From Candidatus Moraniibacteriota bacterium (GTDB lineage: Bacteria; Patescibacteriota; Minisyncoccia; CAIUEV01; JAHKAQ01), in assembly GCA_014729795.1 (NCBI GenBank), contig WJJI01000045.1, positions 1 to 55,291 on the forward strand: DNA of 55,291 nt, written 5' to 3'. The notes below the pieces were generated by a model that did no database searches, had not been told where the DNA came from, and saw nothing but the letters and a program-made list of their open reading frames with translations. This document shows, one piece after another, positions 1-55,291 of the stretch; position 1 is the first letter of the stretch, and each line of letters opens with the position of its first letter. Made by a program: the position numbers and the translations under genes.

Positions 1-82
1 CTTAACCTACTACCGCAAATACAAAGTCATGTACAAAGTCAAAACCGACTCGGACAAAGACCTGAAGCTGAAGATGAATTAA
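1..82 (+). CDS. C-terminal end of an unknown gene (partial)
   Basis: Frame 2 is open from the window edge to a TAA ending at 82 and encodes about 26 residues rich in Tyr and Lys (ends KLKMN). The stretch is GC-richer than what follows and has alternating charged and hydrophobic residues, which looks like coding DNA. Too little is left to name a family. Another frame is also open until about base 96, so the frame is a judgement. Confidence 0.4.
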   Translation, partial: LTYYRKYKVMYKVKTDSDKDLKLKMN

Positions 83-237
83 AAAACCGCTTTTAACTCT
101 TCTTAACTCAAACCTTATGGGTAACTTTTACTTGTTTGCTTAGGATTAATGATATATACTAAAAGCATTAAATTTTATTGATTAGATTTTAGTAATAAGC
201 AAATTTCGGTAAATTTTGGGTTAATATTTTTTATTGC

Positions 238-267
238 TTGACTGAAATAAGACTGTTATTTGATAAA
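238..267 (+). promoter_or_regulatory. weak candidate promoter for mscS
   Basis: TTGACT (238-243, 5 of 6 to the -35 consensus) is followed after 18 bases by GATAAA (262-267, 4 of 6 to the -10). It sits about 20 bases upstream of the channel gene start. The rest of the 83-289 gap is AT-rich with no other recognisable signal. Confidence 0.25.
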
Positions 268-289
268 ACAATAAATAAAAATTTTTAAT

Positions 290-1165
290 ATGTTGGATTT
301 ATTAAGTTCGTATTTTGAATTTGATTATCAAGCCGCTCACCTGGCTGAATTAATAATAGCGATTATCATTGCTCCTTTTATTCAGTTATTAGTAAAATAT
401 AGCGCTCCTTTATTGATAAAATTAGCCCTATCCGGGGTGGTTAATTTCAAAAAAAAAGATGCTAACGCGGAAAAAAGAATCAAAACCCTTTCTGGTGTTA
501 TTGAAGCAACCAGTTTATTGATAATCCTTCTGTATATATTACTTAGCTTTTTATCATTTATGCAAATTGATATTCGACCTTTTATTGCCGGGGCCGGTGT
601 ATTAAGTTTTGCGGTTGCTTTTGGCTCTCAAAGTTTAATCAAGGATATCTTATCCGGAATTTTTATTATTGTTGAAAATCAATTTAATCAAGGGGATTGG
701 ATCAAGGTTGATAAGTATGAAGGCAAAGTGATTGAAATTAATTTACGACGAACCGTTTTGCAAACAATAAAAGGCGCTCGCCATATTATTCCCAACGGAG
801 AAATTGCCATTGTTACTAACAATACCAACACTTATAGTGTGGTTAGTCTTGATATCCCCACCAAAGTAACCGATATTGATAAAGTTTATTCTATTATTGA
901 AAAACTAACTAAAAAATTAAAAAAAGATCCGGAATTTAAAGACAATATTATTGAGGTTCCGGAAGCAAAAGGCATCAGCGACATTAATGAATTTGCCGCT
1001 ATTATTAAAATTTGGGGCAAGGTCAAAACCGGTAAGCACATCGCCATTAAAAGAGAGCTAGCCAAAAGGATAGCGTTTGAATTTAATAAACAAAAAATTC
1101 AAATGCCTGGTTCAATCTTAAGCGCCTCTAGTATAACGGCAGCTAAAAAGCAAAGATCAAAATAA
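290..1165 (+). CDS. mscS: MscS-family mechanosensitive channel
   Basis: Small-conductance mechanosensitive channel of the inner membrane, expected to open on hypo-osmotic shock. Three hydrophobic segments are visible (about residues 16-38, 70-92 and 95-120). The third has the Gly/Ala-rich pore-helix pattern GAGVLSFAVAFGSQSL, followed by the family signature around IKDILSGIFIIVENQF and the beta-domain GDWIKV...GKVIEI, ending in the conserved IPNGEI. Length (291 residues) is that of a minimal MscS rather than a multi-TM MscK-type protein. No Shine-Dalgarno motif precedes the ATG. The next gene starts 24 bases downstream on the same strand and may be co-transcribed. The family call is secure; ion selectivity cannot be told. 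Confidence 0.93.
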   Translation: MLDLLSSYFEFDYQAAHLAELIIAIIIAPFIQLLVKYSAPLLIKLALSGVVNFKKKDANAEKRIKTLSGVIEATSLLIILLYILLSFLSFMQIDIRPFIAGAGVLSFAVAFGSQSLIKDILSGIFIIVENQFNQGDWIKVDKYEGKVIEINLRRTVLQTIKGARHIIPNGEIAIVTNNTNTYSVVSLDIPTKVTDIDKVYSIIEKLTKKLKKDPEFKDNIIEVPEAKGISDINEFAAIIKIWGKVKTGKHIAIKRELAKRIAFEFNKQKIQMPGSILSASSITAAKKQRSK

Positions 1166-1189
1166 TTAGCTAATTTCTGGTTTTAATTC

Positions 1190-2338
1190 ATGAAAAAAAA
1201 TAATAATTTAAAAACTCTTGCTCCGGAATTAGCTTTAGTCGCGGACAGTTTAATAAATATTGGAGGAGCGGAAATGAGCTTTTTGGCCCTAACCAAAATA
1301 TTTAAACAAGCCCATCTTTATTCTTTATTATTTGACCCCAAGATTAAAACGTTTCAAGCTATCAAACCTAAATTAAAATCAGTTTTTTCCAACAAGACCT
1401 ATGGTTTTATCAAAAAAAAATCCAAGTATAGTTTACCATTTTTAGCGATTGCCACCGAAACCCTAGACCTTAGCAATTATGATCTTGTTATTTCTTCCAG
1501 TTCAGCTTTTTCTAAAAGTTTAATCACCAAACCCGATACCGTTCATTTTTGTTATTGCCATAGTCCTATGCGTTTTGCTTGGGATTACACTCATGAATAC
1601 TTAAAAGAATTAAAACTTGGTCGGATTCGCGATCTTTTAGCCAAGGTTATATTGAATTATCTGCGTGTTTGGGATCAAGCTTCAGCTGATCGAGTTGATT
1701 ATTTTATTGCCAATTCTCAAGCCACGCGAGCAAAAATTAAGAAGTATTATCGTCGTTCTAGTCGGGTTATTTATCCACCAGCTGCGCTTAATCCTAAAAA
1801 AATTGATTTAAAATCCTGTCATGATTTTAAAAGATCTTATTTTTTAATAGTTTCTCGTTTAAGTGCTTATAAAAAAATCGATATAGCTATTCATGCTTTT
1901 AATAAATTAAATTGGCCTTTAAAGGTTGTTGGCCAAGGACCCGAATATCAAAAACTAAAAAAAATTGCCGGTTCCAATGTTGAAATCTTAGGTTTTCAAA
2001 CTCGTTCAAACTTGTTTAAACTTTATCAAAATTGTTCGGTTTATGTTCAACCTTGCGAGGAAGACTTTGGTATCGCTGCGGTGGAAGCCATGAGTTTTGG
2101 TAAGCCGGTTTTAGCTTATCGCGCCGGAGGCGCGCTTGAAACCGTGATCGCAGGTGAAACCGGTGAATTTTTCGATTCCATCACCGCCGAAGTTATTGCC
2201 GAGGGCGCCTATCGCATTAAGCAAAAATTAAGCTCTTATAATCCCAAATCTATTCAAAATCAAGCTCAAAATTTTTCTTTTTCAAAATTTCAAAAGCAAA
2301 TCAATCAATATATTTTTTCCAAATATTCTAATCATTAA
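1190..2338 (+). CDS. GT4-family glycosyltransferase
   Basis: GT-B fold glycosyltransferase of family 4, expected to add a sugar from a nucleotide donor to a lipid-linked or surface glycan at the cytoplasmic face. The N-terminal acceptor domain begins after a short charged tail with the glycine-rich loop NIGGAE (about residues 24-29). The C-terminal donor domain starts near residue 218 (LIVSRLSAYKKID) and carries the E-x7-E motif EEDFGIAAVE (about 289-298), then the conserved GKPV and GG-x-ETV pattern. Length 382 is normal for GT4. It resembles mannosyl- or rhamnosyltransferases of O-antigen loci, but the donor cannot be assigned from sequence. Two other glycosyltransferases follow within 5 kb. 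Confidence 0.88.
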   Translation: MKKNNNLKTLAPELALVADSLINIGGAEMSFLALTKIFKQAHLYSLLFDPKIKTFQAIKPKLKSVFSNKTYGFIKKKSKYSLPFLAIATETLDLSNYDLVISSSSAFSKSLITKPDTVHFCYCHSPMRFAWDYTHEYLKELKLGRIRDLLAKVILNYLRVWDQASADRVDYFIANSQATRAKIKKYYRRSSRVIYPPAALNPKKIDLKSCHDFKRSYFLIVSRLSAYKKIDIAIHAFNKLNWPLKVVGQGPEYQKLKKIAGSNVEILGFQTRSNLFKLYQNCSVYVQPCEEDFGIAAVEAMSFGKPVLAYRAGGALETVIAGETGEFFDSITAEVIAEGAYRIKQKLSSYNPKSIQNQAQNFSFSKFQKQINQYIFSKYSNH

Positions 2339-2425
2339 TATTTTTAAGAAAACTTTTAGCTTTTTTTTATGATGTTAGCCATTATTATTCTTTAAATTTT
2401 TTAAAACTTTTAACTAAAAAACTTT

Positions 2426-3334
2426 ATGTTAAATCCGGTGGATCAGACAATTAAATTAATTACTACTCAAAAACAATTTGGTTCCAGTTTTATTTTTTCA
2501 GGACCCCGTGGCACCGGCAAGGTTTTAACGGTAAAACAAGTGGCTCGAGAATTAAACATTAAACCTCAAGACTTACAGAGTTATTTTTCAATCAAACCGC
2601 AAATCATTAAAAATAAAGACACAGTTAGGGAAAGGCAAATTTTAATTGATCAAATTAGACAAGCATTGGATTTTATGCGATTAAAATCACCTCAGTCTCA
2701 GTATAAAATTTGTGTAATTCACAAAGCGGAAAAAATGAACCTTGAAGCTCAAAACGCTCTGTTAAAGAATTTAGAACAACCTAAAACCGGAAATTTATAT
2801 TTTTTGCTGACTGAAAATGATTCCAAGTTACTTACCACCATTCGTTCTCGTAGCCAAAAAATTAATTTTTCCATGCAGGCTCCAGAGCTAATTTTTGATT
2901 TTTTACAAAAACAAGCGCCTGGAGTTGAGCTCCAAACTCTTAAACAATCGGTTTTTTTGGGTTGGGGTCGAAAAAAACTAGCGCTTAAATTAACTCAAAG
3001 CCCTAGCCTTAGACAATATTACCAAGATTGCTTAAAGGAGCTATCTGAATTATTAAGTCAACCCGAACATCAGCGTTTAAACTTGTTAGAACAAAAAACA
3101 AAAAACACTCACCAGTTGTTAAAAAGTATTGATGTTTGGATTGTTTTTTTAATTGCTTATTTAGAAACCAATTTAACCGGTAAGAATCAAGAATATTCTC
3201 AATTAGAAATTCCTCACTTGAATTTTTCTCAATTTAGCTTATTGTTAAATCAGCTGGTTGATTTGCGAAAAAAGATTAAATACACCAATAGTTCAGCCCG
3301 TTTGGCTTCAGAAGCGGTTTTTTTGCAGATTTAA
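2426..3334 (+). CDS. holB: DNA polymerase III delta-prime subunit (AAA+)
   Basis: Clamp-loader ATPase-like subunit that with delta and tau/gamma loads the sliding clamp. A P-loop GPRGTGK lies at residues 26-32, and the conserved helix KAEKMNLEAQNALLK and sensor-1-like FLLTEND follow. The family motif SRC reads RSRSQ, so the arginine-finger serine-arginine is kept but the cysteine is serine. No zinc-binding cysteines are visible between the P-loop and Walker B region, where many bacterial homologues have a four-cysteine module. Length 302 is typical. It stands alone between a glycosyltransferase and a lipoprotein and has no clear Shine-Dalgarno motif. gamma/tau is the alternative, but the protein is too short for DnaX. 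Confidence 0.85.
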   Translation: MLNPVDQTIKLITTQKQFGSSFIFSGPRGTGKVLTVKQVARELNIKPQDLQSYFSIKPQIIKNKDTVRERQILIDQIRQALDFMRLKSPQSQYKICVIHKAEKMNLEAQNALLKNLEQPKTGNLYFLLTENDSKLLTTIRSRSQKINFSMQAPELIFDFLQKQAPGVELQTLKQSVFLGWGRKKLALKLTQSPSLRQYYQDCLKELSELLSQPEHQRLNLLEQKTKNTHQLLKSIDVWIVFLIAYLETNLTGKNQEYSQLEIPHLNFSQFSLLLNQLVDLRKKIKYTNSSARLASEAVFLQI

Positions 3335-3401
3335 TATTGTTTTTTTTGAATTTTACAATAAATCTAACAATTTTGAATTAATAAAATAAAATTAATAAAA
3401 T

Positions 3402-4493
3402 ATGTTCGGAAAAATAAAAATTATTCTAATAATTTCTTTAATGCTGAATTTGTTTGGTTGTGGTCTAAACCCTTTTTCTGCCGGGAACAAAGGAATATAT
3501 GTTTCCTTCAACAGTGGTGAAAATTTTGAACAAAGAGTCGCTCTAGAACAAAATAATAAAAGTTTGGATCGAGCTAACGTCCTTACTGTTCAAGTTGATC
3601 CTTTAAATCACAACGTTGTTTACTTGGGAACTCTCAAATCCGGTGTTTTTAAAAGTAAAAACAAGGGTGAAACTTGGCAACAGATCACTGAAGCTCAAAG
3701 AGTTTATAGCATAGCTATTCATCCCAGAAATAGCAATATTATTTATATCGGAGGCGTGGTTAACGGTAGGGGAGAGGTGCTTAAGTCAACAAACGCTGGT
3801 CAAGATTGGCAAGAAATTTTACACGAACCCGCTGGCGATTCTTTTTTTCCGGCCGTGACCATTGATAACTTTGCCCCTAATATTGTCTGGGTAGGCAACA
3901 CCAGAGGCATTGTTTATCGATCTAATAACCAAGGCGAAAGTTGGAATAACTTAGCAGAGATAAATGGTATTGTGGCCAAAATCGTTTTAGACACCGGAGA
4001 TACCAGAAAAGCATACGTGCGCGTTCATGAGCAAGGTTTATACAAAATTGATTCGACCATTCCAATCGCCACCCAAGAAGATGAAAACATTAGTCAAGAC
4101 GTTTACACAAGGGAAACCAAAGTAATTAATTTAAGTAAGTTTATGCCAGATAATACAGTGCTTGAATTAGTAGTTGATCCCAATCAAGCAGGAGTAGTTT
4201 ATGTGGCAACCGACGCTGGAATTTTAATCACTAAAGATGGGGGAAAAACCTGGGATGGTTTGCCAACCTTGGAAGGTCAAGACCAAATTCCAATTCGTTC
4301 CCTTGCCGTAGCCGGTCAAAATTCGCAAATAATTTATTTTGGCGTTCACGGAGTTTTTTATCGCAGCTTTGATCATGGAATAACCTGGCAAACCATGAAA
4401 TTCAATAATCCTTATTCTATTGAGTGTTTGGCTCTAGAACCAGGCAATCCCGAGGTGGTGTATCTAGGAATTCGAGATCTAGAACAGAAATAA
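3402..4493 (+). CDS. BNR / sortilin-type beta-propeller lipoprotein
   Basis: Exported lipoprotein: hydrophobic segment followed by lipobox LFGC with Cys at residue 20. The mature part is made of repeats carrying the Asp-box signature (S-x-[DN]-x-G-x-[ST]-W), seen as SKNKGETW, STNAGQDW, SNNQGESW, TKDGGKTW and SFDHGITW. Each is followed by a conserved strand of the type VVYLG. This is the pattern of VPS10/sortilin and YCF48-like six- or seven-bladed propellers, which usually bind other proteins or glycans; sialidase catalytic residues are not evident. The protein ends directly after the last blade, with no extra C-terminal domain. Surface location is inferred from the lipobox; partner unknown. 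Confidence 0.82.
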   Translation: MFGKIKIILIISLMLNLFGCGLNPFSAGNKGIYVSFNSGENFEQRVALEQNNKSLDRANVLTVQVDPLNHNVVYLGTLKSGVFKSKNKGETWQQITEAQRVYSIAIHPRNSNIIYIGGVVNGRGEVLKSTNAGQDWQEILHEPAGDSFFPAVTIDNFAPNIVWVGNTRGIVYRSNNQGESWNNLAEINGIVAKIVLDTGDTRKAYVRVHEQGLYKIDSTIPIATQEDENISQDVYTRETKVINLSKFMPDNTVLELVVDPNQAGVVYVATDAGILITKDGGKTWDGLPTLEGQDQIPIRSLAVAGQNSQIIYFGVHGVFYRSFDHGITWQTMKFNNPYSIECLALEPGNPEVVYLGIRDLEQK

Positions 4494-4548
4494 TCTAATT
4501 TACAAACATTATAACAATCTTTTTTAATCTAAAATATGTATTTTTTAT

Positions 4549-5676
4549 ATGCCTCGTATACTTATAATTAATATTGAACATCCGCCGGTTGGCGGCGGCG
4601 CCGGCTATGCGAGTCAAACCATTGCCTATGGATTAAGTCGTAATTATCATTATCAATTCGATATTATTACCATGGGCATGCCTAATTTGCCAAAAATCCA
4701 AACTATTAACTCCAAAATAAAAATTTATCGTCTAAATTGTTGGCGCACTCACCAGTATTCAAGTCAACCATGGCAGCAATGTATTTTTTTAATTAAAGCA
4801 TTTTTTTTAGGTTTAAAATTAATGAAAAAAAAACATTACGCTTTTTGTCACGCTCATTTTATTGTTCCATGTGGATTTTTAGCTTATGTTTTTCATCATA
4901 TTAAAAATTTAAAATATATAATTTCTACTCATGGTAGCGATGTGCCTGGTTACAATCCAAAGAAATTCAAAATGCTTCATTTTTTGCTAAAGCCGTGGGA
5001 AAAAAGAATTATTAAAAAAAGCCAACTTTTGTTAGCCCCATCAAATTATTTAAAGTCATTAATTCAGACAAATATTTTAAATTACCCGGTAAAAATTATT
5101 CCTAGTGGGGTTCGAGATGTAAATCAATCCCAAGTTAAAAAAGAAAAAATTATTCTAACCGCAGGTAGACTTGTAAAACACAAAGGAATTGATTATTTAA
5201 TCAAGGCTTTTATTAAGCTAAGGAATCCAAACTGGCGGTTAGTTATTATTGGAGACGGACCGGAAAAAAAAGCTTTGCAAAAAATAGCCACCGGCCAATC
5301 AAATATCAGCTTTACAGGTTGGTTAGATCGAAAAAGCATTAAATATCAAAAGTATTTTAACCAAGCCGCGATTTTTGCATTGCCTTCAAGCTCAGAAAGT
5401 CAGGGACTGGTTTATTTTGAGGCCATGAGTACGCGTTGCGCCATTGTGGCCTTAAAAAATGGGGCGAGTCTTGAATTTTTAAATCAAATCGGGGTTTTAG
5501 TAGAGCCAGAAAATATTATACAGCGACTAACCAATGTTTTAAAAAAGCTAGTCCGAAAACCTAAAATCAGAAAAAAATTTTCAAATCTGGCTCGTCAATC
5601 ATATGAACAAAATTTTACTCATTCTTTGATTTTAGAAAAGTACGCTAAAATATATTCTCACATTATTAAACCTTAA
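4549..5676 (+). CDS. GT4-family glycosyltransferase
   Basis: GT-B glycosyltransferase. N-terminal glycine-rich acceptor-side loop PPVGGGAGYASQ (about residues 15-26), THGSDVPGY in the middle, and the donor domain from about residue 205 (ILTAGRLVKHKGIDYL). The E-x7-E motif is at E283-E291 (ESQGLVYFE) with the usual GDGPEK nucleotide-binding turn before it. Length 375 is typical. Its stop is 4 bases before the next start, so it forms an operon with the following GT2 enzyme; together they look like sequential steps in building one surface glycan. Sugar specificity unknown. Confidence 0.88.
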   Translation: MPRILIINIEHPPVGGGAGYASQTIAYGLSRNYHYQFDIITMGMPNLPKIQTINSKIKIYRLNCWRTHQYSSQPWQQCIFLIKAFFLGLKLMKKKHYAFCHAHFIVPCGFLAYVFHHIKNLKYIISTHGSDVPGYNPKKFKMLHFLLKPWEKRIIKKSQLLLAPSNYLKSLIQTNILNYPVKIIPSGVRDVNQSQVKKEKIILTAGRLVKHKGIDYLIKAFIKLRNPNWRLVIIGDGPEKKALQKIATGQSNISFTGWLDRKSIKYQKYFNQAAIFALPSSSESQGLVYFEAMSTRCAIVALKNGASLEFLNQIGVLVEPENIIQRLTNVLKKLVRKPKIRKKFSNLARQSYEQNFTHSLILEKYAKIYSHIIKP

Positions 5677-5680
5677 ATTA

Positions 5681-6754
5681 ATGCCACAAGTCGCTATTGT
5701 TATTCCCAATTTAAATCAAGAAAAATTGCTACGAAATTGTCTCCAAAGCCTAAACCAACAAATTTTTACCGATTTTGTCATTTATGTTGTTGATAATGGT
5801 TCAATTGACAATTCGGTACAAATGATTAAAACAGAATTTCCTCAAGTTAATGTTATCGAATTAGAAACCAACACCGGTTTTGCTTACGCTTCCAATCAAG
5901 GTATTATTCAAGCAGTGAAAGATTACCAAAACCACGGCCTGCAATTTATTTGTCCTTTAAACAACGATATTGAACTAGACCCAAACTATTTAAAAATTAT
6001 GGCGGAAGCGGCTCATTTTTTTCTGGCTCAAGAAATTAAGTTTGGTGTTTTAGCTTCCAAACTATTGTTTAAACACGATGAAAATTTAATCAACACAGTG
6101 GGAACTCTTATTCAAAGAGATGGTAGTGGCATGGAAAAGGGATTTATGGAAAAAGACCAAGGCCAATATGATCAAATACGCTCTACTTTTGGCAGTTGTG
6201 CCGCCGCGGCTTTATATAATCTAGAAATGTTGGAGCAAATAAAATTTACCAGCTCTCAAGGCATTAATTATTTTGACAATGATTTTTTTGCATACTATGA
6301 AGATTTAGATTTGAATTATCGTAGTCGTTTGCTTGGCTATCGGGCTTATTTTATCCCCAAGGCCTTTGGTTATCATGTTCATTCGGCAACCGGGCGCTCC
6401 TTTTCAGCATTCAAAAGCTTTCATGTTCATCGCAATCAATATTTTGTTTTAATTAAGAATTTTCCTTGGCCTTTTTTGATTCTTGGCCTTTGTTTACAAC
6501 CTTTTAGGTATTTTTTGCTTTTAATAAGCGCCTTTATTGGTCGAGGACCTAGCGCTGAATTGAAAAAAAACACCCGGGGTTTTGAAATTTTTAAAATTGT
6601 GTTTAAATCATGGTATCAAGTTTTAAAGGAATTACCCGATTTATTAAAAAAAAGAAAACAAATTTTAAAATCAAGAAAGGTTACCTGGCGGCAGTTTAAT
6701 TCTTGGTTTAAGAAATACAAAGCTAGTTATAAAAAGATGATTTTTGGTAGCTAA
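5681..6754 (+). CDS. GT2-family glycosyltransferase (rhamnosyltransferase-like)
   Basis: GT-A fold transferase. It starts with the classical VAIVIPNLNQ strand and VVDNGSIDNS, followed by NTGFAYASNQG, and the metal-binding DxD-type motif NND at residues 94-96. A second acidic cluster, YYEDLDLNYR, sits about residue 206 in the position of the catalytic base. A hydrophobic C-terminal stretch (about 260-290) and a basic tail suggest membrane association. The closest pattern is that of rhamnosyl- and galactofuranosyltransferases. It is translationally close to the upstream GT4 gene (4-base gap). Confidence 0.88.
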   Translation: MPQVAIVIPNLNQEKLLRNCLQSLNQQIFTDFVIYVVDNGSIDNSVQMIKTEFPQVNVIELETNTGFAYASNQGIIQAVKDYQNHGLQFICPLNNDIELDPNYLKIMAEAAHFFLAQEIKFGVLASKLLFKHDENLINTVGTLIQRDGSGMEKGFMEKDQGQYDQIRSTFGSCAAAALYNLEMLEQIKFTSSQGINYFDNDFFAYYEDLDLNYRSRLLGYRAYFIPKAFGYHVHSATGRSFSAFKSFHVHRNQYFVLIKNFPWPFLILGLCLQPFRYFLLLISAFIGRGPSAELKKNTRGFEIFKIVFKSWYQVLKELPDLLKKRKQILKSRKVTWRQFNSWFKKYKASYKKMIFGS

Positions 6755-6839
6755 ACAAAAAATATTTTAATTAGCTTGAAGAATCTATCAAATAATTTTT
6801 AACTTTGTGATTCGATTAATAATTAATAGTAAGCAAATT

Positions 6840-7436
6840 ATGAATCAAAAACAAATTCCCTTAGAAATCTCCGCTCGCCATATTCATTTATCTGAAAATG
6901 ATCTAGAGTCACTTTTTGGGGCAGGGTATCAATTAAAAATTCACAAGCAATTATCTCAACCGGGTATGTTTGCCGCTAAAGAAAAGGTTGATATTTTTTA
7001 TCGTCCGGCTCAGGGCGAGCAGCAAAAAATTCAAGGAGTGCGCATTGTTGGACCAGTTAGAGAATATACCCAATTCGAGTTATCTTTAAGTGACGCATGG
7101 AGTATAAAAGCCAAACCACCCATAAAAATCAGCGGAGACTTAGAAGGTTCACTTGATTTTGCCATCCTTGGTCCCAAGGGTCGGGTTGAAAAAACTCAAG
7201 GCATGATCATAGCTAAAAGGCATTTACACCTAAATCCCAAACAAGCTGAAGCTTTCGGGGTTCAAAATGGCCAGCAAATCAAAATCATAGGCGGGCGTGG
7301 TCAAGTTAGAGAATTGACTTTTGATCAAGTCGAAGTTCGAATATCGGAAAATTATGAACTAAGTTGTCACATTGACACTGATGAAGGTAATGCTTGTGGT
7401 TTAATAAGCTGTGGCTATGGTCAGTTTGTTACCTAG
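6840..7436 (+). CDS. pduL: PduL-type phosphate acyltransferase
   Basis: Converts acyl-CoA and phosphate to acyl-phosphate and CoA (or the reverse); with acetate kinase it would yield ATP. Two tandem PduL domains are clear: domain 1 opens with IPLEISARHIHLS and domain 2 with IIAKRHLHLN, both holding the zinc-binding histidines, and the C-terminus has HIDTDEGNACGL. I chose ATG 6840 because homologues start a few residues before the first PLEISARH; a GTG at 6807 would add 11 unconserved residues. No microcompartment shell genes or encapsulation peptide are visible, so this is the free cytosolic form acting as Pta substitute (inference). Confidence 0.9.
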   Translation: MNQKQIPLEISARHIHLSENDLESLFGAGYQLKIHKQLSQPGMFAAKEKVDIFYRPAQGEQQKIQGVRIVGPVREYTQFELSLSDAWSIKAKPPIKISGDLEGSLDFAILGPKGRVEKTQGMIIAKRHLHLNPKQAEAFGVQNGQQIKIIGGRGQVRELTFDQVEVRISENYELSCHIDTDEGNACGLISCGYGQFVT

Positions 7437-7500
7437 GGAGTTAATTTTTTAAAATTTTTTAACTTGTTTGGAAGCCGCGATCTTTTGTGAATTACAAGTT

Positions 7501-8223
7501 TTATAAAGTCTGCCTGGCTAATACAATAGCGGTTATATTTTGAAAACCCGCTTGGTTTAACACTTTAGCGCACTCGATTAAAGTTGAGCCCGTAGTTAAC
7601 ACATCATCAATTAAAACGATTTCCAGGTTTTTAAATTTTTTGATATTTTGTTTATTTACCACAAAAGCATTAGCCTGATTGTTTTTTCGTTTTTCTTTGT
7701 TTTTTAGCTGCATTTGGGCTTGGGTATTTTTAATTTTTAGTAACAACTCTTCGTTTACCGGTAATTTTGTTATCCGGCTTAAATGCCTAGCCAGTAAGAC
7801 CGCTTGATTAAAGCCCCTGTTCGTGATCTTTTTTTTATGAGCCGGTACCGGAATAAAGGCAAGTTTATTAGTCGTTAAATAGGTTTTAAAATTTAAATAT
7901 AATACTTGGGCCAAATCTCGAGCAATCAAGTATACCGAAGAATACTTCATAGCTTGAATCAGTTTTTGAATCAAAGCCTGATCATAATAGGTCAGGATCA
8001 TTACTTGTTTAAGAAAATATTTCTTTTGGCATCTATAACAAAGCCTACCTACTTGACTGGCACACAGGCAAAAAGGACAGCGTTTGTTTTTATACCTTAA
8101 AATTCGTTGAGCGCAGTTGGGGCAAACGTAATAACCAAAAATATTACAACCATAACACTTAACGGGAAAAACCAGTTTAAGCAAAGGCTTAACAATGTTT
8201 TTTAAATATTTTTCAAATTTCAA
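7501..8223 (-). CDS. comF: ComF-family phosphoribosyltransferase-like protein
   Basis: Competence-associated ComF family. An N-terminal zinc-binding part has CYGC, CPNC, CPFC and CYRC knuckles (residues about 23-68), followed by the family signature PVPAHKKKITNRGFNQA and the PRPP-binding loop VLIDDVLTTGSTL near residue 203. The start is a TTG at 8223; no in-frame ATG lies near the N-terminus, and later starts would lose the first cysteine pair. In naturally transformable bacteria ComF helps handle incoming single strands; Patescibacteria commonly encode competence genes, but no other com gene lies here. It is divergent from the transglycosylase gene and convergent with pduL. Confidence 0.88.
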   Translation of the reverse strand: MKFEKYLKNIVKPLLKLVFPVKCYGCNIFGYYVCPNCAQRILRYKNKRCPFCLCASQVGRLCYRCQKKYFLKQVMILTYYDQALIQKLIQAMKYSSVYLIARDLAQVLYLNFKTYLTTNKLAFIPVPAHKKKITNRGFNQAVLLARHLSRITKLPVNEELLLKIKNTQAQMQLKNKEKRKNNQANAFVVNKQNIKKFKNLEIVLIDDVLTTGSTLIECAKVLNQAGFQNITAIVLARQTL

Positions 8224-8308
8224 TTTTTTTTATATACTTATTATTGATAGATTAATAACAACTTTTAACTTAAAAAAAAATAAATTCAAAATTAAAACAA
8301 TTTAAAAT

Positions 8309-9721
8309 ATGGTTTATAATTCAAAACAAATTCAGCGAAAAACAATTAAGCTCGGCTTGATTATCTTAATTAGCTTGCTTCTTTATCCAATATATCCGGT
8401 TACCGCTACCGATCAGCCAAATTCTAGTTCAACAACCGACCAACAAGATGAGCAAAACTCTGAATCAGATCAGGAAAACGATGAAGAAGAACAGGCTCGA
8501 GAACAGGAAATTAAAAAAAAGAAACAACAATTACGCGAAGCCGAATCAAAAAGGAATCGTTATCAATCCAGAAGCACCTATTTTGGCGCCAAAGCTGACA
8601 CTTTAGAAAAAATGATTCAAAACATTGATAGCCAGATTAATCAAACTCAAACTTCATTTAACCAAACCCAGAAAGGAATTGAAGATTTGGAAAAAAAAAT
8701 TAAGCAAAAATCAACTCAAATCAATGAATTGGAGAAAGTGCTTAGCAGCAAAAGAATTATTTTAAGTGAATATATTAAAATTTTTAACGTCAATACCTCA
8801 AAATCTACTCTTGAAATCATGCTGGCTTCAAGTAATTTAAGTGAATATTTTCAGGAGTTAAATTCATTAAACCAGATTTCTAATGATATTAAAAAAATTT
8901 ACGATCAAATTAAAGAAGACAAGAATGTTATTTTAACTCAACGCGTTGATCTGGAAAAGCAAATGGACAAGCAAATCGGTTTAAAAATTATGTTGGAACA
9001 GCAAAGATTAACGCTTGAGACTCAAAAAACTCAAAAAAATCAGCTTTTAGAAAGAACTCAGGGTGAAGAGGAAAAATATCAAGCTTTACTGCAAAGCGAA
9101 GAATCAATTATTTCGCGCATTTCAGCAGAACTAACCGCGCTGCAAAGTCATGGAGTTGTAATTGATTTTGAAGACGCTGTGGCCGCGGCTCGTTATGCTT
9201 CCAATAAAACCGGGGTGCGAGTTGCCTATTTGTTGGGAATTTTAAAAGTAGAGTCAAATATGGGCAATAATGTTGGCGGGGGTAGTTATTTAGTTGATAT
9301 GAAACCAAGTCAAAGAGAGATTTTTGAAGAAATCTGCCAGGATTTGGATTATGATCCCGTCACCATGCCGGTTTCCAAAAAACCTTGCTATCGAGACGAT
9401 AAAGGTAATTGTACCGGGTGGGGAGGCGCTATGGGGCCTGCTCAATTTATTCCTTCTACCTGGATGGGCTATAAAAAGCAAGTCGAGGCAGTTACGGGTA
9501 GCAAAGCCGCTAATCCTTGGGATATCAGGCATGCTCTCACCGCTATGGCGTTAAAAGTTACTAAAATTCCAGGGGTGGAAGATCACGATCCGGATGCGGA
9601 AGCCAAGGCTGCCAATATTTACTTAGCCGGTGGCAATTGGGAAAACTATACCTGGTATGGAGATAGGGTTATGAAGTATGCGGATGCTTTTGAACAAGAA
9701 TTAAATATTTCGGAAGAATAA
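8309..9721 (+). CDS. coiled-coil lytic transglycosylase (MltB-like catalytic domain)
   Basis: Exported cell-wall enzyme. A signal segment (about residues 12-32) is followed by an acidic Gln/Glu-rich linker, a long coiled coil (about 65-265) of the PcsB/CwlO/EnvC type, and a C-terminal lytic transglycosylase domain (about 290-460). The likely catalytic Glu is E315 in GILKVESNMG, and the hallmark GAMGPAQFIPSTW and ANPWD motifs follow, as in SLT_2/MltB enzymes. The architecture joins a division-hydrolase regulatory coiled coil to a glycan-cleaving domain in one chain. Three cysteines lie in the insert between the catalytic Glu and GAMGPAQ. Expected to cut peptidoglycan glycan strands during growth or division. 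Confidence 0.87.
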   Translation: MVYNSKQIQRKTIKLGLIILISLLLYPIYPVTATDQPNSSSTTDQQDEQNSESDQENDEEEQAREQEIKKKKQQLREAESKRNRYQSRSTYFGAKADTLEKMIQNIDSQINQTQTSFNQTQKGIEDLEKKIKQKSTQINELEKVLSSKRIILSEYIKIFNVNTSKSTLEIMLASSNLSEYFQELNSLNQISNDIKKIYDQIKEDKNVILTQRVDLEKQMDKQIGLKIMLEQQRLTLETQKTQKNQLLERTQGEEEKYQALLQSEESIISRISAELTALQSHGVVIDFEDAVAAARYASNKTGVRVAYLLGILKVESNMGNNVGGGSYLVDMKPSQREIFEEICQDLDYDPVTMPVSKKPCYRDDKGNCTGWGGAMGPAQFIPSTWMGYKKQVEAVTGSKAANPWDIRHALTAMALKVTKIPGVEDHDPDAEAKAANIYLAGGNWENYTWYGDRVMKYADAFEQELNISEE

Positions 9722-9746
9722 AATTCAATCAATTCAATTACTTTTA

Positions 9747-10337
9747 TTATTTACTTAAATTTTTTAAAGCTTGTTTAACTTTTTCTTCAGTTGTTGTTAA
9801 TTTTGAATCTACCGTATTTAAAGCTTGCCTAGCTTGTTCATTTGAATAACCCAGAGCCTCTAAAGCCTCAATGCTTTCAAGATCGATGCTTTTCGATTCC
9901 ATGGGCCGGTCTTCTTCATTTAATTGGGTTTCAGAAATCAACCCTATTTTGTTTTTTAATTCCAAAACTATTTTTTCAGCGGTTTTTTTACCAATGCCTG
10001 ACACCTTGGTTAAAATTGTATAATCAGCTTTAGCGATTGACTCGGTGATTTCTCTTGGTTTGGCTTGGGATAAAATGGCTAAGGCGCCTTTAGGCCCGAT
10101 TCCGGATACTTGAATGAGGATCTCAAACATTCGCTGTTCTTGTTTGGTGGTAAAACCATATAAATCTAAAATATTTTCTCTGGTAATTAAATAGGTGTGC
10201 AGAATTATTTTTTCGTTGAGCTCAACCTTAGCAACAGCATCAACAGGGGAGTAGATTTTATAACCAACACCGTTGCAATCAATCACCAGATAATTGCCTG
10301 ATTTTTCGATTACTTTACCGGTTATTTGCGCTATCAT
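9747..10337 (-). CDS. ruvA: Holliday junction branch migration protein RuvA
   Basis: RuvA tetramer subunit that binds Holliday junctions and recruits the RuvB motor. The N-terminal OB domain (MIAQITGKV...CNGVGYKIY) is followed by two helix-hairpin-helix motifs, VSGIGPKGALAIL and VSGIGKKTAEKIVLEL. After an acidic linker comes the UBA-like domain III (ALEALGYSNEQARQAL) that contacts RuvB. Length 196 is typical. Neither ruvB nor ruvC is adjacent. It is convergent with the upstream plus-strand transglycosylase (25-base gap). Confidence 0.95.
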   Translation of the reverse strand: MIAQITGKVIEKSGNYLVIDCNGVGYKIYSPVDAVAKVELNEKIILHTYLITRENILDLYGFTTKQEQRMFEILIQVSGIGPKGALAILSQAKPREITESIAKADYTILTKVSGIGKKTAEKIVLELKNKIGLISETQLNEEDRPMESKSIDLESIEALEALGYSNEQARQALNTVDSKLTTTEEKVKQALKNLSK

Positions 10338-10394
10338 ACTATTCTAAATATAAGTTATTATTAAAATTATCTTGAAAAATATTACCTCTTAAGA

Positions 10395-12269
10395 TTAGAA
10401 CTTATGAAAAGTTTTAAATTGGGTGCCTTGGAATTCCGGAGTCAAGTCAACTTCCTTCTCATAAACCGAGTAATGTTCTTTAATTTTTCTTTCAATTTGT
10501 TGATCTGGTTTTTGCAAGATAATTTCAAATTCACAGTTTAGATTAATTTGGTTAATTTCATCCGGATTCAAGTAATTCAAATTTTGACTTTTTTCAAAAT
10601 TAACAAAACGAATGGTTTCCAAAGAAACAGGAAAACCGGTATCAATTTTTTTATTTTGAGCATTAACTATCAAGTATTTTTCATACAGGTTATCGCTTTT
10701 TTTTAAATATTCACCGATATTTACCATTCTTTTTTCAAAAGCGTGAGCCGTGTGTGTTGATCTTCCCCAAACTAGAAAATAATTATTTAAATTATAGATC
10801 ATTGTCAAACCCAAAGCCACAGCTACTAACCAATAATTAAATAAATAAAAATAATTAGCATTAATATCCGGTTTTTTTATTTTCAGTTTATTAAACACAA
10901 TTGCCGCTCTATCTCGATTTTGCTTACTTGTTAAAAAAGCAATAACCAGGCTCGCGAACATAATAGCCGGCGGCAAAGCTCCAATGGAGCGCAAAGCGTG
11001 CGGTATTCCTTCAATGGTTAAAAATGCGGGGCTGAGCATGACTAAAAACCAACCCATTAAAGTGCCTAAAGTTAAAATTTTCCGATATGGTCTACTTAAT
11101 AACCTTTTGAATCGCAATTCCCTTAATATTTTTTGCCAAGGCTTTTTAGCTAACTTTTTATTTTTTTTGGGGCCTAGCAGAATATTAATTATTTTCAGAT
11201 AAAATTTTCTAAATTTTTCTATGTTAGCTTTATGCCATTTAACGTACATTAAAACCAACCATAGACCCAAACCGCTTAATAGGCCCACTAAAAACATGAT
11301 TGCCACAAAAGGGGACAATTGAGGTTTATCGGGTAAATTATGTCTCCAGTTTTGATCACCTTTATAAATAAATTGGCCTAAAGTCTGCCCAAGGGTTTTG
11401 GTCAAGGCTTGCACCGGTTTTCCTTGATGATTGGCTGGCGATAAAACAAAAATATTGTTATCATTTTGTCTTGAGCTAACGCTTTGCGGGTTATTCAAAT
11501 AATAGATTATCATTGGACCTGCGGTTAGACAAAAACCAATGATTAAAGTGACAATAGGGATAAAAACCGGCTTAATCACAATTAAAGAAAAAGCCTTTAG
11601 TCGATCCATTTTTTTGATTACTCGATTGCGATATTTCATTATTCCGGTTATAATAACTAAGCCAAAAAAACCAGCTACCACAGCAGGAAAGACTCGAAAA
11701 GCAATATAGGTGTGGATACCCAAACCTAAGATTAAACCAGCCATTAAAAAATTTAAGAGCTGACTCAATTTAATTCTATGGCTCAATTCTTTATCGATTT
11801 GTTTTTGTCCTTTAAATAAAAAAAACAAAACCAAGCAAGTAATTAAAGGCACCAAAATAGCCCGAAATCCAATTCGAGAAAAATTAATATGCCAAAAACT
11901 TACTGAACAAATAAAAGCGCTTAGCAATCCAACTCGGAAATTAAACATTTCTTTAGCGGCTAAATAGATCGCCGGTATGGTTAAAAGGCCTATTAAAGCC
12001 GGAACAATGCGAAAAACCGCGATACTTATGTCAAAAATTTTTAAAAATATCACTACCAAATTTATAAATAAGCCTTCTCTGCCATTGTTGTTAGGATAAT
12101 ACAATCTCAGGTCACCTTGATCCCAGGCTCTTAAACCGTCCGTAGCGTTAACCGCTTCATCCGGATAAAGTCCGGGCGGTATTTGATCTAATTTATAAAA
12201 ACGAGCCATTAGAGCAATTAACAAGATAATCGCCATGATTAAAATAACTCGAAATTTTCTGTTTTGCAT
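10395..12269 (-). CDS. polytopic GT39/PMT-like membrane glycosyltransferase
   Basis: Integral membrane transferase of the GT-C type, expected to use a polyprenyl-phosphate sugar on the outer face of the membrane. Residues 8-22 form the first membrane helix. They are followed by the exterior loop with the acidic pair D37-E38 (LYPDEAVN), the position of the catalytic Asp/Glu in PMT/ArnT-like enzymes, and the loop NNNGREGLF typical of this group. About ten more hydrophobic segments follow, with a basic cytoplasmic loop (about 345-395) and a soluble C-terminal tail (about 520-624). It could glycosylate surface proteins or lipids; the acceptor is unknown. ruvA lies 57 bases downstream on the same strand. 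Confidence 0.8.
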   Translation of the reverse strand: MQNRKFRVILIMAIILLIALMARFYKLDQIPPGLYPDEAVNATDGLRAWDQGDLRLYYPNNNGREGLFINLVVIFLKIFDISIAVFRIVPALIGLLTIPAIYLAAKEMFNFRVGLLSAFICSVSFWHINFSRIGFRAILVPLITCLVLFFLFKGQKQIDKELSHRIKLSQLLNFLMAGLILGLGIHTYIAFRVFPAVVAGFFGLVIITGIMKYRNRVIKKMDRLKAFSLIVIKPVFIPIVTLIIGFCLTAGPMIIYYLNNPQSVSSRQNDNNIFVLSPANHQGKPVQALTKTLGQTLGQFIYKGDQNWRHNLPDKPQLSPFVAIMFLVGLLSGLGLWLVLMYVKWHKANIEKFRKFYLKIINILLGPKKNKKLAKKPWQKILRELRFKRLLSRPYRKILTLGTLMGWFLVMLSPAFLTIEGIPHALRSIGALPPAIMFASLVIAFLTSKQNRDRAAIVFNKLKIKKPDINANYFYLFNYWLVAVALGLTMIYNLNNYFLVWGRSTHTAHAFEKRMVNIGEYLKKSDNLYEKYLIVNAQNKKIDTGFPVSLETIRFVNFEKSQNLNYLNPDEINQINLNCEFEIILQKPDQQIERKIKEHYSVYEKEVDLTPEFQGTQFKTFHKF

Positions 12270-12432
12270 TTTTTATTTTTTTAGTTTTTACTTAATTATC
12301 ATTAATTATAATTGATTTTCTATTTTTAATCAATTAATACATATTTTAAGATATGAAAAATTTAATTATAAATTCAAAAAACGCTAAAATCGGGATCTTA
12401 ACAGAGTTTATCTAATTATTTCCGGCAAATGC

Positions 12433-12461
12433 TTATCAAAACAACCGGAGCGTGATATAAT
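12433..12461 (+). promoter_or_regulatory. promoter of the histidine kinase gene
   Basis: TTATCA (12433-12438) and a perfect TATAAT (12456-12461) are separated by 17 bases, with an extended -10 TGA just before the hexamer. Predicted start near 12468 gives a leader of about 64 bases. The remaining 12270-12531 gap is AT-rich without other signals. Confidence 0.6.
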
Positions 12462-12531
12462 AATATTGAAAATTGTTAAAAGGATCTATAAAAAAGATAA
12501 AACTTCAAAATAGTTACTAACAATAAAATAA

Positions 12532-14730
12532 ATGTATTGGTATGATTTAATCTATTTGTCTTGTTTTTTGATTTATTTTGGATTGGCCTTGATCGTTTAT
12601 GTTAAAAACACTAAAAGCAAAACCAATCAGGCTTTTACTTGGCTTTTTATTAGTTTGAGTGGCTGGATCTTTATTTCCTATTTGCTTCAGCAACTTGAAT
12701 TTAACGGTTTTTTTAATAATTTTTTCAAAAGCTTATTCTTTATTTTTGTTGAACTGGTCGCATTCTTTGCTTTTTGGGTTGGTTTGTATTTTCCAGAAAA
12801 AAATTTTTCTTTATCCAAAACTAAGCGCTCTTTGGTTTTCTTTTGGATCTTTTTTTTAATTGGCTTAACCTTATTGGTTAATTTACTTAGCCACAAATTA
12901 CTAATTTCCCAAGAAAAATTATTAAATGTGTTTTACCTAATTTTTATCATTCATTTTTATTTCTTCGCTCCAGCTATTATTATCTTGCCGCTTTTAAAAT
13001 ATAAAAAAGCAAATTCAAGACAAAAATCTCAAATTATTTTTTTAATAACCGGTTGTGTTTTTTCAATTTTGCCCGCTTCATTTACCAACCTTATTCTGCC
13101 ATATTTTTTTCAAATCAACGAATATCAAGCCTTAGGAGTTATTTTTACTTTGTTTTTTTTAGTATTCATTTTCTATAATATTATTTTTAATCAACTCCTT
13201 GATATTAAATTGGTTTTAAGAAAAAGCTTTGTTTATTTTTTTTCAGTTTTGACTTCAGTTTGGTTAGCCATGGCATTATATTTTATCTTTAATTTGGTTT
13301 TTCCTATATATTTTACCAATATCTTGATTTTAACCATTAGCGTTATTGTTTTTTCAAAAATTAAAGATTTTTATTATCAGTCAGCTAATCGATATTTCTT
13401 TTCCTCTTTATATAATGTTAAGGAAGTTATCAAGAGCTCCAGTCAAAAATTAGCAACCGTGCAAAAACCTGGTCAGGTTTATGGTTTGATTTCCGAAATT
13501 TTAAACAATATTTTTCATCCTCAAGCAATTGGAGTTTTAATTTTTAATGAGTCTAGAAAAAAGTATCAAATTAAGTTTAATAAGGGCTTTCAAACCAAGG
13601 GTCGTAAGTACTACCAAAGCAATCAATTTTTAAAGCAAAAATATATCAAATATAATCAATCCATTTTGATCGATCAGGCTTTGATATTACATAATCAACC
13701 CAAAACTCAAAAATTTTTATTATCATTAAAAAAAATAGGAGTTAAACTGATAACCCCGCTTAATTATGAAAACAAAACCATTGGCTTAATTGTTTTGGGC
13801 GCCAAACAAACCAATGATACTTACAATCAAGAAGATTTAACCGTTTTAAGTATTTTGGGCTCTCAAGCCGCGATCGCGGTTCAAAATGCTTTATACTTTA
13901 ATCAAATTCTTGAATTCAACCAAAAACTTAAGCAAGAAGTTGAACAAGCCACTCAAAAATTACGTCAAGCAAATGAAAAGTTGCAAAAAGCTGATGCTTA
14001 TAAAACCGAGTTCCTTTCCATTGCCTCTCATCAGTTGCGTACTCCACTAACCTCAATCAAAGGATTTTCTCACTTACTTATGGATGGCGCTTATGGCGAG
14101 CTTAGCAAAAAACAAATGCTAACCATTGAAAAGATTTTTATTTCCAATGAGCGTTTGATTAGTTTGGTTGAAGATTTGCTTAATTTAACCAGGATTGAAC
14201 AAGGTCGAATCGAATATGAGTTTGAAGAAATCGACTTACATAAATTAGTGAGTAATGTTTATAAAATCATGAAAATTCAAGCTAAACATAAAAATCTTGA
14301 CTTGGTATACAAAAATAAAATCAAAAAAGAAGCCAACAGGATCATAAAAGCAGATGACCGCAAACTTATTGAGGTAATTGGCAATCTTGTGGATAATGCT
14401 ATTAAATATACCGCTCAAGGAACGATTACCATCACTTTAAAAAAAGCCGATGATCAAAAAGACAAAATTCAAGTACGAATTCAAGATACGGGCGTTGGTA
14501 TTGACAAAAACCAAAAAGCCAAACTGTTTAAAAAATTTAGCCGGGGTAAAAATATTCAAGTCATGCACGCCAATGGTACGGGTTTAGGTTTATATATTGT
14601 CAAAGAACTCATTCAGGCTCATCAGGGAAAAGTTTGGGCTGAAAGTCCGGGCAAAGGCAAAGGCAGCACATTTATAGTAGAGTTGCCATTGAGCAAAAAC
14701 AAGAATAAAAAGTCTGATAAAGCAAAATAA
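12532..14730 (+). CDS. membrane sensor histidine kinase (multi-TM, GAF, HisKA, HATPase)
   Basis: Sensor kinase with eight or nine hydrophobic segments in residues 3-273 (a 7TM/MASE-like input module), a GAF-like domain about 300-455 and a short coiled coil. The HisKA dimerisation helix carries phospho-acceptor H500 in SHQLRTPLTSIKG. A HATPase_c domain follows with N box NLVDNAIKYT, G1 DTGVGI, F box LFKKFSRG and G2 GTGLGLYIVKE. All catalytic boxes look intact. No response regulator lies next to it, so the partner must be encoded elsewhere. Its promoter has a perfect -10. The flavodoxin gene starts 33 bases after its stop and may be co-expressed. Signal unknown. Confidence 0.92.
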   Translation: MYWYDLIYLSCFLIYFGLALIVYVKNTKSKTNQAFTWLFISLSGWIFISYLLQQLEFNGFFNNFFKSLFFIFVELVAFFAFWVGLYFPEKNFSLSKTKRSLVFFWIFFLIGLTLLVNLLSHKLLISQEKLLNVFYLIFIIHFYFFAPAIIILPLLKYKKANSRQKSQIIFLITGCVFSILPASFTNLILPYFFQINEYQALGVIFTLFFLVFIFYNIIFNQLLDIKLVLRKSFVYFFSVLTSVWLAMALYFIFNLVFPIYFTNILILTISVIVFSKIKDFYYQSANRYFFSSLYNVKEVIKSSSQKLATVQKPGQVYGLISEILNNIFHPQAIGVLIFNESRKKYQIKFNKGFQTKGRKYYQSNQFLKQKYIKYNQSILIDQALILHNQPKTQKFLLSLKKIGVKLITPLNYENKTIGLIVLGAKQTNDTYNQEDLTVLSILGSQAAIAVQNALYFNQILEFNQKLKQEVEQATQKLRQANEKLQKADAYKTEFLSIASHQLRTPLTSIKGFSHLLMDGAYGELSKKQMLTIEKIFISNERLISLVEDLLNLTRIEQGRIEYEFEEIDLHKLVSNVYKIMKIQAKHKNLDLVYKNKIKKEANRIIKADDRKLIEVIGNLVDNAIKYTAQGTITITLKKADDQKDKIQVRIQDTGVGIDKNQKAKLFKKFSRGKNIQVMHANGTGLGLYIVKELIQAHQGKVWAESPGKGKGSTFIVELPLSKNKNKKSDKAK

Positions 14731-14763
14731 TTTTTATCAATAAATAATTTTTTAATTATAATA

Positions 14764-15270
14764 ATGAAAGGAATAATAATCTATAAAACAATATACGGCA
14801 GCACAAAGCAGTACGCTAAATGGCTTGAGCAAGCAACCGGATTTAAAGCGTTTTCGGTTAAGGGTCGATTTAAAAAGGCTTTACAACAAGCCGATATCGT
14901 AATTTTTGGCAGTTTGGTGGTGGCTTCCATGCCTATGATCGCGCCCTATATTAAAAAAAATTGGGAAAAAATAAAAAATAAAAAAATAATTCTTTATACA
15001 ACCTCAGGCGCTCCTCCGACCGATCAAGATTTAAAAAAAGGCTTTGAAAAAGCCTTTCCAGAAGATATGAGAAAAAAAATACATTATTTCCCTTTGGGTG
15101 GGCGAACCATTATTGAAAAACTGAAGTGGCATCATAAATTAATGATAAAAATGGCCGCTAAAATGGTCAAGGATCCTAAACAAAAAGAACAAATGACCAA
15201 AGATGTTGATCGGGTTGAGAAGAAAAGTTTAGAGCCTATCATTGAGTTGGTTAATAACCTAAAAAAATAA
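14764..15270 (+). CDS. flavodoxin-domain protein
   Basis: Short-chain flavodoxin-like protein (168 residues) of the flavodoxin_5 / HemG-like group. The N-terminal FMN phosphate loop reads YKTIYGSTKQYAKWL, then DIVIFGSLVVASMP and ILYTTSGAPP at the positions of the flavin-contacting 60s and 90s loops. No heme-biosynthesis genes are nearby, so protoporphyrinogen oxidase activity should not be assumed; an electron carrier or quinone-reductase role is equally possible. The stop is 2 bases from the stop of the convergent peptidase gene. Confidence 0.75.
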   Translation: MKGIIIYKTIYGSTKQYAKWLEQATGFKAFSVKGRFKKALQQADIVIFGSLVVASMPMIAPYIKKNWEKIKNKKIILYTTSGAPPTDQDLKKGFEKAFPEDMRKKIHYFPLGGRTIIEKLKWHHKLMIKMAAKMVKDPKQKEQMTKDVDRVEKKSLEPIIELVNNLKK

Positions 15271-15272
15271 GT

Positions 15273-16040
15273 TTAGCCATAACCAATTATTTTTACCGGA
15301 TCGTACCATGCTTTTAGCTCGGATTCTTGCTGTACATATCCTCTAAAATCAATTTTTTCACCTTTAATAATGCCTAAATGTAAGTGCTTTCTTTCCTGAT
15401 CCGTTTCTTGGCTTTTGTCTTGACCTAAAAAAGCAATAAACTCTCCTTGTTTAACCAAATCATTTTTTGATTTTTTAACGCTAGTTAATTTCACGTGACC
15501 ATATAAAATTAAAATACTTTGATCTTGCCATTCACAGGATTGAACAACAACCCCACCATAACCATTAATCCAACCTTTATAAACAAGCTTTCCGGTACAA
15601 CAGGCTTGTACTTGAGTTGGTTGGTCGATTTCCTGATTAAACACTTCCAAATCAACCCCGGTATGAAACCCCCTGAATCTTTCATTTTCTATAGGAGAAT
15701 TTTCCCTGGTGATATATTGAGCAAATTCTTTTTTAGTGATTCTTTTTTTCGGTTGGTCAATTGGCCAGGTGAAATTATCCGCTTTTTTGTTTGGTCCAAC
15801 GTCGTTGTTTTTTGACCGCTTTGTTTGCTTAAGCGGTTTTTGGGCTTGCTTGTCTTGTTCCTTTAAATTATTTTGATTTTGTTGCTTTATTTGATCGGCT
15901 ATTTCCGGGTCTTTTTTTTGTCTCTGATTTGTAACTTTACGGTTAACAAAGTTATTGTGATAATAAATCCAGATTAAAAAACCAACCAAGATCAAAAAAA
16001 TTAAAAAAAGTAAACAGTATTTTTTATTAGTTTTTTTCAT
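15273..16040 (-). CDS. membrane-anchored M23-family metallopeptidase
   Basis: LytM-type zinc endopeptidase acting on peptidoglycan cross-links. It has an N-terminal membrane anchor (about residues 8-26) and a disordered Gln/Lys/Asp-rich linker to about residue 90, then the peptidase domain. Zinc ligands H126 and D130 (FHTGVD) and H221 are present, with H182 (YGH) and H219 (HLHLG) as the catalytic histidines, so the active site is complete. Two adjacent cysteines (QACCTG) and a further Cys in the domain could form a disulfide. A promoter lies upstream at 16081-16109. Confidence 0.88.
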   Translation of the reverse strand: MKKTNKKYCLLFLIFLILVGFLIWIYYHNNFVNRKVTNQRQKKDPEIADQIKQQNQNNLKEQDKQAQKPLKQTKRSKNNDVGPNKKADNFTWPIDQPKKRITKKEFAQYITRENSPIENERFRGFHTGVDLEVFNQEIDQPTQVQACCTGKLVYKGWINGYGGVVVQSCEWQDQSILILYGHVKLTSVKKSKNDLVKQGEFIAFLGQDKSQETDQERKHLHLGIIKGEKIDFRGYVQQESELKAWYDPVKIIGYG

Positions 16041-16080
16041 TTTTGAAAGTTATACTTTTATTTGCTCAAAATTTATTTAC

Positions 16081-16109
16081 ATTATACAATATTTTAATAA
16101 ATCTCTTAA
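16081..16109 (-). promoter_or_regulatory. promoter of the M23 peptidase gene
   Basis: On the minus strand TTAAGA (16109-16104) is followed after 17 bases by a perfect TATAAT (16086-16081). The leader to the ATG at 16040 is about 35 bases. Confidence 0.5.
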
Positions 16110-16211
16110 TTATTTTTGGACTTATCCGGATTGGTAAGTCTAAATAATATAAATTATGAATTGAATTCGGGTTTTAAAATAATTTAACATTAATATTAAT
16201 TCAAATAAACA

Positions 16212-16484
16212 ATGACTATTCAAATCACCCAACCAGAACAGTCAGATTTAAAAGCAATGCGGGTTTTTGATTGGCCAATCTGGGAAAAAGGAGTGTCAGA
16301 ATTTCCATGGAGTTATGATGATCGAGAAACTTGTTATATCATCCAAGGTCAAGCCAGGGTTGTTCCGGATTCCGGCGCTAACCCAGTCACAATTAAGGCC
16401 GGGGATTTAGTAATATTCCCCAAGGGCTTACAGTGTAGATGGCAAATCATCCAACCTATTAAAAAGCATTATCAATTCGGATAA
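16212..16484 (+). CDS. small cupin protein (Cupin_3 / DUF861)
   Basis: Single-domain beta-barrel of 90 residues. Conserved pattern: WPIWEKGVSEFPWSYD, then TCYIIQGQARVVPD and AGDLVIFPKG, ending CRWQIIQPIKKHYQF. This matches the stand-alone Cupin_3 family related to EutQ and ureidoglycine-type barrels. The usual metal-binding histidines are not evident, as in many family members, so function stays open. An AT-only stem (16517-16539) between this gene and the next could act as a weak terminator. Confidence 0.8.
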   Translation: MTIQITQPEQSDLKAMRVFDWPIWEKGVSEFPWSYDDRETCYIIQGQARVVPDSGANPVTIKAGDLVIFPKGLQCRWQIIQPIKKHYQFG

Positions 16485-16555
16485 AATATCAATTTTGCTA
16501 ACAAGTTTTCAAGCTCTTAAAAAAGCTTAGTTTTTTTAATTATTAATTATTCAAC

Positions 16556-17410
16556 TTGCCCATAAAAAATATCATTCTTGATGTAGATGGAGTTATTATT
16601 GGAAGTAAAGAAAATCATAATTTTCCTCAACCTCATCCAAATATAATAAAAAAATTGGCTCATTTGCAAGCCAGTAATGTTAATGTGTCTTTTTGTACCG
16701 CGCGTTCCGGTTTTGTCACAGAACCCATTGTTTCTAGAGCCGGTCTAAATACTTTTCATGTAACCGATGGCGGAGGTTTGGTACGCAACTTTCTTGATAA
16801 CAAAACCGTTCTTAAAGTTCGGCTTAATTCTAAAAACAGCCAAAAATTGATTTTTGATTTATTTGCTCAAAAAGTTTTTTTTGAAGTTTATACCCTTAAA
16901 CAATGTTTAATGCCGAGTTATTTAAGCAATCATCCAGTTGCCAAAATTCATCAACAAATTTTACAATTTTCTCCAGTTTTTTTTAGCGATCCCGGTCTTG
17001 TAATCAAAAAGGAAACTTTAAAAATAACCCTTGCTGCTAACAATCTGAACCAAAAAAATCAAATTAACAAAATCCTAAAAAATTACCAATCGCTTTTTGA
17101 TATTAATTGGACTTTGCATCCAAGCAGAAAAAACTTACGGTTTGTTGTTATCACCCCTAAATCAATTTCCAAAGGCCAAGGAGTAGATTATTTAATTAAG
17201 CATTGTGGTTTTAAACTTGAAAACACCCTTGGCGTGGGCGATACCATTGGAGATTGGGATTTTATTCAAAATTGTGGATTCAAGGCGACTCTAGCTAACG
17301 CAACCCCTGATTTAAAACAAAAAATCAGCAAGCAAAATCAAAATAGCTTTATTGGGGGTCATGTTGACGAGAATGGTCTGTTAAGTATTTTTAAACATTT
17401 TAATATTTAA
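16556..17410 (+). CDS. HAD-superfamily phosphatase (Cof/SPP-like)
   Basis: HAD hydrolase starting at TTG 16556. This start is set by the catalytic motif I ILDVDGVI, whose two Asp are residues 8 and 10; no in-frame ATG precedes it. Motif II is FCTARSG, a lysine-containing KGQGVDYLIKHCGF gives motif III, and motif IV is GVGDTIGDWDF. The C2-type cap between about residues 85 and 190 places it with Cof-like and sucrose- or mannosylglycerate-phosphate phosphatases. Substrate is probably a sugar phosphate (inference). Convergent with the lipoprotein gene 18 bases away. Confidence 0.82.
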   Translation: MPIKNIILDVDGVIIGSKENHNFPQPHPNIIKKLAHLQASNVNVSFCTARSGFVTEPIVSRAGLNTFHVTDGGGLVRNFLDNKTVLKVRLNSKNSQKLIFDLFAQKVFFEVYTLKQCLMPSYLSNHPVAKIHQQILQFSPVFFSDPGLVIKKETLKITLAANNLNQKNQINKILKNYQSLFDINWTLHPSRKNLRFVVITPKSISKGQGVDYLIKHCGFKLENTLGVGDTIGDWDFIQNCGFKATLANATPDLKQKISKQNQNSFIGGHVDENGLLSIFKHFNI

Positions 17411-17428
17411 CAGGCTTGATCAGAGATT

Positions 17429-18127
17429 TTAATAATGCTCGACCTTGCCAATTCCATTAATTTTTTCTTCAATTTTTGGGTTGTTTAGATAATAAACATT
17501 ACCCTTGCCCGCAATTTCAACCAATAGGTTATCACTAGCATCTAAATTAACTGTTCCAATTCCGCTGATCAGCACCAAGGCATTTTTAGATTTTAGATTC
17601 AAAGCATCGTAATCGCCCTTACCATCAATAAGAACTTTTTGGTTATTGGTTTTACCACTGACTTTAAAATTACCCAGACCTTGTAACTCTGTGTCCAAAG
17701 AGATTAAATCTAAACCATGAGTTTTAAAATCGCCTTTACCCTTCAAAACCAAACTTAAATCATCAGCTTTAAAATTTTCAATTTTTATATCGCCCACTCC
17801 TTTTAAAATAACTTTATTTAAATCAGGAGTAGTAATTAAGTATTTTCTTTTCCCAAAAGTTAAAAAATCAAACCAATTGCTTTCTTCTTTAATAATCAAA
17901 GCATCGCCTTGGTTCTCAATTTGAATTTTATCAATATAATTTTTATGAGCTCCAAGCTTGATTGCGGTTTGAGATCCTTGTTTAATTGTTAGTTCCCCGG
18001 TTCCATTCCAATGTATTTCTTTAAAATCCGTTATGGGTCGTTCTTCAATTTTAATATTGTTTGCGCTAGAGCTGCCGCAACCGGCCGTTATTGTTATGAA
18101 TAAAAATCCAATTAATATTTTTTTCAT
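17429..18127 (-). CDS. head-GIN domain lipoprotein (DUF2807)
   Basis: Lipoprotein with signal segment and lipobox TAGC (Cys about residue 17), then a repetitive right-handed beta-helix-like domain with recurring VLKGVGDIKIEN, LVLKGKGDFKTH, ELQGLGNFKV and LISGIGTVNLD units. This G-[KIV]-G-[DNT] rhythm is the hallmark of the putative auto-transporter adhesin head-GIN family. The start overlaps the end of tyrS by 4 bases (ATGA), so translation is probably coupled. Likely surface-exposed; no enzyme motif seen. Confidence 0.87.
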   Translation of the reverse strand: MKKILIGFLFITITAGCGSSSANNIKIEERPITDFKEIHWNGTGELTIKQGSQTAIKLGAHKNYIDKIQIENQGDALIIKEESNWFDFLTFGKRKYLITTPDLNKVILKGVGDIKIENFKADDLSLVLKGKGDFKTHGLDLISLDTELQGLGNFKVSGKTNNQKVLIDGKGDYDALNLKSKNALVLISGIGTVNLDASDNLLVEIAGKGNVYYLNNPKIEEKINGIGKVEHY

Positions 18128-19365
18128 TCGCTGTTTTTTATTTGGTAAAATTCCCTTTTGCCGATTTTAATAATCGTGGGGTTCTTATTATTATTTAATT
18201 TAATTAAATATGCCGGGTCATTGATGGTTTTATTGTTAACCTTAACCGCTCCTTGCCTTATTAATCTCTTGTTTTGACTTTTGGACGTATTTTTTTTTAA
18301 GCCGTTAATCAAATTAATCAAAGTAGCGTTTTTAACTTTGCCCAGACCCAAATCTTTAAGAATTCTAACCTCCAAATTTTCAGGATCTTGCTTTTGGCTA
18401 AAGACTTTTTCAAAATATTTTTCCGCCTGAACCGCTTTGGCCTTCCCTTTGATCAACTTGGTAATTTCAAAAGCCAGTCTTTTTTTAAACACCATTGGGT
18501 TTTGGCCCTGTTCAAGCTGCTTTTTAATTTTAGCAACTTCCGCTAAATCAATTTGGGTTAAAAGCTCAAATCCGGGTAAAATTAGCCCATCGGTCCACGA
18601 CATTATTTTTCCATAAATATCTTTAGCTTGAGCGGTCATGCTAACAGCATTGCCTTCGCTTTTGCCCATTTTTTTCCCTTGTTCGTCCGCTAAAAGCTTG
18701 GTGGTTAAAACAAATTTTTCTTTGTTTTTAAGGGCTTTTATTAAGTCTCGACCACACATCATGTTAAACATTTGATCATTACCGCCGATTTCCAGATCAA
18801 CATCCATGACTAAACTATCATATGCTTGAGCCAAAGGGTATAAAAATTCGTGCAAGTGGATTGGTTTACCTTGCTGAATTCTTTGTTGAAACATATCTCG
18901 TTGGATCATTTGCCCCACGGTAAAATTCGAGCTTAGCTCTATTAAATCCACGAAAGATAACTTGTCATTCCATTGACTGTTGTATTTAACCACTGCCTTA
19001 TTTTTTCCCTCAAAAGCCAGCACCTTACTGATTTGTTTTTGGTAATTACGACAATTTTTCAATACCTGGTCTCTGGTAAGTTTGCTTCGAGTAGATTGCT
19101 TATCGGTAGGATCGCCAATCATTCCGGTAAAGTCCCCGATTAAAAATATTACCTCATGGCCTAGTTGTTGAAATTGAGCCAATTTATTAATTGTAATTAA
19201 GTGGCCTACATGCAAGGTTGGCGAACTTGGATCATAGCCACAATATAGCTTTAGTCTTTTGCCTTGCTTAAGCAAGGACAGGAGCTTTTTTTTACTTGGA
19301 TAAATTTTTTCCACTCCTCGATCGAGCAATTGTTTTATAGCTTTTTCCTTGGTATTGGTTTTCAT
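18124..19365 (-). CDS. tyrS: tyrosyl-tRNA synthetase
   Basis: Class I synthetase charging tRNA-Tyr. The Rossmann core has CGYDPSSPTLHVGHL (HIGH motif as HVGH), GDFTGMIGDPTDKQ and the tyrosine pocket around QAYDSLVMDVDLEIGGNDQ. The KMSKS loop is KMGKS, and a C-terminal S4-like RNA-binding domain (RLIRQGAVKVN) completes the chain. Length 413 and the KMGKS variant fit the TyrZ-type subclass. The DUF2807 lipoprotein overlaps its stop by 4 bases, an unusual operon partner. Confidence 0.96.
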   Translation of the reverse strand: MKTNTKEKAIKQLLDRGVEKIYPSKKKLLSLLKQGKRLKLYCGYDPSSPTLHVGHLITINKLAQFQQLGHEVIFLIGDFTGMIGDPTDKQSTRSKLTRDQVLKNCRNYQKQISKVLAFEGKNKAVVKYNSQWNDKLSFVDLIELSSNFTVGQMIQRDMFQQRIQQGKPIHLHEFLYPLAQAYDSLVMDVDLEIGGNDQMFNMMCGRDLIKALKNKEKFVLTTKLLADEQGKKMGKSEGNAVSMTAQAKDIYGKIMSWTDGLILPGFELLTQIDLAEVAKIKKQLEQGQNPMVFKKRLAFEITKLIKGKAKAVQAEKYFEKVFSQKQDPENLEVRILKDLGLGKVKNATLINLINGLKKNTSKSQNKRLIRQGAVKVNNKTINDPAYLIKLNNNKNPTIIKIGKREFYQIKNSE

Positions 19366-19574
19366 CTTGACTGTAAATATTAGGATTTATATGTTAATAT
19401 CTATTAAGGATTATTTAGCTTTAAAATTAGCATTGGACAATCCAAGATTAATTTCATGCTTAAGCTCAATCCATCATGACATTTTTAGATGTAAAATGCA
19501 ACTTTTATTCCACCACCACTGTTTACATCAAGTAAAGATTATTTCACCAAATTTTGACTATTTTGAAAAAAGAC

Positions 19575-19603
19575 TTGCATAATTAAAATTATTATGCTAT
19601 ACA
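19575..19603 (+). promoter_or_regulatory. promoter of the coiled-coil gene pair
   Basis: TTGCAT (19575-19580), a 17-base spacer and TATACA (19598-19603) with an extended -10 TGC immediately before it. Located 35 bases ahead of the first coiled-coil gene. The rest of 19366-19574 shows no other clear signal. Confidence 0.55.
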
Positions 19604-19637
19604 GTCAAGTTCATAAAATTAATTAAAAAATAATTTA

Positions 19638-20225
19638 ATGACCAGTCCAACTTCCAAATCTCAATCAAACGATTATTCAAGCGATTACAACGCTTCTACC
19701 AATTCAGAAAAAAGCCAAGATCAATCCTATGGCGATATTGAAGAGACCTTTTTCTTATTAGAAAAAAACACTCAAGCGTTCAATGAACAAATTCAAAAAA
19801 AGGACGAGCGCTTGCAAAGCCAGGATAAACAGATTAATGCTATTTGTTCCCGAATTAAAGATATTTTAGATAAAGATGTTGAGGAAAGCTTAGTGGAAGA
19901 TTTTGAAGAAGGACGAACATTATCAACCAACAAAGTTAGTAAATATTCAACCAATTCATCAACTGCCAGTTACGAGCCTACCGGTAGTTCTTCATCAGAT
20001 GATGATTTGATTGACGAGAATTATCAAACTCCTCAGGAACAAGAAGCGGAAGAAGATCAAGATTTAGACCAAGACCAAAATTTGGAAACCGAAGAACAAG
20101 CCCAAACAACTTCACAAGAGCAAGACAAGAAATCAAGCAAATCCGAATCCGAATCCGAATCTCAAGAAGAGTCTAGCGAGGATACCGGTCTTTGGGATCG
20201 TTTTCGGAAAATTATCAATCGTTAG
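19638..20225 (+). CDS. acidic, low-complexity coiled-coil protein
   Basis: Not recognised. 195 residues, strongly biased to Ser, Gln, Glu and Asp. A disordered N-terminal 30 residues precede a short predicted coiled coil (about 35-80: EETFFLLEKNTQAFNEQIQ onward). Then comes a long disordered acidic tract (110-180) with an SESESES run, and a compact C-terminal tail DTGLWDRFRKIINR that could be an amphipathic anchor or docking peptide. No signal peptide, so cytoplasmic. It has its own promoter and is followed 33 bases later by a larger coiled-coil protein with similar composition; the two probably act together (inference). Confidence 0.65.
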   Translation: MTSPTSKSQSNDYSSDYNASTNSEKSQDQSYGDIEETFFLLEKNTQAFNEQIQKKDERLQSQDKQINAICSRIKDILDKDVEESLVEDFEEGRTLSTNKVSKYSTNSSTASYEPTGSSSSDDDLIDENYQTPQEQEAEEDQDLDQDQNLETEEQAQTTSQEQDKKSSKSESESESQEESSEDTGLWDRFRKIINR

Positions 20226-20258
20226 TATATTTCTTATAAGTTAATTTAAACATTCATA

Positions 20259-21899
20259 ATGATCATTAAGTTTACAAGAGATCTAGGCAATTACAAAAAA
20301 GGCAAAATTTATGTATGTAAAAATGATCTCGATAAAACTAAAGCCAAAGAATTAATTAAATGGGGTTTTGCCGTGGAAGCTAATCCATTTGCTTTGTCGG
20401 AAAAAAAGCAAGCCGAGTTAAAAGAAGCGGGCGAGTCCTTATCTCCAGAAGAAGAAACCAGTTCAACCGAATCAGAACAAAGCCAAAGTTCCGAAACCGT
20501 TGCAACCAAAACTCAATCAAGTTCTGATCAACCAAAACCAACCACCAAACAATCAAGATCTTATTCAAGCCCCCAGGATCAACAAAGTCTTGGCAAGCGA
20601 GAAAAACAAGCCTTTGAGCGACGAATCAAGGAATTAGAGCTGGAAAAGAAAAAAACCATTGAACTTTTGAAGAAGAACCTAAATATCATTAAAAAGCAGC
20701 TGAAGAAGAAAGATGAATCCATTGAAGGCAATGATAAATTGATTGAATTGCTCAATGAAGAAGCGGAGAAACTTCAGGTTTCCGAGGCTCTTAAGATTAA
20801 AGAAATTCAAAAACGTATAAAACTAGAAGGTCAAGTTAAAGATTTACAAGCGGAAATTGAAAAAGTAAGGCAAAAACGACAAAAAGAGATCGACTCCCTA
20901 GACCAAGAATCTAAATCACTTAAGGATATTATTAATAAGAAAAACGAACAAATTGATATTTTAAATGATAAAGTTAGTGATTTAACCAAGGCGCATGAAC
21001 AAGAAATTCAGAAAGTCAAAAACAAAGATGAACGCATCAGCAGTCTGGAAAACGAGCATGAAAAAGACAAACAAGCCTATCAAGAAAAAATTAGCGTTAT
21101 TGAAGAATTAAAAAATGATCGAGAAAAAGAACTAACCGCGGTACAAAAGAAAGTTAGCTCAATCAAAGAACAATTAACCGAAAAGAACGAAAAAATTGAA
21201 TCCCTAAGCAAGGAAGTCAAAGGCCTACAAATTTTGGAAAACTTCAATCTCAAGCGAAAAGAAAAGGAAATCAGAGAAAAAGAAGAAAAAATTTCAATCC
21301 TGGAAGAGCGAGTTAAGGAGCTGGAAAATGAAGAAAACCGAACCATTACATTATTTAAAGACAACCTTAGTGATTTGGAAGACCAACTTGATAAAAAAGA
21401 TTCACAGATTGAGCGGCTTGATCGTCAAGTCATTTCTCTTAATAATGAAATCAAAAGAATTAAGTCCACCGAAGCCCTACGTTTGGAGCATGCCACCAAT
21501 GACGCTATTAAAAAGCAAAATATTAGTCGCGAGGAAAGGCAATATCTTTTAGATAAAATTGATGAACTTAAAAAAGAAAAAGATGAAGCGCTTGACTTAT
21601 TTAAGTCAAAACTTTATGCTTTAAGAGAAGAGTTAAATGAAAAAGATCAAAAACTAGAAAAGCTTTCGGCTGGCAATTTAGAATTAGAGAACTCAGCAAC
21701 CAATTCGGGTTATGGTCAAGGATATGATCAAAATGCAAAGATGGCTAGTTCGCGATACGCAAGTCAGACAACCTCCGGTCAAGAAGTAAATCAATCCTAT
21801 AACACCAGGGAGAGCACTCAAACCAATCAGCAAGCCATGAGCCAATCCGAGAAAAAAATTCAGGAAATTTCTTCAGAAATGATAATTGACGAAGAGTAG
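20259..21899 (+). CDS. long coiled-coil protein with a small N-terminal domain
   Basis: Not recognised as a named family. The first ~45 residues (FTRDLGNYKKGKIYVCKND...ELIKWGFAVE) form a compact module of the kind seen in small phage and prophage proteins. A disordered Ser/Thr/Gln linker follows (about 55-115), then about 360 residues of nearly continuous heptad coiled coil (115-480) and a Gln/Ser-rich C-terminal tail. No signal or TM segment, so an intracellular filament- or scaffold-like role is possible. ATPase motifs of SMC proteins are absent. It lies between the acidic coiled-coil gene and the ribosomal L10 leader. Confidence 0.7.
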   Translation: MIIKFTRDLGNYKKGKIYVCKNDLDKTKAKELIKWGFAVEANPFALSEKKQAELKEAGESLSPEEETSSTESEQSQSSETVATKTQSSSDQPKPTTKQSRSYSSPQDQQSLGKREKQAFERRIKELELEKKKTIELLKKNLNIIKKQLKKKDESIEGNDKLIELLNEEAEKLQVSEALKIKEIQKRIKLEGQVKDLQAEIEKVRQKRQKEIDSLDQESKSLKDIINKKNEQIDILNDKVSDLTKAHEQEIQKVKNKDERISSLENEHEKDKQAYQEKISVIEELKNDREKELTAVQKKVSSIKEQLTEKNEKIESLSKEVKGLQILENFNLKRKEKEIREKEEKISILEERVKELENEENRTITLFKDNLSDLEDQLDKKDSQIERLDRQVISLNNEIKRIKSTEALRLEHATNDAIKKQNISREERQYLLDKIDELKKEKDEALDLFKSKLYALREELNEKDQKLEKLSAGNLELENSATNSGYGQGYDQNAKMASSRYASQTTSGQEVNQSYNTRESTQTNQQAMSQSEKKIQEISSEMIIDEE

Positions 21900-21948
21900 T
21901 TAAGAATCCTATTAAATTTTACAAATTCATTTGTTTAGAATTAGTCCC

Positions 21949-22026
21949 AAGACAGTAAGCAACAAATAAGTCTTACTCAGGACAGTTTTCTATTGTAAAA
22001 GCTGTCTTAGAAATGGACAGTTTTTT
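21949..22026 (+). promoter_or_regulatory. ribosomal protein L10 leader with attenuator
   Basis: The 144 bases ahead of rplJ hold three copies of a GACAG element (21951-21955, 21981-21985, 22016-22020) and a single complementary CTGTC (22002-22006). AAGACAG (21949-21955) can pair with CTGTCTT (22002-22008) around an inner AGTAAG/CTTACT hairpin (21954-21959 / 21972-21977). GACAG-TTTT at 21981-21989 can pair with AAAA-G-CTGTC instead. The third copy forms a terminator hairpin with a T run. Position and mutually exclusive pairing fit autoregulation by the L10-L12 complex, as known for L10 leaders; details are inferred. Confidence 0.7.
22002..22026 (+). terminator. attenuator terminator ahead of rplJ
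   Basis: CTGTC (22002-22006) and GACAG (22016-22020) form a 5-bp stem around a 9-base loop, followed by six T. It shares its left arm with the alternative leader helices, so it would form only when those do not. Confidence 0.55.
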
Positions 22027-22043
22027 ATTAATAAGCTATTTAG

Positions 22044-22559
22044 ATGTTAAAGCGAGCCGATAAGGAAAAAATAGTTGAGAAGATTAAAGCCGAAATTGAA
22101 AACTCTCAAGCAGTTGTTTTTACTGATTATCAAGGGCTAGAGGCTAACGAGCTCAATGAATTACGTGATCAGCTTTTTCAAAATCAAATTAATTTTACAG
22201 TTTACAAGAAACGATTGATTCAAATTGCTCTAAAAAACCTAAAAATAGACGCCGATATTCAAGATTATAAGGGGCCGGTAGCTATGGCTTCCAGTAGCGT
22301 TGATCAAGTTAGTTGCGCTAAAAATCTTTACCAATTCAGTCAAAAGCACAAAGACCTAAACATGATTAGCGGCATTTTGGAGCAAAAATATTTATCAAGC
22401 CAACAAATGATCGAGCTGGCAAAATTACCTTCCAGACAGGAATTAATCGCTCAAACCGTGGGCACCATAAAAGCTCCAATTAATGGATTGGTGGGAGCGC
22501 TTAATGCGGTTAATCGTAGCATTGTTCAGGTTTTAACCGCCATTCGAGATGCCAAGTAA
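22044..22559 (+). CDS. rplJ: 50S ribosomal protein L10
   Basis: Stalk base protein that binds 23S rRNA and carries L7/L12 dimers through its C-terminal helix. Conserved N-terminal pattern KEKIVEKIKAEIENSQAVVF, then DYQGLEANELNELRDQL and the VYKKRLIQIAL region; the C-terminus (VGALNAVNRSIVQVLTAIRDA) is the L12-binding helix. Length 171 is typical. Preceded by an attenuator leader and followed 33 bases later by rplL, the usual pair. rplK and rplA are not upstream here; coiled-coil genes take their place. Confidence 0.95.
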   Translation: MLKRADKEKIVEKIKAEIENSQAVVFTDYQGLEANELNELRDQLFQNQINFTVYKKRLIQIALKNLKIDADIQDYKGPVAMASSSVDQVSCAKNLYQFSQKHKDLNMISGILEQKYLSSQQMIELAKLPSRQELIAQTVGTIKAPINGLVGALNAVNRSIVQVLTAIRDAK

Positions 22560-22592
22560 TCTATTTTAATATTTTTCATTAACACCATTATT

Positions 22593-23138
22593 ATGAATCA
22601 AGAAAAAAAATCAGCTTCCGCTAAATCGGAAGCTAAAGACCCCAAAGATCCTAAAAAGTCGGTTCAAACCGATGATAAGACTTCTAAGCCTGAAAAATCA
22701 GATAAACAAGACGCTTCTCAAGATTCAAAACAACAAGAGCAAGCCGTTGAAGTTCCGAAAAAGTTTAAAGAATTAGTAGAGCAAATTGAGAAAATGAGCG
22801 TTTTAGAATTAAGTGAACTGGTGAAGGTGCTGGAAGATAAGTTTCAAGTTTCCGCTCAAGCTCCCATAGCCATGGCCGCTCCTGGTCAAGCACAAGCTGG
22901 TTCCGAACAATCAGAAGCTCAAGAAAAAACCGATTTTAACATTGAAATCACTTCAGCCGGTGACTCAAAGATTCAAGTTATTAAAGCGGTTAAGGATATT
23001 ATGGGTGTAGGACTGAAAGAAGCTAAAGATTTAGTTGACGCCGCTCCTAAGGTTATTAAAGAAAACGTGGCTAAAGCCGAAGCTGACGAGATCAAGCAAA
23101 AACTTGAACAAGCCGGCGCCGGAGTTGAACTTAAATAA
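22593..23138 (+). CDS. rplL: 50S ribosomal protein L7/L12 with N-terminal extension
   Basis: Stalk protein that recruits translation GTPases. Family core: N-terminal dimerisation helix [20 protein letters not shown] (from about residue 57), a hinge rich in Ala/Gln/Glu, and the globular C-terminal domain [12 protein letters not shown]...KVIKAVK-like to VELK at the end. The protein is 181 residues against about 120-125 usually. The extra ~55 residues at the N-terminus are a disordered Lys/Asp/Ser/Gln tract. No ATG, GTG or TTG lies at the usual start, and the first internal Met (in EKMSVLEL) would cut into the dimerisation helix, so the extension is probably real. Followed by a strong terminator. 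Confidence 0.94.
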
Positions 23139-23157
23139 AGTTAAGTCATTTTTGATT

Positions 23158-23189
23158 AAAAAGCGGTCCATTTCAGGGCTGCTTTTTTT
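23158..23189. terminator. strong intrinsic terminator after rplL (bidirectional)
   Basis: A 12-bp stem (23158-23169 with 23176-23187) and a 6-base loop ATTTCA, ending in a T run on the plus strand and, read the other way, also in T. The convergent membrane protein gene ends inside it (stop at 23173-23175), so both operons probably share it. Confidence 0.8.
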
Positions 23190-23601
23190 GGTTTTCCGTT
23201 TGTTTGATTTGTTTTAATTTATCTTGAACATCCCTAGCCTGATCTTCAATTTGCTGAATTGCTTGTTGAAACTTATCTTGTTTTTGCAGTGATTCAAGAC
23301 TTTTTAATGCTTCTTGTGTTAGTTTGCCAGCCTTATCGTAGTCCTTATATATTATCGCTTGCTCGGCCTGGTCAATTTTTTTTTGAGTTGAATCAATGGT
23401 TTGCTGAGTTTTAATCTCTTGGTTAAGCTCTTGTTCTAAACTTTGCTCGGTTTTTTTATTTAATATATTATTTTTTCTTTTCAATTGAATACTTAAAGCC
23501 AAAGCTATTAAAGCAACTAAAATCAAAAATAAAATAATAATTTTTTGCCTAGAAATTTTTATTTTAAATAATTTTTGTTTGGGTTTTTTTCTTTTTTTCA
23601 T
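23173..23601 (-). CDS. single-pass membrane protein with coiled-coil exterior
   Basis: Not recognised as a named family. 142 residues: a very basic N-terminus (MKKRKKPKQK...), one TM helix about residues 19-38 (IIILFLILVALIALALSI), then a Gln/Lys/Glu-rich helical, probably coiled-coil or TPR-like region (DYDKAGKLTQEALKSLESL) to the end. Start chosen at ATG 23601: the reading frame stays open further upstream, but those codons are the 3' half of the tRNA gene. The stop lies within the shared terminator. Probably faces the outside (positive-inside rule). Confidence 0.7.
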   Translation of the reverse strand: MKKRKKPKQKLFKIKISRQKIIILFLILVALIALALSIQLKRKNNILNKKTEQSLEQELNQEIKTQQTIDSTQKKIDQAEQAIIYKDYDKAGKLTQEALKSLESLQKQDKFQQAIQQIEDQARDVQDKLKQIKQTENQKKQP

Positions 23602-23615
23602 TGCTTGGTACTTAG

Positions 23616-23687
23616 TGGGTCCAGCAGGGATCGAACCTGCGACCATTCGGTTATGAGCCGAGCGCTCTGCCGCTGAGCTATGGACCC
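23616..23687 (-). tRNA. tRNA-Met (CAT), elongator type (or tRNA-Ile2)
   Basis: Full cloverleaf on the minus strand: acceptor GGGTCCA/TGGACCC, D arm GCTC/GAGC, anticodon loop CTCATAA, T arm GCAGG-TTCGATC-CCTGC, discriminator A. The G1-C72 pair and lack of initiator features make it an elongator; CAT could also be the lysidine-modified Ile2 tRNA. The 27-43 pair is a C-A mismatch. The 3' CCA is not encoded. It begins 6 bases after the stop of the RNHCP gene and is probably processed from the same transcript. Confidence 0.93.
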
Positions 23688-23693
23688 AATTGT

Positions 23694-24140
23694 TTAAACG
23701 TTGGTTTTTCCAAATAATTGCTCCAAAACTTCTTTCTCATCACTATTTTGAATTGGTTGTATTCCTTGTTTTTTGAAAATCTGAATAGTTTCTTGATTTA
23801 AATCCCGAGCGTTTTCTAATATTTTTATCAATTTTGATTCATCATCGTCAACCGCAATTCGATTAATTGAAATTTTGTTACATTTCTCACATTTATGAAT
23901 TAGCATTAATTCACCCTTTTGAGCGCCCGGTCTGTACTTATTTGGCTTTTGTTTTTTAAAGCATAGACCGATTGGTTTCATTAAACCTTTACATTTTGCC
24001 AAGCGATCCCCGGCACGATTTAAATCTAAATGTCGTGAGTACAAGCATTTTGCACAGTGATTGCGATTTTTTATTTGTTTTTTATTATTAAACCGGATTC
24101 CGCTTAAGCAGTTTTGACAAATAAATTCTAGTTTATTCAT
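23694..24140 (-). CDS. RNHCP-domain protein
   Basis: Small Cys-rich protein of the RNHCP family (named after its motif; RNHCAKC at about residues 26-32). Zinc-binding pairs CQNC, CAKC, CLF-less C...C and CEKC suggest two zinc sites. The internal DLNRAGDRLAKCKG and the HKCEKCNKISINRIA part are family typical. The C-terminal ~50 residues are helical. Molecular function is unknown in the family; nucleic-acid binding is a reasonable guess from the zinc ribbons. It is followed directly by tRNA-CAT. Confidence 0.85.
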   Translation of the reverse strand: MNKLEFICQNCLSGIRFNNKKQIKNRNHCAKCLYSRHLDLNRAGDRLAKCKGLMKPIGLCFKKQKPNKYRPGAQKGELMLIHKCEKCNKISINRIAVDDDESKLIKILENARDLNQETIQIFKKQGIQPIQNSDEKEVLEQLFGKTNV

Positions 24141-24432
24141 AAATATTTCAAATATTCGCCATTTTTTAATTAACTCTTTTCAATCAATAGCCGCCATTAA
24201 GAACAGTCTAAAATAATTGTTTAAATCGCATTGGCCAAAAGCAAATTTAATTGTATTAAATCAAAAAATAGCTTTTTGAGCAAACCAAGTCAATGTAAAT
24301 CCTGAGCCAAACAGAAATTTAACCAAATTTTAATAAATTCTTATTTAAAGATTTAGTCAAAGTTGACTTATGTTTTTAAAGCCATTAGGTTAAGTAGCGC
24401 TTAAAAACTTAATATTGATTGTTTCTTTATTC
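24141..24432. other. 292-base intergenic gap with a small inverted repeat
   Basis: AT-rich, no open reading frame of note. The only structure I see is AGTCAA-AG-TTGACT at 24355-24368, a 6-bp inverted repeat with a 2-base centre. It could be a small operator or two outward-facing -35-like hexamers; no convincing -10 accompanies either. Confidence 0.3.
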
Positions 24433-25977
24433 TTAATCCAAGAAGCTTATTTTTTTTAATTGTTTTTTGAATTCGTTTGCCAGTTCATGAGCCTTAGTAA
24501 GATATAATTTTTTATTTTTCCAGTTTTCCATAGGATTAAGCATTTTTTTTGCAACACCGGGGATTTTTTTGGGGATATTAAGCTTAAAAATCGGGTCTTG
24601 AAAGGTCTTTGAAGCATCAATTTGATTAGCCTTAGCTTTTTTGATAACCCAGCGGGTGGTTTTCAAGGAAAACCGACAACCGTTTTGATATTCTCCTCCG
24701 GTCCAGCCAGTGTTTACTAACCATACTTTTATTTGATATTTTTTTAAATATATTTTTAGCAACCGAGCATAAACTTTAGGATGCCGATACATGAAAGGCG
24801 CTCCAAAACAAGGAGAAAAAACTCGCTCCGGCGTGGTGACTCCAGCCTCAGTGCCCGCCAGTTTAGAAGTATAACCAAGCAAAAAATATTCGACCGCTTG
24901 CTTAGGATTTAAAATTGCAATCATAGGCAATACTCCATGAGCGTCGGCAGTTAAGAAAAAAATTTGTTTAGCCATGGGGCTTACTTTTTCTTGAGTGGTG
25001 TTGGTTAAAAATTTTAAACTATAACTGGCTCGGCCGTTTTCAGTCAAAGTTTGATCCTTGAAATTTTTTTTTGCTGTAAATGAGTGAAATTTAACGTTTT
25101 CAATAATTACTGAATAATTTTGAATAGCTCGGTAAATTTCCGGTTCTTTTTGTTTGGTTAAATCAATTGTTTTAGCGTAAGAACCGCCTTCAAAATTGAA
25201 CACGCCCTTTTTACTTAAACCGTGCTCGTCATCGCCAATTAGTAAATCTTCACCGTTCATGGAAAGGGTAGTTTTGCCGGTTCCGGATAAGCCAAAAAAT
25301 AAACTTACCAGCTTATTTTTCTTTGATTGATTCGCGCTTGCGTGTATAGGTAGTATTTCGTGATCCACCAGTAGATAATTCATAACCGAAAATAAACTTT
25401 TTTTAATTTCTCCTAAATATAAAGTTCCAATAATAATAATTTCTCGGGTTTCAAAGCAGATCGCAATTACCACCGGGCTTCTTAATTGGTATTTTTTCGG
25501 ATCGATTTGCCAATTTGGGGCATGGTATAATTTAAAAACAGGCAGTTTTTTTGTGTTCTCCGGATCTTTAAAAAGATGTTTGGTGAACAAAGCGCTCCAA
25601 GCGTTAGTAGTATAGGTTTTCACTTCCAAAGCGTATACATCGGTAACACCCACCTGTCTTTGAGTGTAGTAGATTTCCGGTTGTTGGGTAAAATATGCTA
25701 ATAAATCATGTTTTAATTTCTTGAAAATATCAATTTTTAATTTTTGAATCTCGTTTTCCCACCAAATATTTTTTTGAGTTTTTTTAGAAACAACCACATA
25801 TTTATCCAACGGACTTCTTCCGGTTATTTTGCCGGTTTGTACCAATAAAGCCCCGTGGTTATCCAAAAAAGCGTTTTGGTTTTTTAACGCTCTGCTGGTT
25901 AAATAACCAACAGATGGCTCTTTTGTGGGCAACTGTGTCCAATTTTTATTAATTTTTTTTACTTTGCTATAAGGCAT
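24433..25977 (-). CDS. pckA: phosphoenolpyruvate carboxykinase (ATP)
   Basis: ATP-dependent PEPCK: oxaloacetate + ATP to PEP + ADP + CO2. The kinase-1 P-loop is GLSGTGKTT, followed by the metal and oxaloacetate motif LIGDDEHGLS and NFEGGSYAK. The substrate loop near the start (GRSPLDKYVV) and the C-terminal TGWTGGEY are present. Length 514 is normal for the ATP type and shorter than the ~600-residue GTP type. It is the last gene of a three-gene minus-strand operon after glutamate dehydrogenase (26-base gap), consistent with feeding amino-acid carbon into PEP. Confidence 0.96.
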   Translation of the reverse strand: MPYSKVKKINKNWTQLPTKEPSVGYLTSRALKNQNAFLDNHGALLVQTGKITGRSPLDKYVVVSKKTQKNIWWENEIQKLKIDIFKKLKHDLLAYFTQQPEIYYTQRQVGVTDVYALEVKTYTTNAWSALFTKHLFKDPENTKKLPVFKLYHAPNWQIDPKKYQLRSPVVIAICFETREIIIIGTLYLGEIKKSLFSVMNYLLVDHEILPIHASANQSKKNKLVSLFFGLSGTGKTTLSMNGEDLLIGDDEHGLSKKGVFNFEGGSYAKTIDLTKQKEPEIYRAIQNYSVIIENVKFHSFTAKKNFKDQTLTENGRASYSLKFLTNTTQEKVSPMAKQIFFLTADAHGVLPMIAILNPKQAVEYFLLGYTSKLAGTEAGVTTPERVFSPCFGAPFMYRHPKVYARLLKIYLKKYQIKVWLVNTGWTGGEYQNGCRFSLKTTRWVIKKAKANQIDASKTFQDPIFKLNIPKKIPGVAKKMLNPMENWKNKKLYLTKAHELANEFKKQLKKISFLD

Positions 25978-26003
25978 AGTGATAATTGAATGTAAACATT
26001 TAA

Positions 26004-27263
26004 TTAATTTTTATGCTTTAAAGTTCGAATAAAGTCCTTGGGTTTGTTTTTTTCCAAATTTTTTAAAGCTAAAATATAAGCGGCTTGTCTTAATGTTACT
26101 TTTTCTCTTAAATGAATTTGGTAAATTTTTTCCAAGGCCGGTACAATCAGTTTTTCCAACTCAGAAAAAACTTTTTTTTCTGTCCAATATTTACCCATTA
26201 AGTTTTGTTTCCATTCAAAATAGCTAACAATAACGCCTCCGGCATTAGCTAAAACATCAGGTAAGCATTTAATTTTTCTTTGATGTAAAATTTTATCCGC
26301 TTCCATGGTGGTAGGTCCATTGGCCAATTCAAAAATTAAATCAGCTTTTATGTTTCTAGCGTTCTGTTTAGTGATTTGATTTTCTAAAGCAGCCGGAATT
26401 AAAACATCGGTTTTTAGAGTTAAAAGTTTTTGATTGGTTATAGGTTTGGTTCCGGCAAAACCTTTGACAAAACCGGTACTTTTTACATGCTTTTTAAGCT
26501 TAGTTATGTTGATTCCTTTTTGGTTGTAAATTCCTCCACTAACATCAGAAATAGCGATAATTTTGTAACCATGGTTATAAGCCAAATCCGCCATGTGGCT
26601 GCCAACGTTGCCAAAACCTTGAATCGTTAATTTTGTTTGTTTTTTTTCTTTTCCAAGCAATTCCAGCAAGCGGTTTAAAACCAATAAACCGCCCATACCA
26701 GTGGCTGATTCTCTACCCAAACTTCCTCCTTTGTTAACGGATTTGCCGGTTACCACAGCCAATTGCTTTTGACCTTGAATCTTTGAATACTCTTGAGCGA
26801 TAATATCCATTAACTTGGAATTGGTGTTAACATCCGGAGCCGGAACATCTTTGTGTGGGCCGATATTATCAGCTAAAATGCGAGCAAAAGCCAATGTAAT
26901 ATTTTTTATTTGTTTATCTGTATATTTACCGGGATCAATAGTTATTCCTCCCTTGCCACCTCCCATAGGTATGTCAACGCAAGCGCATTTTATCGTCATC
27001 CAAAAAGCCAAGGCTTTGACTTCGTTTAAGTTAACCGCTGGAAAATATCTTAAACCGCCCTTATAGGGTCCTTTCCAGTTATTATGTTGCACTCGAAAAC
27101 CCTGAAAAATTTCTAATTTTTTGTTGATCCGTACCGCAATCTTAAATTTTAAAACTTTATCCGGGATTCGTAATAATTCTAAAGTCTCGGGTTTAATTCC
27201 GCTTTTTTTAGCTGCTTGATTCAGTTGCGCCAAGGCATTTTTTAAGGGATCGTTATTATTCAT
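26004..27263 (-). CDS. gdhA: glutamate dehydrogenase (Glu/Leu/Phe/Val family)
   Basis: Oxidative deamination of glutamate to 2-oxoglutarate, or the reverse. Conserved: HNNWKGPYKGGLRYFP, the catalytic lysine segment PMGGGKGGI, APDVNTNSKLMD, then the Rossmann motif GFGNVGSHMAD and NGPTT near the substrate site. Length 419 matches hexameric small GDHs of bacteria and archaea. Cofactor preference is not decided here. Middle gene of the FBP-GDH-PEPCK operon (26 bases from both neighbours). Confidence 0.95.
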   Translation of the reverse strand: MNNNDPLKNALAQLNQAAKKSGIKPETLELLRIPDKVLKFKIAVRINKKLEIFQGFRVQHNNWKGPYKGGLRYFPAVNLNEVKALAFWMTIKCACVDIPMGGGKGGITIDPGKYTDKQIKNITLAFARILADNIGPHKDVPAPDVNTNSKLMDIIAQEYSKIQGQKQLAVVTGKSVNKGGSLGRESATGMGGLLVLNRLLELLGKEKKQTKLTIQGFGNVGSHMADLAYNHGYKIIAISDVSGGIYNQKGINITKLKKHVKSTGFVKGFAGTKPITNQKLLTLKTDVLIPAALENQITKQNARNIKADLIFELANGPTTMEADKILHQRKIKCLPDVLANAGGVIVSYFEWKQNLMGKYWTEKKVFSELEKLIVPALEKIYQIHLREKVTLRQAAYILALKNLEKNKPKDFIRTLKHKN

Positions 27264-27289
27264 GTTTGGTTTCGTTTTAATTATTAGTA

Positions 27290-28402
27290 CTAATTTTCGA
27301 TTTTAAACCTATTTTCTAAATTTTTCAAAATATTTACCACTCCTTGGTTGTATTCTAACTCAGAAAAAGGCAGCATGGCGGCTCCGTAAAAGCCTTGTTC
27401 TCTAATCATTTTGGTTTTGTCAACAGCCCTTTTTCTAATTTGTTCCCAAAATGGATGATCAAATAAATCCACACCTTCTGTTAGTTTGCCTTGTCTTATT
27501 GAATAACCCATTCCGCTCACGATTGGCGGGCCATCAAAATAAGAAATGGTTGTGTTTTGTTTTACCGGCATTAAGGGACCGCAATGACTACCTCGAGCAA
27601 AACCTGAAACCAATGGGTTCAATTCAAATGGCGCCACGACCTCACCGGTGGCCGGGAATACGCCTTGTACTCTGACAATACAAACTGGATCATCTTTGCC
27701 GGTGTAGCGTCCAGCAATACTTTTCAATCTTGTTGTGCTAACTGCTACCGATTGCTCTTGATTATAATTTGCAAAAATACTGTGAATTACGTATTTCATT
27801 GGTTCTCTTAATAAAGCAGCGATTTCGTATAATTGGTTGGGAGCTTTTAATCTGATGGTTTTATTCGCCTTAGTGTGAGCAATATCCATAATTTTAAACT
27901 CATAACCGCGAGAAATTTCTTGTGATAAAATCAAGCCGGAATTGTACATTGGATCGGTATAAGCCAGGTATAATAATAAATTATAAGCTCCAGGATCGGT
28001 TTTGTCTGCGGCAAAAACCAAAAATGATTCGTTGGGTCTTTCCTCAAATTCCATTTCCGCGATACCCGGTCCAAGACCCTTAACATTACCGGCAAAGGAA
28101 TTTTTTAGTAAATCTTGACCTGCTCCGTATAACCCTTGTTTTTTGGCCACCTCTGTTGCCTGCACGAAAGCATCCCAGGCTAGCTTATGAATTCTTTCAT
28201 TATCTACTCCACCGGTATGTGTTAATAAAATTAAAATATCATCCCCGGTATAGGAGATGCGATAATCTTTTATTAAATTGTCTTGATGCTTGTGCACATA
28301 CTCATCTACAGTATCGATTAATTTTTGGCTAGGTTTTAAATGTCCGCCAATACTGCCAACGTCAGCTTTAATCCCGGTTAAGGTGATTTTGTTTTTGACC
28401 AT
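27290..28402 (-). CDS. fbp: bifunctional fructose-1,6-bisphosphate aldolase/phosphatase (archaeal type, class V)
   Basis: Makes fructose-6-phosphate from triose phosphates in one active site, the one-way gluconeogenic enzyme first described in archaea and deep-branching bacteria. Metal-binding N-terminus TGIKADVGSIGGH and the YTGDD pair are present. The aldolase Schiff-base lysine region is GRYTGKDDPVCIVR and the phosphatase-loop tyrosine region GFYGAAMLPFSELEY. Length 370 fits. First gene of the operon with GDH and PEPCK, behind a near-consensus promoter. No other FBPase type is seen in the window. Confidence 0.93.
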   Translation of the reverse strand: MVKNKITLTGIKADVGSIGGHLKPSQKLIDTVDEYVHKHQDNLIKDYRISYTGDDILILLTHTGGVDNERIHKLAWDAFVQATEVAKKQGLYGAGQDLLKNSFAGNVKGLGPGIAEMEFEERPNESFLVFAADKTDPGAYNLLLYLAYTDPMYNSGLILSQEISRGYEFKIMDIAHTKANKTIRLKAPNQLYEIAALLREPMKYVIHSIFANYNQEQSVAVSTTRLKSIAGRYTGKDDPVCIVRVQGVFPATGEVVAPFELNPLVSGFARGSHCGPLMPVKQNTTISYFDGPPIVSGMGYSIRQGKLTEGVDLFDHPFWEQIRKRAVDKTKMIREQGFYGAAMLPFSELEYNQGVVNILKNLENRFKIEN

Positions 28403-28460
28403 GATTTTGATAGTTGTTTAATTATTAATATTTTATCATATAAAGTAATACTTAGTATTA

Positions 28461-28488
28461 ATTTTATTCATAAAGAATTTATTGTCAA
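28461..28488 (-). promoter_or_regulatory. promoter of the fbp-gdhA-pckA operon
   Basis: Minus strand: perfect TTGACA (28488-28483), 16-base spacer, TAAAAT (28466-28461, 5 of 6). Predicted start near 28454 leaves a leader of about 50 bases. The same TTGACA-16-TAAAAT arrangement occurs ahead of the decapeptide-repeat gene at 49574-49601. Confidence 0.7.
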
Positions 28489-28538
28489 GAGTGTAAAAAA
28501 TCATTAGAATTAATTATTATTTAGCTTGATTTATATTA

Positions 28539-30116
28539 ATGTTTTTTTCAATCAAACAAAAAAAACTATTTGCTTATATGATTTTATTTTGGGCAATTTT
28601 AGCTTGGATCAGACTTGATTTCCCAATCACTCAAGCCAAAAGTTATGATTTATATGTGGAAAAACAAGCCAAAAGCGATGGTGATGGCAGCCAGGAAAAA
28701 CCTTTTAACAGCATCTCCAAGGCGATTAAATACGCTCAAGATCAAAAAATTGAACCAGAAATTTTTATTCGCAAAGGCGATTATTCTGAATCAATAGTTT
28801 TGCCTCGGGAATTTGAGCTATATGGTCAGGATCAGAATGGAGTGGTTATTTCCGGTTCGGTTGTGCTTGAGCATGATACCCAAATTCAAGATTTAACCGT
28901 GCAGTCGGCTTTAAAAACCATAACCATTAAAAGCGATGCCGACGCTACCATTATCAATTGCACTATCCAAAATTTTTCTCATATAGGAATTAACGCTCAA
29001 GCCGGTGATGGTAAACTCGAGGTTAAGGAGTCTAAAATAATAAATGGACGCGGCAAAGGTTTATACATTCAAAGGGGCAAGGATATTAATTTAAGTAATA
29101 ATCTTGTTCATTCCAACCAAGAGGAGGGGATTGATATTCGCTCCAATGTTAATGGTAAAATTCAAAACAACGTGATCAAAGACAATCGGGAAAGCGGTAT
29201 TGAGCTAATTGTGGGCAGCGCTGATTTAAGAATAACAGGCAATGATATTGAAGATAACGGCTCTTCCGGAATAGCGGCTCAGTTTTACGAGGATTTTGAT
29301 AAAAAAGGCGACGTTTTAGTAGCTAATAATTTAATCGTTGAAAATCATAAGTATGGATTTGATTGCAACCGACCTCATGGCGGTTCGGCCGGTAGCGGAT
29401 ACTGGGATGATTCTATTGAATTGCGCGATAATGAATTTAAAAAAAATAAACAAAAATCTATTAATAATTATTGCAATCTTATCCAAGCCGTGGATGAAGA
29501 CGAGCAAAAAGATAACACCATAGTGGAAGTCGATTCTCAAGATAAGCAAACTCAAGCTGATCAAAATCAAGAATCGGACCAAGCCAATCAAGGTCAAGCG
29601 ATTGATTCGGATCAAAAACATGAAAATGAAAACGATCAAGCCAAAATGGAACAAAAAATCAATCAAGGGCGGATAGAAGAATCTAAAAAAATTAAGCAAG
29701 TAAAATCAATTTTAAATAAAGCGGATCAAATTAATCAAGAAATCAATAACCAAAACCGGCTTCTAATTGAGCAACCCAAGTTTAACCAATTTTTCTTGGG
29801 TCAAGATCTTGATAAAATTAAAATTGTAAAAAAGCATATTAAAACCAATCAAGCTTTATTGGAACAGACTAATTTTTTAATTTCCGATATTGTTTTAGAA
29901 CCGGAGGAGGATATCATGCTTCGTCAAGCCCTACATCAACAAGAGCAATCTTTAGATCAATCAAAAAAGACTTTAGCTCAATATCAACAACGTTTAACTC
30001 TTGGCGGTCTTTTAAACAACAGTCCGGTTATTCAATTAATTATAATTATAATTATTTTTTCAGTTTTTGGTTATTTAATTTTTAAAAAGAAGTTAAGGTT
30101 TAAAAAAAATCACTAG
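28539..30116 (+). CDS. membrane-anchored right-handed parallel beta-helix protein
   Basis: Exported surface protein. N-terminal signal or anchor (about residues 9-30), then a DUF1565/pectate-lyase-like opening LYVEKQAKSDGDGSQEKPF followed by some ten beta-helix rungs (about 50-315) with recurring NNLVHSNQEEGIDI, NVIKDNRESGIEL and NDIEDNGSSGIAA units. After the helix comes a disordered Gln/Asp-rich linker (320-380), a helical coiled-coil part (385-490) and a C-terminal TM helix (about 495-515) ending in a basic tail. So the beta-helix is held out on a stalk anchored at the C-terminus. Lyase catalytic residues are not identifiable; carbohydrate binding is likely but unproven. Confidence 0.8.
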   Translation: MFFSIKQKKLFAYMILFWAILAWIRLDFPITQAKSYDLYVEKQAKSDGDGSQEKPFNSISKAIKYAQDQKIEPEIFIRKGDYSESIVLPREFELYGQDQNGVVISGSVVLEHDTQIQDLTVQSALKTITIKSDADATIINCTIQNFSHIGINAQAGDGKLEVKESKIINGRGKGLYIQRGKDINLSNNLVHSNQEEGIDIRSNVNGKIQNNVIKDNRESGIELIVGSADLRITGNDIEDNGSSGIAAQFYEDFDKKGDVLVANNLIVENHKYGFDCNRPHGGSAGSGYWDDSIELRDNEFKKNKQKSINNYCNLIQAVDEDEQKDNTIVEVDSQDKQTQADQNQESDQANQGQAIDSDQKHENENDQAKMEQKINQGRIEESKKIKQVKSILNKADQINQEINNQNRLLIEQPKFNQFFLGQDLDKIKIVKKHIKTNQALLEQTNFLISDIVLEPEEDIMLRQALHQQEQSLDQSKKTLAQYQQRLTLGGLLNNSPVIQLIIIIIIFSVFGYLIFKKKLRFKKNH

Positions 30117-30158
30117 CCAAGAAAACTTTGCTTTATTAGAGAGCCTAACTAAGCCCTT

Positions 30159-30186
30159 TTTACATTTGAAAAATATTCGTTACAAT
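30159..30186 (+). promoter_or_regulatory. promoter of murA
   Basis: TTTACA (30159-30164), 16-base spacer, TACAAT (30181-30186); each hexamer matches consensus at 5 of 6 positions. Leader of about 50 bases to the ATG at 30243. Confidence 0.55.
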
Positions 30187-30242
30187 TAAGGATAATATTA
30201 GCCAAATTATTTACGTAAACGGTAATTTTTAAGCAAAAAAAT

Positions 30243-31505
30243 ATGAACGATCGATTCATTATCAATGGCGGGCAAATACAATCAGGTGAAATTCAAGTAC
30301 AAGGCGCCAAAAATTTTGCTCTTAAAGCTTTAGCCGCCACTTTATTAACTGATCAGAGCTGTCAAATCGATAAGTTGCCTGAAATTTATGATGTCCGGGT
30401 ATTATTAGATTTACTAAAAAAATTAGGTAAAAAGATTAGCTATCATAAGCAGAACTGTGTTATAGATCAAGAGAAATCCGATCTGGTCAAGATAGATAAA
30501 GATTTGGCTCATAAAGTTAGGGCTTCCGTTGTTTTTGCAGGTCCGATATTAGCCAAATATGGTCAAGTTATCTTACCTCATCCCGGCGGCGATGTTATCG
30601 GACGACGTCCTATAGATTTTTTTACTAAGGGTTTTGAGAAAATGGGGGCTCAAGCTAAATCAGAGCAAGGAGATTTTGTCATTCAAGCTCCGGCTGGACT
30701 CAAAGCAGCTGAGATTTTTTTTCCAAAAATTAGCGTTACCGCAACCGAAGCATTAGCTTTAGCCGCGGTTTTAGCTAAAGGGACAACTATTTTAAAAAAT
30801 TGCAGTATCGAGCCGGAAGTAACTCAGTTACTTAATCATTTGGTTAAAATGGGCGCGCAAATTCAAGGTATTGGCACCAGCACCCTATCCATTAAAGGCG
30901 TATCAAAGCTAAAGGGGGTTAAATTTACTATGATGCCTGATCGACTTGAGGCCGGTACTTTTATTATGATGGCACTAATGAATAAAATTAATCTCAAGGT
31001 TAAAAATTGTCAACCTGAACATTTAGAAGCTGTTTTAGAGTACTTAACCAGAGCCGGGGCTAAATTCAAAATAGGTTCAAATTCGGTTGAGGTTTTGCGG
31101 TTAAAAAAACCGCTTCAAGCAACCGGTATTCAAACCCATGAGTATCCTGGTTTTGCCACTGATTTACAGCCGATCTACACCTTGCTTATGACTCAAGCGC
31201 AAGGTTTGGCCATGATCCATGAACCTATTTTTGAGGGTCGTCTTTTTTTTACCGACGCTTTGAATCGGATGGGCGCGGACATAATTATGTGCGATCCCCA
31301 TCGGGTTTTAGTAGCCGGACCTAGTCAATTAAGACCAAAAAATATCGAAAGTCCGGATATTCGAGCCGGTATGACCTTGCTTTTAGCCGCAATCTTAGCT
31401 CAAGGTCAATCCGTGATAGAAAATGCTCAAATAATCGATCGCGGTTATGAAAAAATAGAACAAAGACTGCAAGCAATCGGGGTTGATATCCATAGGGTTA
31501 ATTAA
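30243..31505 (+). CDS. murA: UDP-N-acetylglucosamine 1-carboxyvinyltransferase (MurA), Asp-type
   Basis: First committed step of peptidoglycan synthesis: transfers enolpyruvate from PEP to UDP-GlcNAc. Conserved K23 (GAKN), the two inverse alpha-beta domains, ATDLQP-type segment (PGFATDLQPIYT) and the C-terminal SPDIRAGMTLL and IDRGYEKIE are present. The flexible-loop motif normally PGGC-x-IG reads PGGDVIGRRPID, so the usual active-site Cys115 is Asp (D117 here). Such Cys-to-Asp enzymes are active and insensitive to fosfomycin in other bacteria. Own promoter and a downstream terminator. Confidence 0.95.
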   Translation: MNDRFIINGGQIQSGEIQVQGAKNFALKALAATLLTDQSCQIDKLPEIYDVRVLLDLLKKLGKKISYHKQNCVIDQEKSDLVKIDKDLAHKVRASVVFAGPILAKYGQVILPHPGGDVIGRRPIDFFTKGFEKMGAQAKSEQGDFVIQAPAGLKAAEIFFPKISVTATEALALAAVLAKGTTILKNCSIEPEVTQLLNHLVKMGAQIQGIGTSTLSIKGVSKLKGVKFTMMPDRLEAGTFIMMALMNKINLKVKNCQPEHLEAVLEYLTRAGAKFKIGSNSVEVLRLKKPLQATGIQTHEYPGFATDLQPIYTLLMTQAQGLAMIHEPIFEGRLFFTDALNRMGADIIMCDPHRVLVAGPSQLRPKNIESPDIRAGMTLLLAAILAQGQSVIENAQIIDRGYEKIEQRLQAIGVDIHRVN

Positions 31506-31520
31506 TAGCTTAATTTTTTA

Positions 31521-31545
31521 AAAAAGAGCCCAACTTGCTTTTTTT
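31521..31545 (+). terminator. intrinsic terminator after murA
   Basis: Nine-bp stem (AAAAAGAGC at 31521-31529 with GCTTTTTTT at 31537-31545, one G-U pair) and a 7-base loop; the right arm itself supplies the T run. Confidence 0.6.
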
Positions 31546-31638
31546 AAATAAATCCCAAAAAAAATATTTGCCTAAAATCTAAAAAATTGTAAGCTATAAT
31601 ATAAACAATATTTAAAATAATAATTAATATTTAAAAAA

Positions 31639-31980
31639 ATGGACCCAAATCTTATAATTAAATGGTTAATACTTGGATTGGTGGTTTTGGTTTTAACCAT
31701 GATCATCCCGGGTATCAAAATCAAAAATTTTTTAACCGCGCTTTTGGTTTCTTTGGGTTTGGTCATCGCAGCTCATTACCTAGAACCGGCAATCATGAGA
31801 ATTTTTCGCGGCTTAGATGGATTAGTTTATTTACTGATTAATTTCGTGGTCAACGCTCTTATGATTTTATTGATTTCCGCCATAGTGCCCGGTTTTAAAG
31901 TGAAGGATTTTCTTTCCGCATTATTTTTAGCTCTTGGATTGGCTTTAATTTTTTATATTTTTCCCATGATTAATATTTAA
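31639..31980 (+). CDS. four-TM holin-like membrane protein (phage holin family 4)
   Basis: 113 residues with four hydrophobic segments in two homologous halves. IIPGIKIKNFLTALLVSLGL in the first half is repeated as IVPGFKVKDFLSALFLALGL in the second, an internal duplication typical of the PF04020 mycobacterial-type 4TM family. These proteins are widespread housekeeping membrane proteins of unknown function and not evidence for a prophage. Its stop is 2 bases before the pgk start, so it leads the pgk-rbfA-nrnA operon. Confidence 0.8.
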   Translation: MDPNLIIKWLILGLVVLVLTMIIPGIKIKNFLTALLVSLGLVIAAHYLEPAIMRIFRGLDGLVYLLINFVVNALMILLISAIVPGFKVKDFLSALFLALGLALIFYIFPMINI

Positions 31981-31982
31981 CC

Positions 31983-33077
31983 ATGAACATGGCTCAAATT
32001 AAAAACATATTGGGCTTAAATTTAGCTCGTACCAATGTAATTTTAAGAGTTGATTTTAATTGTCCTATTGAAAAGGATCAAGTTTTAGATAGCTTTCGTA
32101 TCGATCAAACCTTAAAAACTTTCGCTTATTTACTTAATGCCGGAGTGAATAAAATCGTAGTGATTACACATCTTGGCCGTCCTCAAGGAGCCTATGATTT
32201 AAACTATTCTATCAAACCCGTGGTTAATTATTTTAAGCAATCAATCCATAAGATTGGTTTCCCCGATCAAGTTGAATTAATTGATTACCAAGAATCTATT
32301 CAAGAAAACCTAAGTCAAGCTCAAGCCTCAACAAGCCGGATTGTTTTTTTAGAAAATATTCGCTTTTGGAAACAAGAAAAACAACCCAGTCTGGAATTCG
32401 CTAAATTAATCGCCAACTTAGGTTTTGTGTTTATTAACGATGCCTTTGGCGCTAGTCACCGTAATCACGTTTCCGTGGCTACCTTAGGACATTATCTGCC
32501 CGCTTATGCCGGTTTATTAGTGAAACAAGAGATTGATCAAATTCAATATATTTTAGAAAATCCAGAAAGGCCGGCTTTGGCTATTGTTGGCGGCGCCAAA
32601 TTGGAAACCAAAATCCCGGTTCTCAAGCTTTTAGTAAGAAAATATGATCAAGTTCTTGTGGGTGGTTTAATCGCGGTTGAAATTCAGAAAAATCCAGCTA
32701 AATTAAAACAAGAACTAAACGCTAGCCAAATCAAAAAAATAATTTTACCCCAAGGTTATAGCGATCAAAGTCAAAAAGACATTGATTCGGAAACAATTCA
32801 GCTTTTTTGTGACTATATTGAAAAAGCCAAAACCATTCTTTGGAATGGCCCCATGGGAAAATTTGAAGAAAAGCCTTATGATCAGGGTAGCTTAACCGTA
32901 GCTAAAGCCGTAGCCCAAAGTAAAGCTTATAAAATCGCCGGGGGTGGAGAAACAAATGATCTTTTAGATCAGGCTCAAGTTTTTCAACAGATGGATTTTG
33001 TTTCGACCGGAGGCGGCGCCATGCTTGAGTATATCTCGGGTAGTAAACTTCCCGGTTTGGAAATTCTAAAAAAATAA
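31983..33077 (+). CDS. pgk: phosphoglycerate kinase
   Basis: Reversible transfer of phosphate between 1,3-bisphosphoglycerate and ADP. Conserved: RVDFNCPI, DSFRIDQT, ITHLGRP, NDAFGASHR, the hinge region IVGGAKLETK, ILWNGPMGKFE and STGGGAMLEY. At 364 residues it is 25-35 shorter than most bacterial PGKs, with shortened loops but no missing catalytic motif. A second ATG at 31989 is also possible. The rbfA start follows the stop directly. With PEPCK and FBP aldolase/phosphatase in the window it could serve the gluconeogenic direction too. Confidence 0.96.
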   Translation: MNMAQIKNILGLNLARTNVILRVDFNCPIEKDQVLDSFRIDQTLKTFAYLLNAGVNKIVVITHLGRPQGAYDLNYSIKPVVNYFKQSIHKIGFPDQVELIDYQESIQENLSQAQASTSRIVFLENIRFWKQEKQPSLEFAKLIANLGFVFINDAFGASHRNHVSVATLGHYLPAYAGLLVKQEIDQIQYILENPERPALAIVGGAKLETKIPVLKLLVRKYDQVLVGGLIAVEIQKNPAKLKQELNASQIKKIILPQGYSDQSQKDIDSETIQLFCDYIEKAKTILWNGPMGKFEEKPYDQGSLTVAKAVAQSKAYKIAGGGETNDLLDQAQVFQQMDFVSTGGGAMLEYISGSKLPGLEILKK

Positions 33078-33416
33078 ATGAGTTACCGTCAGAAAAGCGC
33101 AAATATTAATTTAAGAGATGAACTAGCCAGTATTATTAATCAAGAATTAGATATGCAGGAAATGTTTTTGACCGTGACCCAAGCGCAAATTAGTAAAGAT
33201 TTGAAGTATTTAAATGTAAACATTTCGGTAATGCCGGAAGAAAAACTACCCAAAGCTTTACAGATATTGACTAAAAACGTTTCTTTATTGGCGCAAAAAT
33301 TGGCTCAAAAGGTAAAAATAAAGCACATTCCCAGAATTAAGTTTCTTTCCGATCAAGGACATGACAATATGTTGCAAGTTCAAGAAATTCTAAAAAAACT
33401 AAAAAATGAATCCTAA
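33078..33416 (+). CDS. rbfA: ribosome-binding factor A
   Basis: KH-fold factor for 16S/30S maturation. The pattern begins YRQKSANINLRDELASIIN and continues with VTQAQISKDLKYLNVNIS and the C-terminal IPRIKFLSDQGHDN, typical of the family. 112 residues. The start lies directly after the pgk stop and the end overlaps the next gene by 11 bases, so the three genes are probably translationally linked. Confidence 0.93.
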   Translation: MSYRQKSANINLRDELASIINQELDMQEMFLTVTQAQISKDLKYLNVNISVMPEEKLPKALQILTKNVSLLAQKLAQKVKIKHIPRIKFLSDQGHDNMLQVQEILKKLKNES

Positions 33417-34377
33417 TTTTTATAAAAACCAACTCATTAAGCTGGATAAACTGCTTAACAAGTTTTCAAAAATCGCCATCACCACGCATAAAGCTCCGGA
33501 TGGAGATGCGCTGGGGTCGTCTTTGGCTTTAAAACAATATTTGGAATCAGCCGGAGTCACCACCCGTCTTTACCTACAAGAACATATTGATAAGAATTTA
33601 AAATTTTTACCCGGTGTGGAAGAATATTTTTTTCAGGATCGAGATTATTTTGATTTTCAGGCGCTAATAATTTTAGATTGCAACAATTTTCCAAGAACCG
33701 GTTTAAGTAAAAGTTTTCTTACGCAAGCTCAAAGTAATTTAATTTTTATCGATCATCATGACCTTTCAGGTAAGCAAGCTCCTGAAAATCTTTTTTCCAT
33801 TATTGATTCCAATAAAGCCGCCACTTCAGAAATAATTAATGATTTTTTTAATTTTAACCAGATCCAAATAACCTCTTCTATGGCCATTTGTTTATTAACC
33901 GGAATTTACACTGATACTGGCGGTTTTCTCCACGCCAACACTACCAGTAAAATCATGCAAAACGCCGGTGATTTAATGCAAAAAGGCGCCACTCTTTCAT
34001 TAATAGCTAAAAAAACCATTTCTAATCGCCAAGCTCATTCTTTAAAGATATGGGGTCGGGCTTTGGCTCGAGCTCGAATCAATCAAAATAAAATGGCGTA
34101 TACTTATGTTACCGAAAAGGATTTTAAAGATTGTCAAGCCAGTGTGGATGATTTAAGCGGAGTCGGTAATGTTTTAGGCTCCAGCAAGGAATCGGATTAT
34201 TCATTAATGCTTACCCAAACAAAACCGGATAAAATTAAAGGCAGTCTAAGAACCGAAGCGGAAAAAAGCTTTAATGTTACCAAAGTAGCCAGGCAATTTA
34301 AAGGAGGCGGGCACCCTTTAGCTTCCGGTTTTGAAATCAAAGGTCGAATTTCCCAACAAGATGGTCGCGTGCGTTAA
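33406..34377 (+). CDS. nrnA: DHH-DHHA1 phosphoesterase (NrnA-like)
   Basis: Manganese-dependent phosphoesterase of the NrnA group, which degrades nanoRNA or dephosphorylates pAp and may cleave cyclic dinucleotides. DHH domain motifs: THKAPDGDALGSSLAL (I), LDCN (II), DHHDLSG (III) and TDTGGF (IV); the DHHA1 C-terminal part has the substrate-binding GGGHPLASGFEI. Length 323 is typical. It overlaps rbfA by 11 bases, and the rbfA-nrnA pairing is common in bacteria. In this window it is also a second possible pAp phosphatase beside CysQ. Confidence 0.92.
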   Translation: MNPNFYKNQLIKLDKLLNKFSKIAITTHKAPDGDALGSSLALKQYLESAGVTTRLYLQEHIDKNLKFLPGVEEYFFQDRDYFDFQALIILDCNNFPRTGLSKSFLTQAQSNLIFIDHHDLSGKQAPENLFSIIDSNKAATSEIINDFFNFNQIQITSSMAICLLTGIYTDTGGFLHANTTSKIMQNAGDLMQKGATLSLIAKKTISNRQAHSLKIWGRALARARINQNKMAYTYVTEKDFKDCQASVDDLSGVGNVLGSSKESDYSLMLTQTKPDKIKGSLRTEAEKSFNVTKVARQFKGGGHPLASGFEIKGRISQQDGRVR

Positions 34378-34467
34378 GCTAAAAATTATCAAGCTAGGAT
34401 TTTTGAATTTAATAAACAAAATTAAAATCATGTACTACTTGCGATCCTTTTTAATTAAATTCAATTC

Positions 34468-35343
34468 ATGAATTTTGGAGCTCATGTTTCTATCAGCCCC
34501 GGTATTGAATTAGCTCCTCAGAACGCTCAAAAGTTAGGTTGCGAGTGTTTTCAAATTTTTTCTCAATCTCCTCGCGGAGGAACTCGGCGCTTACCCACAG
34601 AGGAAAAAATTCAACAATTCAAAACCAATTTAAAAAAATATAATCAAAAAACCTGTTATGTTCATACTCCATATTTTATTAATTTAGCCTCGAAAAATAA
34701 CCGAATTTTTTATGGTTCGATTAATGCTATTAAAAAAGATTTAGAAATAGCTCAACTGCTTCAGGCTAAGGCAGTGGTTACTCACTTAGGCAGTTATAAA
34801 GATTTTGTTAATGAAAAAAATAAAACCCTTAAAAATAAAACGCCTTTACCTGAAAAAGCCAAGGCTTTAGTTTTAAAAGGATTAAATAAAATTTTAGATT
34901 CTTATTCCGACCAACCCATGCTTTTATTAGAGATAGCGGCTGGCTCCGGTCATATAATCGGCAGCTCTATTCAAGAATTAGCTTTTTTTATCCAAGAAAT
35001 AGCTCATCCCAAACTCGGCTTTTGCTTTGATACCGCTCATGCCTTTGCTTCAGGTTTGGACTTGCGAGAAAAAAAACAAATACAAACCGCTATTCAAAAA
35101 ATTAAAAATCAAATAAATCTTGACAAAATGCCATTAATTCATCTTAATGATAGCAAAAGTAAATTCAATTCCAAGGTTGATCGCCACACGCATCTAGGTG
35201 AAGGGGAAATTGGATTATCCGCCATTCAAGAGCTTTTGAGGCATAAGCGACTTCAGAATATTGATTACATTTTAGAAACCCCTTCAGAACAAGGGGTTAA
35301 AAAAGATTTAGCTTGGCTTAAACAAGAACGAGCTAAAATATAA
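34468..35343 (+). CDS. nfo: endonuclease IV (AP endonuclease)
   Basis: Zinc TIM-barrel nuclease of base-excision repair. The start MNFGAHVSISPGIELAP is the canonical opening. Metal ligands are visible as VHTPYFIN, VTHLGSY, LLEIAAGSG, CFDTAHAF and LIHLNDSK, and DRHTHLGEGEIG gives the last cluster. 291 residues, normal. Separated from nrnA by 90 bases; its stop is 2 bases before the 3' end of the oppositely oriented initiator tRNA. Confidence 0.95.
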   Translation: MNFGAHVSISPGIELAPQNAQKLGCECFQIFSQSPRGGTRRLPTEEKIQQFKTNLKKYNQKTCYVHTPYFINLASKNNRIFYGSINAIKKDLEIAQLLQAKAVVTHLGSYKDFVNEKNKTLKNKTPLPEKAKALVLKGLNKILDSYSDQPMLLLEIAAGSGHIIGSSIQELAFFIQEIAHPKLGFCFDTAHAFASGLDLREKKQIQTAIQKIKNQINLDKMPLIHLNDSKSKFNSKVDRHTHLGEGEIGLSAIQELLRHKRLQNIDYILETPSEQGVKKDLAWLKQERAKI

Positions 35344-35345
35344 AT

Positions 35346-35421
35346 TGGTTGCGGGAGGCGGATTTGAACCGCCAACCTCGAGGTTATGGGCCTCGCGAGC
35401 TACCAATTGCTCCACCCCGCA
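35346..35421 (-). tRNA. initiator tRNA-fMet (CAT)
   Basis: Minus strand, 76 bases with the CCA encoded. The sequence closely follows the bacterial initiator pattern: acceptor TGCGGGG/TCCCGCA, D arm GAGC/GCTC with the initiator-type A11-U24 pair, and T loop TTCAAAT. Differences: the 1-72 position is a weak T-A instead of C-A mismatch. The anticodon loop is CCCATAA, so the nearly universal U33 is C. The three G-C pairs of the anticodon stem are reduced to two because position 29-41 is A-T. Promoter directly upstream. Confidence 0.93.
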
Positions 35422-35426
35422 ATAAT

Positions 35427-35455
35427 AAGATATAATTTTTTTTAAATTTAGTCAA
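35427..35455 (-). promoter_or_regulatory. promoter of the initiator tRNA
   Basis: Minus strand TTGACT (35455-35450), 17-base spacer, TATCTT (35432-35427). Transcription would start at or just before the mature tRNA 5' end at 35421. Confidence 0.6.
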
Positions 35456-35487
35456 GCTTATTATATTTTCAAATTTAATTATTTTTT

Positions 35488-36447
35488 ATGAAAATTTTAG
35501 TTACCGGCGGCGCTGGCTTTATCGGCTCCCATTTAATTAAAAAATTAATTCAACAAAGGCACGAAGTAGTAGCAATCGATAACTTAAATGCCTATTATTC
35601 GCCAACTCTTAAAAAAGACCGTTTAAACCGTTTTCTAGATCCGAAAAAGTTTAGTTTTATAAAGCTTGATATCTGCGATCAAGCCGCGGTTGATAAACTT
35701 TTTTCTCAACAAGAATTTCAAGTCATTATCCATTTAGCCGCTATGCCCGGAGTTCGCTACTCCATGAATAATCCTAAGATTTATGAAAAAATTAACGTTC
35801 AAGGATCTCTAAATATTTTTCAAGCCGGGGTTGAACAAAAAATTAAGAAAATTATTTATGCTTCTTCTTCATCCGTTTATTCGGGAAATCGTAAGTTTCC
35901 TTTAGCTGAAGCTGACCATATACAAGAGCCTTTGTCTTTTTATGGCGCTACCAAAAGAGCGCTAGAGTTAATGGCAAATATTTATGCGCATAATTACCCC
36001 ATAGAAACTATTGGGCTGCGCTATTTCACGGTTTATGGACCTTGGGGTAGGCCCGACCTAGCATATTACCAGTTTGTAAAAAAAATTATCCAAGGGAAGC
36101 CTATTGATATTCATAATCAAGGCCAAATGAGTCGATCCTTTACTTATATCGACGATGCGATTCAGGGCACCATGGCAGTACTGCAAAATCAATTTTCTTT
36201 GGGTAAAAACCATCTATATAACGTAGGTTCAGAACGGGAAGTGAAACTTTTGGATTTTATTTTTTTAATTCAAGATTTGATCGGGAAAGAGGCTCATAAA
36301 AACTTTATTAATATTCAGCCCGGCGAAGCCCAAAGAACCAAAGCGGATAACTCCAAATTAAAAAAACTTGGCTGGCAAAGCCAAGTAGATTTAAAACAGG
36401 GGATGGGGGAGTTTATCAAATGGTTTAGAAGGTATTATGAATTGTAG
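35488..36447 (+). CDS. NAD-dependent epimerase, UDP-glucuronate 4-epimerase-like
   Basis: Extended SDR enzyme. The NAD-binding GGAGFIGSHL is at residues 7-16, followed by AIDNLNAYYS, HLAAMPGVRYSMNNP, the catalytic SSSSVYSG and Y-x3-K as YGATK, and the signature RYFTVYGPWGRPDLAYY. That YGPWGRPDMA-like segment is characteristic of UDP-glucuronate 4-epimerases (CapI/GAE type), which make UDP-galacturonate for surface polysaccharide. Length 319 fits. Substrate is an inference from motif likeness; related UDP-hexose epimerases are the alternative. It sits at the border of the surface-glycan region. Confidence 0.85.
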   Translation: MKILVTGGAGFIGSHLIKKLIQQRHEVVAIDNLNAYYSPTLKKDRLNRFLDPKKFSFIKLDICDQAAVDKLFSQQEFQVIIHLAAMPGVRYSMNNPKIYEKINVQGSLNIFQAGVEQKIKKIIYASSSSVYSGNRKFPLAEADHIQEPLSFYGATKRALELMANIYAHNYPIETIGLRYFTVYGPWGRPDLAYYQFVKKIIQGKPIDIHNQGQMSRSFTYIDDAIQGTMAVLQNQFSLGKNHLYNVGSEREVKLLDFIFLIQDLIGKEAHKNFINIQPGEAQRTKADNSKLKKLGWQSQVDLKQGMGEFIKWFRRYYEL

Positions 36448-36465
36448 ATAAGCGATTTGTTCGGG

Positions 36466-37962
36466 CTAGTACATTTCTTTAATTTCGATATCCGTGTAGT
36501 AGTGTTCAAGAATATCGTCGTAATCCTCGCCATCTTTAGCCTGATTTAATGCTCCGGTTGCCGAGACTCCCACCATGTGGTTGCCGGGGATGCTACCTGC
36601 GTTTGGAACTTTACCCCAGGGATCAGAAACCGATTGACAGTAAGGGTGGTTGGTGCCTCCCCAGACTTCCTGCCATGATCTAGTGCGACCATCTGTACTT
36701 GAAGAGTACGGAGTCCAAACCGGTTCGTTATCGTAAAGCACCATCTTGCCCCAGGTTTTCTCTGCTCCTTCTCTTATGCGAGGATGATCAACTTCCCAAT
36801 CATAACCATAATATATTTGATTACCGGCAGTGGTATCGATATCAAAGCCTTTTTCTTGGTTAATTACTCCGCTAATTTTCTTTTTGTAACCATATGTTCG
36901 ATATATAATTGTCATTAATTTATTATACTCCATGGGGCCGGTTCCTGTAATTTCTCCCATCCCCCAAGTATAGTGTTCTAAAGGTAAAATATTTATAGCC
37001 CAAACTTGCTTGTGTGGGCTGCCCGTATAATGAATTTGAATTCTTCCTCTGTAGTCATCAAAATTCTTAGGCTCAACATGAAAAATCATATTTTCATGAT
37101 TACCATCTTTGGCTTCAAAATTAACATCTTGATCCAATAAAATTTCATCAATACTATCGTAAACCCTTAACTTTCCATCACCATCATATTTTACCTTGGT
37201 TCGTTCATCTTTGTTAATGGTGGCAATTAAACGCCCATCTTTATCTTTAATGACATAATCTTTATTAGCGGTAATTCTCATTGAGTGGTCTTTTGAATAA
37301 GACTTATCATATCCCAGAATCCCCACCCGTATTTCCGGGCCTAAAGATTGTTCCTGATTAGAGTTAGGGTCTGATCCCCATTTTTCAATCACTAGATTTT
37401 TTTCTTTCTCGGATGCTGTATAGAAATGAGAACTGTAAACCGGCGACCAAAATCTATGAATGGCAGTTGTGCCCGTTTTGTATCGGGGATAAACATAAAA
37501 AATAATTCCCTCAAGGTGCCATATATTACTCCATTGCTTAATTACTGTATTTTTTTCCTGCTCGGAAGCGGTGTAAAAGTGACGGCTATAGACCGGCGAC
37601 CAAAAGCGATAGACCGGCACCGTTCCGGTTTGATGCTTTGGATATACGTAATAATTAACCCCTTCCAGTCGCCAAATATCTCCCCATTTCTGCTCGACAA
37701 TACTCTTTTCTTCTTTTGAGGCAGTATAAAAATGTCCACCAAGACTCTCTGACCAAAAGCGATATACAGGCACCGTGTTAGGTTGTTGGCTTTGAAAACT
37801 ATAAAACATTTTCCCTTCATAGTCCCAAATAGCCGCTGAAACTTCTTTGTTAAATAAACCAAAAAATGCTAAAATGAAAAAAAGAGCAAAAATCAAAAAT
37901 TTTATTTTTATAATTTTTTTATTTGTTTTGGATTTATTAATGTAATTTTCTCCTATAGTCAT
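36466..37962 (-). CDS. exported SpoIID-like protein with three DUF5648 repeats
   Basis: Signal segment (about residues 18-43), then three repeats of about 50 residues (64-108, 114-159, and a shorter third from 165) with the motif VYRFWSP-x3-RHFYTASEQEK and a W-x-LEG-x-YVYP ending, the DUF5648 pattern. From about residue 208 follows a SpoIID/LytB-like domain with ILPLEHYTWGMGEITG, in which the Glu of MGEIT is at the position of the catalytic Glu of SpoIID transglycosylases. Expected to work at the cell wall, the repeats probably binding wall or glycan. A DUF5648 unit also ends the subtilase at 45979-47496. Confidence 0.82.
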   Translation of the reverse strand: MTIGENYINKSKTNKKIIKIKFLIFALFFILAFFGLFNKEVSAAIWDYEGKMFYSFQSQQPNTVPVYRFWSESLGGHFYTASKEEKSIVEQKWGDIWRLEGVNYYVYPKHQTGTVPVYRFWSPVYSRHFYTASEQEKNTVIKQWSNIWHLEGIIFYVYPRYKTGTTAIHRFWSPVYSSHFYTASEKEKNLVIEKWGSDPNSNQEQSLGPEIRVGILGYDKSYSKDHSMRITANKDYVIKDKDGRLIATINKDERTKVKYDGDGKLRVYDSIDEILLDQDVNFEAKDGNHENMIFHVEPKNFDDYRGRIQIHYTGSPHKQVWAINILPLEHYTWGMGEITGTGPMEYNKLMTIIYRTYGYKKKISGVINQEKGFDIDTTAGNQIYYGYDWEVDHPRIREGAEKTWGKMVLYDNEPVWTPYSSSTDGRTRSWQEVWGGTNHPYCQSVSDPWGKVPNAGSIPGNHMVGVSATGALNQAKDGEDYDDILEHYYTDIEIKEMY

Positions 37963-38123
37963 TTTGGTTTAATTTTGCTAATTTTCTATTATTGGTTTAT
38001 ATTTATAACTTAACATTTTTATAGTTTTAAGTAAAACATAGCTAAAATATAAACAATAAGCTATTCAAACAGCATTCAAATTTTAATAAAATTTAGCTAT
38101 TTATTGATATTTTAATAATTTTA

Positions 38124-39443
38124 ATGACCAAAAAAAATTTTAAGAATTCTCTGAGTAAAAAAAATAAAAATCCTGCTATTATTATTGCCAGTAACCTTTC
38201 TAAAGGTTTCAAAATTCCCCATCAAAAATTGGATACTCTTAGATCTTCTTTTGTAAATTTCTTTAATAAAAAAAGTTATGAGCACTTTAAGGCATTAAAC
38301 AACGTGTCTTTCAAAGTAAAAAAAGGAGAGTTTTTTGGGATTATTGGGCGAAACGGTTCAGGCAAATCCACTCTATTAAAAATATTAGCCGGTATTTATA
38401 CTCCAGATCAAGGCAAGGTAGAGGTTAGGGGTGGAATTTCACCTTTTTTAGAACTAGGTGTTGGTTTTAATCCTCAATTAACAGGTCGGGAGAATGTTTA
38501 TTTAAACGCTACAATGCTTGGAATGTCTCAAGATCAAATCGATGAAAAGTTTCATAGTATCTTGCGTTTTAGCGAAATTAAGCGTTTTATTGATCAAAAA
38601 TTGAAAAATTATTCCTCAGGTATGAAGGTCAGATTGGCCTTTTCCGTAGCTATTCACGCGAATAAAGAAATACTACTTATGGATGAAGTATTAGCCGTAG
38701 GAGATAATAACTTTCAGCAAAAATGTATTGAAGAGTTTGTTAAATACAAGGAAGCCGGTAAAACAGTAGTGCTAGTAGCTCATGGATTAGAAAATATTAG
38801 GAGATATTGCGATCGAGTTATGCTTTTAAGAAACGGAAAAGTTGTCAAAAAAGGAAAAGCCGAAGATGTGGTTAATCATTATATTAATCAAAACATTTCC
38901 GATGAGGAAAAAAGGTTGGTTAGCGAAGAACAGGCCGTGGTTAAAAATAAACAGAAAGTTAAATCAGAAAAGCAAAAAAAAGCAACCAAAGCGTCTGAAC
39001 CGACCCCTAAGAAACATATTAAAAAATCAGCCAAGATTCAAAAAGTGGAATTCCTAGACTCCAATCAAAACAATAAAAAAACCTTTAAAACAGGCTCTAA
39101 TTTAACAATTAGAATTTATTTTCGAATAGCAAAAAAATTAAAAAATCCACTAATCGGGATTGCCATATATCACGACCGAGATAAGATTATTTATGGCACT
39201 AACAATGAAAAAAGAGGCTCGGGAATAACCAGAGTAGAAAAAGAAAAAGGCTATATTGATTTTTTCTTTAAAAAAATAAGTTTGCTTGAAGGTCAATATC
39301 ACTTATCTGTTGCAATAGCATCTTTTACCGAAAAAATGATTGACAGAAAAGACCGAGAGTATAGTTTTAAAATTTTCAATGGTTATCTCAAAGACTATGG
39401 AGTATGCAACTTACACCCCGAGGTCGAGTTTAATTACCAATAA
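38124..39443 (+). CDS. wzt: ABC transporter ATPase, Wzt-like polysaccharide exporter
   Basis: ATPase of an O-antigen or teichoic-acid type exporter. Walker A GRNGSGKS at residues 75-82, signature YSSGMK at 163-168, Walker B with D187-E188 (LLMDEVLAVGD). After a Lys-rich linker (about 265-305), the C-terminal ~135 residues form a Wzt_C-like carbohydrate-binding domain that would select the finished glycan. No permease (Wzm/TagG) lies in the window, so the membrane partner is elsewhere. Its TAA overlaps the ATG of cysQ by one base, tying export to the PAPS-linked genes that follow. Confidence 0.87.
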   Translation: MTKKNFKNSLSKKNKNPAIIIASNLSKGFKIPHQKLDTLRSSFVNFFNKKSYEHFKALNNVSFKVKKGEFFGIIGRNGSGKSTLLKILAGIYTPDQGKVEVRGGISPFLELGVGFNPQLTGRENVYLNATMLGMSQDQIDEKFHSILRFSEIKRFIDQKLKNYSSGMKVRLAFSVAIHANKEILLMDEVLAVGDNNFQQKCIEEFVKYKEAGKTVVLVAHGLENIRRYCDRVMLLRNGKVVKKGKAEDVVNHYINQNISDEEKRLVSEEQAVVKNKQKVKSEKQKKATKASEPTPKKHIKKSAKIQKVEFLDSNQNNKKTFKTGSNLTIRIYFRIAKKLKNPLIGIAIYHDRDKIIYGTNNEKRGSGITRVEKEKGYIDFFFKKISLLEGQYHLSVAIASFTEKMIDRKDREYSFKIFNGYLKDYGVCNLHPEVEFNYQ

Positions 39444-40261
39444 TGTTAAAATTGCATCAAGGGCTTCTTAATAAAATTAGGAAAATATTTTTTAAGATCG
39501 GTTTGGAAACATTAAAAATCTACCAACAATCAAGCCCTGAAAAACACTACAAAAAAGATAATTCCCCGGTCACAAAAGCAGATCTTATAAGTAATTCTAT
39601 CTTAAGAAAGCAACTACCCAAGCTTATTAACCTACCAATTGTAAGCGAAGAGGACCATGATAATAATTGGGCTGATATAAAAAACGATCCACGCAGCTTT
39701 TGGTTAATTGACCCCTTAGACGGCACTAAAGATTTTCTTGATAAAACAGGGGATTTTACAGTTTTAGTTAGTCTTATTATCAATAATTATGTTAAGTTTG
39801 GATTTACCTATCTGCCAATAAAAAATCAACTATATTACGCAGCTAATAAATTTGGCGCTTTTAAAATTTTCGACCATAGTAGAGTCAGTTTAAATAATCT
39901 CAACACGACAGAATTAACACAAAAATCATTGGTTAGTCGCCATCATTTTTCACAGAAAGAAAAAAGAATTTTAAATAAGTTAAATTTTAAAATTATTAAA
40001 AAAGGTTCAGCCGGATTAAAATTAGCTCTGATAGCAGAAAATAAATATAATCTATATGTAAGTCTTAGCCACGGTTTGAGTATTTGGGATGTAAGCTCAG
40101 GCGCCCTTTTATTAAAAGAATCGGGAGGAGAAGTTACCGACTTACATGGTAATAAAATTAATTTTAATCCCCGGGCAATAAAACTCAAAAAAGGTTTAGT
40201 GGCAAGTAAAAACATTGATCATAAAAAAATTATTAAGCAGATTTCTCATTTTATTAACTAA
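39443..40261 (+). CDS. cysQ: 3'(2'),5'-bisphosphate nucleotidase, CysQ-like (IMPase family)
   Basis: Magnesium-dependent, lithium-sensitive phosphatase family; CysQ hydrolyses PAP, the by-product of PAPS-using sulfotransferases, to AMP. Family motifs: SPVTKADL, VSEEDHDN, the metal site DPLDGTKDF and the C-terminal WDVSSGALLLKESGG. 272 residues. It overlaps the exporter ATPase by 1 base and is followed 8 bases later by APS kinase, which supports the CysQ assignment over inositol phosphatase. Confidence 0.85.
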   Translation: MLKLHQGLLNKIRKIFFKIGLETLKIYQQSSPEKHYKKDNSPVTKADLISNSILRKQLPKLINLPIVSEEDHDNNWADIKNDPRSFWLIDPLDGTKDFLDKTGDFTVLVSLIINNYVKFGFTYLPIKNQLYYAANKFGAFKIFDHSRVSLNNLNTTELTQKSLVSRHHFSQKEKRILNKLNFKIIKKGSAGLKLALIAENKYNLYVSLSHGLSIWDVSSGALLLKESGGEVTDLHGNKINFNPRAIKLKKGLVASKNIDHKKIIKQISHFIN

Positions 40262-40269
40262 AATAATTT

Positions 40270-40803
40270 ATGAGACAAAAAAAGGGCTACGTGATTTGGT
40301 TGACAGGACTTTCAGGGTCAGGCAAAACCTCGATTGGTCAAGAAGTTTTTTTAGAATTAAAAAAAAGAGGATATAAAATTGAATTTTTAGATGGAGATAT
40401 AATAAGAAAAAACCTCACAAAGGATTTGGGTTTTTCTAGAAAAGATCGAAAAGAAAACATAAAAAGAGTGGCTTACGTCGTAGAATTGTTAAGTAGAAAT
40501 GGAGTAGGAGTAATAGCTTGTTTTATTTCTCCCTACCAAAAAGAAAGAGATTATGTTCGGAAGAAATCCGTAAACTTTATCGAGGTTTATGTCAATACAA
40601 GTCTGGAAATTTGCGAAAAAAGAGACATTAAGGGATTATATAAAAAAGCTAGATCCGGTGAGATTAAGAATTTCACTGGCATTAGCGACCCATATGAAAG
40701 GCCCAAGAATCCCGAGTTAATTATCAAGGGAACCAAACCCAGCGATATTCATAAGAACAAGAACATTATTATCAAGTATCTTTCTGAAAATCAATATCTT
40801 TGA
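40270..40803 (+). CDS. cysC: adenylylsulfate (APS) kinase
   Basis: Phosphorylates APS to PAPS. P-loop GLSGSGKT (residues 13-20), FLDGDIIRKNL, the substrate motif SRKDRKENIKR and the C-terminal FTGISDPYERP are all present. The FISPY stretch replaces the usual SPY-containing loop with the same core. 177 residues, normal for a monofunctional kinase. Uses TGA as stop. Middle of the cysQ-cysC-nucleotidyltransferase run. CysC-like enzymes in some capsule loci act on other phosphosulfate- or phosphoramidate-nucleotides, so the substrate is not fully certain. Confidence 0.9.
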   Translation: MRQKKGYVIWLTGLSGSGKTSIGQEVFLELKKRGYKIEFLDGDIIRKNLTKDLGFSRKDRKENIKRVAYVVELLSRNGVGVIACFISPYQKERDYVRKKSVNFIEVYVNTSLEICEKRDIKGLYKKARSGEIKNFTGISDPYERPKNPELIIKGTKPSDIHKNKNIIIKYLSENQYL

Positions 40804-40858
40804 CACATAAAAAAAATTTTCACCAGTGATTTAAATAATAATTAATTTTTATTAATAA

Positions 40859-41209
40859 GTGAAACGAAAAACAGCTTTATTTATCGGTAGATGGCAGCCA
40901 CCTCATGATGGTCATAAAAAGTTAATCCAACGGGTTTTAAAGGAAAACAAGAACATTATTATTGCGATCCGAGATACTAAATTAAACGAAGAAAATCCTT
41001 ATAGCTACAAACAAAGAAAAGCAATGTTTTTGAAACTCCTTAGAAACCACCCACTTGTTAAAATTATTAAAATTCCCGATATAAACGAGATTTGCTATGG
41101 TCGAAAGACGGGTTACCGAATTCGAGAAATCAGATTAGCCAAGAAGTGGGAGGATATTTCCGGTACCAATATCAGAAAGAAATTAAATAATCGTAATCAA
41201 CATGAATAA
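40859..41209 (+). CDS. small nucleotidyltransferase (HxGH / ISGT motifs)
   Basis: Starts at GTG 40859, two residues before the conserved strand. Only 116 residues, with both active-site signatures of the HIGH nucleotidyltransferase superfamily: GRWQPPHDGHKKLI near the N-terminus and ISGTNIRKKL near the C-terminus. These resemble NadM-type NMN adenylyltransferases; ATP sulfurylases carry related HxxH and ISGT motifs. Following APS kinase and CysQ, it is tempting to see it as the adenylyltransferase that makes APS, since no classical Sat or CysDN is in the window; that is inference only. A cytidylyltransferase role is the alternative. Confidence 0.75.
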   Translation: MKRKTALFIGRWQPPHDGHKKLIQRVLKENKNIIIAIRDTKLNEENPYSYKQRKAMFLKLLRNHPLVKIIKIPDINEICYGRKTGYRIREIRLAKKWEDISGTNIRKKLNNRNQHE

Positions 41210-41770
41210 ATGTTTATTTTAAAAAATTTTTTGCTGGAATTAGATATTAAACCAAGGAAAAAAATTTTATTTATTCTCGGGGCGCCGAAAATCGCAATAA
41301 CATGGTTATGGAAATTTTTAACCTCCCATCCTTAAATAATTTCTTTGGTAAAAGAAGATATTGACCAAAAAGAAAAATCAATGATAATTTAAAAAGTATA
41401 ATTAAAGAATATAATTATACTATATGACCTTAAGTATATGATTAGTTAGCTACTAAAAATAAAAATTATATTTCAATAAAAGATATTATCAAGTCAAGGA
41501 CTCAAGAGAAGAAGACTCCAAACATCAGCCTTATGCAAAGCAAGGAAATTTATAGACCGACAGTTAGTATGTTAATAAATGTTTTTTATAAACAAGAAGA
41601 GTTCTCACAAAGAAATTTAGTTATTGTTGAAAAAACCAACTTATAACCGATCAAGAAAAGCCATTAACAAATTTTATAAAAAAATTAAATTCATGAGAGC
41701 ATCAAAATTTTGGAAATTAAGAAATCAGTATTTGAAATTTAAGAACAAGTTTTAGATCATAGCCACTAAT
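41210..41770 (+). pseudogene. decayed sulfotransferase gene
   Basis: No intact frame in 600 bases. ATG 41210 opens a 41-codon frame ending in KKILFILGAPKIAITWLWK then FLTSHP and a stop. This matches the PAPS-binding N-terminus of sulfotransferases (ILGAPKSGTTWL...SHPEI) with the key SGT altered to IAI. The frame continues past the TAA as IISLVKEDIDQKEK, so TAA probably replaces the GAA of SHPEI. Another frame later gives LVIVEKTN, similar to the EKTP element of the family. Multiple stops and frameshifts mark it as dead. The end coordinate is approximate. It directly follows cysQ, cysC and the nucleotidyltransferase. Confidence 0.65.
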
Positions 41771-41807
41771 GGCTTTATCTATTATTTATTAATCATTATC
41801 CGCTTTT

Positions 41808-43085
41808 ATGAAAGCGAGTCGAAAAGCAAAAATATTTATTATTAGCGAATCAAAATCCGATGGTAGTTATTATTATCGAGGTGAAATTTTCGCAAAAAAT
41901 TCTAAATTTTTTGAGGTAAAAACCAATGTAAATTTTAAAGATCAAAAATTCATTGATAATAAAAAATACTTTGATCATATGTTTGAATCTGAAGTGGTGA
42001 TCTTTTTAAGACCTTTAAATATTACAAATTTATATTTATTGGAAATTCTAAAAAAAGCCGGTAAATTAATTATCACCGACAATGATGATGATTTTTCCTT
42101 AATTCCAAAATTTAACAACTCTTATTTCATTCGAAGAAGATACGCGAAAGTTAATGAAAAATTTACAAAGAATTCACATGCGGTATTTTGCACAAATGAT
42201 TATTTAAAAAATAGAATTCAGAAAAATAATGAAAATACTTATGTAATTAAAAATTATATTGATAAAAAATTAGTTAAAGATTTAAATTTTAATCATTGTC
42301 CGGAAACCGATAAGAAAAAACCAACCATATTAATATCAGGATCTGTGCTTAATAAAGAAAATATGCTAAATTTTATTCCTATTCTTAAACAAATCCATAA
42401 ACAAGTAAAAAATTTAAAAATAGTTTTTTGGGGTTTGGAAAAGAATATTCAAGAAACAGTTAAACAAGAATTTAAAATCAGAACAAAATTTATTTCCAGT
42501 GTTGATTATATTAATTACCATCAAACCTTATCAAAAATTCAAACCAATGTCGCCCTCATCCCCAGAAAGGAGAATCAATTTAATAAATCCAAAAGCAATT
42601 GTAAATACTTGGAATTATCATTAGCTAACATCCCCGTTATCGCCCAGGGCTATGCTGATGGCGCAAGTCCTTATCAGCGGGACATTATTGATGGAGAAAA
42701 TGGTTTTATCGCCATCACCCCAAATCAATGGAAGAATAAAATCAGAGGAGTATTAGAAAATCCAGAATTGGGTAGACTGGTTGCTAAAAAAGCCAATCGG
42801 TACGTAAAAAAGAATTATGACATAGTTAAAAATATTCATGAGTGGGAACAAGCAATTCAATCATTGCTAAAGGAATTTCAACTCAAAAATAAACTACCAA
42901 ACGAGCATCTAAAAAATCTACAGAATTACTTAATACATTCTTTTCAGGATTTAGCTGATTATTCAAGATATCTTGAGTCAAATATTAAAATCAGAGACCG
43001 TCAAATAATTAAATTAAATAATAAACTTAATAAGCTGCCTCATAAGATTGTGGACCAAGTTCTGAAAGCTAAAAAAATAATATAA
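41808..43085 (+). CDS. glycosyltransferase (GT4/GT1-like)
   Basis: GT-B-like transferase with an unusual N-terminal half: SDGSYYYRGEIF near the start, then VIFLRPLN, ITDNDDDFSLIP and FCTNDYLKNRI. The donor half (from about residue 170: ISGSVLNKENML) has KSNCKYLELSLANIPVIA and NGFIAITPNQW. The E of KYLELSLA matches the second Glu of the E-x7-E motif. The C-terminal ~60 residues are helical. 425 residues. This form is seen in SAM-methyltransferase/glycosyltransferase clusters of surface glycans; sugar unknown. Confidence 0.72.
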   Translation: MKASRKAKIFIISESKSDGSYYYRGEIFAKNSKFFEVKTNVNFKDQKFIDNKKYFDHMFESEVVIFLRPLNITNLYLLEILKKAGKLIITDNDDDFSLIPKFNNSYFIRRRYAKVNEKFTKNSHAVFCTNDYLKNRIQKNNENTYVIKNYIDKKLVKDLNFNHCPETDKKKPTILISGSVLNKENMLNFIPILKQIHKQVKNLKIVFWGLEKNIQETVKQEFKIRTKFISSVDYINYHQTLSKIQTNVALIPRKENQFNKSKSNCKYLELSLANIPVIAQGYADGASPYQRDIIDGENGFIAITPNQWKNKIRGVLENPELGRLVAKKANRYVKKNYDIVKNIHEWEQAIQSLLKEFQLKNKLPNEHLKNLQNYLIHSFQDLADYSRYLESNIKIRDRQIIKLNNKLNKLPHKIVDQVLKAKKII

Positions 43086-43139
43086 ATAACCTTATTTTAT
43101 ATATTTTTTTTAAATAGATCTACGCTTTTAATTTTTTTA

Positions 43140-43859
43140 ATGAAAATTATTCAAATTATTCATCAATATTTTCCCAATTATAATTCTGGAACCGAGCAGT
43201 ATACTTATTATTTAAGTCAATTTTTAACAAGTAATAATCACGAAGTAGTAATATTTACAATTGAACCTAATCAAAAAAAAGAAAAATTAATTATCTACCA
43301 CCACCAACAAGTCAAAATTTATAAATTTTATAAAAAAAGCTCTCATTTAAATTTTAAGGAAACTTTCAAGTCAGTAAAAATGGAAAAACTTTTTCATAAA
43401 ATATTAAAAAAGGAAAACCCGGATTTAGCGGCAATACAAAGCTTAATTCACCATTCTTTGGGTTATGGTAAAATTTTAAAAAAACAAAATATTCCTTTTA
43501 CGATCTCGATTCATGATTATTGGTTTTTTTGTCCGAACATTAAAGCCATTAATTCAGATGGCAAGATTTGCGATTTATATAATAAAAAATGTTACCAATG
43601 TGCTGGAAAATATTTACTAAATCAAGGAATGCTTGGTAAATTTATACAATCTGTTTTTTGGAATCAAGAAGTGTTAAAAATTCGTCATGAGTTGGTTCAT
43701 GATTTTTTTAATGCTTGCTCGAAAATAATTGTTTTTTCCGAGTTTTCAAATCAAATCGTTTCAAAATTAATCCCAAAAAGCAAAAAAAAGATAATCTTGA
43801 TTAATCATGGAGTTTTAGGAAATAATATCTATGAGAATCACGGTAAAAAACTTCTGTAA
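43140..43859 (+). CDS. truncated GT4 glycosyltransferase (N-terminal half only)
   Basis: Starts like a full GT4 enzyme (MKIIQIIHQYFPNYNSGTEQY, SIHDYWFFCPNI, and a CDLYNKKCYQCAG cysteine cluster) and runs to the linker LINHGVLGNNI. The stop comes after 239 residues just where the donor-binding Rossmann domain should begin; intact relatives have 380-420 residues. What follows is a remnant of a different (GT2) gene. So this gene has most likely lost its 3' half by deletion and is inactive. Confidence 0.75.
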   Translation: MKIIQIIHQYFPNYNSGTEQYTYYLSQFLTSNNHEVVIFTIEPNQKKEKLIIYHHQQVKIYKFYKKSSHLNFKETFKSVKMEKLFHKILKKENPDLAAIQSLIHHSLGYGKILKKQNIPFTISIHDYWFFCPNIKAINSDGKICDLYNKKCYQCAGKYLLNQGMLGKFIQSVFWNQEVLKIRHELVHDFFNACSKIIVFSEFSNQIVSKLIPKSKKKIILINHGVLGNNIYENHGKKLL

Positions 43860-43862
43860 TTG

Positions 43863-43973
43863 TTACTAACCATAATTAAAATTAATACGTATTCGCCCGC
43901 TTAGATTCAATAATAAATCAGCAAAAACAATGTTTGGAAATACTGCTTGTTAATGATGCAAATACCAAGCCCT
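43863..43973 (+). pseudogene. GT2 glycosyltransferase remnant
   Basis: Two frames joined by a shift read LLTIIKINTYSP and then DSIINQ-x5-CLEILLVNDANT, ending at a stop. This is the N-terminal signature of GT2 transferases (SIIIPTYN...SILNQTY-x2-LEILLVNDAST). Nothing else of the gene remains before the convergent neighbour. A weak hairpin with T run lies just after it (43983-44002). Confidence 0.6.
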
Positions 43974-44059
43974 GAATTTGGTAAACCGGTTTTTCGGTTT
44001 TTGAAAAGAGGTTTTATGAACTTTAAACATTAATATAAATTGCAGCGGTGATGTAAGCC

Positions 44060-45946
44060 TTAGGCTTTACTATAAATATGTTTGTAAATGTTTAGAATTT
44101 TCCGTCCATGCTCCTTAAAACTCATTGGTTGTGTGATTTTTGAGCTGAATTTTTTAATTAATTCCGGTTCAAGCACAATCTTTTCCATTTTCAGCTCTAA
44201 ATCATTTCTCTTAAAGGGGTTAAAAATTAAACCGTTTTGATTTGCCTTAACCCTTTCCGGTAAAGCTCCCAGATTGGAAACGATTACCGGTTTTTTATAT
44301 AACTTTGCTTCATCTAAAACTAAATTATATATTTCATTCCACAGAGACGGTATTATCACCACATCAGCTGATTTCATTAAGGAGCTTAACTCTTGATGCT
44401 TGTATTTATGGTAGTGGAAAATTTTTTTATTTAAACTTAAATTCAAAAAAATTTTTCTGCTTCTTTCCGAAATTTTTTTAAAAACTATTTCGCCAAATAC
44501 ATGCAACTCTAAATCAATTTTTTTTTGATACTTTAAATTTAAGTTTTCAAAACTTGCTAATAAAAGCTCAATTCCTTTTTCATAGCAAGCGTACCCAAAA
44601 AAAGCAAACCTTATTCGATGGTTAGGTAATTTAAAAAATTTGAGACCAGCTCGGTTAAAAGCAATGATTTTATCCTTTGTTATTGTTTGACAATGAAATT
44701 GATTGTAAAGAAAAAAGGTAGGTTCGCAAGGATTAAAATTGTTTTTTAATTTATTAATTTTACTTCTTTGTTTTAAAGCCAAAGGTAAAATTTTTATAAA
44801 TCTCAGGTAAGCTTTTAGGTAATTTAAAAAAGTGTTGAAATTAAAATTTTTTAAAGCCATAATCATTTTAGATAAATCATTAACCAAAAAACTCAATAAA
44901 TATCTTATTAAAGCTTTAAGGTAAAAATTTTTAATGATTAAATATAATCGATTGGATATAGCGAGCTTAGCTTTAAATAGAAAACCTCGCTCATCGTTAG
45001 CGGAACTTTTGCTAAATTCGTGATAAACTATAGCTTGAGGGCAGGGGAGTATCGCATAACCTGATAATTGAGCGCGATAGCAAAAATCAGTATCTTCGTA
45101 ATAAAAAAAATAGTTTTCATCCAGGTATCCAATTTTTTTAAAAAGGCTTTTTTTAATAATACAGGCTCCAAATGAAGCGCCAAAAAGTCTGGGCAAGTCA
45201 TCGTGCTGGAAGAAATCAACACAACCAATGAAATTATCAAACCCCCATTCTTTTTTTTGTAATGATATTCCCAAGGAGTTTAAAATTTTTGGATAATTTT
45301 TTAATCTCATTTTGCATGCCATTACACCCCATTTTTTATTTCGACAATTCTTGATTCTTTTATTTACGCTGTATAAACAGTTTTGCTCAAGCTCGGTGTC
45401 ATTATTCAATAAAAAAATATAATTAAACTTAGCTTTTTTAATGCCAATATTATTACCAGCCGAAAACCCAACCGGTTTATTTAGCTTAATGAGTTTAACT
45501 TTGTTTAGATAGTTTTCTTGTATGATCTGAACGGATTTATCCGTGGAAGCATTATCAACCACAATAATCTCTTTTTTGCGATAGTCCTGATTAAAGATGG
45601 ATTCCAGACACCTTTTTAAATATTTTTCTCCATTAAAATTTAAGATAATTACGCTTATTCCGAATCCATGTTCTTTTTTTGGGATTTTTTGATTTACTTT
45701 GAATCTAGTTGATAATTGTTTAATATTTTTTTTGATATTTGAATTATTTAAAATTCCAAGACGATTTAAAATATATAAGCCTTTTATTCGTTCAAGATTT
45801 AATTTTTTGGTATCAATGAATTTTTTTAGTTTATTTTTTTTAAAAATGTTTATAAAAAAATCATCAAAAATGTATTTTTCTTTTTGATTTTTTTTATTAA
45901 TGCAATATAAAAAAGATTGTTTAATCTTTATAATAAAATTATTCAT
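44060..45946 (-). CDS. two-domain glycosyltransferase (GT2 fused to GT4)
   Basis: 628 residues with two transferase modules. After a basic N-terminal ~105 residues comes a GT2 domain (about 110-340: ISVIILNFNGEKYLKRC, VVDNASTDKS, the NND metal motif in FLLNNDTELE, and YYEDTDFCYR as catalytic acidic cluster). A hydrophobic/basic linker (340-430) leads to a GT4 donor domain (about 455-628: FFGYACYEKGIELLL and the E-containing NEIYNLVLDEAKLYKKPVI). Both active sites look intact, so one chain could add two sugars in turn. Opposite strand to the broken transferases. Confidence 0.85.
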   Translation of the reverse strand: MNNFIIKIKQSFLYCINKKNQKEKYIFDDFFINIFKKNKLKKFIDTKKLNLERIKGLYILNRLGILNNSNIKKNIKQLSTRFKVNQKIPKKEHGFGISVIILNFNGEKYLKRCLESIFNQDYRKKEIIVVDNASTDKSVQIIQENYLNKVKLIKLNKPVGFSAGNNIGIKKAKFNYIFLLNNDTELEQNCLYSVNKRIKNCRNKKWGVMACKMRLKNYPKILNSLGISLQKKEWGFDNFIGCVDFFQHDDLPRLFGASFGACIIKKSLFKKIGYLDENYFFYYEDTDFCYRAQLSGYAILPCPQAIVYHEFSKSSANDERGFLFKAKLAISNRLYLIIKNFYLKALIRYLLSFLVNDLSKMIMALKNFNFNTFLNYLKAYLRFIKILPLALKQRSKINKLKNNFNPCEPTFFLYNQFHCQTITKDKIIAFNRAGLKFFKLPNHRIRFAFFGYACYEKGIELLLASFENLNLKYQKKIDLELHVFGEIVFKKISERSRKIFLNLSLNKKIFHYHKYKHQELSSLMKSADVVIIPSLWNEIYNLVLDEAKLYKKPVIVSNLGALPERVKANQNGLIFNPFKRNDLELKMEKIVLEPELIKKFSSKITQPMSFKEHGRKILNIYKHIYSKA

Positions 45947-45978
45947 ATAGAGTTAATATTTATTAATAAAAAATTAAT

Positions 45979-47496
45979 TCATTCGTACCAGGCCACTCCT
46001 TCATACTGCCAAATATCCGGCCAAGTTGAGATAATATGATTTTTTTCTTGTTCAGAGGCGGTAAAAAAATGACTGGTATAAACCGGACTCCAAAAGCGGT
46101 AAGTTGGCTTTTTTTCAATATTTATATTGGCTAGAATTTGATAGGCGTTTAGTCTTCTTGAAGACACTACTTTATTTTCTAAATTTGAAACATAGTCGCT
46201 AAAATCTTTAATACTTTCTATTATTTTCTTTGAACTAATATTGGGATGTTTTGAATACAGCAACCCGACCATACCGCTAACAAAAGGAGCGGCAAAAGAG
46301 GTGCCTGAATAAGCAGCATAAGTGTCATTGGAGCTAAGATCAACCGAGGTTGATGTAATAACTTCACCCGGAGCGGCTATATCAACTGTTGTTTTGCCAT
46401 AATGTGAAAAACTTGCCAATTCATCATCGCTATTACTGGCTGCCACGCATATATTATTGCTCAAACTATAACTACATGGATAAAAATCCTCTTGATCATT
46501 GTCTCCGGTGTGTCCGGGCGTTTGGTTTCCCGCTGCTGTTACAAAAATGCCATTAAAATCAGCAATCGCATCCATCTCTGATTGGCTGAAACCATAACCA
46601 CCATAACTAGCATTAATAACTTTGGCTTGGTTTTTTTTAGCAAAATTAATCGAATCAATTATTGCCGACATTGACAAGTATAAATCTCCAGCCCTTAAAG
46701 CCATGATTTTTAAATTATTTTGATAACTGAATCCACTTATTCCAATAGAGTTATTTGTTTCCGCTCCAAAAATACCGGCAACTACAGTGCCGTGAATATT
46801 TGTATTATAAAATGGGTCATCATCTCCATCATAAAAATCCCAACCATGATTTGGGCAAGTGGATGAATTTCCCAGTAAATCAACACAAATATTACCATTC
46901 CACATATTATTTATTAAGTCTTCATGGTCATATTTAACGCCACTGTCAATCATCGCAACAATTACCTCTTGGTCGCTAGTTGTTTCCAAATCCCAGGTTT
47001 TTTTAATATCCACATCGTGGTCATTACTGTTTTCAAGGCCCCATTGGGATGAAAAAACCGGATCGTTAACCGTGAAATGAAGTTTTCTAATATAATTTGG
47101 TTCTGCGTATTCAACCGCAGAATTTGATTTGTAGTCTTCCAATAAATCTTTTGTGCTTTTGTTTTTGTTTTTTACAACAACCGCATTTATATTATCGTGT
47201 ATTTTTGATACTTGATCATCTTTTTTAATTATTTTTTGTTTTTCCAGTAATTCTTTTGTTTTTCCAGTAATTCTTTCAGCGGTTTTTGTCTTCTCTTTTT
47301 CCAGTGTTTTTTTGATATTAAATTTCTTGGACTTTAATTTTATAATTACCTCTCCTTCAATGTATTCAGGAAGTTTATTTTTTTTGTTTGAATCTTCGGC
47401 AGAGGCTTTACAGCTAAATATATAAAAAAAACAAAAAAAAGTAGCAATAAGTATTAATACTTGAAAATGTCTTTTATTTATTGATTTTTTGATCAT
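45979..47496 (-). CDS. exported subtilisin-like protease (S8) with DUF5648 repeat
   Basis: Secreted serine protease. Signal or lipobox-like segment (about 13-33), an I9-like propeptide (about 45-140) ending at YAEPNYIRKL, then the catalytic domain. The triad is D184 (AMIDSG), H235 (NIHGTVVAG) and S400 (YSGTSFAAP), with oxyanion N324 (AAGNQT). A single DUF5648-type repeat (YRFWSPVYTSHFFTASEQEK) forms the C-terminus, the same module as in the SpoIID-like protein. The start overlaps the upstream gene by 23 bases. A 20-bp tandem duplication lies inside the propeptide coding region. Confidence 0.9.
   Translation of the reverse strand: MIKKSINKRHFQVLILIATFFCFFYIFSCKASAEDSNKKNKLPEYIEGEVIIKLKSKKFNIKKTLEKEKTKTAERITGKTKELLEKQKIIKKDDQVSKIHDNINAVVVKNKNKSTKDLLEDYKSNSAVEYAEPNYIRKLHFTVNDPVFSSQWGLENSNDHDVDIKKTWDLETTSDQEVIVAMIDSGVKYDHEDLINNMWNGNICVDLLGNSSTCPNHGWDFYDGDDDPFYNTNIHGTVVAGIFGAETNNSIGISGFSYQNNLKIMALRAGDLYLSMSAIIDSINFAKKNQAKVINASYGGYGFSQSEMDAIADFNGIFVTAAGNQTPGHTGDNDQEDFYPCSYSLSNNICVAASNSDDELASFSHYGKTTVDIAAPGEVITSTSVDLSSNDTYAAYSGTSFAAPFVSGMVGLLYSKHPNISSKKIIESIKDFSDYVSNLENKVVSSRRLNAYQILANINIEKKPTYRFWSPVYTSHFFTASEQEKNHIISTWPDIWQYEGVAWYE
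47237..47276. repeat. 20-bp perfect tandem duplication in the subtilase propeptide
   Basis: TGTTTTTCCAGTAATTCTTT occurs twice head to tail. As 20 is not a multiple of three, the protease gene reads the two copies in different frames (RITGKT and KELLEKQ). Loss or gain of a copy would shift the frame and cut off the protease domain. Confidence 0.85.
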
Positions 47497-48097
47497 CTTT
47501 GTGGAATTTCAGACTATTTAAAAATAGATTAAAATCGTGTCTATTTATATCATTTGTAGCCTTTTCGCCACGACAAAATGCAAATATATTTTTTTGTCCC
47601 GTGTTGCCAATAATTTCATGTTGCTGCATAATCTGTCCATTTTTATTTTGGTACTCAATTGTTAAATAATGTTTTTTAATATCAGTATTATCTTGAATTG
47701 GTTTTGAATTTTTAAGTTCCGCTTGTCTAAAATTATCTTTGAAAGATTTTAATGTTGTCTGAATGATATTATTAATGTCTTGTTTTTTTGTGTTTACAGA
47801 GATTAAACATTTTGCGCTAGGATCCTTAGAAGATTTAAATCCATAAATAAACATTGGCCCCAAGACTTGGTTGGGAATTCTTTCATATTCTTTTGATATT
47901 TTAAAATCAACTTTATTATATTCATCTTTAATCTCATAGTAATTTTTATTGTTCTTCTCTACATGTTTAAAAGTATTTATTTGTTTATTGTTGTTTAAAT
48001 TATTTCTTGGATTCCTAAAGTTAAAAATTATATATATTACAATCAATATTAAAACTATTAGCAAACCAATTATAATTACTTTTAAGCGTTTTCTCAT
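47474..48097 (-). CDS. membrane-anchored protein of unknown function
   Basis: Not recognised. 207 residues: TM anchor about 7-29 after a basic start (MRKRLKVIIIG), an Asn/Lys-rich linker, then a compact exterior domain (about 60-200) with alternating beta-like segments (VDFKISKEYERIP, MFIYGFKSS, KCLISVNT, HYLTIEYQN, EIIGNTGQKNIFAFC). The layout resembles PsbP-like exterior domains such as that at 49743-50498, but I cannot confirm homology. Two cysteines could pair. It is upstream of the subtilase with a 23-base overlap, so the two are co-expressed and possibly linked in function. Confidence 0.65.
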   Translation of the reverse strand: MRKRLKVIIIGLLIVLILIVIYIIFNFRNPRNNLNNNKQINTFKHVEKNNKNYYEIKDEYNKVDFKISKEYERIPNQVLGPMFIYGFKSSKDPSAKCLISVNTKKQDINNIIQTTLKSFKDNFRQAELKNSKPIQDNTDIKKHYLTIEYQNKNGQIMQQHEIIGNTGQKNIFAFCRGEKATNDINRHDFNLFLNSLKFHKDDQKINK

Positions 48098-48163
48098 TAC
48101 TCTAAGTATAATTTTTATATATTTGATTTATATATCATAATAGCATAAATATAAAAAAATAAA

Positions 48164-48192
48164 AAAAACCCCACAATAATCGTGGGGTTTTT
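48164..48192. terminator. strong bidirectional terminator
   Basis: Perfect 11-bp stem, AAAAACCCCAC (48164-48174) with GTGGGGTTTTT (48182-48192), and a 7-base loop. It follows the decapeptide-repeat gene on the minus strand (stop at 48218) with an A run before the stem that becomes the T run in that direction. Confidence 0.8.
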
Positions 48193-48217
48193 GATTTGAT
48201 TACCTTATCTATAATAA

Positions 48218-49438
48218 CTAAGGGCAGGTTGTGCTTGTAATAATTCCGCCTTCGACTTGAACAGTGCAAGCTGATCCGCCGTTATCTGTTAAATTTAGAG
48301 TTCCCGTTAATCCACCACTTCCACCAACTCTAAACCCTGCTTGAGCATCGACAAATCCGGTTGTGTCAATATTAATACCGGCAGCTAAATGGGTACCTGA
48401 AACCGCTTCGTCGTCTAACTCATCAGCGGTAATTGCATTGGTAGCAATATCATTAGCTGTTAGACTGTTATCGATAACATGGGTTGTGTCTACAGAGTTT
48501 GGCGCTAATTCATCTGTTCCTATTGCATTGGTAGCAATATCATTAGCTGTTAGACTGTTATTGATAACATGGGTTGTGTCTACAGAGTTTGGCGCTAATT
48601 CATCCGCTCCCACCGAATTTGTATCTAAATCGGCTTGAGTCAAAGAATTATTAATCACATGTACCGAATCTACCGAATTATCAGCTAATTCAGCGTAACC
48701 AACGGCATTATCTCCAATATCAGCCTGAGTTATTGTTTCATCCATAATATCTATTGACTCAACGCTATTGTTCATAATATGAGTAGATGCTACCGAATTA
48801 TCAGCTAATTCAGCGTAACCAACGGCATTATCTCCAATATCAGCCTGAGTTATTGTTCCGTCCATAATATCTATTGATTCAACGCTATTGTCCGCAATAT
48901 CAATTGATCCGATGGTGTTATCCATAATATCTATTGATTCAACGCTATTGTCCGCAATATCAATTGATCCGATGGTGTTATCAGCAATATTATCAGATGG
49001 TCCAGCGGAACCAGAAATTGCATTAGCGCTTAAATCATGAGGTCCTACGGTTCCGTCCATAATATCCATTGATTCTATACTATTGTCCGCAATATCAATT
49101 GATCCGATAGTGTTATCCACAATATCCCCGGAATCAATTGTATTGTCTAATGGAATTACTGTTCCCGGTTTTAAGTGTTTGCCTTCGATGGTGTGCTCGT
49201 CGATATGATAACCGGTGATAATATCTTCTAGATCAGCTTCATCATCTTCTTCCCGAAAATTATCTTCGATGTGATCCTCGGCAATTTCCTCAATCGCTTT
49301 TCTTTGATATTTATCGGGAAAGTATGATTTCCATCGACTGGAGTAAGCTTGCGTTTGGTTTGTCGCTACCAACAGAACGCTTACTATTAGAGTCCCCAGA
49401 GAAAGTAATTTTGCGATTTTTTTTGTACTTGTTTTCAT
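48218..49438 (-). CDS. exported decapeptide-repeat surface protein
   Basis: Signal peptide (about 1-31), acidic helical N-terminal part (35-75), then roughly 25 tandem repeats of about 10 residues (about 85-345). Examples are DNTIGSIDIA, DNSVESIDIM, DNAVGYAELA and NNSLTANDIA: Asn/Asp-x-[TS]-[VI] turns followed by a D-[IL] strand. This should build a regular beta-solenoid. A short C-terminal domain (about 355-406: GFRVGGSGGLTGTLNLTDN, two Cys) resembles head regions of phage-tail or autotransporter stalk proteins. It has a near-consensus promoter, a ~130-base leader and a strong terminator, so it may be highly expressed. No enzyme motif; adhesin or stalk is the likely role. Confidence 0.8.
   Translation of the reverse strand: MKTSTKKIAKLLSLGTLIVSVLLVATNQTQAYSSRWKSYFPDKYQRKAIEEIAEDHIEDNFREEDDEADLEDIITGYHIDEHTIEGKHLKPGTVIPLDNTIDSGDIVDNTIGSIDIADNSIESMDIMDGTVGPHDLSANAISGSAGPSDNIADNTIGSIDIADNSVESIDIMDNTIGSIDIADNSVESIDIMDGTITQADIGDNAVGYAELADNSVASTHIMNNSVESIDIMDETITQADIGDNAVGYAELADNSVDSVHVINNSLTQADLDTNSVGADELAPNSVDTTHVINNSLTANDIATNAIGTDELAPNSVDTTHVIDNSLTANDIATNAITADELDDEAVSGTHLAAGINIDTTGFVDAQAGFRVGGSGGLTGTLNLTDNGGSACTVQVEGGIITSTTCP
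48432..48611. repeat. 90-bp tandem duplication in the decapeptide-repeat gene
   Basis: Bases 48432-48521 recur almost unchanged at 48522-48611 (three decapeptides). The few differences include one transition in the TCGATAACAT / TTGATAACAT stretch. Near identity at synonymous sites points to a recent duplication. Confidence 0.85.
48671..48980. repeat. nested 120-bp and 60-bp duplications in the decapeptide-repeat gene
   Basis: 48671-48790 is repeated with few changes at 48791-48910 (period 120, four decapeptides), and 48861-48920 recurs at 48921-48980 (period 60). All periods are multiples of 30, so the repeat count can change without breaking the frame. Confidence 0.85.
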
Positions 49439-49524
49439 TTAAGATTACTTTATTTAATATTTATATATATTTAAAGGAGTATTTTTTCTTTTTTTTAATA
49501 TCTTTCAGTAAGTTTATTAAATAA

Positions 49525-49545
49525 TGTGGATAATTCTGTGGATTA
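49525..49545 (+). promoter_or_regulatory. two DnaA-box-like sites
   Basis: TGTGGATAA (49525-49533) is the exact complement of the consensus TTATCCACA, and TGTGGATTA (49537-49545) differs by one base. They lie in the 304-base AT-rich gap 49439-49742, between the predicted transcription start and start codon of the decapeptide-repeat gene. Only two boxes were found and no dnaA or dnaN is near. Confidence 0.4.
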
Positions 49546-49573
49546 CTTATAAAATGTTTAATACTTACTTTAT

Positions 49574-49601
49574 ATTTTATTTAATTTAACAAAATTGTCA
49601 A
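49574..49601 (-). promoter_or_regulatory. promoter of the decapeptide-repeat gene
   Basis: Minus strand: perfect TTGACA (49601-49596), 16-base spacer, TAAAAT (49579-49574). Same arrangement as the fbp operon promoter. The leader to ATG 49438 is about 130 bases and holds the two DnaA-box-like sites. Confidence 0.65.
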
Positions 49602-49702
49602 ACAGTCTATAAATATTGAATTTCAAGGAAGTTTTTTCATAGGGTGTAAATTTGTAATTTAGTTCATTTTTTAAAAATTAAGCAATATTTGGCTAAATAA
49701 AT

Positions 49703-49733
49703 AGTTTATATTGCATTATTTACAATATAAACT
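49703..49733. terminator. AT-rich 11-bp hairpin after the PsbP-like gene
   Basis: AGTTTATATTG (49703-49713) and CAATATAAACT (49723-49733) form a perfect stem with a 9-base loop, 10 bases past the stop of the minus-strand gene at 49743. The T run is weak, so termination is only likely. Confidence 0.4.
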
Positions 49734-49742
49734 TTATTTTTA

Positions 49743-50498
49743 TTAATTCAAGACAAAAGTAGAGGCGATTCTTTCCATTGTTTTTCGAGTTTGGTCATCT
49801 TCTATTGGAATATAGCCAAAATTAAAAACATAAAAACGATTATTTTCTTGAAAAAATATTTCGATTCTTGGAATATTGGCGTCGACCGAGCCGTCTCTAT
49901 AAGTAGCGGAAATGTATTCGTAACCGATCATGTTTTCAGCTTTAAAACCAATTTTTTCAGCCTTAAGTTTATCGATATAGCTCTTAGCCTGAGCCAAATC
50001 ATTAATAGTCATAGTGCCTTTATCGTCTTGATATATTAATAATCTCATAATTCTAAAATCATCCGGTAAACTTTGAGGATCATCCGGGTTTAGTTGATCC
50101 AAATTATAATTAGATAATATCAGCTCTCCACCGGTTTTTATTGAATTGTCTTCAAAATCGGTGTTTTCGATTGGCGCGTTTGCGTTTTCATCTTCAATAT
50201 ACCAATCATTTGGGTATCTTAAGCTATAACCATATTTGTTATTAGTGTATTGTTGCCATTGTTCTTGAATCTCTTTTTTTTCGTCTTTTTTAATGGTGGA
50301 CTTAACGTCTTTATAGGTTATTTGATCCTGATTTTGACTTTGCAAAGCATTTAATTCGGCTAAAGATATTTCTCCGCCTTTTTTAAACAGTTTTATCCAG
50401 CCAATATAAATAATCAATCCCAGCAGAACCAGGGCTAATAAAATCAAGATAATATTGGTTTTATTTAATTTATTAGTTGGGCTTTTCTTTTTTTTCAT
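49743..50498 (-). CDS. membrane-anchored PsbP-like protein
   Basis: 251 residues. A very basic N-terminus, TM anchor about 18-36 (IILILLALVLLGLIIYIGW), a linker (40-85) and an exterior domain from about residue 86 opening with NNKYGYSLRYPNDWYI. That opening is the usual start of PsbP/MOG1-like domains common in Patescibacteria. The end of the domain (TRKTMERIASTFVLN) also matches (typical FxxILSTF-like finish). No catalytic site known. It has its own 5' region and a hairpin after the stop. Confidence 0.72.
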   Translation of the reverse strand: MKKKKSPTNKLNKTNIILILLALVLLGLIIYIGWIKLFKKGGEISLAELNALQSQNQDQITYKDVKSTIKKDEKKEIQEQWQQYTNNKYGYSLRYPNDWYIEDENANAPIENTDFEDNSIKTGGELILSNYNLDQLNPDDPQSLPDDFRIMRLLIYQDDKGTMTINDLAQAKSYIDKLKAEKIGFKAENMIGYEYISATYRDGSVDANIPRIEIFFQENNRFYVFNFGYIPIEDDQTRKTMERIASTFVLN

Positions 50499-50584
50499 TT
50501 TTTATAATTTAATTTTAATTTTTTAATTATATAGAATTTACCTGTGTAAAGGATTTTCTTTAAAATTGTTTTTCCGGATGATCC

Positions 50585-51319
50585 CTACTCCTTTTTTGTA
50601 TCATTTTGCCTTTCATCCTTTTTTTCAGCTTCTTGTTGTTTTGATGAGTCGGCGTCGTCCTCTTCACCTTCTTTTGACTCTTCTTTATCTTCCACGCCTT
50701 CAACTTGACTCACATCGGTTTCCACTTCTTCTTTAATTTGTTCTAATTCCTTCTCGCTTCTTGGTTCGTTTATAGTTACGATTGCTGAATCGGGGCTATT
50801 GAGAATTGTTACATTTTGATTTATCTTAAGGTCATTAACATATAAGGAATCATTCAAATTCTCTAATTGACTTAAGTCAATTTCAATTGCTTCCGGTAAA
50901 TCGTCAGGCAGGCATTTAATATCCAGCTCGTTAATGTTTTTTACTAGAATTCCGCCGGAGTTTTTTACGGCCGGCGATACGCCTTTGAACTCTATCGGGA
51001 CTTGAGTTTGAATTTCTTTTTTCATGTCAACTTCAAAAAAATCAAGATGCAATAACTTATTTGTTAATTTATCTTGTTGATAATCCTGTAAAATTACTTT
51101 TCTAGTTTTAGCTTCACCATCAATGTTTAAACTCATCAAGGAAGATTCATGCAGCGATTCGGCAATTTTCTTGGCCTGTTTTTTATTGATTGTTAAATGG
51201 GTAGGCTTGATTTTACTACCATAAACTATTGCCGGAATCGCTTCCGCTTCTCTGATTTGTTTGGGTTTTTGCTTTTCCACATCTCTTGGATCAGCTTGAA
51301 TTATGGTTTTTTTGGTCAT
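50585..51319 (-). CDS. rplY: 50S ribosomal protein L25 (CTC type)
   Basis: 5S rRNA-binding protein of the general-stress (Ctc) type. N-terminal L25 domain with AIPAIVYGSKIKPTHLTI, VILQDYQQDKLTNKLLHLDF, and a C-terminal beta domain VPIEFKGVSPAVKNSGGIL...IKCLPDDLPEAIEIDLS. Beyond about residue 185 comes an acidic tail rich in Glu/Asp/Lys, common in CTC proteins but long here (about 55 residues). The zinc-ribbon gene ends 9 bases upstream on the same strand, so they form an operon. Confidence 0.92.
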   Translation of the reverse strand: MTKKTIIQADPRDVEKQKPKQIREAEAIPAIVYGSKIKPTHLTINKKQAKKIAESLHESSLMSLNIDGEAKTRKVILQDYQQDKLTNKLLHLDFFEVDMKKEIQTQVPIEFKGVSPAVKNSGGILVKNINELDIKCLPDDLPEAIEIDLSQLENLNDSLYVNDLKINQNVTILNSPDSAIVTINEPRSEKELEQIKEEVETDVSQVEGVEDKEESKEGEEDDADSSKQQEAEKKDERQNDTKKE

Positions 51320-51328
51320 TTAATTATT

Positions 51329-51655
51329 TTAAAAATTTATCACCCCTTGTTTTTCAATAATTTCGTGCATCTCGATTACATGGTCTACGGTTATGGTCTC
51401 CCTTTGGTTGAATAGCTTTAAATCACTTTTATCAAGATCTGTCAACATTCCCACGGCCGTTACCCGGGGGCCTTCCAAAGCAATACTAGATATTACCGAA
51501 GTTAAACAATTTGAGCAAGTTATGTGAATCAATACTGAATTTTCTTGATTACTCAAAATATTAATTTTGGTTTGAGAATATTTTTTTCCACAGCTTGGAC
51601 AATTTTCCGGTATTTGTAAAAACGGTTCTTTTGACGTATTAGAAGATTTTTTCAT
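51329..51655 (-). CDS. small zinc-ribbon protein
   Basis: 108 residues. One zinc ribbon from CPSC (about residue 19) and CSNC (about 48), followed by a beta/helix part VISSIALEGPRVTAVGMLTDL and a helical C-terminus (TVDHVIEMHEIIEK). I know no named function; proteins of this make-up occur next to rplY in Patescibacteria as far as I recall, which I cannot verify here. No TM or signal. Co-transcribed with rplY. Confidence 0.65.
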   Translation of the reverse strand: MKKSSNTSKEPFLQIPENCPSCGKKYSQTKINILSNQENSVLIHITCSNCLTSVISSIALEGPRVTAVGMLTDLDKSDLKLFNQRETITVDHVIEMHEIIEKQGVINF

Positions 51656-51976
51656 AAATTATATTTATTATCAATTAATATAACTTTATTAATATTTTAG
51701 GTCGATGTTTTGCCGTACTTAAGCATTTTTCTGAAATAAATTAGCAATCAATTCCGGGCTGGAGCGTTTTTTATTAAATCCATTACTTTATTTAGATATT
51801 AGCATTAATTTGTATTTTTCAAAAATTAGCATAAATAATGATCTTTTTCAAACTTAATTCTACATTATAATTTTTATTCCAAATAATTTTTATCATCAAA
51901 AATCAGCTAAGCCATTAAAAAGGGTTAGCTGGGCTTGGTTTAATAGGGGAGCGCTGTTTCTGTATTTAAGCCAGTA
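51656..51976. other. intergenic stretch with one imperfect hairpin
   Basis: AT-rich; no coding frame. AGCTAAGCC (51905-51913) and GGGTTAGCT (51922-51930) can form a 9-bp stem with one mismatch, and AAGCC/GGGCTT offers an alternative pairing in the same place. This could be a small RNA or leftover of one, but nothing matches a known RNA. A TATAAT on the plus strand near 51865 has no good -35. Confidence 0.3.
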
Positions 51977-52004
51977 TTGTCAGAAACTTAATTTTTGCTA
52001 TATT
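51977..52004 (+). promoter_or_regulatory. promoter of tRNA-Asn
   Basis: TTGTCA (51977-51982), 16-base spacer, TATATT (51999-52004) with extended -10 TGC. Start near 52011 would give a ~55-base 5' precursor. Confidence 0.55.
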
Positions 52005-52066
52005 TTAACTTGGATATTTCATAGACCAAACAACATTCTTGTAACAAAGAAGCTATTTTTTAATAT

Positions 52067-52141
52067 TCCGAGGTAGCTCAATGGTAGAGCAGTTGGCTGT
52101 TAACCAATTGGTTGTCGGTTCGAGTCCGACCCTCGGAGCCA
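52067..52141 (+). tRNA. tRNA-Asn (GTT)
   Basis: Complete cloverleaf: acceptor TCCGAGG/CCTCGGA, D arm GCTC/GAGC, anticodon loop CTGTTAA, T arm GTCGG-TTCGAGT-CCGAC, discriminator G and encoded CCA. The 27-43 pair is G-T. It stands alone, and the gene content changes sharply behind its 3' end. Confidence 0.96.
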
Positions 52142-52288
52142 AATTGTATGTTCGGCTTCGTAACATAAAAATTTTCTCTAATTTTTTAATTTTTTCGCGC
52201 GCAACTTTTTTCTCTATAAAAGGAAAAGAAAATTTTTCTGTTTTGTGTTTTTAATCTTAAGAATTGCAAAAACGCTCTATTCTAATTT

Positions 52289-52341
52289 GCAAAAGGGCAA
52301 AAATTCCTTCCCCCAGACCCCCTTCCTTTTTGCCCTTTTGC
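52289..52341. repeat. 15-bp perfect inverted repeat with G-rich loop
   Basis: GCAAAAGGGCAAAAA (52289-52303) and its exact complement (52327-52341) flank a 23-base pure-pyrimidine-like loop. On the minus strand the loop reads GG, GGGGG, GGGGG, GG separated by two- or three-base linkers, a two-tier G-quadruplex candidate. An 11-bp inverted repeat, AAAAATTTTCT (52167-52177) with its complement (52227-52237), lies further left. The gap 52142-52404 has no gene. Confidence 0.8.
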
Positions 52342-52344
52342 TTT

Positions 52345-52366
52345 TCGGGCTTCGCCCGATTTTTTT
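52345..52366 (+). terminator. intrinsic terminator
   Basis: TCGGGC (52345-52350), 3-base loop, GCCCGA (52354-52359), then seven T. It would stop transcription coming from the tRNA-Asn side. It stands 38 bases before the stop of the minus-strand gene that ends at 52405. Confidence 0.75.
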
Positions 52367-52404
52367 GCGGGGCTACAAATTTAAAGGGTGGTGGGTGGGA
52401 TTAG

Positions 52405-54147
52405 TTATTTTTCTATTTCTGCAAGTAGCAATTTAACTAATTCCAAAATATTTTTTCTGTATAACTCTTTTCGTTCATCCTCTTTGCATATTTTTTTAAC
52501 TTCGTCGCTTTCAATTTCCGTCTGTATCTTTTCTAACTTTTCTTTTCGTGCTGTTTTCAACATTGATTCCCGTTTCTTATTATCAGCATTTTCCCACTCA
52601 TTTTTATTGTTGTCATCCAAAGTTATTTTTAATTTATCCCAATAGCGAGAGAAAAAATTGAGAATAATATTGATAGTTTCTTCTTTTTGAGATTCAGCTT
52701 TTGCATTCATCATTTCAGCAAGCCTTTTATCTCTATCTTCTTTACTTTTCTCGACAGAGCCAGACCATGATACACTTACGCCAAGAATATAAAAATTAGG
52801 TTCTTTTTCTAGCGCATATTTGGTTTCGCCTGAGAAAAACAACATTAAAAATGCCGTGAATAGCGACGAGTGTACATTTGGAAAAATTCCGTTTATTACT
52901 TTGGTCAAATCTTTATCAAAATTTTCTTTGTTTTCTTTTTTGAAAATGTGATCTCGTGACCATTGCAAAAACTCATGCAAAATAACGCCAGGAATTCCAT
53001 TTTTTGTATTTGCCGTTGATATTTTCCATTCTTTGGGAAAATCATGCTCCCAAATACTATAATTGGACGGCGCGCTGTCAATTTCATTAAAAAAAGTTGG
53101 ACAAAAACTCGCGAAAAGTCCAGTAATATAACGGTAATATTTTTGCTTTTCTTCTTTATCTTCAATTTTATCTAATTTCTTCATACTTTCCTCAATGTGT
53201 TTTTTGAACGCAGAAAAAAGCTGATATGGTCCGTGGCCATCTTTGATTAGTGCTTTAATTACTGCTTTAAAAAATTCCCCACCAAAATAGTGCCAATTCC
53301 AAAAATGGTCTCTTTTGGAGTTTGTTTTCTTATATATCTTTAACGCCAAGCCTCTAAAGGTTGGGAAGTGTTTTTGAGAAAAAAAATTTTGAATTCTCTT
53401 TTCGGTATCATAACTTTTTAGCCAAAGCTTCTTTCCACCCCAAAATTTTTCATGCCATTCAAAAATTTTTGGTAAAATTTCATATCCGATTGAAAAACGA
53501 TCTCGTTTATCAATATTATTTACATAAGTTTGTGAAAGCTGAATCGAGAGTTCCAATTCCCTGTGTTTTATAGCGTCGTCAATATGGGATATAAATATTT
53601 TTGTAAAATCTCTTTCGTTAAATTCTGATTTTTCAGACCAAAAAGAATTCCATGCTCGCACCATTTTTTCAGCTTTTACTTTATTCCTAAACCTTAAAAT
53701 TTTAGAAAAGCCCAAGTTTTTCAAAAAAGAAATTTCAAATTTATGACGCTTACCTCGAAAAAATTCTTGGAATTTGAAAATCGGACGCAAGAGAAAGAAT
53801 ACAAAAACAAAAAGAAATACAAAAGACAAAGCCTTAAGCGATGCATCTATGCTGTTGCTATTTAAATCATCTTTGAAAAACGCAAACAATGTTAGGGCAA
53901 AAATTGCGAGAACTGGAATATAAACGATATTTAAAATTTCATAAAAGATAACCATTTTTGAAAATTCACCACGTCCTTTTTGAGTTTTTGCTTCTGTAAA
54001 TATTTGTTCACCAACAAAAATCAAAATCATCAAAATTCCTAAAATAACACTTTGAAAAAGTGCGGGGTCAAGATTTTTTAAAATAGGATCTACCAAAGAT
54101 CCTAAACTATGAAATATATTCGTTATTGTTGTGAATATTTGAGACAT
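52405..54147 (-). CDS. unrecognised three-TM protein next to a restriction gene
   Basis: I do not recognise this 580-residue protein. Three hydrophobic segments lie at the N-terminus (about 29-49, 65-91 and 103-124), followed by a basic stretch (RGKRHKFEISFLKNLG). About 440 residues of mainly helical soluble domain follow, rich in aromatic and charged residues, with the last 60 very Lys/Glu-rich and probably helical. No Walker, nuclease, protease or TIR-like motif is evident. It starts 15 bases after the stop of the Res-like gene, so they share an operon, and it lies behind tRNA-Asn. A membrane-bound effector or sensor of a defence module is a reasonable hypothesis; a cargo gene unrelated to restriction is the alternative. 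Confidence 0.7.
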   Translation of the reverse strand: MSQIFTTITNIFHSLGSLVDPILKNLDPALFQSVILGILMILIFVGEQIFTEAKTQKGRGEFSKMVIFYEILNIVYIPVLAIFALTLFAFFKDDLNSNSIDASLKALSFVFLFVFVFFLLRPIFKFQEFFRGKRHKFEISFLKNLGFSKILRFRNKVKAEKMVRAWNSFWSEKSEFNERDFTKIFISHIDDAIKHRELELSIQLSQTYVNNIDKRDRFSIGYEILPKIFEWHEKFWGGKKLWLKSYDTEKRIQNFFSQKHFPTFRGLALKIYKKTNSKRDHFWNWHYFGGEFFKAVIKALIKDGHGPYQLFSAFKKHIEESMKKLDKIEDKEEKQKYYRYITGLFASFCPTFFNEIDSAPSNYSIWEHDFPKEWKISTANTKNGIPGVILHEFLQWSRDHIFKKENKENFDKDLTKVINGIFPNVHSSLFTAFLMLFFSGETKYALEKEPNFYILGVSVSWSGSVEKSKEDRDKRLAEMMNAKAESQKEETINIILNFFSRYWDKLKITLDDNNKNEWENADNKKRESMLKTARKEKLEKIQTEIESDEVKKICKEDERKELYRKNILELVKLLLAEIEK

Positions 54148-54162
54148 ATTCTCATAATTTTA

Positions 54163-55291
54163 TTATTTTAATTCTAAAACCTCCCAACCCTTCAAAGATT
54201 TATCATAAGAATATTTTGCTTTGCGGTTTATTTTCCAGCCATTTGGTCCGTCTTGCACAACAATACCGCCGTCAAAATTTTTCTTTCCTTTTAACCACGC
54301 TTGCAATGCTTCGGCTTTATATTTAGTGTCTTTACTTTCAGCAGTAAAGCCAGCTTTAGTATCAACAATATATACTTTATTTTTTGTTTGAATAATCCAG
54401 TCGGGATAAAAAAGTTTTTCGCGATTTTCATCGGGATTATAATAAGGAATAGAAAAATGTTCACTTCCTGAATCGCCGTTTTTATGCCACCATACGATAT
54501 TTTTATTTTTGGGCGACTCTAAGAATTCAATAAATTTCTTTTCATTCACGCCTCCGAACATTCCACCTTCAATCCAAAACGGCTCCATTGCTGATTTTTT
54601 AACTGAAAGTTTTTCATATTGATCCGTGAAAAATAAAGCATCTCTCGGCACATCAATACGCTCAATACGCTTGGCGCGAGCAGCTTTTTTATTTACTTCC
54701 TTTTCACGAACAGGGCGATATGAAAGCAAAGCGTCGCCGATAATTGGAGCAAGCTCGCTTGCTGGGCTGGCTAAATCATTGACAATGATTTTATAAACTT
54801 CACTGCGATCAGCTTTAAGTTTATTCATTAAATAAACATTTAATGCGGTTTTTAATTTCCCCCATGAACGCTCAGGCGCAAATTTTTTGTTTTCATCGGT
54901 TTGCTTGGCAATTATCTTAAAACACAGCAAATTATAAAGTCGCTCAAGATCATGCCGAGACATTTCTTCGTCATGACTTCCACCTTCTTCAAAAAGCTCT
55001 TTGGTGAAATTATCATAATCATCAATTTCAACACCCACAATTAAACCGTTAGTGATTTTAGGTTTTAAATTCAGCCTTTTAGTATCAAGCTTTTTGTCTG
55101 CAACATTCTTGAATGTAATCTGAAATGTATCGCCAAGATCATTATAATCGGCACGAGTCATAAAAACTGATTCCAATTTAATAGGCTTTACATTTTTCTT
55201 GCGATAACTGCCGTTTATGGCTGGGCGATTTTCTGTCTTTGATTTTGCGTATTCGGCTAATACTTCGTTTCGTTTATAATTTGTATATAAA
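54163..55291 (-). CDS. type III restriction Res-like helicase-nuclease, C-terminal part (partial)
   Basis: The frame stays open from the window edge (NYKRNEVLAEYAKSKTENR...) to the stop at 54163, so at least 375 C-terminal residues are present and the start lies beyond the window; the internal TTG and ATG near 55176 are not the real start. The end carries a PD-(D/E)XK-type nuclease pattern: WWHKNGDSGSEHFSIPYYN, FYPDWIIQTKNKVYIVDTKAG (PD...D-x-K), then a helical GKKNFDGGIVVQDG. This is the C-terminal endonuclease region of Res subunits of type III restriction systems and related DEAD/DEAH helicases. The helicase part and any Mod methylase are outside the window. Confidence 0.75.
   Translation of the reverse strand, partial: LYTNYKRNEVLAEYAKSKTENRPAINGSYRKKNVKPIKLESVFMTRADYNDLGDTFQITFKNVADKKLDTKRLNLKPKITNGLIVGVEIDDYDNFTKELFEEGGSHDEEMSRHDLERLYNLLCFKIIAKQTDENKKFAPERSWGKLKTALNVYLMNKLKADRSEVYKIIVNDLASPASELAPIIGDALLSYRPVREKEVNKKAARAKRIERIDVPRDALFFTDQYEKLSVKKSAMEPFWIEGGMFGGVNEKKFIEFLESPKNKNIVWWHKNGDSGSEHFSIPYYNPDENREKLFYPDWIIQTKNKVYIVDTKAGFTAESKDTKYKAEALQAWLKGKKNFDGGIVVQDGPNGWKINRKAKYSYDKSLKGWEVLELK

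Follow-up and report, generated by a model that had tools for sequence, protein, structure and literature searches.

Does the ten-residue repeat protein encoded at this locus form a surface fibre of changeable length, or does it have another origin or role? We addressed this question for a 406-residue protein encoded in the window, the 55,291-nucleotide stretch of DNA analyzed here, which is the whole of one contig of a draft genome (1.08 Mb, 50 contigs, 93% complete; Table 1). A search for uL30 gave no match in this draft genome and a match in 13 out of 14 control genomes; together with the small genome, its apparent absence would fit Patescibacteria. As set out below, the best reading of the sequence is a surface fibre, that is, a putatively exported and tail-fibre-like stalk, which we hold with moderate confidence, and its most likely form appears to be a stalk on the cell surface with a changeable length.

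Table 1. Features of the repeat-protein locus, in window coordinates.
Feature	Position	Strand	Basis or remark
Repeat-protein ORF, 406 aa, ATG start	48218..49438	(-)	Putatively exported pentad/decad-repeat protein
Candidate signal peptide or membrane anchor, aa 1-31	49346..49438	(-)	By-eye reading; helix at aa 5-31 in low-confidence model
N-terminal domain, aa 32-92	49163..49345	(-)	Common to paralogue on contig C41 (47% identical here)
Repeat stalk, aa 93-352: 26 decads = 52 pentads	48383..49162	(-)	Self-identity, pentad analysis
Half-decad insertion, about aa 143-147	48998..49012	(-)	Decad register shifted, pentad register kept
60-bp tandem duplication (20 residues)	48863..48982	(-)	20/20 codons identical
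120-bp tandem duplication (40 residues)	48671..48889	(-)	30/33 codons identical
90-bp tandem duplication (30 residues)	48434..48604	(-)	26/27 codons identical
C-terminal end, aa 353-406	48221..48382	(-)	Possible cap or head; two Cys among the final 20 residues
Intrinsic terminator, 13-bp stem then T-run	48164..48192	(-)	z = -4.29; 0/200 shuffles as stable
Promoter-like site TTGACA-16-TAAAAT	49574..49601	(-)	Weak evidence; 11/12 vs consensus

The first 31 residues, read by eye, consist of a K-rich start and a hydrophobic stretch ending in TQA-Y, and this signal-type N-terminus supports export of the repeat stalk that was originally predicted. Inspection by eye revealed neither a cell-wall sorting motif nor a lipobox, and no membrane segment at the C-terminus, which leaves the anchoring of the protein uncertain. 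The C-terminal end matches no Pfam family and has no match in the phage records. In several repeat proteins (L002:1474-2307, L015, and L063), the C-termini carry a similar pattern, Cys-x(n)-Cys-[DN]-G-x-x-W, and these C-termini match no Pfam family above its cut-off. The terminator that had been predicted downstream of the gene is present. The 'strong promoter' is weakly supported: the promoter-like site exists, but a match as good as this was equalled in about 2.5% of Markov simulations of the AT-rich spacer, and promoter-like sites are no more frequent in the region than in shuffles (22 versus a shuffle mean of 19.3), such that a promoter is weakly indicated.

To the repeat itself, the prediction had assigned about 25 units of ten residues. 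Direct reading divides the stalk into 26 tens with one half-decad slip, and amino-acid self-identity peaks at multiples of ten (0.32, 0.30, 0.44, and 0.34 at lags 10, 20, 30, and 40, versus 0.03-0.14 at other lags). At the DNA level, Tandem Repeats Finder returned periods of 60 bp (48861-48982, 100%), 90 bp (48432-48604, 98%), and 120 bp (48670-48891, 97%), all of them multiples of 30 bp, as had been stated. At the codon level, the near-identical blocks scored 20 (20/20 codons identical), 24 (26/27), and 24 (30/33), whereas synonymous resampling reached at most 11 with the codon usage of neighbouring genes and 15 with that of the gene itself (2000 resamplings each). Because this codon identity lies far above the resampling maxima, the blocks are recent DNA copies, beyond what a conserved protein alone would explain, which bears out the claim that blocks of two, three, and four repeats were copied almost without change. 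Part of this near-identity could be an assembly artefact, with the repeat number in the draft wrong by collapse or expansion, as the draft is split over 50 contigs and repeat arrays of 120-220 bp would be near short-read length. We consider this improbable, since the frame is kept, the blocks differ in length (three lengths in all), and in two of the three the copies are set apart by distinct substitutions.

Within each decad, a shorter unit emerges. The pentad centre is I, L, V, M, or F in 50 out of 52 pentads, a count reached in none of 10,000 shuffles, and hydrophobicity has a period of five residues (spectral power 38.4; none of eight further periods exceeded 2.3). The pentad register runs unbroken through the half-decad slip, at which the decad register shifts, and since the pentad but not the decad register survives this insertion, the sequence speaks for a structural unit of five residues. 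The pentad period also suits a secreted or envelope-bound pentad solenoid that serves as a structural spacer or scaffold, like secreted pentapeptide repeat proteins, and has no adhesive role; profile searches of solved chains matched DotG repeats and designed pentapeptide solenoids, which likewise speaks for such a spacer or scaffold. Against it stand the strict pentapeptide consensus [STAV][DN][LF], which occurs in 1 out of 52 pentads (longest run 1), and the lack of any pentapeptide Pfam hit for the window protein, and we regard this explanation as rather unlikely. The same two results led us to reject membership in the pentapeptide repeat superfamily, for which the consulted part of PMC8145042 gives a criterion of at least eight contiguous consensus pentads. 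Membership in the Pfam Decapeptide family (PF25296) was also rejected, as the repeat region has no match up to E 10 (curated cut-off 45 bits). In a 17-row alignment of the repeat, three rows match Pentapeptide_4 and three match Decapeptide, and the window row matches neither. In this genome only the C15 protein matches PF25296, below the cut-off; the repeat locus on that contig (L123; G000:C15:105-296) belongs to a separate protein with pentapeptide-like repeats followed by an unrelated long region.

The proposed beta-solenoid fold agrees with the hydrophobic pentad period, but structure prediction did not reinforce it. AlphaFold gave a mean pLDDT of 40.0 for the 406-residue protein as a single sequence and of 47.2 for the repeat region with the 17-row alignment, and Foldseek returned no match better than E 0.6. 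In twelve decads of the 17-sequence model, each decad contains, at this low confidence, a single strand of six residues. Since high-scoring models are usual for true pentapeptide solenoids, the low pLDDT could reflect an obligate oligomer or a different fold. The profile searches of solved chains also matched orf16 (9eg4), for which we found no paper naming 9eg4 in the open-access literature, and the P-SCSP1u fibre (8i4m). As the latter is resolved in its N-terminal part only, going by the section of PMC10575957 that was available, no solved structure of the decads is established. We dropped the SU10 fibre (7z4b) as a model for the decads since its match was weak; its tip is likened to that of the T4 long tail fibre in the excerpt seen of PMC9509320. 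A knotted solenoid from Brevundimonas was set aside as a parallel, as it concerns short dimeric proteins of one bacterial group (PMC13123833, available to us in part). Taken together, the sequence is probably that of a pentad beta-solenoid or a trimeric beta-fibre.

The strongest family matches of the protein are to phage tail fibres (phrog_892, E 1.7e-28, in six stretches; phrog_28766, E 2.7e-16), so that the repeat-fibre part of the original prediction is supported as sequence kinship. In tblastn searches, 49 phage records matched, including cyanophages, Arthrobacter phages, and Alteromonas phages, their best places all being below 60% identity, and no match extended over 80% of the query; 6 plasmid records matched. 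This kinship raises the question of whether the gene is a phage-derived tail fibre, either a remnant or captured gene without host function or one used in phage-like particles, and several repeat proteins of the phylum (L013, L016, L018, and L020) indeed resemble prophage fibres on visual reading. Several observations at the locus argue against such an origin. The window protein has a signal-type N-terminus, which, to our knowledge, virion proteins as a rule lack, and its open reading frame is intact with its own terminator. Nine out of ten neighbours (41.8-55.2 kb) have no phage structural family, and the tenth (54163-55176, (-) strand, 337 residues) has a weak partial match to the phrog_218 head-closure family (E 1.9e-5) and no Pfam family at E 0.001. 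Nearby genes encode glycosyltransferases, an exported subtilase, and a Wzt-type polysaccharide exporter ATPase. We also noted that a subtilase and a SpoIID-type protein (45979-47496 and 36466-37962, both on the (-) strand) each carry the accessory domain DUF5648. Finally, a paralogue with the same N-terminal domain (277 residues, contig C41) adjoins lgt. This paralogue, which likewise has a signal-type N-terminus, is 39% identical to the window protein over 179 residues; it keeps the N-terminal domain (47% over aa 32-92) but has about 9 decads versus about 26, and it contains no recent codon copies above the threshold used. We therefore think a phage remnant or particle component unlikely.

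To place the putatively exported stalk among its relatives, we compared searches with the full protein, the N-terminal domain, and the repeat. No full-length relative was found in 54 other related genomes, and no second genome of the genus is among the 55 genomes searched. The full protein matched in 12 out of 285 other genomes when 286 genomes of the phylum were searched, and the repeat profile (A4) matched in 9 out of 382 other genomes of the class and 17 out of 378 others of the phylum, two samples that overlap in part. The same profile found 32 loci in IMG/VR viral contigs. A search for related loci returned nothing in genomes or viral contigs with the full protein and nothing in genomes with the N-terminal domain, which had no other credible match in 383 class genomes. 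Two weak matches to this domain were dropped: the open reading frame in G116 reads by eye as a glutamine-fructose-6-phosphate aminotransferase, and that in G211 is unlike the domain. Among the phylum repeat proteins that were read, many begin with a signal or a single membrane segment and have their repeats outside (for instance L011, L015, L062, L063, and L083). One of them, L011 (G512:C23), appears to unite in a single protein a decad stalk, a membrane segment, and what look by eye like two MerR-like helix-turn-helix motifs. We found no paper describing the decad repeat in Patescibacteria in the open-access literature.

How readily such stalks change in length can be judged in part from other repeat genes. 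Near-exact codon copies occur in 11 out of 64 repeat genes (chosen by motif from the fetched loci, with overlaps removed), and 10 of the 21 copied segments lie at multiples of ten residues and 11 elsewhere. In L009, a locus of another genome, two copies of one module are 328 and 348 residues apart, which is a difference of exactly two decads. The annotated genes of the phages P-SSP2 and P-SSP3, which share the same tblastn query range, measure 3,888 and 3,039 bases (annotation lengths, unaligned). Within each of two other groups of phages, the gene with the repeats does not differ in length: it measures 12,801 bases in all three Arthrobacter phages and 7,728 bases in both DSS3_PM1 and DSS3_VP1, and this fixed length in two sets of close phage relatives counts against general rapid change. 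Overall, the sequence makes length variation of the stalk plausible.

We propose that the N-terminal signal would take the protein out of the cytoplasm, and that the uncleaved signal or the domain at aa 32-92 might hold it at or near the membrane. The roughly 52 pentads would then stack into a rigid beta-rod with the small C-terminal end away from the cell. Slippage or recombination between the near-identical blocks could make this rod longer or shorter with the frame intact, as the repeat unit measures 5 or 10 residues and every recent copy is a multiple of 30 bp, and the stalk may serve in contact with other cells or surfaces. According to the parts consulted of PMC10633639 and PMC11665869, those Patescibacteria that have been cultivated live on other microbes, a lifestyle for which the one studied by transposon screening requires multiple adhesins. 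If the genome belongs to Patescibacteria, a stalk that resembles a tail fibre and whose repeat number can be adjusted would be a concrete candidate for contact with other microbes. More speculatively, the small-genome bacteria of this phylum may have taken over a phage tail-fibre repeat as a surface contact fibre, whose reach would be adjusted as pentad blocks are gained or lost in frame and whose length would differ from cell to cell or strain to strain as a trait of host contact; we put this forward as a doubtful extension. The pentad analysis offers a simple rule to recognize such stalks, as current Pfam models miss the window protein.

Compared with known systems, the window protein has no trimeric autotransporter adhesin anchor: no YadA-type anchor family is among the Pfam hits up to E 1, and the short C-terminus, in which no membrane segment is visible by eye, is unlike such an anchor. 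With pentapeptide repeat proteins, which form a right-handed quadrilateral beta-helix, it shares a hydrophobic residue at every fifth position over its 52 pentads, but its pentad centres are L or F in 11 out of 52 and mostly I or V. The repeats of DotG/IcmE likewise have a ten-residue unit in which two pentads each have a hydrophobic centre; as DotG belongs to a secretion system, the likeness is one of pattern only. The tail fibres of PHROG 892, 28766, and 21412 share the decad N-[ST]-[IV]-x-x-x-[DK]-[IL] and long arrays within a fibre protein, whereas the window gene is cellular, has a signal-type N-terminus and an N-terminal domain absent from the phage matches, and is about 25-30% identical to them. 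The surface-type decad proteins of the phylum have other N- and C-terminal domains, and most are without recent duplications, yet some of them, such as L015, L062, L063, and L083, have the same order as the window protein, with the decads placed after a signal or membrane segment.
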